Virus record (IMG/VR): IMGVR_UViG_3300037795_000002
Coordinates: 1-30,458 of that record
DNA length: 30,458 nt
From: a virus
Strand: one strand, 5' to 3'
Made by a program: the position numbers and the translations under genes. The notes under the pieces are model-generated. The model searched no databases. It had not been told where the DNA came from and saw only the letters and a list, made by a program, of their open reading frames with translations. Of this stretch, positions 1-30,458 are shown piece by piece; the first letter of the stretch is position 1; the number at the start of each line of letters is the position of its first letter.

Positions 1-1290
1 GAACCCACGCAGGTGGTGGAGATTGAGGGCGCACCCGGTGTCGATGACATCCGCAAGATCGCCATGCCCATGCCTTTCAACCCACCCTCTGCCGTGTTAT
101 TTCAGCTTCTAGGGTGGCTTACCACCGCAGCCAAGGGGGTAGTCACTACCGCCGAAGAAAAGATCGCCAACGTCACATCCAACGCCCCCGTTGGTACGAC
201 TCAGGCGCTGATCGAACAGGGCGCTGCGGTGTTCTCATCGATCCACTCGCGGTTGCACACCAGTCAGGCGCGTGTGCTGAAGATTCTTGGTCGCTTGAAC
301 CGTTGGTATCTTGACGCTGAAAAGACTGACATGGCGCAAGAACTTGGCGTGACCAAGGAGGACTTTGAGCGCAACACCGATGTCGTACCAGTTTCTGATC
401 CCCACATCTTTGCGGAGTCACAACGCTATGCTCAGATTCAGGCTCTCGCCGCAAGAGCGCAGGCAAATCCAAATCTTTATAACCTCTTGGCTGTTGAGAA
501 GCGAATTCTTAAGCAGATCAAACTTCCTGATATCAATGAAGTGCTACCTGATCCGCAAGACGTTAAAGAGATGAACCCCGCGCTTGAGAACGTGGCTATG
601 ACGCTTGGCAAGCCTGCAGGCGCGTTCCCGCATCAAGACCACCTAGCACACCTGCAGGTGCATTTGGACTACGCCAAAGACCCTGTGTACGGCGCAAACC
701 CCATCGTAGCCCCTGCGTTCATCCCCGCCGCGCTTGAGCATATCAAGCAGCACCTGACGCTGTGGTATCTGCAACGCATGGATGCCTACGCAAGCGCATC
801 GCTGAAAGAGCCGTTCAACATCTTGAAGGTTGAGCCGATCTTGGATCAGGCGCAGCAGTTGCTTGCTCTGTCATCGCAGCACTTGCATCAAGATACGGCT
901 GAACAGTTTGGCGGCATGATGCCTGTCATGCAGCAGATGATTCAGACGATTCAGCAATTGAAATCACAGCAACAGCCAAGCGACCCATCAGTTCAAGCGT
1001 TGGTTCAAACGCAGATGGCTGAAACTCAGCGCAAGGCGAAGAACGATACAGATCGATTGCAGTTTGAGGCAGCGAAGTTGGCTGCAGATACTCAAGCCAA
1101 GCAAGAGAAGAACGTGGCTGATCAACAAATTAAAGCCGCAGAACTTACGCACGATATCAACTTGCTGACGCTTGAGCAGCAACATGAGCAGCAGCGTCAG
1201 CAATTGCAGGCGCAGCAAGAGCAGCAAATTCAAGCGCAACAGGCAGCACAGGCAGCACAACCCCCAACTGAACCACCCCAAGGAGTTTAA
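1..1290 (+). CDS. Portal protein, P22-like, C-terminal part (5' partial)
   Basis: The frame is open from base 1, so the gene starts upstream; 429 residues are visible. Portal proteins form the dodecameric ring at one head vertex through which DNA enters and leaves. The visible part has an amphipathic helical middle (including a stretch around QLLGWLTTAAKGVVTTAEEK) and, over roughly the last 110 residues, a Gln-rich coiled coil (many QQ pairs, EQQHEQQRQQ-type), matching the long helical C-terminal barrel of P22-type portals. It is followed by small genes, scaffold and capsid genes, the usual head-module order; the terminase would be expected upstream, outside the window. An internal GTG at base 13 is not a plausible start because the reading frame continues leftwards. 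The portal assignment is by general resemblance and context. Confidence 0.8.
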   Translation, partial: EPTQVVEIEGAPGVDDIRKIAMPMPFNPPSAVLFQLLGWLTTAAKGVVTTAEEKIANVTSNAPVGTTQALIEQGAAVFSSIHSRLHTSQARVLKILGRLNRWYLDAEKTDMAQELGVTKEDFERNTDVVPVSDPHIFAESQRYAQIQALAARAQANPNLYNLLAVEKRILKQIKLPDINEVLPDPQDVKEMNPALENVAMTLGKPAGAFPHQDHLAHLQVHLDYAKDPVYGANPIVAPAFIPAALEHIKQHLTLWYLQRMDAYASASLKEPFNILKVEPILDQAQQLLALSSQHLHQDTAEQFGGMMPVMQQMIQTIQQLKSQQQPSDPSVQALVQTQMAETQRKAKNDTDRLQFEAAKLAADTQAKQEKNVADQQIKAAELTHDINLLTLEQQHEQQRQQLQAQQEQQIQAQQAAQAAQPPTEPPQGV

Positions 1291-1292
1291 TC

Positions 1293-1592
1293 ATGGCTGA
1301 AGGTATCTCGCAACACAAACGCATGGCAATGGGCGAATCCGTTCCGATGGCAAAGGGTAAGGGGTCACTCCCCAAGTATGCAAACGGCGGCGCAGTAATG
1401 CCTGAGAGCAAGGTCGCTAACTTACCCGCCAAGGGTGAGGTTATGCCTGTGGTCAAAGGCACTGGCGCAAAGATTGCCACGTTCAAGAAAGGCGGCAGAA
1501 CTCGCCGTGATGACAGCCTGCCATCGCGCAAGCCAGTCGGCTTGACCATCGCTGTTGGCATCCCCGTCAAGAAGGTCGGTCGCAGCCGATGA
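1293..1592 (+). CDS. Small basic Gly/Lys-rich protein, unknown function
   Basis: A 99-residue basic protein that starts two bases after the portal stop (TAATCATGG junction), with its Shine-Dalgarno (AAGGAG) inside the end of the portal gene. It is rich in Lys, Gly and Met and carries short repeated turns such as KYANGGAVMPE and FKKGGRT. The same kind of turn occurs in the products at 6481 and 9811, so the three probably form a loose family. There is no signal peptide or membrane segment. Its place between portal and scaffold suggests a virion or head-assembly role, but that is inference. Function not recognised. Confidence 0.75.
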   Translation: MAEGISQHKRMAMGESVPMAKGKGSLPKYANGGAVMPESKVANLPAKGEVMPVVKGTGAKIATFKKGGRTRRDDSLPSRKPVGLTIAVGIPVKKVGRSR

Positions 1593-1768
1593 TCAATCAG
1601 TTAATCGATCAGATCAAGAAGCGGCGCGTAGAAATCGCGCTTGCTCTTGCTGAAGGTCGCGCAATCAATATTGAGTCGTATCACCGCTTGGTCGGAGAGT
1701 ATCAGGGGCTTGGTGAAGCCTTAGAGATGCTCGACAACCTGTTGCAAGAGGATGAACGCGAGATTTAG
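1589..1768 (+). CDS. Small acidic helical protein, unknown
   Basis: A 59-residue reading frame (begins MINQLIDQIKKRRVEIALAL, ends LLQEDEREI) that overlaps the upstream stop as ATGA, a classic translational-coupling junction. It is predicted largely alpha-helical, with a basic N-terminal third and an acidic C-terminus. Small helical genes of about this size are common between portal and scaffold genes in short-tailed phages, with no assigned function. It is the last gene before the terminator-like region at 1770-1822, so it likely closes this transcription unit. Confidence 0.7.
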   Translation: MINQLIDQIKKRRVEIALALAEGRAINIESYHRLVGEYQGLGEALEMLDNLLQEDEREI

Positions 1769-1769
1769 G

Positions 1770-1795
1770 AAGGTTTGACAACATTGTCAAACCTT
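1770..1795 (+). terminator. Perfect 12-bp inverted repeat, possible terminator or RNA hairpin
   Basis: Two 12-base arms (AAGGTTTGACAA at 1770-1781 and TTGTCAAACCTT at 1784-1795) are exact reverse complements separated by CA. It sits directly after the stop of the 59-aa gene. The T run after the stem is short (three T), so it is weaker than a textbook terminator and could instead be an RNA-processing hairpin or a DNA operator. Confidence 0.5.
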
Positions 1796-1804
1796 TCAAT
1801 ACCC

Positions 1805-1822
1805 GCGCCGAATGGCGCTTTT
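1805..1822 (+). terminator. GC stem-loop with T tract
   Basis: GCGCC (1805-1809), loop GAAT, GGCGC (1814-1818), then four T. A short all-GC stem followed by T is terminator-like. It follows the dyad at 1770-1795 and lies just upstream of the GroES-like gene, so the two hairpins together may attenuate transcription between the portal segment and the capsid segment. Confidence 0.5.
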
Positions 1823-1836
1823 AACAAGGAAGTCGT

Positions 1837-2235
1837 ATGACTTTAGAAGAAGCATTTCCAGTAGTTGATTCAGGTTGCGCCCCGCTTGGTGGAAGAGTCT
1901 TAGTCCAGTTCAAGCAAACCCCCAAGAAGACCACGGCAAGTGGAATCATTCTTGTGGAAGAAACCAAAGAAACCGAAAAGTGGAACACGCAGGTGTGCAA
2001 AGTCATTGAACTTGGCGCATTGGCTTACCGCAACCGCGACACGCTAGAGTTGTGGGCTGAAGGTGTTTGGGCTGCGGTGGGCGACTATGTGCGCGTGCCA
2101 CGGTGGGGCGGTGATCGGTGGGAAGTACCACTTGGCGAAGATGACAAAGAGTGCGCTCTGTTTGCCATCTTCAATGACAACGAAGTGATCTCCAAAGTAA
2201 CTGGCGACCCACTTAAAGTTAAGGCGTTCCTATGA
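1837..2235 (+). CDS. GroES-like co-chaperonin (Cpn10 family)
   Basis: 132 residues. After a short leader, residues 16-24 (PLGGRVLVQ) match the first beta strand of GroES. Residues 28-40 (TPKKTTASGIILV) match the mobile loop, with I37-I38-L39 in the place of the Ile-Val-Leu tripeptide that docks on GroEL. A later GDYVRVPRWGG stretch matches the VGD-x-V strand, and the C-terminal FAIFNDNEVISKV matches the final strand. Family members cap host GroEL so that phage capsid protein can fold; T4 gp31 is the known phage example. It is longer than GroES (97 aa) because of an insertion in the middle (about residues 60-85). It lies directly before scaffold and upstream of the capsid gene, which fits a dedicated capsid-folding role. 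The start has a good AAGGA site six bases upstream. Family call fairly sure; client protein is inferred. Confidence 0.85.
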   Translation: MTLEEAFPVVDSGCAPLGGRVLVQFKQTPKKTTASGIILVEETKETEKWNTQVCKVIELGALAYRNRDTLELWAEGVWAAVGDYVRVPRWGGDRWEVPLGEDDKECALFAIFNDNEVISKVTGDPLKVKAFL

Positions 2236-3197
2236 ACTCGACTGAAAAACTTGAAATGCAAGACGAAGCTGACGGCAGCGCGGTAGTCAACCTGCCCGAT
2301 GATCAGGAAAACCCACAGACACTAGCCGAAGGGGGCGATGTTGATAACCATCCTGACGATACTGCGGGTGTTGACGATGACGATCCTGATCGTGAGCAGA
2401 TTCGTGCTGCAAGACGCGAGGAACGCCGCCTCAAGAAACAGATTCACAAGGAGAAAGCAAGCCAGTCGAACCACCTCATCAATGCGCTGAAGAAGCAAAA
2501 TCAGGCGCTTGAGTCACGGTTGGCTAGTCTTGAAACCCGCACATCGGGCGCTGAACTAGCGCGTGTCGATAAAGTGATCGATGACACGCAGGTGCAGATC
2601 GAATACTCCAAGATGAAGATGCGCGAGGCTGTCAGTCAGCAAGACGGCGATGCTGTGGTCAAGGCGCAAGAGTTGATGTATGAGTCGCAGCGTAAGCTAG
2701 AGGCGCTCAAAAACATCAAAGAGAACGCCACCAAGCAAATGTCAGCCCCCAAGCAGAACATCAATGTGCCTGACCCTATGGTACAGGAGATGGCTGCTGA
2801 CTGGATGGCAAAGCATAAGTGGTACGACCCTCAAGGCAAGAACTTGGACTCAGAAATTGCCCAACGGATTGACAAATCTTTAACCGAAGAGGGTTTTGAC
2901 CCCTCATCACAAGACTATTGGGATGAACTTGATGATCGACTCAAGAAATATGTGCCTCACCGCTTTACTGAAAGTCGCAATCAGCGCGATGACCGTTCAC
3001 AGCGCACGCCGCCAAGGTCTATTGTGACTGGGTCGGGGCGTGAAAGTGCGCCAAATACTCGCACAAACGAGTATCGCATCAGTCCTGAGCGTGTTGCAGC
3101 CATGAAAGAAACAGGCGCTTGGAACGACCCAGTACGCAAAGCCGCAATGGTGAAGCGTTATATGGAACATGACCGTCTTAACAAAGGAAATCAATAA
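2232..3197 (+). CDS. Capsid scaffolding protein
   Basis: 321 residues, overlapping the co-chaperonin gene as ATGA. The first 55 residues are strongly acidic (Asp/Glu-rich, with DDDDPD). Long charged coiled coils follow (about 55-105 and 110-170, heptad-like KKQNQALESRLASLE), then a less ordered region and a basic C-terminal third ending in KAAMVKRYMEHDRLNKGNQ. An acidic, coiled-coil, highly helical protein immediately before the capsid genes is the hallmark of phage scaffolds such as P22 gp8, whose basic C-terminus binds coat protein. There is no sign of a protease domain or a fused delta domain. Called from composition, size and position. Confidence 0.8.
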   Translation: MNSTEKLEMQDEADGSAVVNLPDDQENPQTLAEGGDVDNHPDDTAGVDDDDPDREQIRAARREERRLKKQIHKEKASQSNHLINALKKQNQALESRLASLETRTSGAELARVDKVIDDTQVQIEYSKMKMREAVSQQDGDAVVKAQELMYESQRKLEALKNIKENATKQMSAPKQNINVPDPMVQEMAADWMAKHKWYDPQGKNLDSEIAQRIDKSLTEEGFDPSSQDYWDELDDRLKKYVPHRFTESRNQRDDRSQRTPPRSIVTGSGRESAPNTRTNEYRISPERVAAMKETGAWNDPVRKAAMVKRYMEHDRLNKGNQ

Positions 3198-3730
3198 TGG
3201 ATAGCCGTCTAAAACGCAGTTCAGGCGCAGGGCGTGAGAGCCGTGCCGCACAAAACGCAGATCGCAGCCCTGCAGACGAGAAATTAGCGTCAACAATGGC
3301 ACGCCGCAAGATGTTCCGCGATGAGTTCATGCAGGAATCGCTTCCAAAAGTGCCTGACGATCCAAATTGGCACTATTGTTGGCTTTCTACAACAAATGCA
3401 TACGACACAATCCACAAGCGTATGCGTTTGGGCTATGCGGCGGTGACCACGGATGACTTGTCCGGCTTTGAACACCTTAAAGTCAAGTCAGGCGAGAATG
3501 TCGGACACATTTCAATCAACGAAATGGTGCTTTATCGCTTGCCGATGGAGATTTATCAAGACTATATGCTTGAAACTCACCACTTCGCGCCGATTGAGGA
3601 GTCAGACAAGATTCGGACACAGCAAGAGCAGCTTTTGAACACAACAGACAGCAGCGGTCGCCGTCTTGTTAAGTCAGAAGGCGATGGTATGCCCGATGAA
3701 AGCAATGTTCGTCTACCTGTTTTTGAGTAA
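3197..3730 (+). CDS. Conserved hypothetical protein between scaffold and capsid genes
   Basis: 177 residues, with a one-base overlap with the scaffold stop (TAATG) and an AAAGGA site upstream. The N-terminus is basic and disordered-looking (MDSRLKRSSGAGRESRAAQN). The middle has aromatic-rich segments (DPNWHYCWLSTTN, GYAAVTTDDLSGFEHL) suggesting a small folded domain, and the C-terminus is polar. Proteins with the same WxxCWLSTTN-like signature are familiar from short-tailed phages at this locus, without a proven role; a minor head component or assembly factor is the natural guess. No enzyme motif was seen. Confidence 0.75.
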   Translation: MDSRLKRSSGAGRESRAAQNADRSPADEKLASTMARRKMFRDEFMQESLPKVPDDPNWHYCWLSTTNAYDTIHKRMRLGYAAVTTDDLSGFEHLKVKSGENVGHISINEMVLYRLPMEIYQDYMLETHHFAPIEESDKIRTQQEQLLNTTDSSGRRLVKSEGDGMPDESNVRLPVFE

Positions 3731-3734
3731 TCTG

Positions 3735-3761
3735 TTGTGTTTGTGAAAATTACTTTATAAT
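3735..3761 (+). promoter_or_regulatory. Possible sigma70-like promoter upstream of decoration/capsid genes
   Basis: A consensus -10 hexamer TATAAT lies at 3756-3761, with a weak -35-like TTGTGT at 3735-3740 (15-base spacer, shorter than ideal). It stands in the only sizeable AT-rich non-coding gap before the two capsid genes, which need very high expression. The -10 lies inside the imperfect dyad at 3742-3768. Weakly supported. Confidence 0.25.
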
Positions 3762-3768
3762 TCTCACA
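3742..3768. repeat. Imperfect 11-bp inverted repeat over the candidate promoter
   Basis: TGTGAAAATTA (3742-3752) and TAATTCTCACA (3758-3768) pair at 10 of 11 positions around a five-base centre. A dyad of this kind over a TATAAT could be an operator or a weak RNA hairpin; the sequence alone does not decide. Confidence 0.4.
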
Positions 3769-3770
3769 TA

Positions 3771-3840
3771 GCCGCCTGTTTTGCATAAGATGGGCGGCGC
3801 AATAGCAAGAATTTCTAAAATCACGTTGTATGGTGATTTT
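3771..3840 (+). other. Leader with two further hairpins before the capsid genes
   Basis: GCCGCC (3771-3776) pairs with GGCGGC (3793-3798) across a 16-base loop. AAAATCAC (3817-3824) pairs exactly with GTGATTTT (3833-3840) across an eight-base loop. The second ends in a T run and could act as a weak terminator or a stabilising 5' structure for the capsid message. The whole gap 3731-3902 contains no credible gene. Confidence 0.4.
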
Positions 3841-3902
3841 GCCTGTAGCTTTGAATAAAGCGAAAATCAAAATTTCTTTTCAACTATTTTAGGAGTTTTC
3901 AA

Positions 3903-4490
3903 ATGAGTGCAACATCCGCACCTTTTGGTCTTCGCCCCGCATACTTCCCTACTGGTGTGGAAAAAGCACAGGCGTTAGCCAATGGAATTACTTCAGGGTA
4001 TGCAACAAGCATCCTGAAGGGTCAAGCTGTTCAGTACAGCCCTAACGCAGGCGTTATTGTGCCAGTCTTGGACACCACAACCAACAGCGGTTTAGTTTCA
4101 GGCGTTTTCGCAGGCGTTGAGTGGACTGATACGACTGGTCGCCGCCGTGTGTCGAATTACTGGCCTGCAAGCACCGCCGCTATCGCAGGCAGCGTGGTCG
4201 CCTATTTCTTTAACGACCAACAAATCGTTTATGAAATTCAAACTGACGGCACAATGGCTCAAACAGCTATCGGAAACGAAGCCAACTTGAGCAACTTTGC
4301 TGCAGGCTCTACCACCACTGGTTTGTCGGCGATGACTCTGTCAGCTACGCTTGCAGGTTCGGGTGCAGCCGCTCAGTTCCGTATTGTTGATATCGCACCT
4401 TATGCCGATAACGCATTTGGTGACCCGTTCGTGATTGTTCGCGTACAGATCAGCAAGCCTCAGTTTATTTCGACTGTTAACGCCATCTAA
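3903..4490 (+). CDS. Probable head decoration / virion structural protein
   Basis: 195 residues, beginning MSATSAPFGLRPAYFPTG, an opening shared by a family of small structural proteins encoded immediately before the capsid gene in many podovirus-like phages. Composition is Ala/Thr/Ser/Val-rich with low charge, a predicted beta fold and no membrane segment, as expected for an outer-capsid decoration or cement protein. The start is set by AGGAG seven bases upstream in a leader (AGGAGTTTTCAAATG) that is repeated exactly before the gene at 5493. It ends 11 bases before the capsid gene. Decoration function is inferred from position, size and composition. Confidence 0.65.
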   Translation: MSATSAPFGLRPAYFPTGVEKAQALANGITSGYATSILKGQAVQYSPNAGVIVPVLDTTTNSGLVSGVFAGVEWTDTTGRRRVSNYWPASTAAIAGSVVAYFFNDQQIVYEIQTDGTMAQTAIGNEANLSNFAAGSTTTGLSAMTLSATLAGSGAAAQFRIVDIAPYADNAFGDPFVIVRVQISKPQFISTVNAI

Positions 4491-4501
4491 GGAGAACTGA
4501 C

Positions 4502-5416
4502 ATGGCAGCACCAATGCGCAGTACCGACTTTAGATCGGTTGTTGAGCCGATCTTGAGCGAAGTTTTTGATGGCGTGTATGACCAACGCTCTGACGAGTGG
4601 AACAAAGTGTTCCGCGAACAGACTGGCATCCCAAGAAACTACCACGAAGAGCCAGTTCTGTATGGCTTCGGTGCAGCCCCTGAGTTACCTGACGGTAGCG
4701 CAGTGACGTACCAACAGGGTGGTGTTCTGTTCTTACAGCGTTACCTCTACAAAGTGTACGGCTTGGCGTTCGCGCTGACCAAGGTACTCGTTGAAGACGG
4801 CGACCACATCCGTTTGGGTCAGGTCTATGCCAAGCACTTGGCACAGTCTTTGGTCGAAACCAAGGAAACCCTGTCAGCTAACGTGCTGAACCGCGCTTTC
4901 AACAGTTCGTATGTTGGCGGCGATGGCGTTGCGCTCAGTTCGGCTTCACACCCGATTGTCAGCGGCAACTTCAGCAACCTGTTGGCGACATCAGCTAACC
5001 TGTCACAGACTTCGCTTGAGCAGATGCTCATCCAAATCCGTCAGGCAGTTGACAACAACGGCAAGAAGATTCGTCTTCAGCCGAAGCAGTTGGTTGTTGC
5101 ACCCGGTAACGTGTTCCAAGCCGAAGTTCTGTTGAAGTCTGTGCTTCGCGCAGGTACTGCCAACAACGACATCAACCCAGTCAAGTCGATTGGTTTGTTG
5201 CCTGAAGGTTGCGCAGTTCTGTCGCGTTTGACTTCAGCTACAGCTTGGTGGGTTCAAACCGATGCGCCTGAAGGCTTGAAGTTGATGATGCGCCGTGGTC
5301 TTGAGAAGACTATGGAAGGTGACTTTGAGAGCGATTCAATGCGCTACAAGGCTACTGAGCGTTACACCGTGGGTTGGACTGACCCACGCGCAGTGTACGG
5401 CACGCCCGGCGTGTAA
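4502..5416 (+). CDS. Major capsid protein (HK97-fold type)
   Basis: 304 residues with an AAGGAG ribosome site. The order of features fits HK97-fold coat proteins: a helical N-terminal arm (RSVVEPILSEVFDGVYDQRS), an extended loop-like stretch around residues 60-85, a long spine-like helix near residues 105-135 (YAKHLAQSLVETKETLSANV), and the segment GDGVALSSASHPIVSGNFSN. The latter resembles the DG-x-x-L-x-x-x-x-HP motif widely seen in phage coat proteins. It ends with a beta-rich P domain (FESDSMRYKATERYTVGWTD). It is the last gene before a strong terminator and lies downstream of scaffold and co-chaperonin. No maturation-protease gene was seen, so scaffold is probably removed without cleavage, as in P22. 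Confidence 0.88.
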   Translation: MAAPMRSTDFRSVVEPILSEVFDGVYDQRSDEWNKVFREQTGIPRNYHEEPVLYGFGAAPELPDGSAVTYQQGGVLFLQRYLYKVYGLAFALTKVLVEDGDHIRLGQVYAKHLAQSLVETKETLSANVLNRAFNSSYVGGDGVALSSASHPIVSGNFSNLLATSANLSQTSLEQMLIQIRQAVDNNGKKIRLQPKQLVVAPGNVFQAEVLLKSVLRAGTANNDINPVKSIGLLPEGCAVLSRLTSATAWWVQTDAPEGLKLMMRRGLEKTMEGDFESDSMRYKATERYTVGWTDPRAVYGTPGV

Positions 5417-5425
5417 AGCACCAAG

Positions 5426-5453
5426 GGGGCGGTGAAATACCCGCCCCTTTTTT
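5426..5453 (+). terminator. Strong rho-independent terminator after the capsid gene
   Basis: GGGGCGG (5426-5432), eight-base loop, CCGCCCC (5441-5447), then six T. This is a textbook intrinsic terminator immediately after the capsid stop codon, and probably sets the capsid-to-tail transcript ratio with partial read-through into the downstream genes. Confidence 0.9.
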
Positions 5454-5492
5454 AATTTAATTCTGAGTGGTTCAAGCCACAGGAGTTTTCAA

Positions 5493-6470
5493 ATGCCCCA
5501 GTTTTCAGACGACCTATTTTTAGGTTCAGCCATTACCACTCAGGGTGAAGATACATACCCTGCTGTTTCAACCTTTACTGGTTCAATTGCTACAACCACG
5601 CTGACCGTCACTGCGATGCTTTCGGGTGACCCAATTACTGTTGGTATGTTTATTGACAGTTCAACGGCACTCACCAATGGAACTCGCATTACCGCTTTTG
5701 GTACAGGTACAGGCGGCGTAGGAACGTATACCGTAAGCGTTTCACAAACCGTAGCAAGTTCCACAATCATTGGTTCGGGTAATGCTTCCTTGCAAAACCC
5801 ATCACCCATGAGCGTAGGTGTTGGCCCATTGGGTCGCCTCTTCATTTGGGATGCTGTACCACAGGCAAAACTGACAACCAACATTGTTGCTGCTGTCATC
5901 ACAACTGCCACCACGCTTACGCTTGCCGCAGGTGCAGGTGTTATATCCACGACCATCACAGGCAACGGAACAGGCTTGCAGCTTGACTGTCCTCGCGCAG
6001 TCGCTACAACCACAGGCGCAGGTACTCCGACTTCTGTCAACATTACCGTGTCTGGTTACGACTACTACGGTCAGCCCATGAGCGAAGTGATCGCAACTGG
6101 TACAGTCGCATCAACAACGGTCAACGGTAAAAAAGCGTTTTACCAAATCTCTAGCGTTACCGCTTCAGGTGGCAGCGTGGTGACTGTTGCTGTGGGTACA
6201 ACTGACATCTTGGGTTCGCCCTTGCGCATTACTGACAGAGGCTACGTTGCCCGTGCAGGTTGGGATAACACCTTGGCTGAAGATGCAGGCACAATGACTG
6301 TTGCCGCTACTTTGACGGCTACTACAACCACAGGCGATGTGAGGGGTACATATTTACCCTCATCTGCTTGTGACGGCATCAAACGTCTTGTAATGGGAAT
6401 AGCCCTACCCGCAATCGCGGCTGGCCCGAACGCAACCCGCACTGGCGCTCTTGGCGTTACACAGGCATAG
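5493..6470 (+). CDS. Virion structural protein with inserted beta module
   Basis: 325 residues, very rich in Thr, Val, Ala, Ser and Gly and almost all predicted beta. It starts with the same AGGAGTTTTCAAATG leader as the decoration gene, suggesting high expression. Residues about 26-93 form a distinct module ([17 protein letters not shown], then [18 protein letters not shown]) that recurs in many unrelated phage virion proteins and has a related copy in the product at 24093. The surrounding core carries [15 protein letters not shown] and [15 protein letters not shown]. By position (right after the capsid gene) it could be an abundant capsid-associated or head-fibre protein. Exact role unknown. 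Confidence 0.7.
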
Positions 6471-6480
6471 GAGATAAATC

Positions 6481-7131
6481 ATGGGTTTCAAATCAGAAAC
6501 AAAGATGAAGTCTACGGAAATGACTGCTGACGAAGTGTCTACCAAGGGCATGAAGTCGGGCGGTATGCCCAAGATGAATATGGGCGGCGCGATGATGCCT
6601 GACGCATACAACCCTAGCATGGCTATGAAGAAGGGTGGCAAAACCAAGAAGATGGCTATGGGTGGCGGTATGCCTATGGGCGCACTTCCAACTGCTGCCG
6701 CCCCTGCGATGGGCGCACGCGCACCAATGGGTCGTGGGATGCCTGCACGCCCCGCAATGGGCGCACGCAAGCCTGACCCACGCCAAGCGATGATTGAGGC
6801 TGCAATGGCTCAAAAAGCCGCACAAGCACCAATGATGCGCAAGAAGGGTGGCATGGCAGAGTCGGACAAAGCCCAAGACAAAGCGATGATCGGTAAAGCC
6901 ATGAAGCAGCATGACTCGCAACAGCATGGTGACGGCAAGGGTACGAAGTTAAAACTTCAGACTGGCGGCGTGGCTAATGCGCAAGGCGGCTACAAAAAGG
7001 GCGGCGGCATTAAGAAGTTTGCCACAGGTGGTGTCGTAAACGGCGCTGCGGGTTACGCTGACGGTGGTTTTGCCAAGGTAAAGTGCAAAGACGGCGGCGG
7101 CTTCAAGGCAATGAAGAAAGGCAACTGCTAG
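6481..7131 (+). CDS. Met/Gly/Lys-rich low-complexity protein, unknown
   Basis: 216 residues of strongly biased composition, highly basic, with Met near 13 percent by eye. Short turns of the form [KD/AT/AD/NM]GG recur: KMNMGGAMMPDAY, AMKKGGKTKKM, MRKKGGMAES, FATGGVVNGA, YADGGFAKV and CKDGGGFKAMKKG. A central Ala/Pro/Met run (MGALPTAAAPAMGARAPMG) separates two such blocks. No fold, catalytic motif or membrane segment was recognised. Related turns are found in the products at 1293 and 9811. High basicity could mean binding to packaged DNA or to an acidic virion surface, but this is speculation. The gene is closed by a strong terminator. AGGAG at the stop of the preceding gene supports the start. 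Confidence 0.7.
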   Translation: MGFKSETKMKSTEMTADEVSTKGMKSGGMPKMNMGGAMMPDAYNPSMAMKKGGKTKKMAMGGGMPMGALPTAAAPAMGARAPMGRGMPARPAMGARKPDPRQAMIEAAMAQKAAQAPMMRKKGGMAESDKAQDKAMIGKAMKQHDSQQHGDGKGTKLKLQTGGVANAQGGYKKGGGIKKFATGGVVNGAAGYADGGFAKVKCKDGGGFKAMKKGNC

Positions 7132-7140
7132 TAATAAATC

Positions 7141-7161
7141 GGGGGTTCGCCCCCTTTTTTT
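7141..7161 (+). terminator. Strong rho-independent terminator (UUCG loop)
   Basis: GGGGG, loop TTCG, CCCCC, then seven T. A five-GC stem capped by a UUCG tetraloop and a T7 tract is a near-ideal intrinsic terminator, placed between the small Met/Gly/Lys-rich gene and the 875-aa structural gene. Confidence 0.93.
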
Positions 7162-7180
7162 GCAATCTTACAGGTGAAAT

Positions 7181-9808
7181 ATGTCACAAATCGTTTCTTA
7201 CGTCAGTCCGGGCAGTTCGACTGACAACCAATTACGCACGCAAACCTCATCACGCTCTGCGGCATACGATCCTGTAGACAAGCTGCGCATATCGCAGCCA
7301 CAGGCGTTGATCGACACCGACTTTGAGTACGGCACGCAGCCGACCAAGTGGGAATCAATCTCGCTGCAGAACAACCGCCCAAGCTGCTACTACATCCCGC
7401 AGCAACCGTTGACGATCACAGGCATCACGGGTCTGAACACGCTGAACGGTGGATTCACGTTGGCGGGTACGTTTGTCCTCGCCACGGGCGATGTTATTTT
7501 CGTTCAAAATCCTCTCAACAATGATTGCAGCGGTTGGCTGTTTGTTTCTACAGGCGGCACGAACTCATGCGTTGTGCAGACGGCGGTGGGTACGACTATC
7601 CCCGCAACAAACTTTTTTAATACCGCAGGCACATACGTCTACAAAGGTGTATTTTTCTCTGCTTGTGGTTTTGGTCTTAGTGGCACTTCCGCAGTAACGA
7701 ACGTAGGCACAAACGTCACGGTTACTACTGCTGACGTTCATGGTCTGAACGCAGGTAGCTTGATTTATGTAATTGGTCTAGGTGGCGGCACTCCTGCACC
7801 TAACGGCGCTTATGTTGTTGCCACAGTTCCTACCGCCAACACATTCACTTATGTTGCGGCAGTTGCGCCAACGGTTGCTATCACCAATACGTCAGGTAAG
7901 GTAAATATTTTTGCACGCCCTGCAGGGTTTGTTGAATCTCGCCCTTATGACGGTGGCGTGGCGTTCTCAGCGGGTGCTACCGTACCCAATCAACAACTGA
8001 TCCGTCAGACTCGCCGCTACTTCCGCTACCAGTCAGGCAAGGGCATTCAATTCTCGACTGGCTCAACATTTAAACCCGCTTTGTTTAATCCCACTTTAGC
8101 GGCAAGCAGCACAGCGGTTGGCGCAACTATTACTGTCACCTGTCAGTTCCCGCACAACTTGGCAACAAGCACTGTCGTGACCGTGGCAGGCGTTGATCAA
8201 GCAGGCTTTAACGGCAGTTTTGTTATTACAAGAACCAGTGCTGTTGCATTTACTTATATTGCCAAAGCAGCGCCATCTGCGACAACGGCGACTGGACTTG
8301 ACATCAAGATTAGTCCGTTTAGTTGGTGGGGTTCAAGCGTTCGCATTGGTTTCTTTGACCTGCAGAACGGTATGTTCTTTGAGTTTGACGGTCAAACTTT
8401 GTACGCCGTGGTGCGCAGTTCAACCACGCAATTAAACGGTCGTGCAACGGTCACCAACAGCGGCACTTATTTAGTCGGAACAGGAACATCGTTCAGCAAT
8501 CAACTGAAGCCTAACGACTACATCGTGATTCGTGGGGCATCGTACAAAGTCATCACAATTATCAGTGATACCTCATTGCAATTTAGTCCTGACTATCGCG
8601 GTGCAACAATCAGTCAAGGTGGCGCGATTGTGTCAAAAACAGTTGACACTCGCGTGCCGCAGTCGCAATGGTTTGACGTTTGTGACGGAACAAGTTCGGC
8701 TAGTAACCCATCGGGTTACCTGCTTGACCTTACTAAAATGCAGATGCTGTACATTGACTACTCTTGGTACGGTGCAGGGTCAATCCGTTACGGTTTCCGT
8801 GGGAAAGACGGCGCAATAGTTTACGTTCATCAGACTCAGAACAACAACATCAAGTACGAAGCCTATATGCGTTCGGGCAACATGGCGGCGCACTACGAGT
8901 CAAATAACCAGTCGGGCGCAACTTACCTAACCGCCACGTTGACTAGCGTCACCACCTCTTCAATGGAAGTGGCTGACACCAGTTCGTTTGCCCCATCGGG
9001 TATTGTCAAGGTTCAGGCAAGCGGTACTACAGCCGTTATTGAGTACATTGCCTACACAGGCAAAACGGCGACATCGCTTACTGGCTTGACCCGCGCTCAA
9101 ACTGGCGGCAATGCTGCCTCAAACTTTACCTTTTCAGCTACTGCCCTAGTTGCTGTTGAGTTTGCGTCATCTGACACCGCTGCGGCTCTTTCGCATTGGG
9201 GTTCATCTGTAATCATGGATGGGCAGTACGATGATGACAAGTCGTTGATTTTCAACTACGGAACAACGACCGCGATCACCACAACGAACACAAATCCGAT
9301 TGTGATCATGGCGATTCGCGTTGCACCCGCTGTTGATAACGGCACGGTCGGTCTGTTGGGCTTGAAAGAAACCATCAACCGTATGCAGTTGACGTTGAGT
9401 TCATTGGGTCTGTACACCACAGGCGCAGGGTACTTGATCAACCTGATCATCAACGGATTTGCTTCGGGTGCTACTTCGGGCAGTTTCATTTCTCCGATTC
9501 AGCAAGCCAACGGTATCACCTCTTCGTTGGCGCAGATTGCGGTCAACACCAATGCGGTGACAGTGACGGGCGGCGAGTCGGTGTTCGCGGCTTACTCCAA
9601 CACTACAGGCAATACCACGTTGGACTTGTCGATTGTGCGTGACTTGGGCAATTCGATCTTGGGTGGCGGCACGACCAACACTGTGCCAACATCTGCGGCG
9701 GGATTCTACCCTGATGGGCCAGACATCCTGTACATCGTAGCCACGCCGTTGGCTGCAACATCATCAACCATTTTGGCTCGTCTTAACTGGAAAGAGGCAC
9801 AGGCTTAA
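7181..9808 (+). CDS. Large virion structural protein (tail/neck associated)
   Basis: 875 residues. The N-terminus carries YDPVDKLRISQPQALIDTDF followed by EYGTQPTKWE, a signature I associate with a large structural protein of T4-like cyanophages and other aquatic phages whose role is not settled. The rest is beta-rich and modular. Two related repeats, about residues 170-230 and 307-370, share an HGL/HNL turn, an NG(A/S) strand and an FTY(V/I)A end. A separate small module follows (about 420-480, GTYLVGTGTSFSNQLKPNDY). The C-terminal part includes FLGLKET-like (GLLGLKETINRMQL) and ends in a compact domain. No enzyme motif was seen. It starts 20 bases after a terminator, with an AGGTGA ribosome site. 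A role in the neck or tail periphery is inferred. Confidence 0.7.
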   Translation: MSQIVSYVSPGSSTDNQLRTQTSSRSAAYDPVDKLRISQPQALIDTDFEYGTQPTKWESISLQNNRPSCYYIPQQPLTITGITGLNTLNGGFTLAGTFVLATGDVIFVQNPLNNDCSGWLFVSTGGTNSCVVQTAVGTTIPATNFFNTAGTYVYKGVFFSACGFGLSGTSAVTNVGTNVTVTTADVHGLNAGSLIYVIGLGGGTPAPNGAYVVATVPTANTFTYVAAVAPTVAITNTSGKVNIFARPAGFVESRPYDGGVAFSAGATVPNQQLIRQTRRYFRYQSGKGIQFSTGSTFKPALFNPTLAASSTAVGATITVTCQFPHNLATSTVVTVAGVDQAGFNGSFVITRTSAVAFTYIAKAAPSATTATGLDIKISPFSWWGSSVRIGFFDLQNGMFFEFDGQTLYAVVRSSTTQLNGRATVTNSGTYLVGTGTSFSNQLKPNDYIVIRGASYKVITIISDTSLQFSPDYRGATISQGGAIVSKTVDTRVPQSQWFDVCDGTSSASNPSGYLLDLTKMQMLYIDYSWYGAGSIRYGFRGKDGAIVYVHQTQNNNIKYEAYMRSGNMAAHYESNNQSGATYLTATLTSVTTSSMEVADTSSFAPSGIVKVQASGTTAVIEYIAYTGKTATSLTGLTRAQTGGNAASNFTFSATALVAVEFASSDTAAALSHWGSSVIMDGQYDDDKSLIFNYGTTTAITTTNTNPIVIMAIRVAPAVDNGTVGLLGLKETINRMQLTLSSLGLYTTGAGYLINLIINGFASGATSGSFISPIQQANGITSSLAQIAVNTNAVTVTGGESVFAAYSNTTGNTTLDLSIVRDLGNSILGGGTTNTVPTSAAGFYPDGPDILYIVATPLAATSSTILARLNWKEAQA

Positions 9809-9810
9809 TC

Positions 9811-10206
9811 ATGGCAAAAGCGGGGTTGTACGCAAACATCCACGCCAAGCAAGAGCGCATCGCCAAAGGATCAGGCGAAAAGATGCGCAAGGTTGGCAGC
9901 GCAGGCGCACCCACCGCCGCAGCTTTCAAGCAGTCTGCAAAGACAGCAAAGATGAAAGACGGCGGCGTGTCGCTTGCGGTTGGTCGTGGTGAAAAGTTGC
10001 CAACTAAACAAGGTGCGGGGCTGACAGAAAAGGGTCGGGCAAAGTACAATCGTGAAACTGGAAGCCACTTAAAAGCGCCGCAGCCTGAAGGCGGCAGTCG
10101 TAAGGATTCGTTCTGTGCAAGGATGAGCGGCGTAGTCAAGAACGCAAAGGGTGATGCGCCTCGCGCAAAAGCCTCTCTCAAACGATGGAAATGTTCTGGG
10201 TGGTAA
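9811..10206 (+). CDS. Small basic phage protein, DUF6321-like
   Basis: 131 residues, strongly basic. The C-terminal half has the order GAGLTEKGRAKYNRETGSHL, then KAPQPEGGSRKDSFCARMSG, then RAKASLKRWKC. This is a conserved domain I know from many environmental phages (DUF6321-like; the name is from memory). The two Cys residues (in SFCARMSG and WKCSGW) are fixed features of that pattern. The N-terminal half carries KMKDGGVSLAVGRGEK, linking it to the Gly-Gly/Lys-rich proteins at 1293 and 6481. It starts two bases after the previous stop in the junction TAATCATGG/C. Likely a virion-associated nucleic-acid-binding or assembly protein, but function is unknown. Confidence 0.7.
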   Translation: MAKAGLYANIHAKQERIAKGSGEKMRKVGSAGAPTAAAFKQSAKTAKMKDGGVSLAVGRGEKLPTKQGAGLTEKGRAKYNRETGSHLKAPQPEGGSRKDSFCARMSGVVKNAKGDAPRAKASLKRWKCSGW

Positions 10207-10209
10207 CAA

Positions 10210-11268
10210 ATGGCAACAAGCGGCACAGTCGGGCAAACTACCATTTCGGTAATGACGCTCATCGATCATGGTGCAAGACGCGCAGGTAAACTCGCCGAAG
10301 AGTTGACCTCTGAGCAGGTCTTAGCCGCCAAGCAAAGTCTGTATTTTTTGCTGTCGAACCTTGTCAACATGGGCATTCAGTATTGGTGCATTGACAAGGT
10401 GATCGTTGGTCTGCAGCCCGAACAGTTGTCGTACACGCTGCCAGTCGGCACGGTTGACGTACTGAACGCCAACTACCGCACGTTGACCGCGAACAGCACA
10501 GGCTACAACAGCACATCAGGGATCACCTCAAATGCGTTTGATGGGATCGGGCAGAGCATATGCCAACTAACAACAAACACGGGTTCGATTGGGATTGCGA
10601 ACGGAACTGGCAACCCAGTTTACGTTTCAACGATTGGCATACTTCCTGCGATGTCAGGATCGGTCACAGCGGCGATTCAATACTCAATTGATGGCACAAC
10701 ATGGGTTACCGTGGAATCGCTTCCTGCGACCGTTTGGTCGGTTAATGAATGGATTTATTACGACTTAGAAGCATCTGCAAACGCCCCCTACTGGCGCATT
10801 CAGCAGTCGGCGGGTGCGAACATGGGGTTCTATCAGGTGGTGTTTGGGTCATCGCCCATCGCCATCAATATGTCGCGCATGAATCGTGATGATTATTCAA
10901 GCCTGCCGAACCGCAATTTCACATCAAATCGCCCTCTGCAGTGGTGGTTTGACCGCACGATCCCGCAGCCCACGATGTATTTATGGCCCGTTCCCGACAA
11001 CATTCAACCACAACTTGAACTGTGGGTCAGCCGTCAGATTCAAGACGTTGGCGACTTAAACGGCGAGTTGGAAATCCCGCAGCGTTGGTACATGGCGATC
11101 CTAAACGGGTTGTCGCATCAGATGGCGATGGAACTTCCACAGGTTGACCCTGCGCGGATTCAATACTGCGAGGCTCAGTGGGAGAAATATTGGGCGATGG
11201 CTGAGAACGAAGAGCGCGACAAGTCACCGATCTATTTTGCACCCAACATCAGCTACTACACACGATAA
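10210..11268 (+). CDS. Head-tail connector protein, P22 gp4-like, with inserted beta domain
   Basis: 352 residues. The N-terminal helical part (MTLIDHGARRAGKLAEELTSEQVLAAK followed by LLSNLVNMG) and the C-terminal part (PTMYLWPVPDN, LELWVSRQIQDVGDL, ELEIPQRWYMAILNGLSHQM) resemble the P22 gp4 tail accessory family, which forms a ring under the portal and holds packaged DNA in place. Residues about 117-217 break this pattern with an extra beta-sandwich-like segment (IQYSIDGTTWVTVESLP, YWRIQQSAGANMGFYQVVF) that looks like a discoidin-type fold and may decorate the ring. A second adaptor-type protein is encoded at 22237. Family call from motif resemblance. Confidence 0.65.
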   Translation: MATSGTVGQTTISVMTLIDHGARRAGKLAEELTSEQVLAAKQSLYFLLSNLVNMGIQYWCIDKVIVGLQPEQLSYTLPVGTVDVLNANYRTLTANSTGYNSTSGITSNAFDGIGQSICQLTTNTGSIGIANGTGNPVYVSTIGILPAMSGSVTAAIQYSIDGTTWVTVESLPATVWSVNEWIYYDLEASANAPYWRIQQSAGANMGFYQVVFGSSPIAINMSRMNRDDYSSLPNRNFTSNRPLQWWFDRTIPQPTMYLWPVPDNIQPQLELWVSRQIQDVGDLNGELEIPQRWYMAILNGLSHQMAMELPQVDPARIQYCEAQWEKYWAMAENEERDKSPIYFAPNISYYTR

Positions 11269-11597
11269 TGGGCAGATTCTTATACACCCTTGGCAATGCG
11301 TCACTATCAATCGCAATTTGCGACCGATGCCGCATGAAGAGGGCGTATTCGGTCATCAGCCAAGACGGGAACATACCCGGTCTTCGCGTGTGCAACGAAG
11401 GCTGCTCTGACCAGTTTGACCCGTACCGCCTGCCTGCGCGACAGACAGAGAAAATATCAATTCGCTTCCCCCGCCCTGATGTGAGTGTTATTGCCGCGCA
11501 CAATGCGCTAGTCACCAACCCATCGGGCAGCTTGGGTATCGCGCTTGAACAAACATCCAATCCGATTGACGGAAACCTTGACACATTGAGTCCATAA
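11268..11597 (+). CDS. Small zinc-binding (four-Cys) phage protein
   Basis: 109 residues, one-base overlap with both neighbours. C18-x2-C21 and C42-x3-C46 form a four-cysteine zinc-ribbon-like site (ICDRCRMKRAY, then GLRVCNEGCSD), followed by FDPYRLPARQTE and RFPRPD. This arrangement is a recurring small protein next to tail-connector genes in short-tailed phages. The C-terminal 40 residues are polar and low complexity. Zinc binding is inferred from the Cys spacing; the biological role (virion component or regulator) is unknown. Confidence 0.7.
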   Translation: MGRFLYTLGNASLSIAICDRCRMKRAYSVISQDGNIPGLRVCNEGCSDQFDPYRLPARQTEKISIRFPRPDVSVIAAHNALVTNPSGSLGIALEQTSNPIDGNLDTLSP

Positions 11598-14500
11598 TGG
11601 CTGACGTAAGAATCTCCGCACTACCTCAACCACAGACCGCTCTCACAGGCTTGGAATTAGTTCCTATTGTGCAGAATGGTTTGACCGTACAAACAACCAC
11701 TGCGGCGATTGCGGCGCTAGGTGGCGGTGGCGGTGGTGGTGTGACATCGTACTCAGGCGGCACGACAGGTCTTACCCCATCAACAGCCTCGACAGGCGTT
11801 GTGACGCTTGCAGGCATCTTGAACGCAGCAAACGGCGGCACGGGCGTTACAACGCTTACAGGGCTTGCATACGGCAACGGTACAGCGCCGTTCACCGCAG
11901 CAACTGCCGCGCAAGTGGTTGCCGTCATAAGCACAACCGCCGTTGCAGTATCAACAAACATTGCGGGTGGTTTGGCGGGATCAGTTCCATATCAAACAGC
12001 GGTCAACACCACCGCCTTGTTGCCTGTCGGAACAAACGGTCAAGTATTGGCGCTTGTGGGCGGTTTGCCTGCTTGGACATCTGTTGCGGGTACTGGCGAT
12101 GTGATTGGGCCTGCAAGTGCTACCGCAAACGGTATTGCCTTGTTTAACGGCACAACGGGAAAATTGCTAAAAGATAGCGCAACTACTGACGGCTTAATCA
12201 ATGGTTTAACAATCGGCAAAGGACTGTACGGCGGCGGCGGTGGTTTTAGCAACACCGCATTAGGTGTTCAGACGTTGATGTTCAACGTATCGGGGCAATC
12301 CAATACGGCAGTTGGTTGGGGTGGGTTGCAGGCGATCACATCAGGCAACAGAAACACCGCAGTAGGAGTTAGCGCACTTAGTACATCGCAAACTGGAGAT
12401 AACAATACCGCTATTGGGCAGGGCGGTTTAGAAAAATTGGTAACAGGAAGCCAAAACACAACGCTAGGAACGCAAACAGGAAGCAATATCACCACAGGTA
12501 GTTCTAACACTTTTGTTGGACACTACGCAGGTATTAGCATATTAACTGGCAGCAACAACACCATTCTTGGTGCAGGATCAACTACTGGAACATCGTTATC
12601 AGACACCGTAATTATTGCCAACGGAACAGCAGAAAGACTTAGAATCCTTAACACAGGTGCGTGGTCACTTGGCGCAACTGGTACGAACTACGGTACTTCG
12701 GGTCAAGTATTTACATCAGGTGGCGCAGCCGCAGAACCGTCATGGACAACCATTGCAGGAACAGGTACGGTTACTTCTGTCAGCGGCGCAGGCGGCACGA
12801 CTGGCTTGACGTTAACGGGTGGGCCAATCACCACTTCAGGCACGTTGACGATTGGCGGCACATTGATAGCAGCTAACGGTGGCACAGGTCAGTCTTCATA
12901 TACCGTGGGCGATATCCTATACGCATCAACCACAACAGCTTTGTCCAAGTTGGCTATCGGTACAAGCGGTCAAGTTTTAACCGTAACAGCGGGTGTTCCT
13001 ACTTGGGCGGCTGCGGGTAGCGGGTCGGGCGATGTGGTTGGGCCTGCAAGCGCGACAGATAACGCGATTACACGATTTAATTTAGCAACAGGCAAACTAG
13101 TTCAAAACTCGCTTGTGACTGTTGCCGATGATGGCGCGATTACTGCGCCCGGTGTCAGTAGCGTCATTCCTTTTTACTACCTTAACCAAGCTGCATTTCC
13201 TAGCGCCACTACTTACCACGGTGCTTTAGCGCACTCTCACGCAGATGGGGCAATGTATTTTGCTCACTCAGGCGCATGGGTGCGGATGTTAAATGACGGT
13301 GGCGCATTAGGTACGCCAAGTTCAGGAACTTTAACGAACGCAACGGGTTTACCTCTTACGACAGGCGTGACTGGAACATTACTAGTTGCAAACGGCGGTA
13401 CAGGTGTAGCAACACTCTCAGGACTTGCATACGGCAACGCTACAGCAGCGTTTACGGCGGCAACCGCTGCGCAAGTGGTTACTGTTATTGGTACAAATGC
13501 TGTAGCACGCGCAACAAATATTGTGAATGGCGTTGCGGGTTCATTGCCTTATCAAACAGCGGCAAACACAACTGCTATGATTGGTATTGGCACAGCAGGT
13601 CAAGTATTGACTGTTGTTGCGGGAGTACCCGCATGGGCGGCTGCGGGTGCAGGAACGGTTACTTCCGTTGGCGGCACTGGCACAGTCAACGGATTAACGC
13701 TGACAGGAACGGTCACTACCACAGGTAACTTGACGTTGGGCGGCACGCTTGATTTGTCATCACCTCCCGCAATCGGAGGAACTACAGCGGCGGCGGGTAC
13801 GTTCACCACATTACGAGTCAATTCAACAATTTCACTTGCAGGTTCAACAGGAACTGCAGGTTATGTATTGACCTCGCAGGGTGCAAGCGCACCCACTTGG
13901 ACAGCGGTAACAGGAACGGGAACGGTCACAAGCGTGAGCGGTTCGGGCGGCACTACGGGCTTGACGCTCACGGGTGGGCCAATCACTTCATCAGGCACGC
14001 TGACGCTTGGCGGTACATTGGTTGTCAGTAACGGAGGCACGGGTGTAGCAACACTCAGCGGAGTAGCGTTCGGTAACAGCACATCAGCTTTTACTGCAGC
14101 TACTGGCGCTCAACTTGCCACGGCAATTGGTACGACAACGATAACCAACGCAACAAATGCAACAAATATTTTAGGTGGTGCTGCGGGGCAAATACCTTAT
14201 CAAACTGCCGCAGGTACAACCTCATTTATTCCTTTGGGATCGTCTAATTATTGGCTGTCATCGTCAGGCACAACGCCTGCATGGGTATTGCCTCCCGTTG
14301 TTACATTTAGCGGTGGAACGACTGGATTTACGCCATCAACAGCATCGTCAAACACTATTGTTTTAGCAGGAACTTTGGTAGCTGCCAATGGCGGTACGGG
14401 TCAATCTTCTTATGCTGTAGGCGACATTTTGTACGCCTCAACCACAACCGCGCTATCTAAACTTTTAATTGGCACAGCAGGACAGGTTTTGACTGTTGTT

Positions 14501-14833
14501 GCAGGTGTACCTGCGTGGACAACCCTTGGCGGTTCAGGTACGGTCACATCGGTCAGCGGTTCGGGTGGAACGACTGGTTTAACGCTCACGGGTGGGCCAA
14601 TCACAACAACGGGTACTTTGACACTAGGTGGCACTTTAATCGTTGCCAACGGCGGTACAGGGGTTGCCACCATTGCTGCCAAAGGTGTAGTGATCGGCGC
14701 AGGCACATCAGCGGTTACCAACGTGGTGTCAACAAACGGTACAAACGCACCGACTACCTCTTACGGAATCTTGACCACAGACGTATCAAACAACCCAGTT
14801 TGGACAGACGTAATTGACGGAGGAACATACTAA
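11597..14833 (+). CDS. Long modular tail fibre protein with YadA-like repeats
   Basis: 1078 residues. Residues 1-40 (MADVRISALPQPQTALTG, then ELVPIVQNGLT) are a typical virion-anchoring N-terminus of phage fibres, followed by a seven-Gly hinge. About residues 205-330 form left-handed beta-roll repeats of the YadA/Hep_Hag kind (SNTALGVQTL, SNTAVGWGGL, RNTAVGVSAL, NNTAIGQGGL, SNTFVGHYAG). The rest is built of shaft modules separated by six ANGGTG-type hinges, including three nearly identical 42-residue units (residues 390-431, 775-816, 981-1022). A unique patch near 520-560 contains YHGALAHSHADGAMYFAHSG. Such proteins form homotrimers that touch the host surface. There is no enzymatic or self-cleaving domain, and no tail-fibre chaperone is obvious. 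It is the first of the fibre cluster. Confidence 0.85.
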   Translation: MADVRISALPQPQTALTGLELVPIVQNGLTVQTTTAAIAALGGGGGGGVTSYSGGTTGLTPSTASTGVVTLAGILNAANGGTGVTTLTGLAYGNGTAPFTAATAAQVVAVISTTAVAVSTNIAGGLAGSVPYQTAVNTTALLPVGTNGQVLALVGGLPAWTSVAGTGDVIGPASATANGIALFNGTTGKLLKDSATTDGLINGLTIGKGLYGGGGGFSNTALGVQTLMFNVSGQSNTAVGWGGLQAITSGNRNTAVGVSALSTSQTGDNNTAIGQGGLEKLVTGSQNTTLGTQTGSNITTGSSNTFVGHYAGISILTGSNNTILGAGSTTGTSLSDTVIIANGTAERLRILNTGAWSLGATGTNYGTSGQVFTSGGAAAEPSWTTIAGTGTVTSVSGAGGTTGLTLTGGPITTSGTLTIGGTLIAANGGTGQSSYTVGDILYASTTTALSKLAIGTSGQVLTVTAGVPTWAAAGSGSGDVVGPASATDNAITRFNLATGKLVQNSLVTVADDGAITAPGVSSVIPFYYLNQAAFPSATTYHGALAHSHADGAMYFAHSGAWVRMLNDGGALGTPSSGTLTNATGLPLTTGVTGTLLVANGGTGVATLSGLAYGNATAAFTAATAAQVVTVIGTNAVARATNIVNGVAGSLPYQTAANTTAMIGIGTAGQVLTVVAGVPAWAAAGAGTVTSVGGTGTVNGLTLTGTVTTTGNLTLGGTLDLSSPPAIGGTTAAAGTFTTLRVNSTISLAGSTGTAGYVLTSQGASAPTWTAVTGTGTVTSVSGSGGTTGLTLTGGPITSSGTLTLGGTLVVSNGGTGVATLSGVAFGNSTSAFTAATGAQLATAIGTTTITNATNATNILGGAAGQIPYQTAAGTTSFIPLGSSNYWLSSSGTTPAWVLPPVVTFSGGTTGFTPSTASSNTIVLAGTLVAANGGTGQSSYAVGDILYASTTTALSKLLIGTAGQVLTVVAGVPAWTTLGGSGTVTSVSGSGGTTGLTLTGGPITTTGTLTLGGTLIVANGGTGVATIAAKGVVIGAGTSAVTNVVSTNGTNAPTTSYGILTTDVSNNPVWTDVIDGGTY
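12764..12889 (+). repeat. 126-bp in-frame fibre module, copy 1
   Basis: Encodes the 42-residue unit GTVTSVSGAGGTTGLTLTGG onward to an AANGGTG hinge. Copies 2 and 3 are at 13919-14044 and 14537-14662, with identical length and conserved stretches such as CGGGTGGGCCAATCAC. Confidence 0.85.
13919..14044 (+). repeat. 126-bp in-frame fibre module, copy 2
   Basis: Second copy of the 42-residue unit (GTVTSVSGSGGTTGLTLTGG to a VSNGGTG hinge), differing from copy 1 mainly at silent positions and a few conservative substitutions. Confidence 0.85.
14537..14662 (+). repeat. 126-bp in-frame fibre module, copy 3
   Basis: Third copy of the 42-residue unit (GTVTSVSGSGGTTGLTLTGG to a VANGGTG hinge). A diverged fourth relative (GTVTSVGGTGTVNGLTLTG) lies near 13650-13770. 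Confidence 0.85.
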
Positions 14834-15012
14834 TGGCTACAACAGTTAAGATTCGATTGACCACCACGGTAGGTGCGCCATCATCCACGACTGGCATGGT
14901 TCAAAACGAGTTGGTGGTTAATTCGACTGACGGCACGATCTCGTTTTTAAACACGGCAGGAACGGCAGTAATCAAGTTGGATCAAGCCACCTGTCAACAC
15001 ACTCTGATTTAA
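14833..15012 (+). CDS. 59-aa stand-alone fibre N-terminal-like module
   Basis: A short frame starting on the last base of the fibre stop (TAATG) and ending four bases before the next gene. Its product (begins MATTVKIRLTTTVGAPSS, then MVQNELVVNSTDGTISFLN) aligns by eye with the first 50 residues of the next protein (MATKILIKRSTTAAAVPTTG, then LAAGELAMNTTDGYLFLKN). It also resembles the start of the product at 16420 (LAFGELAINITDGKLF). This module normally attaches a fibre or adhesin to the virion. Here it stands alone with no shaft or tip, ending in a Cys-containing tail. It may be a capping or spacer subunit, or the remnant of a fibre gene that lost its distal part. Confidence 0.7.
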   Translation: MATTVKIRLTTTVGAPSSTTGMVQNELVVNSTDGTISFLNTAGTAVIKLDQATCQHTLI

Positions 15013-15016
15013 AAAC

Positions 15017-15970
15017 ATGGCAACCAAAATCCTAATCAAGCGGTCAACCACCGCAGCGGCAGTACCCACCACGGGTCAGTTGGCAGCGGGTGAACTTGCC
15101 ATGAACACGACTGACGGTTACCTGTTTCTCAAAAACACCGCAGGTACTAACGTATGGAAGTTTGGAACAGCTTCGGGTGGCGGCGGCAGTTATTTTGCAG
15201 ATATGCTTGCTGTTGGCGGCGGCGGTAGCGGTGGTGGCTTTAGCGGCGGCGGCGGTGGCGCAGGCGGGTATCGCTATGCTACTAATATTGCCGTTTCTGT
15301 TGGTCAAGTAATCACGGTCACAGTCGGTGCGGGTGGTGCGGCAGCAGCTAGTAACATAGAGGGCAACTCCGGCGCGAACACCACGATCACGACAGGAATT
15401 ATTTCCAATGGCGGCGGTAAGGGTGGCGGCAACTCAGGTTCATCGCCTTACCCACAAATTGGCGGCATTGGTGGTTCAGGTGGCGGTAACTCAAACAGCG
15501 GCTTCGGTACGGTCGGCGCGGTTGGGTGGGGCATACCGGGTCAAGGCAACAACGGCGGCAACGCGAACGCTGCGAACGGCGGTGGCGGCGCAAGTGCTGC
15601 AGGTAGCACGACAGGGCCGGGCGGTGCAGGCAACGTCAATCCGATTACAGGCTCTACTGTCGGGCAAAACGTAGCAGGCATATACTACGTGGCAGGCGGC
15701 GGCGGTGGCGGTACGGCAGCAGGAACGGGCGGTAATGGCGGCGGCGGCGCGGGTGGGGCTACTACATCTACCGCAGGTAGTCCGAACACGGGTGGAGGCG
15801 GCGGTGGAAACGGCAACGGCGCGGGTGCAGCAGGCGGCTCAGGCGTTGCTGTGATTGTTGTGCCGCTTGCAAATTACTCAGGCACGATTACGGGGTCGGT
15901 AACTGCCACCACCGTTGGGGCATTCAAGCACATTGTTTTCACTGCAGGCACAGGAACTTACACGGGATAA
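15017..15970 (+). CDS. Glycine-rich tail adhesin / fibre protein
   Basis: 317 residues. Residues 1-50 are the attachment module (TKILIKRSTTAAAVP, ELAMNTTDGYLFLKN). The rest is dominated by Gly runs (VGGGGSGGGFSGGGGGAGG and many similar), interleaved with short strands such as YRYATNIAVSVGQVITVTVG, and it ends in a SGVAVIVVPLANYSG beta motif. Glycine-rich domains closing with a GxGVVIIRYP-like strand are common in phage tail tips. The Salmonella phage S16 gp38 adhesin shows that such runs can fold as packed polyglycine II helices with receptor loops. Receptor binding is inferred; Gly content is clearly seen. Confidence 0.75.
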   Translation: MATKILIKRSTTAAAVPTTGQLAAGELAMNTTDGYLFLKNTAGTNVWKFGTASGGGGSYFADMLAVGGGGSGGGFSGGGGGAGGYRYATNIAVSVGQVITVTVGAGGAAAASNIEGNSGANTTITTGIISNGGGKGGGNSGSSPYPQIGGIGGSGGGNSNSGFGTVGAVGWGIPGQGNNGGNANAANGGGGASAAGSTTGPGGAGNVNPITGSTVGQNVAGIYYVAGGGGGGTAAGTGGNGGGGAGGATTSTAGSPNTGGGGGGNGNGAGAAGGSGVAVIVVPLANYSGTITGSVTATTVGAFKHIVFTAGTGTYTG

Positions 15971-15973
15971 ATC

Positions 15974-16417
15974 ATGCAATGGTTGATAAATGAATTGTTG
16001 GTGACAAATGACATCGCGCCCGACATGGTGACGCGAGTCAAATATTCGGTCACAGATACTCAAGATGGATTAGTCGGTGTCGTCACCAACTTCATAAACA
16101 TTGTGGTTGCTGATCCAAGTAATTACACCCCATATGCTGATATTACCGAAGTGCAAGCTATTGGATGGGTGCAAGACACTCTAGGGGTGTCAGGAGTAGC
16201 ATCAACGGAAGAGCAAGTACAGGCATCAATTGATGGGCAAAAAATACCAGTAGCACAACCCGCGCCTTTGCCGTGGGTAACCACAATTACGGAAGATTTA
16301 GGGGCATCAGGTATTGCATCAATGGAAGAGCAAGTGCAAGCATCGATTGATATCCAAAAAATACCAGTACCTCAACCCGCGCCTTTGCCGTGGTCAACCA
16401 CAATTACGGAAGAATAA
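15974..16417 (+). CDS. Fibre-region protein, DUF7936-like, with tandem C-terminal duplication
   Basis: 147 residues. The N-terminal 70 residues form a small beta domain (NELLVTNDIAPDMVTRVKYS, then ADITEVQAIGWVQDTLG). This matches a family I recall as DUF7936, found beside tail-fibre genes and usually ending in one PPLPW-type tail. Here that tail is present twice: a 39-residue unit (VASTEEQVQASIDGQKIPV, then PLPWVTTITE) is followed by a second copy (IASMEEQVQASIDIQKIPV, then PLPWSTTITE). Function unknown; the position suggests a fibre accessory protein or assembly chaperone. Start ATG three bases after the previous stop. Confidence 0.7.
   Translation: MQWLINELLVTNDIAPDMVTRVKYSVTDTQDGLVGVVTNFINIVVADPSNYTPYADITEVQAIGWVQDTLGVSGVASTEEQVQASIDGQKIPVAQPAPLPWVTTITEDLGASGIASMEEQVQASIDIQKIPVPQPAPLPWSTTITEE
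16181..16414 (+). repeat. Two tandem 117-bp repeats within a gene
   Basis: Copy 1 is 16181-16297 and copy 2 is 16298-16414. The period is exactly 117 bases (39 codons) with about five in six bases identical by manual comparison, including the shared block CCCGCGCCTTTGCCGTGG. The frame is kept. Confidence 0.88.
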
Positions 16418-16419
16418 TC

Positions 16420-17094
16420 ATGGCTGCAGTCGGATTTAACACACTTAGTCTGTACTACACAGCAACAGCGGCGCAAACACCAAGCGGTGTCAATTTGGCG
16501 TTTGGCGAACTAGCGATCAACATCACAGACGGAAAGTTGTTTTACAAGGACAACTCAAGCGTGGTGCAAGTCCTCGCGCAAAAGGGTGTCGTGACGAGCA
16601 TAGTCGGTACGGCGAATCAAGTGGTTGCCACGCAGTCGGGGTCAGGCCCGTTCACCTACACGCTCTCCACTCCACAAAGCATCGGCACGACCTCTGACGT
16701 TCGGTTCAATTCAATTGGGCTTGGCACGGCAGCATCAGGCGTTGCGGGTGAGGTTCGCGCCACGGGTAACGTCACGGCGTACTACTCTTCGGACATCAAG
16801 TTCAAAGAGAACGTGCATCCAATTTACGATGCCCTAAATACGGTAGCGCGGATTGGCGGCAAGACGTTTGACTGGAAAGAGGACTACATTCAGTCGCATG
16901 GCGGCATGGATGGCTACTTTATCCGCAAGGCTGACTTCGGGTTCATCGCGCAAGACGTTCAAGCGGCGTTTCCCCTCGCCGTGCGCACGCGACCTGATGG
17001 TTCGTTGGCGGTTGATTACGCAAAGATGATCGCGTTGGCGTTTAGCGCGATTGCCGAACTCAAGTCACAAGTTGAAGCGTTGAAAAATGCCTAA
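16420..17094 (+). CDS. Tail fibre with S74 intramolecular chaperone domain
   Basis: 224 residues. I chose ATG 16420, two bases after the previous stop (junction TAATCATGG), over an upstream GTG at 16390 that would overlap by 28 bases. Residues 1-50 are the attachment module (LAFGELAINITDGKLFYKD), followed by a short shaft. Residues 121-224 are a peptidase S74 / intramolecular chaperone domain: SSDIKFKENV, TFDWKEDY, FGFIAQDVQAAFP, AVDYAKMIALAFSAIAELK. S124 and K129 have the Ser/Lys spacing of the known catalytic pair, which releases the chaperone after the trimer folds. The mature fibre would be only about 123 residues, so this may be a short spike or a carrier used next to longer fibres. Confidence 0.88.
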   Translation: MAAVGFNTLSLYYTATAAQTPSGVNLAFGELAINITDGKLFYKDNSSVVQVLAQKGVVTSIVGTANQVVATQSGSGPFTYTLSTPQSIGTTSDVRFNSIGLGTAASGVAGEVRATGNVTAYYSSDIKFKENVHPIYDALNTVARIGGKTFDWKEDYIQSHGGMDGYFIRKADFGFIAQDVQAAFPLAVRTRPDGSLAVDYAKMIALAFSAIAELKSQVEALKNA

Positions 17095-18565
17095 TCCATC
17101 ATCAGGCGCGATCTCTTTAAGCACCATCAATTCGGCATTCGGCTACAGCCCAACCGTACAGATTGACATGGGGCTGTACCCTGTCACGCTTGGTGCGGGT
17201 GCGTCAGCGGGTGGGCAGGCGCAGATGTCAGGGTTCTACTACACCCAAGTCGGCGCAGTACCCGCCACGACCGCCAACGTGGGGTCAGGATCGTCAGGAA
17301 CGGCGCAGCAAGGCATATCCATCGCCCTGTCAAATAACGGGCTTACGTTGGCTGTGGGTGGCAATACGGACAACACAAACATCGGCGCGGTGTGGGTGTT
17401 CACCCGATCAACGGCGACAAGCACGACATGGACTCAGCAGGGTTCAAAGCTAGTCGGAACTGGTGGGGTCGGCACGCCCAAGCAAGGCACTTCTGTGGCT
17501 CTGTCTGCTGACGGAAATTACTTGGTGGTGGGTGGCTCTAACGATAATGGCGGGATCGGCGCGGTGTGGGTTTGGACTCGCAGCGGATCAACATGGACTC
17601 AGCAGACAAAAATAGTTCCCACTGGATACACAGGCACGCCTGCGTTTGGATCGGCTGTAGCAATTCTACCCGACTGTGATTTATTGGCGGTGGGTGCGCC
17701 AAACAATAATAGCGGTCAGGGTGGCGTTTGGATTTTTAGCAGATCAATAACCACTTGGACACAGTTGGCGGCAATTGGCCCCGGTAGCGGCGGCATTTCA
17801 GGTAACGCAGGAACGAGCGTATCACTTGCAAAATGGAAAACACCGAACCAAGCAGGTCAACAATGGATAGTTGCGTTTGGTGCGCCTAATTATGGAACAT
17901 TATTAAATGGAACGTATGCGGGTTTGGCTTATGTTTATTTAGGAGATCCATCATTCCCAACAAGTTGGTCTTATGATGGTGCAGCAACATATTTAGGAAA
18001 TTTTGGTCAACTGCAGGGAACTGGTGCAACAGGGTTAAAAGGTGCGGCGCAAGGTACATCTGTTTCATTATCTGCAAATGGAAATACTTTGGCAGTAGGT
18101 GCGCCGTATGACGATACTTCACCGTCTTATTTGTTAGGTTCAGGTTCTGTATGGATGTTTAGCAGAACTTACGATAGCCCAACAGGATTTCCGTGGACAG
18201 GTGTTTGGTCGCAACAAGCGTTAATTACACCAAACAACATCCCAAGCGGGTTCAGTGGAAACGCCAATTGGGGCGCGGCTGTAGATTTATCTGCAGACGG
18301 AAATGTGTTGGCAACAAGCGGATACGCTTCGGGTGGTGGCAACTATTCAGACGCTATCGGCGTGATGAACGTATTCACTAGGTCAGGCAGCACATGGAAT
18401 TTTAATTCAGGATTTATAAGTGGCTTGTTAATCAACGGCGGTACAGGAACGGGTACGTCATCATGGAAGGGTTACAGCCTAAGTCTAACGGGGAACGGCA
18501 ACTCCATTGCGTTTGGTGCGCCTAAGGATAATTCAAACATCGGCGGTTTTTGGGTGGCGCAATGA
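17087..18565 (+). CDS. FG-GAP beta-propeller tail protein, probable receptor binder
   Basis: 492 residues, overlapping the S74 gene by eight bases. Residues 1-60 form a tail-protein N-terminus (ISLSTINSAFGYSPTVQIDM). From about residue 75 there are seven repeats of the pattern G-x-S-V-x-LS-x-(D/N)G-N-x-L-AVGAP followed by G-x-V-W-x-(F/W)-x-RS-x-x-x-W, for example GTSVALSADGNYLVVGG and GTSVSLSANGNTLAVGAPYD. This is the FG-GAP_2 type, expected to close into a seven-bladed propeller. The last blade is short and stops right after GGFWVAQ. Such propellers often bind sugars or surface proteins. The fourth and fifth blades (about 17880-18200) have AT-richer wobble positions than the rest. Confidence 0.85.
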   Translation: MPNPSSGAISLSTINSAFGYSPTVQIDMGLYPVTLGAGASAGGQAQMSGFYYTQVGAVPATTANVGSGSSGTAQQGISIALSNNGLTLAVGGNTDNTNIGAVWVFTRSTATSTTWTQQGSKLVGTGGVGTPKQGTSVALSADGNYLVVGGSNDNGGIGAVWVWTRSGSTWTQQTKIVPTGYTGTPAFGSAVAILPDCDLLAVGAPNNNSGQGGVWIFSRSITTWTQLAAIGPGSGGISGNAGTSVSLAKWKTPNQAGQQWIVAFGAPNYGTLLNGTYAGLAYVYLGDPSFPTSWSYDGAATYLGNFGQLQGTGATGLKGAAQGTSVSLSANGNTLAVGAPYDDTSPSYLLGSGSVWMFSRTYDSPTGFPWTGVWSQQALITPNNIPSGFSGNANWGAAVDLSADGNVLATSGYASGGGNYSDAIGVMNVFTRSGSTWNFNSGFISGLLINGGTGTGTSSWKGYSLSLTGNGNSIAFGAPKDNSNIGGFWVAQ

Positions 18566-18930
18566 GTTTCTTTTTGATCCCAGTAGACGAAAGCGGTTTG
18601 ACCCCGCACTTTGACCCACGCACGCAAACGCTGACCAAAGGGTCAAATGACGGTGTGTTGTGTTGGCGCGTCAGCAACTTTCCAATTGAATACTTGCAGG
18701 GTAAAAACGGCAACGATGACACGGAGTGGTACGCCGACTTTTATAAAGCAAAAGTAAACAATATTCTGTCATCGATCAGCGATCTAAAGGCGAATGAAGA
18801 CGTTTATAATTCAATGAGTGCCGATGAAAAAGCTAAATTGTTTACTTACGAGCAAGCCGTCATCGGCATTCTCACGCAGGAAGGGTTTCCTGTTGGGGTG
18901 AAATTTCCTGAACCTTTTAAAGGACTGTAA
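18562..18930 (+). CDS. Hypothetical protein after the fibre cluster
   Basis: 122 residues. ATG 18562 overlaps the preceding stop (ATGA) and is preferred to an in-frame TTG 12 bases upstream. The N-terminal half is beta-like (FFLIPVDESGLTPHFDPRTQ), the C-terminal half helical (FYKAKVNNILSSISDLKAN and DEKAKLFTYEQAVIGILTQE). No family was recognised. Being the last gene before the small membrane genes and directly coupled to a fibre gene, it could be a fibre-assembly factor, but nothing in the sequence proves this. Confidence 0.65.
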   Translation: MSFFLIPVDESGLTPHFDPRTQTLTKGSNDGVLCWRVSNFPIEYLQGKNGNDDTEWYADFYKAKVNNILSSISDLKANEDVYNSMSADEKAKLFTYEQAVIGILTQEGFPVGVKFPEPFKGL

Positions 18931-19149
18931 ATGAATATTTCTCTTGAACTGATGAATGCAATTTTGCAATACCTTGGCAGTCGCCCATACGTTGAAGTCG
19001 CTGACTTCATCACTAAAGTACAAGCTGAAGCACAAGCTGATGTTGCAGCACAAGCTGAACGAGCAGACGAACTTAAAAATTTGAAAGAGTTGGTTCAAGA
19101 GGTTCAAGAAGCACGATTAGCTGAACAAGTCGCACAAGTCGAGGCATAA
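18931..19149 (+). CDS. Small coiled-coil protein
   Basis: 72 residues, beginning directly after the previous stop (TAAATG). After a hydrophobic N-terminal helix (ISLELMNAILQYL), residues 25-72 form an Ala/Glu/Gln-rich heptad pattern (AQAERADELKNLKELVQEVQ), a likely coiled coil. Acidic overall. No family was recognised. The neighbours are small membrane proteins of a lysis region, so it may be a partner of one of them. Confidence 0.65.
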   Translation: MNISLELMNAILQYLGSRPYVEVADFITKVQAEAQADVAAQAERADELKNLKELVQEVQEARLAEQVAQVEA

Positions 19150-19150
19150 C

Positions 19151-19384
19151 ATGGATTGGCAGAACCTCTTTAACCTAGTATTGGGTGTAGCTTTACCAGT
19201 AGGTGGGTGGTTCTGCCGCCAGTTGTGGGATTCGGTCAAGGAATTAAAGACAGACATTACCGAACTACGACTTCATGTTGCTGAGAATTGCGTCAAGAAA
19301 GCTGAAATGGAATCGCAGTACAGCAAAATTGAAACCATGCTTGAGAAGATATTTGACAAGCTAGATAAAAAAGTTGATAAATGA
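19151..19384 (+). CDS. Small membrane-anchored coiled-coil protein (lysis region)
   Basis: 77 residues. Residues about 6-24 (LFNLVLGVALPVGGWFCRQ) are one membrane segment; the rest is a charged helix (VKELKTDITELRLHVAENC and a Lys-rich end) predicted to be a coiled coil. The layout recalls small phage membrane proteins found beside holins. It overlaps the next gene by four bases (ATGA). Possible roles are antiholin, holin partner or spanin-like factor; none can be chosen from sequence alone. Confidence 0.65.
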   Translation: MDWQNLFNLVLGVALPVGGWFCRQLWDSVKELKTDITELRLHVAENCVKKAEMESQYSKIETMLEKIFDKLDKKVDK

Positions 19385-19599
19385 TTAAGCAACTTTTGAC
19401 TGGCAAAGATAATGCGACTTACGACATTGCGCGTGTGGCGTGGTTTGTGAGTATTTTGGCGGTGCTTGGCGTGGCAGGCTATCAAGTGTTTGCTTACGGC
19501 GCGGTGAGCCTCAGAGAGCTTGCTGAGTCACTGGGCATTGTGTCAGGCGCGGGTGGCGCAAGCGTGTGGGCTAAAAAAGATGCCGAGCCAAGTAAATAA
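19381..19599 (+). CDS. Putative holin
   Basis: 72 residues. A short charged N-terminus (MIKQLLTGKDNATYDIAR) is followed by a strong membrane segment (VAWFVSILAVLGVAGYQVFA), then a mildly hydrophobic Gly/Ala helix (LGIVSGAGGASVWA) and a polar tail. Small phage proteins opening with KxLLTGxDNxT-DIxR and one membrane helix are commonly annotated as holins in short-tailed phages. Holins form membrane pores that release the endolysin at a set time. It is coupled by ATGA to the upstream membrane protein; endolysin and spanins lie about 1.7 kb downstream with two other genes between. Confidence 0.6.
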   Translation: MIKQLLTGKDNATYDIARVAWFVSILAVLGVAGYQVFAYGAVSLRELAESLGIVSGAGGASVWAKKDAEPSK

Positions 19600-19662
19600 A
19601 TTTAACATTTTCACAACACCGTAACAGCAATATGTAAATCTATATTTTTTACGGGTGCGCTT

Positions 19663-20085
19663 ATGTTTAGTATTCGCCGTGTTGATGGGCTACAGGATTC
19701 TCAAGCGGCGCTACTAAAGTGGTTGCAGATTGAAACGCTACCCGGCGACTCTCCGATTGATGTTTCCTGCGGCGCGTGGTGGATTGCTTACTCTGACGGA
19801 AACCCTGCAGGATTCTGTTCAATCAAAAGATCGTCACGGTGGAGTAATGCAGGATACCTCTGTCGCGCAGGAGTGCTTCGTAAGTTTCGTGGCAACGGTT
19901 TGCAAAAAAAATTAATTGCTGTTCGTTTGCGTTATGCAAAACGCGAGGGTTGGCATTGGGTGACCTCTGACACTTACAACAACCCCGCTAGTACCAATAA
20001 TCTCATTTCCTGTGGTTTCCGAATGTACATCCCCTCGCACAAGTATGCGGGTGAAGGCACTATCTATTGGAGAAAGAAATTGTGA
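19663..20085 (+). CDS. GNAT-family N-acetyltransferase (first of two)
   Basis: 140 residues. The central and C-terminal parts fit the GNAT fold: beta strands (AWWIAYSDGNPAGFCSI), then the acetyl-CoA loop R76-G-N-G-L-Q81 at the start of a helix (RGNGLQKKLIAVRLRYAKRE), then TSDTYNNPASTNNLISCGFR. In that last stretch the Asn-rich turn and CGF match the usual cofactor/substrate segment (N-x-x-x-x-x-L-x-x-x-GF). The canonical loop ends in Gly or Ala where this has Gln. Substrate unknown: protein, tRNA, sugar or antibiotic are all possible. It sits between the holin candidate and the phosphoesterase gene, overlapping the latter by four bases. The ribosome site is weak. Confidence 0.8.
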   Translation: MFSIRRVDGLQDSQAALLKWLQIETLPGDSPIDVSCGAWWIAYSDGNPAGFCSIKRSSRWSNAGYLCRAGVLRKFRGNGLQKKLIAVRLRYAKREGWHWVTSDTYNNPASTNNLISCGFRMYIPSHKYAGEGTIYWRKKL

Positions 20086-21242
20086 TACTAGACATTCGCC
20101 TTAAAGAGTTCGGCAACGAAATGCAGGGTGAGCGCCTTGAAGCGGTAAATAAATACGGATCGTTTCAGGCTGCGGCAGATGCGTTGGGTGTATCTAAGAC
20201 CGCCATTCAGCAGTCGATGTCGATTCTCAAGCGCAACGCGGCGATGCGTGGTCACTCGCCTGATAACGATATGACGCGCACCGTGCCTGATGGCTTCAAG
20301 GTAAAAGGGATTAGCACCTATTACAACAACGAAGGCAAGCCAATTGGTCAGTGGGTTAAATCAAGCGCAGACGAAGAGCGGCGCACACAAATCATCAAAG
20401 ATACGTTTGCAGCAATGGCAGAAGAATTACCTAAAATCGCGCCAACTGTATCACAAATGATACAAAATGACGCTTTATGTAACGTATATGTTATGACTGA
20501 CTGCCACGTTGGGATGTTGGCTTGGCATAAAGAAGGTGGTCAGGACTGGGATTTAAAAATTGCAGAGAAGGTTCTGACGGGCTGTTTTGAGCAAATGGTT
20601 CAAGCGTCACCCATAGCGAAAACGTGCATTGTCGGGCAGTTAGGAGATTGGCTGCACTTTGATGGGATGGTGGCAGCTACACCAACATCAGGTCACGCGC
20701 TAGATGCAGACGGGCGTTTTTCAAAAATCATTCAGGTATCTGTACGCATCTTGCGTAGGCTAGTTGATTTCTGTTTAGAGCGACACGAAAAAGTTGTTGT
20801 CTTGATGGCTGAAGGAAACCACGATATGGTTTCGTCAATTTGGCTTCGCATTATGTTTAAAAGTCTGTACGAAAACGAACCAAGAGTGGAAGTCATTGAC
20901 TCTGAATTGCCATACTACGTCTATCAGCACGGTCAAACAATGATCGGTTTTCACCACGGTCATCTTAGCAAAAACAACAGTCTACCCTTGCTATTTGCTG
21001 CTCAGTTTGCACCCATTTGGGGTTCGTGTACCAAGCGTTACATACACACAGGGCATCGCCACCACATTGAGGAAAAAGAGCATAACGGGGTCACGGTTAT
21101 CCAACACCCCACTTTGGCGGCTAGGGATGCTTATGCGGCAAGGGGAGGTTGGATTGCGGAAAGGCAGGTTTCAGGCATTACTTACCACAAAGACTACGGG
21201 CAAGTGTCTAAAAACACCGTTACGCCTGAAATGCTTACTTAG
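20082..21242 (+). CDS. HTH-metallophosphoesterase fusion (calcineurin-like)
   Basis: 386 residues from GTG 20082, which overlaps the previous stop (GTGA) and has GGAG upstream; a TTG five codons earlier is less likely. Residues about 20-55 form a helix-turn-helix (YGSFQAAADALGVSKTAIQQ). From residue 135 the full calcineurin-like metal site is present: D140-x-H142, G188-D189, G245-N-H-D248, H292-G-H294 and G324-H-x-H327. Such enzymes hydrolyse phosphoesters, often in nucleic acids or nucleotides, using two metal ions. The HTH suggests DNA targeting. Related two-part proteins occur in several phage groups without a proven role. Placement within the lysis block rather than with replication genes is unusual. 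Confidence 0.85.
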   Translation: MILDIRLKEFGNEMQGERLEAVNKYGSFQAAADALGVSKTAIQQSMSILKRNAAMRGHSPDNDMTRTVPDGFKVKGISTYYNNEGKPIGQWVKSSADEERRTQIIKDTFAAMAEELPKIAPTVSQMIQNDALCNVYVMTDCHVGMLAWHKEGGQDWDLKIAEKVLTGCFEQMVQASPIAKTCIVGQLGDWLHFDGMVAATPTSGHALDADGRFSKIIQVSVRILRRLVDFCLERHEKVVVLMAEGNHDMVSSIWLRIMFKSLYENEPRVEVIDSELPYYVYQHGQTMIGFHHGHLSKNNSLPLLFAAQFAPIWGSCTKRYIHTGHRHHIEEKEHNGVTVIQHPTLAARDAYAARGGWIAERQVSGITYHKDYGQVSKNTVTPEMLT

Positions 21243-21266
21243 GTTTATAAATGCCGACATTTTCGT

Positions 21267-21286
21267 ACCTATAGGTTTATTTTTTG
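21267..21286 (+). terminator. Weak terminator-like palindrome
   Basis: ACCTATAGGT (21267-21276) is a 10-base palindrome followed by TTATTTTTTG. The stem is too short to be convincing, but it lies in the 89-base gap between the phosphoesterase and Rz genes, a rare gap in this tightly packed region. Confidence 0.2.
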
Positions 21287-21331
21287 CAGATAAAGATTAA
21301 AATAAAATAACTTGTTTTGAGCGGAGTTAAG

Positions 21332-21739
21332 ATGATTCCAATACCTAGCACGTTAATGCTTAAAATTGGCGCGGCACTCGCAGCTTGTGCGTTGATGTAT
21401 TTTCTTGGCTACAGCCATGAGCATGAGCGATTTGTTAAGTACAAAGCCGATGTTGCCGCATTGGGCAAGGCTCAAGAACAATTAAACGCTGCGTTAACAG
21501 AAAAGCATGAGTTAATTTCAACGTCAATCAAGGATAAATATGAAGCTAGTCTTAGTGCTGTTCACAATTATTACTCTGACAGGGTGCAGCCAGTTGCCAA
21601 TAGCGGTTCAATGCCCACCGTTTCCAAGCCCACCGTCTGTCCTAATGTCTGCGCCCCCGACACAGTTTCTGCTAGACAATGCGCTGAAACGACCTTAATG
21701 CTGACTGAATTGCAAAAATGGGTACGGAGTATTAAATAA
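21332..21739 (+). CDS. Rz: Rz-like inner-membrane spanin (i-spanin)
   Basis: 135 residues from ATG 21332, chosen over an in-frame TTG at 21317 because GGAG lies six bases upstream of the ATG. An N-terminal membrane anchor (about 8-28, LMLKIGAALAACALMYFLGY) is followed by a periplasmic coiled coil (YKADVAALGKAQEQLNAALT) and a C-terminal region with three Cys. This is the i-spanin layout. Spanins join inner and outer membranes and fuse them in the last step of Gram-negative lysis. A lipoprotein gene is nested in the +1 frame (21540-21698), as in lambda Rz/Rz1, which strongly supports the call. The stop overlaps the endolysin start. Confidence 0.87.
   Translation: MIPIPSTLMLKIGAALAACALMYFLGYSHEHERFVKYKADVAALGKAQEQLNAALTEKHELISTSIKDKYEASLSAVHNYYSDRVQPVANSGSMPTVSKPTVCPNVCAPDTVSARQCAETTLMLTELQKWVRSIK
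21540..21698 (+). CDS. Rz1: Rz1-like outer-membrane lipoprotein spanin, nested in Rz
   Basis: A 52-residue frame lying wholly inside Rz in the +1 frame. It starts MKLVLVLFTIITLTGCSQLP: a positively charged start, a hydrophobic signal helix and a lipobox L-T-G-C16. The predicted mature part (from C16) is short and Pro-rich (PPFPSPPS, SAPPTQ), exactly the character of Rz1 o-spanins. AAGGA (21530-21534) five bases before the ATG provides a ribosome site. After lipid attachment it would sit in the outer membrane and bind the Rz C-terminus. The combination of nested position, lipobox and proline-rich tail is very unlikely by chance. Confidence 0.9.
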   Translation: MKLVLVLFTIITLTGCSQLPIAVQCPPFPSPPSVLMSAPPTQFLLDNALKRP

Positions 21740-22167
21740 TGTTTACATTCTCAGAGCGGTCATTGAATAATTTGAAGGGCGTACACCCCAAGTTGGTGGC
21801 TGTAGTCAAACGTGCGATTGAGTTAAGCCCAATTGACTTTACCGTCTTGGAAGGTGTGCGTTCACAGGCGCGACAAGATGAATTGTGGGCGCAGGGGAGA
21901 ACGAAGCCCGGTCAAGTGGTGACTTGGGTTCAGACATCAGGCACGCACGGTATCCAAGCGGATGGTTTCGGTCACGCCGTTGATCTTGCCCCCTACCCGA
22001 TTGACTGGAACGACTTCAAACGCTTTGACCAATTGGCAAATATCATGTTTGCCGCAGCTAAAGAATTAAACGTGACGCTTCGTTGGGGCGGCGACTGGGA
22101 TATGGATTCTGTCATCCATGAACGTGGCGAGTCTGACAGCCCTCATTTTGAATTGTTTAATTATTGA
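21739..22167 (+). CDS. Endolysin, M15 family (L-alanoyl-D-glutamate/D-Ala peptidase type)
   Basis: 142 residues. The M15 zinc site is visible: H70 (SGTHGIQADGFGHAVDLAPY), D82 in the AVD, and a C-terminal D133-S-P-H136 (SDSPHFELF) giving the catalytic Asp and last zinc ligand. Compared with T5 endolysin (His66, Asp73, His133), the first two ligands are five residues further apart because of an ADGFG-type insert also known in other phage members. FTVLEGVRSQARQDELWAQG is the conserved upstream helix. It cuts peptide cross-links in the cell wall. There is no signal peptide, so it needs a holin. The start overlaps the Rz stop. Confidence 0.88.
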   Translation: MFTFSERSLNNLKGVHPKLVAVVKRAIELSPIDFTVLEGVRSQARQDELWAQGRTKPGQVVTWVQTSGTHGIQADGFGHAVDLAPYPIDWNDFKRFDQLANIMFAAAKELNVTLRWGGDWDMDSVIHERGESDSPHFELFNY

Positions 22168-22180
22168 ATAAAGAGTTAAA

Positions 22181-22240
22181 ATGTCAAATCAAGCGCTTTG
22201 TGATAAAGCACGACAATATTCCAATCAGGAAGCGCTATGA
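22181..22240 (+). CDS. Possible 19-aa leader peptide coupled to the adaptor gene
   Basis: A tiny frame (begins MSNQALCDKARQYSNQ) lies in the 69-base gap after the endolysin and ends as ATGA over the start of the adaptor gene. A poor AAGAG site precedes it. The gap also contains the hairpin GCTTT-GTGAT-AAAGC. It may be a real coupling minigene, or chance. Confidence 0.25.
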   Translation: MSNQALCDKARQYSNQEAL

Positions 22241-22866
22241 CTACCTCTTTTACTCTGACCTATGACAACTTGGTAACTGCTATGACGCAGTACCTTGAGC
22301 GCAATGACGCTTCGGTTGTTGACCAAATCCCCACCTTTATCACGTTGGCTGAGTTTGAAATTGCTCAACAGATTAAGACGTTGGGTCAGATGCAGGTCGT
22401 GCAAAGCACCATGTCGGTCAACAATCCGATCATCCAAAAGCCTGCACGTTGGCGCAAAACAACAAGTATGTCGGTCACGGTCAATGGCGAAAAAAACCAA
22501 GTTTTCTTGCGCAAGTATGAGTATTTGAACTCGTATAACGGCAACGGCGCGACAGGCGTTCCTTTGTATTACGGCGATTATGACTACGACCATTGGTTGG
22601 TTGCACCCGCCCCTGATGTGGCGTACCCGTTTGAGGTGCTGTATTACGAGCGCCTGATGCCCCTATCAAGTATCAATCAGACGAACTGGCTTACCAACAA
22701 CGCCCCAAACCTGATGTTGTTTGGTGCGCTATTGCAAGCCGTGATCTTCCTCAAGAACGATGATCGGGTGATATTTCAACAGAAATACGAGGCGGCATTG
22801 CAAGCCGTGAAAGGCGAAGACACAACCCGTGTTGGCGACCGTTCTGCAATCGCCGTTGACAGTTAA
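22237..22866 (+). CDS. Head-tail adaptor protein (SU10-type)
   Basis: 209 residues. The N-terminal helices (TYDNLVTAMTQYLERND, QIPTFITLAEFEIAQQIKTL), a beta core (PARWRKTTSMSVTVNG, VFLRKYEYLNSYN, VPLYYGDYDYDHWLVAP), and C-terminal helices (LFGALLQAVIFLKNDDRVIF) follow the order of the SU10 adaptor family, which forms the ring between portal and tail nozzle in short-tailed phages. The nozzle-type gene lies two genes downstream, consistent with this. It starts 69 bases after the endolysin gene. GGAAG gives the ribosome site. Confidence 0.8.
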   Translation: MTTSFTLTYDNLVTAMTQYLERNDASVVDQIPTFITLAEFEIAQQIKTLGQMQVVQSTMSVNNPIIQKPARWRKTTSMSVTVNGEKNQVFLRKYEYLNSYNGNGATGVPLYYGDYDYDHWLVAPAPDVAYPFEVLYYERLMPLSSINQTNWLTNNAPNLMLFGALLQAVIFLKNDDRVIFQQKYEAALQAVKGEDTTRVGDRSAIAVDS

Positions 22867-22875
22867 GGATAACCA

Positions 22876-24096
22876 ATGCCTACTTTTACCGATCCGTTTA
22901 CCAATCAGACGATCAGCCCCTCGCAGGTCGGGTATGAGCCGCTGACGATTTCTGCGAACACCACGCTGCAGTGGCCCATCAACGGCAACACGGGCGCGGT
23001 CGCCGCCAACATCATGCAGGTGGTTGCCACTACCGTTGGGCTGTCGCTTGCGATGCCGCCTGCGTTGCAGGTCAGCAACGGTCAGACCTCGCTGATTCAG
23101 AACGTGGGTGCAAACGCATTTACAGTTGTTGACTACAGCGGCAACACCATCGTATCCATCGCTTCAGGAATCGCGCAGTATGTATTTATCACAGACAACA
23201 CTACTACGAACGGCACTTGGTCTAGCGTTACATTCGGTGCGGGTACTTCGTCAGCGAACGCCGCAGCCTTGGCAGGGAATGGTTTAATTGCCCAAAACAC
23301 CACATTAAGCCAGTCGTACCCTGAGAGCGCGGTCAATTCAAGTGCTGTACTAACCGCAACAAACCGCGCTCAGTTCTTGGTGTGGTCGGCGGGGGTTGGA
23401 ACAATCACCTTGCCATCTTCAGCGGTGGTCGGCAACGGTTGGTTTGTCAATGTGCGCAACGGTGGGTCGGGCATCCTTACGGTTACTCCAAGCGGTACGG
23501 ATACGATTGACGGAAACGCCAATAACCAGCTTCAGTTGACCGAATCGATGGTCATTGTGAGTAATGGGTCAAACGGCTACTTTACGTTCGCCTACGGGCG
23601 TTCTAGCGTGTTTCAGTACACGCAGCTATCAAAGTCGGTAACTGGCGGCACAACGACCCTGAGCGCAGTTGAGTACGCCAACGTGGTGCAGCAGTACAGC
23701 GGCACACTGACCTCAAATCAGATTGTCGTTTTGCCATCAACTGTTCAAATTTATTACCTGAACAACACGACATCAGGATCATTCAGCCTGACGTTTAAGA
23801 CGGCGGCGGTCGGTGGCGCTACCGTGGTATTGCCGCAGAACACGACCTTGACGGTTGTGTGCGATGGCACGAACGTATTCAACGCAGGTTCAGCGGCGGC
23901 AGCGGCAATTACTTCGGTGACGGTGAACCCCGGAAGCGCAGGCGCACCCACCATTACTTTTACTGGTGACACATCAACTGGTATTTTTAGTCCATCTTCA
24001 GGCGTGATCGGATTCTCATCGGGCGGCATCAGCTACATGACCATCAGCAGCGCGGGTCTGTTTGTGACATCGGGGATTGCAGGAGGAACATTTTGA
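22876..24096 (+). CDS. Beta-rich virion protein between adaptor and nozzle genes
   Basis: 406 residues. It opens with TDPFTNQTISPSQVGYEPLT and ANTTLQWPINGNTG, a start that recurs in phage tail/neck proteins. Several beta modules follow, with motifs ITLPSSAVVGNGWFVNVRNG and GILTVTPSGTDTIDG that resemble shaft or host-contact modules. The C-terminal 55 residues (PTITFTGDTSTGIFSP, GVIGFSSGGISYMTI) are a short fibre-tip-like motif common at fibre ends. This suggests a tail spike or minor fibre attached to the tail hub, although it is encoded away from the main fibre cluster. Followed by a strong AGGAGG site for the next gene. Confidence 0.65.
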   Translation: MPTFTDPFTNQTISPSQVGYEPLTISANTTLQWPINGNTGAVAANIMQVVATTVGLSLAMPPALQVSNGQTSLIQNVGANAFTVVDYSGNTIVSIASGIAQYVFITDNTTTNGTWSSVTFGAGTSSANAAALAGNGLIAQNTTLSQSYPESAVNSSAVLTATNRAQFLVWSAGVGTITLPSSAVVGNGWFVNVRNGGSGILTVTPSGTDTIDGNANNQLQLTESMVIVSNGSNGYFTFAYGRSSVFQYTQLSKSVTGGTTTLSAVEYANVVQQYSGTLTSNQIVVLPSTVQIYYLNNTTSGSFSLTFKTAAVGGATVVLPQNTTLTVVCDGTNVFNAGSAAAAAITSVTVNPGSAGAPTITFTGDTSTGIFSPSSGVIGFSSGGISYMTISSAGLFVTSGIAGGTF

Positions 24097-25865
24097 GCAA
24101 GCAGGTAATTGCGCTCAAGATATTACCCGGCGTTCAGCGCGATGGAACGCTGTTTGACGCTACCTGCTACGTTGACAGCAAGTGGTGTCGATTCCAACGT
24201 GGTCGCCCACGCAAGATAGGTGGCTACAGAGGCATCTTTCAAAACGCCACACAGATCAGCCGTGGCATGATTATGAACGCTCAGGATGGTTTTAATTACG
24301 TCTACAGCGGCACGTTTAATCAATTGCAATACTGGATTACTGACAATGACGATGGCGTGGGTTCAGGCCCGTACACGGTTACATTCACTTCGGGGTTCAC
24401 GTTCAACAGCAATAACCTTTGGCAGTTTGACATCGGGTTCAACGGAAATGGAAGTGGGGCAGATGTCATCATCGCCCATCCTGCTCAGAACCTCACCAAC
24501 ATTGACTCAACCGTTAACACCCCCGTTTTATATGGCAGCTTTCCGTCAGGTTCAATGTCGCCCGTTGGTCAGTTCACCGCCGCAGTCGCCCTCACTAACG
24601 GATTGACAACGGGTACGATCACAGGTGTCAACGGCTTGGTGTCTGCAGGTCAATTAGTTACAGGAACAGGCATCACTGCGGGTACAACGGTCGTTTCTGT
24701 TGCTGTGTCAACCAACACCGTGGTTACGCTCTCAAGCGCGTACACAGGCACGACAGGTACTCAAACGCTTACATTTGACAATCAGATCAATGTGAGCGGC
24801 GGTTGCGTGTTGATTTATCCATACCTGTTCGTATACGGCAACGATGGGCTAATTCAAAACTCATCGGCGGGTGACTTTCAAAACTGGGTTGCGGCTGACG
24901 CAAACGCCAACAACGTGGCTACTGGCAAGATCGTAAAAGGTCTTCCTGTTCGCGGGGGTACGACATCACCCGCAGGATTATTTTGGTCGCTTGATTCGCT
25001 TGTGCGAGTCAGTTTCGCCCCAACTACTGTTGGTGCAACAACGCTCTATTGGAAGTACGACTTAATTAGTTCCCAAACGTCAATTCTGTCATCGTCAAGC
25101 GTAATTGAGTATGACGGTATCTTTTATTGGTGCGGCGTTGATCGATTCTTGCAGTACAACGGCGTGGTCGCGGAACTCCAAAACAACAACAGCATCAACT
25201 ATTTTTTTGACAATTTGAATTATGTTCAACGCCAAAAAGTGTGGGTGTCAAAAGTGCCTCGTTGGGGTGAAATTTGGTGGTTTTACCCAAGCGGCGATTC
25301 GGTTGAATGCAATGATGCCGTGATCTACAACGTGCGCGACAAAGTTTGGTATGACGCAGGGGGCGCACTAGGCGCACGGCGCTCTGCGGGTACATTCTCT
25401 GAGGTGTTCCGATTCCCCATATGGGCAGGTAATGAAGCCAATTCGTCAAACAATTACATCTTGTGGCAGCATGAAACTGGTGTGAATGAGGTGAACTTGG
25501 CGCAGCAGAATGCGATCCAAAGTTACTTTGAAACGAACTCAATCGGGTGGGTGACGGGTGGGCCGGGCGTGCAAGGGCAACTCGCAGGCAAAACCAACGC
25601 CATGCGCCTTGAGCGCGTTGAACCCGACTTCGTTCAAGAAGGTGACATGAACCTGTATGTGGTCGGCAAAAGCTACGCACGCAGCGATGACGTTATCAGC
25701 GAAGCCAAGGTGTTCAGCCCGACCACAGAAAAGATTGATATGCGCGAACAACGTAGAGAGATGCGTTTGCGGTTTGAAAGCAACGTAGTGAACGGCAATT
25801 ATGTGACTGGCAACATCTTGCTATCTTGCGAGGCAGGAGATATTCGCGGCGAAGGTAATCCGTGA
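24093..25865 (+). CDS. Tail nozzle / hub protein, P22 gp10- or SU10 nozzle-like
   Basis: 590 residues from TTG 24093; the unusual start is supported by AGGAGG at 24081-24086, six bases upstream, and by a four-base overlap with the preceding stop. The N-terminus (LPGVQRDGTLFDATCYVDSK then RFQRGRPRKIGGYRG) is typical of tail-hub proteins that form the exit channel. The remainder is a beta-propeller-like set of repeats (FYWCGVDRFLQYNGVV, KVWYDAGGALGARRS). Residues about 161-229 are a separate inserted module (TGTITGVNGLVSAGQL, TGTGITAGTTVVSVA) akin to that in the product at 5493. The C-terminus carries EKIDMREQRREMRLRFES, also seen in family members. Confidence 0.75.
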   Translation: MSKQVIALKILPGVQRDGTLFDATCYVDSKWCRFQRGRPRKIGGYRGIFQNATQISRGMIMNAQDGFNYVYSGTFNQLQYWITDNDDGVGSGPYTVTFTSGFTFNSNNLWQFDIGFNGNGSGADVIIAHPAQNLTNIDSTVNTPVLYGSFPSGSMSPVGQFTAAVALTNGLTTGTITGVNGLVSAGQLVTGTGITAGTTVVSVAVSTNTVVTLSSAYTGTTGTQTLTFDNQINVSGGCVLIYPYLFVYGNDGLIQNSSAGDFQNWVAADANANNVATGKIVKGLPVRGGTTSPAGLFWSLDSLVRVSFAPTTVGATTLYWKYDLISSQTSILSSSSVIEYDGIFYWCGVDRFLQYNGVVAELQNNNSINYFFDNLNYVQRQKVWVSKVPRWGEIWWFYPSGDSVECNDAVIYNVRDKVWYDAGGALGARRSAGTFSEVFRFPIWAGNEANSSNNYILWQHETGVNEVNLAQQNAIQSYFETNSIGWVTGGPGVQGQLAGKTNAMRLERVEPDFVQEGDMNLYVVGKSYARSDDVISEAKVFSPTTEKIDMREQRREMRLRFESNVVNGNYVTGNILLSCEAGDIRGEGNP

Positions 25866-26089
25866 CCACACCTGATCCTCGCGGTATGTCGTGGGATCAA
25901 TGGTGTGCGCTTATGGCTGAGTTATTTGCTGCGCAAGAGCTTGGTACGCTGCCTGAAGATCGATGGCGCGAGTGGGGTGACAGCATTTCGGGAATCGGCA
26001 ACTTTATGAACTCAGCAGTGCCTAGCACCCATTCGTTTGAAACGTGGCAGGAGTGGGCAGAGAATATGGTTGGGGTAATGAGCATATGA
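25862..26089 (+). CDS. Conserved 75-aa hypothetical protein
   Basis: Begins at GTG 25862, overlapping the nozzle-gene stop (GTGA). The sequence (MTTPDPRGMSWDQWCALMAE, then PEDRWREWGDSISGIGNFMN, ending TWQEWAENMVGVMSI) is Trp-rich and helical, with three related W-x-x-W/D-x-W-type segments. I know this small protein from many short-tailed phages next to the nozzle gene. It may be a tail-tip plug or assembly factor; there is no evidence for a precise job. Confidence 0.75.
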   Translation: MTTPDPRGMSWDQWCALMAELFAAQELGTLPEDRWREWGDSISGIGNFMNSAVPSTHSFETWQEWAENMVGVMSI

Positions 26090-26532
26090 CACCTGAATTT
26101 GCGATTGAGCATATTTGCGATGTGGTTGATGAACTCAAGCCGCTGACGGTTGATCATCACGCCGAAGTGAACTTTTTTAGTGACACAACGCTCGATATTG
26201 ATTGGGATAGGTACGGCAGGGGGCAGAAGATGTACTGCTTCATCACTTGTCGCGTTGGGGGTAAATTAGTCGGGTGGATTGGTTTTTGGGTTCACCCACA
26301 CATTCGCCACAAGAATTACCTAATGGCTTTTGAAGACTGGTACTACTTGAAGCCTGAATATCGCAGGCGCGGGTGGGGCAAGAAAATGTTTGAGAACGCT
26401 GAAGGTGCATTGAAAGCGGGTGGGGTTAAGCGCATTATGGTTAGCTGCAAGACCTACCAAGACTACACGCCCTTGCTTGAGGGTCTTGGCTACATCAATT
26501 ACGAAAAGAATTTTACTAAGGCTACGCAATGA
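26086..26532 (+). CDS. GNAT-family N-acetyltransferase (second of two)
   Basis: 148 residues from ATG 26086, which overlaps the previous stop (ATGA) and is preferred to an in-frame start 42 bases upstream. It shows GNAT features: strands (YCFITCRVGGKLVGWIGFWV), the acetyl-CoA segment LKPEYRRRGWGKKMFENAEG with R95-G-W-G-K-K100, then KRIMVSCKTYQDYTPLLEGL and GYINYEKNFTK. The usual final Gly/Ala of the loop is Lys. It is coupled by four bases to both neighbours, so it is embedded in the tail/ejection operon. GNAT genes at this locus recur in podovirus-like phages, suggesting modification of a virion or host protein. Confidence 0.85.
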   Translation: MTPEFAIEHICDVVDELKPLTVDHHAEVNFFSDTTLDIDWDRYGRGQKMYCFITCRVGGKLVGWIGFWVHPHIRHKNYLMAFEDWYYLKPEYRRRGWGKKMFENAEGALKAGGVKRIMVSCKTYQDYTPLLEGLGYINYEKNFTKATQ

Positions 26533-29500
26533 AATACACCTTAGACCTGCTACCGCTTAACGCCTTTCAAGGGCGCGGAACGCCTGTTGGCGGTCGAGGT
26601 CTTCGGTTGCACGGTGGTGGCGGCTACGTCAGCGGCGATTACGTTGACACAAGTTACGGCGCTGACGGACAGGGCGGTTGGAATGCTGCCCCTGAGCCAG
26701 TTCCTGACGGTAGTGGTGGATGGACTGCCCCCGCCGCTGCCGAACCTGCCCCCGCACCTGCTGCCGATCCTGCACCCGCGCCTGCTGCCGATCCCGCCCC
26801 TGCACCTGCTGCCGATCCTGCCCCCGCTGCCCCTGCACCTGCACCTGCACCTGCCCCTGCCCCTGCAGCCCCTGCTGCAAATCCGTGGGAACAAACGGTA
26901 AGAGATATTTACCAACAAGAGTTTGGTCGGCAACCTGATGCAAGCGGCATGGCAAGTTTTACTGCTGCGCTGAACGCAGGCTTGACTGGTGAACAGATGC
27001 GCGATGCGTTGCGCACAAGCCCTGAAGGTCAATCAATGGGGCTGTCACCCGCCCCTGCCCCTGCTGCCCCTGTGCCGCCTCTAACTGCCGCAAAACCCGC
27101 ACAATGGGAGTTGCAGCCTGAGTCATATGACGAGTTTACAAACGCATACAGCGCCCCTTATTGGAGAGATGTAAATAGCGGCGATAGAAAAGAAGTAGGT
27201 CAACCTGTTCAGTACGAAGGAATCAACCTAGTTGATCCCAACGCATTCGCGCAGCATTTAGCACCGAACTTTGAAGGAACGCCAACACAATTTTATGACG
27301 AGCAAGGAAATTTAAAGGGCGTTCTAGTTGACTCAGTTCGTGCGGGTTTAGGTACGCGAGAAGGTGAGTTGATTCTTGACCCAATGTCACTTGGGTTGGC
27401 GCTTAAACAGGGCGAAACTGCATCACTTGACAGCAAAATTCAGCAGCGCAACGAGAGCGGTCAGTTGCTGTTCGTTGATCCTTTGACTGGCGGCACGACA
27501 ATCTATAACACTGGTGTACCTGCAGAAACGGGCAGCACGGTTAAAGATTTGCTGTACATGAACGAAAGGAAATACGGCGGTCAGATTCCTGCGGATACAA
27601 CGCAAGGTATGCTGATGCTTGCGCTTGCAATGGCATCAGGCGGCGTTGGCGGTGCGTTATTAGAAGGTTTGGGGTTCGGCGCGGGTGCAGGATTAGGCGC
27701 AGGCGCAGGTCTTACGGCAGGCGAAGCGTCAGCGTTGATGGGCATTGCGGAAGGTGCGCCATCGCTGACTACTGGTATTACTAATGCAATGGTTGCAGCG
27801 TCTGAGGGGGCGTTGCCAACCGCCACAAATTGGGGTGCAATTGCCACATCAGCCGCCAAACAGGGTGTTTTGAGTGCAGGCGTTACAGCACTCAAAGGCG
27901 GTAGTCCATCCGATATCTTAAAAGCGGGTCTGATTGGAACTGCCACTAGTGGTGCGGGTGGCGCAATCGGCAGCGCAGGATTGGGTGATCTTGGTACGGC
28001 GATTGCAAAAGGCGCTTTACAAGTTGGCACTACAGCAGCGACTGGCGGCAACGTGACCAATTCTTTGGTTTCAGCCGTGGTCGGCGCGGTGCTTCCGACT
28101 GCGATGAATCAAGTTATTCCAAAAGATTTATTTGATGGTCTGCCGACCGTTTTCAAAAGCACACTTGAAAACGCAGTTGCCAAATCAATTACTGCGGCAG
28201 CAACGGGAGGCAATTTAACTGATGCCGCTTTAAATTCAATTATGAGCAGCGCAACCAACGCTGTCACAGATTACGTTTCTGAGGCGACAGGGTTTAAAGG
28301 TCTGACGCTTTCTGAATCACTTGACAAAGTTGGTAACTATTTTAGCAATTTTTTTAAACCCGTTGGCACTGGTGAGGGTGACAGCGGTACGGGTGAAGAT
28401 GACGGCGCAGGCGGTGATGAAGGTGCATTACCTGTCACAAATACAACAGGCAGCACAGGGCAAGGTGCGCTTCCAGTATCAGGCGGTACAACGGGAACGG
28501 TCGCAGGAACAACCGTACCGCCGTTAATCCAAAACACAACTGGTCAAAATAATGCACAGGCAATACTTGACGAAACAGATGTGGGTGAATTCCAACCGCT
28601 ACCAACCACCACTACTGGTGCGCTGCCAGTATCAGGTGGCACTAGTGCAGGTAATTTTCTTGGGGCATACGAAGACTTAGCGCCTGCCAAAGTCTACGGT
28701 TCTGCTGTTCCACAGGTAGATGCAGGCGGTAACGTAATTAGATACGAGCAACCCGCGCAAGAGGCAAAACAAAATTACCTAGCTACGTTTGGGCAAGGTG
28801 CGGCATCTGCCTTAGATAATACGGTTGGATCAGTTATTCCCCAAGTTATCCAAATGGCTTCGTATCTTGGTTTAAGGACAGCCGATCAAATAGCGGAATT
28901 GGCAAGTTCAATAGGCGGCTACGATTACAAAGCCAATCCCGATGCGATGCGTGCAATATCTAATCAATTGGCTGAATTTTCAAGCAGTCCGTTTGGCAAA
29001 GCGTTTGATGTATTGAACACCGCAGGTTACAAGGGTGAGGCTAGTGGAAAAGTATTGCGCTTTATCGGTGAAAACATGGATAAAGGCGCTGACTATTTGT
29101 CTGAAAAAACAGGACTTCCTGCAGGAGATATTAGGTTCATCGCGGATGCGATTTTGCTCAAGCCCGATGTGGCGTATGGTTATGTTAAGGATGTAGGAAC
29201 TGCGGTAAAAGATGTTGGTCAAGGCTTTGCAGATTCAGCTACTGGTATCGTTTCCGAAAATCCATCGGGCGCTTACAACGTAGGTGCAACCGTTGCTGAC
29301 CTTACCAAGCCACTAGATACATCTCTTTATCGTGACGGTGAAACTGTTAAGCCCGTCAATGTGAGTGATGTTATTGATCAGACGCAAACATCGGGGGCGT
29401 TGACATCACCAAGCACTACAGGACAAATTGGATACACGCCACCTGCGGCGGTAGACGTAACCACACCAACAACAAGACCACCGTTGACGGCAGAAAGAAT

Positions 29501-30458
29501 TGCTGCGCTTGAGAAAATGTTCCAAGACGCTGACAATATGCCAACGTACCCCGGCGGCACTACCCTTGCGCCTGAACCAAGACCCGCGACACAAACTTCC
29601 ACGAACACGCAAGGTGGTGCGCTACCTACTGCCGTTGCAGATCGCCCTGTGTCAAATTACATAAACTTTAGTGCTGACATAAATCAAGGTGCTTTAACAA
29701 TTCTTGATAATCAAGCAAGGGTTATTGGTGAGGTGCGTCAATACATAGATTCAAACCCTGAAATCATCCCACAATTGCAGGCTCAAACAAAAACCTTTAT
29801 TGGTGGGGTTTTGGAGTCAATGCCGTTTAAAACGCCTCCATCAACCGATACTATTGATTTTTGGAGTAAAACATTTATCAATATGCCCCCGCAGGCAATC
29901 ATTGATTCAATTAACAATGCGTCAAACAACCCCGTTGCACCGATTAATCAAATCGCAAAAGAAACTGGCGGCATTGTTAAAGATTTGCCTGCGGATCAAC
30001 AAGGAACTGCCGCTGCAAAAATTATAGAAAACGCAAATAAGTTGGGTGCGACACCTGAAGAGGCGATTGTCAACAAGTTGATTGACAGAACTGGTGAATT
30101 GACCAAAGCGGGTGAAGATGTCGTTGCAAAGACTGAACCGCAGCCAAAGACACAGACTGATCCTGATCCGCTGATCATAAAACCCAAGCCGCCTGTCAAG
30201 GATGTTGACCCGCCGCTGTATATCAAACCGCCTACAAATGATGTCAACCCACCGCCGTTAAATGTCAATCCACCAACAAACAATGTTATCCCACCGACAA
30301 ACAACGTCAACCCGCCAACCAATGATGTAAACCCACCGATAGTTGACCCGACAAAGCCCGTGACACCGCCGCTGACCCCAACGGCAAGCACCCCCGCAGC
30401 CCCTGCCGCTAGTGGTTCGGGTGGGTATTATGGCGGTTACTCGTTACTTGCGCCGACT
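26529..30458 (+). CDS. Giant internal virion / DNA-ejection protein (3' partial)
   Basis: The frame is open for 1310 codons to the window edge. It starts ATG 26529 over the GNAT stop. Residues 73-117 are Pro/Ala repeats. Residues about 118-168 resemble a DUF4214 motif (VRDIYQQEFGRQPDASGMAS). From 361 to about 560 there is a long Gly/Ala hydrophobic stretch (MLMLALAMASGGVGGALLEG) with possible membrane-inserting helices, then a helical region with repeated AATGGN(V/L)T turns. After that come low-complexity linkers and folded blocks, and from 1219 Pro/Asn repeats (NPPTNDV-type). Size, hydrophobic core and position after the nozzle fit ejection proteins such as P22 gp16/gp20 or T7 gp14-16, which leave the head with DNA to form a conduit. 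A peptidoglycan-cutting domain is not visible in this part. Confidence 0.72.
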   Translation, partial: MKYTLDLLPLNAFQGRGTPVGGRGLRLHGGGGYVSGDYVDTSYGADGQGGWNAAPEPVPDGSGGWTAPAAAEPAPAPAADPAPAPAADPAPAPAADPAPAAPAPAPAPAPAPAAPAANPWEQTVRDIYQQEFGRQPDASGMASFTAALNAGLTGEQMRDALRTSPEGQSMGLSPAPAPAAPVPPLTAAKPAQWELQPESYDEFTNAYSAPYWRDVNSGDRKEVGQPVQYEGINLVDPNAFAQHLAPNFEGTPTQFYDEQGNLKGVLVDSVRAGLGTREGELILDPMSLGLALKQGETASLDSKIQQRNESGQLLFVDPLTGGTTIYNTGVPAETGSTVKDLLYMNERKYGGQIPADTTQGMLMLALAMASGGVGGALLEGLGFGAGAGLGAGAGLTAGEASALMGIAEGAPSLTTGITNAMVAASEGALPTATNWGAIATSAAKQGVLSAGVTALKGGSPSDILKAGLIGTATSGAGGAIGSAGLGDLGTAIAKGALQVGTTAATGGNVTNSLVSAVVGAVLPTAMNQVIPKDLFDGLPTVFKSTLENAVAKSITAAATGGNLTDAALNSIMSSATNAVTDYVSEATGFKGLTLSESLDKVGNYFSNFFKPVGTGEGDSGTGEDDGAGGDEGALPVTNTTGSTGQGALPVSGGTTGTVAGTTVPPLIQNTTGQNNAQAILDETDVGEFQPLPTTTTGALPVSGGTSAGNFLGAYEDLAPAKVYGSAVPQVDAGGNVIRYEQPAQEAKQNYLATFGQGAASALDNTVGSVIPQVIQMASYLGLRTADQIAELASSIGGYDYKANPDAMRAISNQLAEFSSSPFGKAFDVLNTAGYKGEASGKVLRFIGENMDKGADYLSEKTGLPAGDIRFIADAILLKPDVAYGYVKDVGTAVKDVGQGFADSATGIVSENPSGAYNVGATVADLTKPLDTSLYRDGETVKPVNVSDVIDQTQTSGALTSPSTTGQIGYTPPAAVDVTTPTTRPPLTAERIAALEKMFQDADNMPTYPGGTTLAPEPRPATQTSTNTQGGALPTAVADRPVSNYINFSADINQGALTILDNQARVIGEVRQYIDSNPEIIPQLQAQTKTFIGGVLESMPFKTPPSTDTIDFWSKTFINMPPQAIIDSINNASNNPVAPINQIAKETGGIVKDLPADQQGTAAAKIIENANKLGATPEEAIVNKLIDRTGELTKAGEDVVAKTEPQPKTQTDPDPLIIKPKPPVKDVDPPLYIKPPTNDVNPPPLNVNPPTNNVIPPTNNVNPPTNDVNPPIVDPTKPVTPPLTPTASTPAAPAASGSGGYYGGYSLLAPT
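26745..26879 (+). repeat. Pro/Ala-coding repeat tract
   Basis: Three 24-base units (26745-26768, 26769-26792, 26793-26816) each encode PAPAPAAD. They are followed by a looser run of PA codons to about 26879. It is a flexible linker in the ejection-type protein and a likely site of length variation. Confidence 0.85.
30183..30370 (+). repeat. Pro/Asn-coding short repeats near the right edge
   Basis: Degenerate repeats encode KPPVKDVDPP, KPPTNDVNPP, NPPTNNVIPP, TNNVNPPTNDV and NPPIVDP. They form an extended, probably disordered linker before the Gly/Tyr-rich GSGGYYGGYS segment at the end of the visible part. Confidence 0.8.

Follow-up and report, generated by a model that had tools for sequence, protein, structure and literature searches.

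The phage DNA analyzed here (IMG/VR virus record IMGVR_UViG_3300037795_000002, positions 1-30,458; the window is this whole stretch of 30,458 nucleotides) encodes P1, a 59-amino-acid protein that appears to be a stand-alone docking module. We predict that P1 binds the GGTY tails that end the trimer of the preceding fibre, P4, caps that end, and competes there with the fibre protein P2 and possibly with P3, a reading to which we assign a probability of about 0.45. P1 is under purifying selection and is not decaying.

The fibre gene cluster

The cluster includes the following features.

11597-14833, + strand: P4, large fibre of 1078 aa, last residues IDGGTY (open reading frame; tail-spike PHROG match, 2.9e-12; homology of the C-terminus)
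14819-14830, + strand: codons GGA GGA ACA TAC of the GGTY tail; the same bases form the GGAGG ribosome-binding site of P1
14833-15012, + strand: P1, candidate stand-alone docking module, 59 aa (open reading frame, profile homology, dN/dS, structure model)
15017-15970, + strand: P2, module (first ~52 aa) and glycine-rich tip (residues 57-281), 317 aa (PF21722, 4.1e-12)
15974-16417, + strand: P5, DUF7936 gene between P2 and P3 (PF25590, 2.8e-15)
16420-17094, + strand: P3, module (first ~55 aa) and S74 intramolecular chaperone domain (residues 124-188), 224 aa from the ATG (PF13884, 1.8e-13)
17087-18565, + strand: P6, FG-GAP repeat protein, an exchangeable gene of the cluster (PF14312, 1.7e-12)

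The ATG of P1 overlaps the stop codon of P4 (TAATG). P2 starts 4 nt past the P1 stop and lacks a ribosome-binding site of its own. A sequence-only reading of this DNA had described the first product as the module alone, which agrees with its makeup: a module of ~49 residues and a ten-residue end, DQATCQHTLI. The frames of P4 and P1 differ by -1, but a frameshift fusion of the two was ruled out by inspection, as the joint GGAGGAACATACTAATG contains no slippery heptamer.

Elsewhere in the window, 7181-9808 encodes an 875-aa structural protein with ~39% identity over its length to T4-like cyanophage proteins; the genes adjoining it suggest a different kind of phage (SU10-type adaptor). Two acetyltransferase-like genes (19663-20085, for which the match is weak, and 26044-26532) lie inside the structural and lysis region.

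The shared N-terminal module

P1, P2, and P3 have a common N-terminal module of ~50 residues. Leave-one-out profiles score 36 bits for P1, 84 bits for P2, and 67 bits for P3, and shuffled sequences (10,000 each) reach at most 16 bits. The pairwise scores of P1/P2 and P2/P3 lie above all 20,000 shuffles, and that of P1/P3 is equalled by 5 of 20,000. The earlier proposal that the open reading frames at 14833, 15017, and 16420 begin with related modules is thus borne out by both the coordinates and these tests, which place the similarity of all three N-termini beyond chance. The motif that went with the proposal, ELxxNxTDGxLxFxK, stands in part: EL-x-x-N-x-TDG is common to all three (ELVVNSTDG in P1, ELAMNTTDG in P2, and ELAINITDG in P3), but the full motif fits none of them exactly.

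The module belongs to a large family. That of P2 matches 814 of 50,697 phage records, mostly at the N-terminus of distal subunits of T4-type long tail fibres. Among 31 modules, 25 match phrog_1699 and 29 match phrog_29752, and T4 gp37 scores 48 bits against the module profile. P1 reaches this gp37-type family through the module profile (36 bits) and not by a direct PHROG match; on its own it matched nothing in Pfam, PHROGs, or NCBIfam, and a tblastn search of P1 against phages returned nothing, even at E 10. The Pfam model Mtd_N (PF18454) is matched by 16 of 50 modules, with one relative above the curated cut-off (27.0 against 26.3 bits), and by none of P1, P2, and P3; the module appears to be related to Mtd_N, yet we do not assign it to that family. 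In the first set of loci the module is N-terminal, beginning at residue 5 or earlier in 97 of 117 open reading frames. P1 and a typical relative, both modelled with AlphaFold as monomers, have four strands (pLDDT 77 each), and the nearest solved folds are the trimerisation domains of collagen XVIII and XV and Mtd, at scores that are not significant (best Foldseek E 0.30 and 0.51). The top matches of a PDB sequence search, designed 'Cake' propellers, arise from summed short repeats and were discarded as an artefact.

It is fairly well supported that phage fibres use the module as a small docking domain at the N-terminus, of the kind that opens gp37; it is probably trimerising as well. The docking role put forward in the sequence-only reading gains from the homology to the T4 gp37 N-terminus, the region that the gp36 trimer binds (PMC3004832).

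The origin of the three copies is less simple than the repeated local copying suggested earlier. In a weakly resolved module tree (56 columns), P3 groups with the fibres that occupy the slot behind the big fibre in relatives. The AU test rejects a single clade of all three modules (p-AU 0.012), and with it the idea that all three were copied locally in one series; it does not reject a sister pair of P1 and P2 (p-AU 0.477), to which copying may therefore apply.

Fibres are usually homotrimers. It is conceivable, though rather unlikely in our estimate, that P1 chains instead assemble with P2 (or P3) chains into mixed trimers, giving a docking base that carries fewer than three tips. P1 and P2 have the closest modules in the cluster (score 96), may be sisters, and are produced side by side, and the weak likeness of the predicted fold to trimerisation domains points the same way. 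The two modules are, however, only ~40% identical, so mixing is not assured.

Selection on P1 and its occurrence

IMGVR_UViG_3300031746_000121 (L005) contains the same intact 59-aa reading frame with the same neighbours and 97% identity. Of 20 base differences from the window, 18 are synonymous and two non-synonymous, giving a dN/dS of 0.028 for this one pair (45.7 synonymous and 131.3 non-synonymous sites). The end DQATCQHTLI is unchanged despite three differing codons, and the other two frames across P1 are broken by stops. Because the changes are mostly synonymous, the end residues are kept, and the other frames are interrupted, the sequence of the protein itself matters. No broken version was found in close relatives: the frame is intact in L005, and a second relative, L006, has no such gene.

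The 59-aa gene was found in two genomes, the window and L005, both metagenomic contigs. A search of viral contigs for the GGTY-ATG joint pattern returned only L005 and one unrelated gene. The BFVD library contains a 59-aa protein (A0A6J5KWG9) with 39% identity, and weaker matches there include further short relatives of 62, 66, 73, and 82 aa, all of them possibly incomplete. In a second sample of loci there is no closed module reading frame below 83 aa, and proteins of 83-111 aa, composed of the module and a small extra domain, are a common class. Several proteins of ~100-110 aa (L173:3001-3318, L176:361-684, L185:3001-3330, and others) join the module to a small domain, NGLSxGPVEIANGxTVEVPxNAxWxIV, that is also found at the end of some full-length fibres; these proteins are perhaps ready-made short caps.

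P1 could also be kept mainly as a translational leader, with ribosomes that finish P1 restarting 4 nt on at P2. The arrangement suits this: GGAGG lies at the right distance before P1, P2 has no such site, and the 4-nt gap is identical in the window and L005. An open frame of any sequence would suffice for it, yet the P1 protein is conserved at the dN/dS given above and is itself homologous to a folded domain, and we consider this explanation unlikely as the main one. A leader role and a docking role of P1 can coexist.

The fibre slot in relatives and exchange of tips

Relatives of the locus were collected via the neighbouring adaptor protein; some of these loci are near-identical. The C-terminus of the big fibre is GGT[FY] in 21 of 23 complete cases, and the next gene begins with a module wherever the contig extends, its complete products being 254-930 aa. 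P1 lies in the equivalent position, directly behind the shaft gene P4 with stop and start overlapping. The window and L005 are the only members in which the slot gene is 59 aa; a full fibre is otherwise normal in the family. Among seven family contigs searched whole, five have one module, one has two, and L005 has three. In larger phage contigs, homologues of the P4 C-terminus (60-65% identical) end in DTIDGGSY, and 73 nt further on comes a fibre of 974 aa or more that carries the module.

That P1 sits exactly in the slot of the relatives' full tipped fibre would be expected if it were a functionless leftover of such a fibre after loss of the tip, one of the origins offered in the sequence-only reading. 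As a decaying remnant this is contradicted by the purifying selection on the protein, which extends to the ten residues beyond the module, and the 59-aa form predates the split of the window and L005; we regard it as very unlikely. An old tip loss followed by a new use of P1 would fit.

The window is mosaic, with some blocks resembling L005 and others L006. The end of P4, P1, the P2 module, and the DUF7936 gene match L005 at 84-90%. The fibre of L006 has a different C-terminus without a GGT[FY] tail; that genome lacks the P4 end, P1, and P2, including its module, and its DUF7936 gene is too diverged for DNA alignment. The part comprising P3, P6, and the gene after them is L006-like, with matches at 86-97%; in L005 these genes are diverged or missing. 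Within P2, the tip is replaced relative to L005: 18% of it is alignable, and it is flanked by the module (89.5% identical) and DUF7936 (85%). This swap between conserved flanks supports the earlier suggestion of exchangeable tips, and the comparison of the locus across relatives thus shows exchange (the P2 tip, against L005) as well as absence (P1 and P2 in L006, P6 in L005).

Two further features of the cluster were noted. The DUF7936 gene contains a tandem duplication of ~39 residues (EEQVQASIDxQKIPVxQPAPLPWxTTITE), which is missing from its 108-aa homologue in L005. P6 behaves as a unit of gain and loss, being present in L006 and not in L005, and its N-terminus (SGAISLSTINSAFG) resembles a different type of N-terminal module.

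The C-terminal tail of the upstream fibre

The end of P4 resembles those of many genes that precede modules. A GG[TSA][FY] end is found in 17 of 28 non-redundant genes upstream of modules and in 8 of 240 other genes; three of these eight do in fact lie ahead of a module gene, in phage records that joined the set once the module search was complete. With the pattern fixed in advance, the counts in a separate sample (77 loci) are 21 of 47 before modules and 3 of 164 otherwise (p 4e-13). Pooled, 49 of 76 non-redundant pairs have a GGx[FY] end and 27 do not. The variable tail position also differs with the module: N, D, or Q pairs with IKRR...ELAFNE modules (8/10), and T, S, or A pairs with KRS...GELAxN modules (34/37). 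Tail type thus tracks module type (8:2 against 3:34, p 2e-5), although the p-values for these tail-module pairs are optimistic because fibre cassettes share ancestry, which leaves the pairs not fully independent.

Vibrio phages 1.208.B and 172P1 encode a serial chain: a GGVY end, an IDGGA[FY] end, a module protein ending in IDGGS[FY], and a module protein with a tip and no tail. P3 has a module but the gene upstream of it has no GGx[FY]-type tail, so an adjacent tail is dispensable for some modules.

It is highly improbable that the GGTY or GGTF tail is a mere by-product of a GGAGG ribosome-binding site placed within the end of the upstream gene: tails that abut the next gene are indeed mostly written with GGAGG codons (14 of 19), and window gene 22876-24096 has a GGTF tail before a gene without a module, but where the next gene lies at least 15 nt away (gaps of 15-158 nt) the residues persist with GGAGG codons in just 3 of 27 (p 2.5e-5), and T4 gp36 ends in DFGYY with the ribosome site of gp37 (AAGAGG) outside its end. 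Because the tail stays without GGAGG codons across gaps, its residues are conserved as protein. By analogy with T4, we infer that tail and module also bind each other in the window phage, the GGTY tail of P4 probably being the partner gripped by the P1 module; the sequence-only reading had not named this partner.

The GGTF-ending protein of 22876-24096, the second of this kind (codons GGAGGAACATTT), overlaps the next gene (TTG start at 24093), and its end may be either a further docking tail or merely a ribosome-binding site. In Pelagibacter phage Mosig (L129:3792-4001), the exact position between a fibre end, IDGGSF, and the next module gene is occupied by a lysine-rich protein of 69 aa that has no relation to the module. 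A literal literature search for GGTF with tail fiber found no paper naming the tail, which given the partial coverage is weak evidence of novelty; no specific paper on a C-terminal fibre docking motif was found, also at partial coverage.

Proposed mechanism

In the stand-alone docking reading, the module would link its fibre segment to the preceding one through the latter's C-terminal tail (D-x-G-x-[FY]; here IDGGTY). P1 would occupy the GGTY tails with which the P4 trimer ends, where it is a plausible cap, and by competing with the module of P2, possibly also of P3, it would leave a tip on some fibres only. Translation of P2, which has no ribosome-binding site, probably depends on that of P1, so the ratio of caps to tips may be set at translation.

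A broader proposal is more doubtful: a D-G-G-x-[FY] tail and a gp37/Mtd_N-type module might form a general, type-matched coupling code, used by many unrelated phages to link fibre segments in gene order, a lone module in some of them serving as a cap that sets the number of tipped fibres. If the coupling of tail and module is real, the ends and starts of genes could reveal, for uncultured phages, in what order segments join and which shafts take which tips; by other means, fibre assembly in such phages is difficult to predict. A lone docking module that is maintained would offer simple control over the number of tipped fibres.

Comparison with known systems

The closest known counterpart is T4-type gp37 (phrog_1699), with which the module shares sequence homology and its N-terminal place. 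P1 directly follows the shaft gene, as gp37 does, and the C-terminus of gp36 is likewise aromatic and contains glycine, although it reads DFGYY and the upstream tail in the window GGTY. In T4-type phages the module always precedes a long fibre, whereas one copy in the window stands alone; because P1 ends ten residues beyond the module, it is a homologue of the gp37 domain and not a gp37-like fibre.

Mtd, which has a C-type lectin tip, is a second point of likeness: it is among the weak structural matches, and its N-terminal model (PF18454) recognizes the module relatives counted above, unlike the three window proteins.

The N-terminal domain of a phage lyase has the collagen XVIII fold; within a trimer, it has been described as putatively binding the particle (PMC8822698). 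The predicted fold of the module is similar to this fold in size and strand order, and the lyase domain is, like the module, N-terminal; there is no sequence similarity, and the Foldseek matches are those reported above as not significant.

In the branched tailspike complexes of Ackermannviridae, dedicated N-terminal domains are reported to recruit the other spikes (PMC8825819, PMC11414711). The two systems are alike in having several receptor-binding proteins, conserved N-terminal assembly domains, and exchangeable tips. The likeness is one of analogy. Unlike theirs, the contact that we propose in the window would be serial, with a C-terminal tail engaging an N-terminal module.
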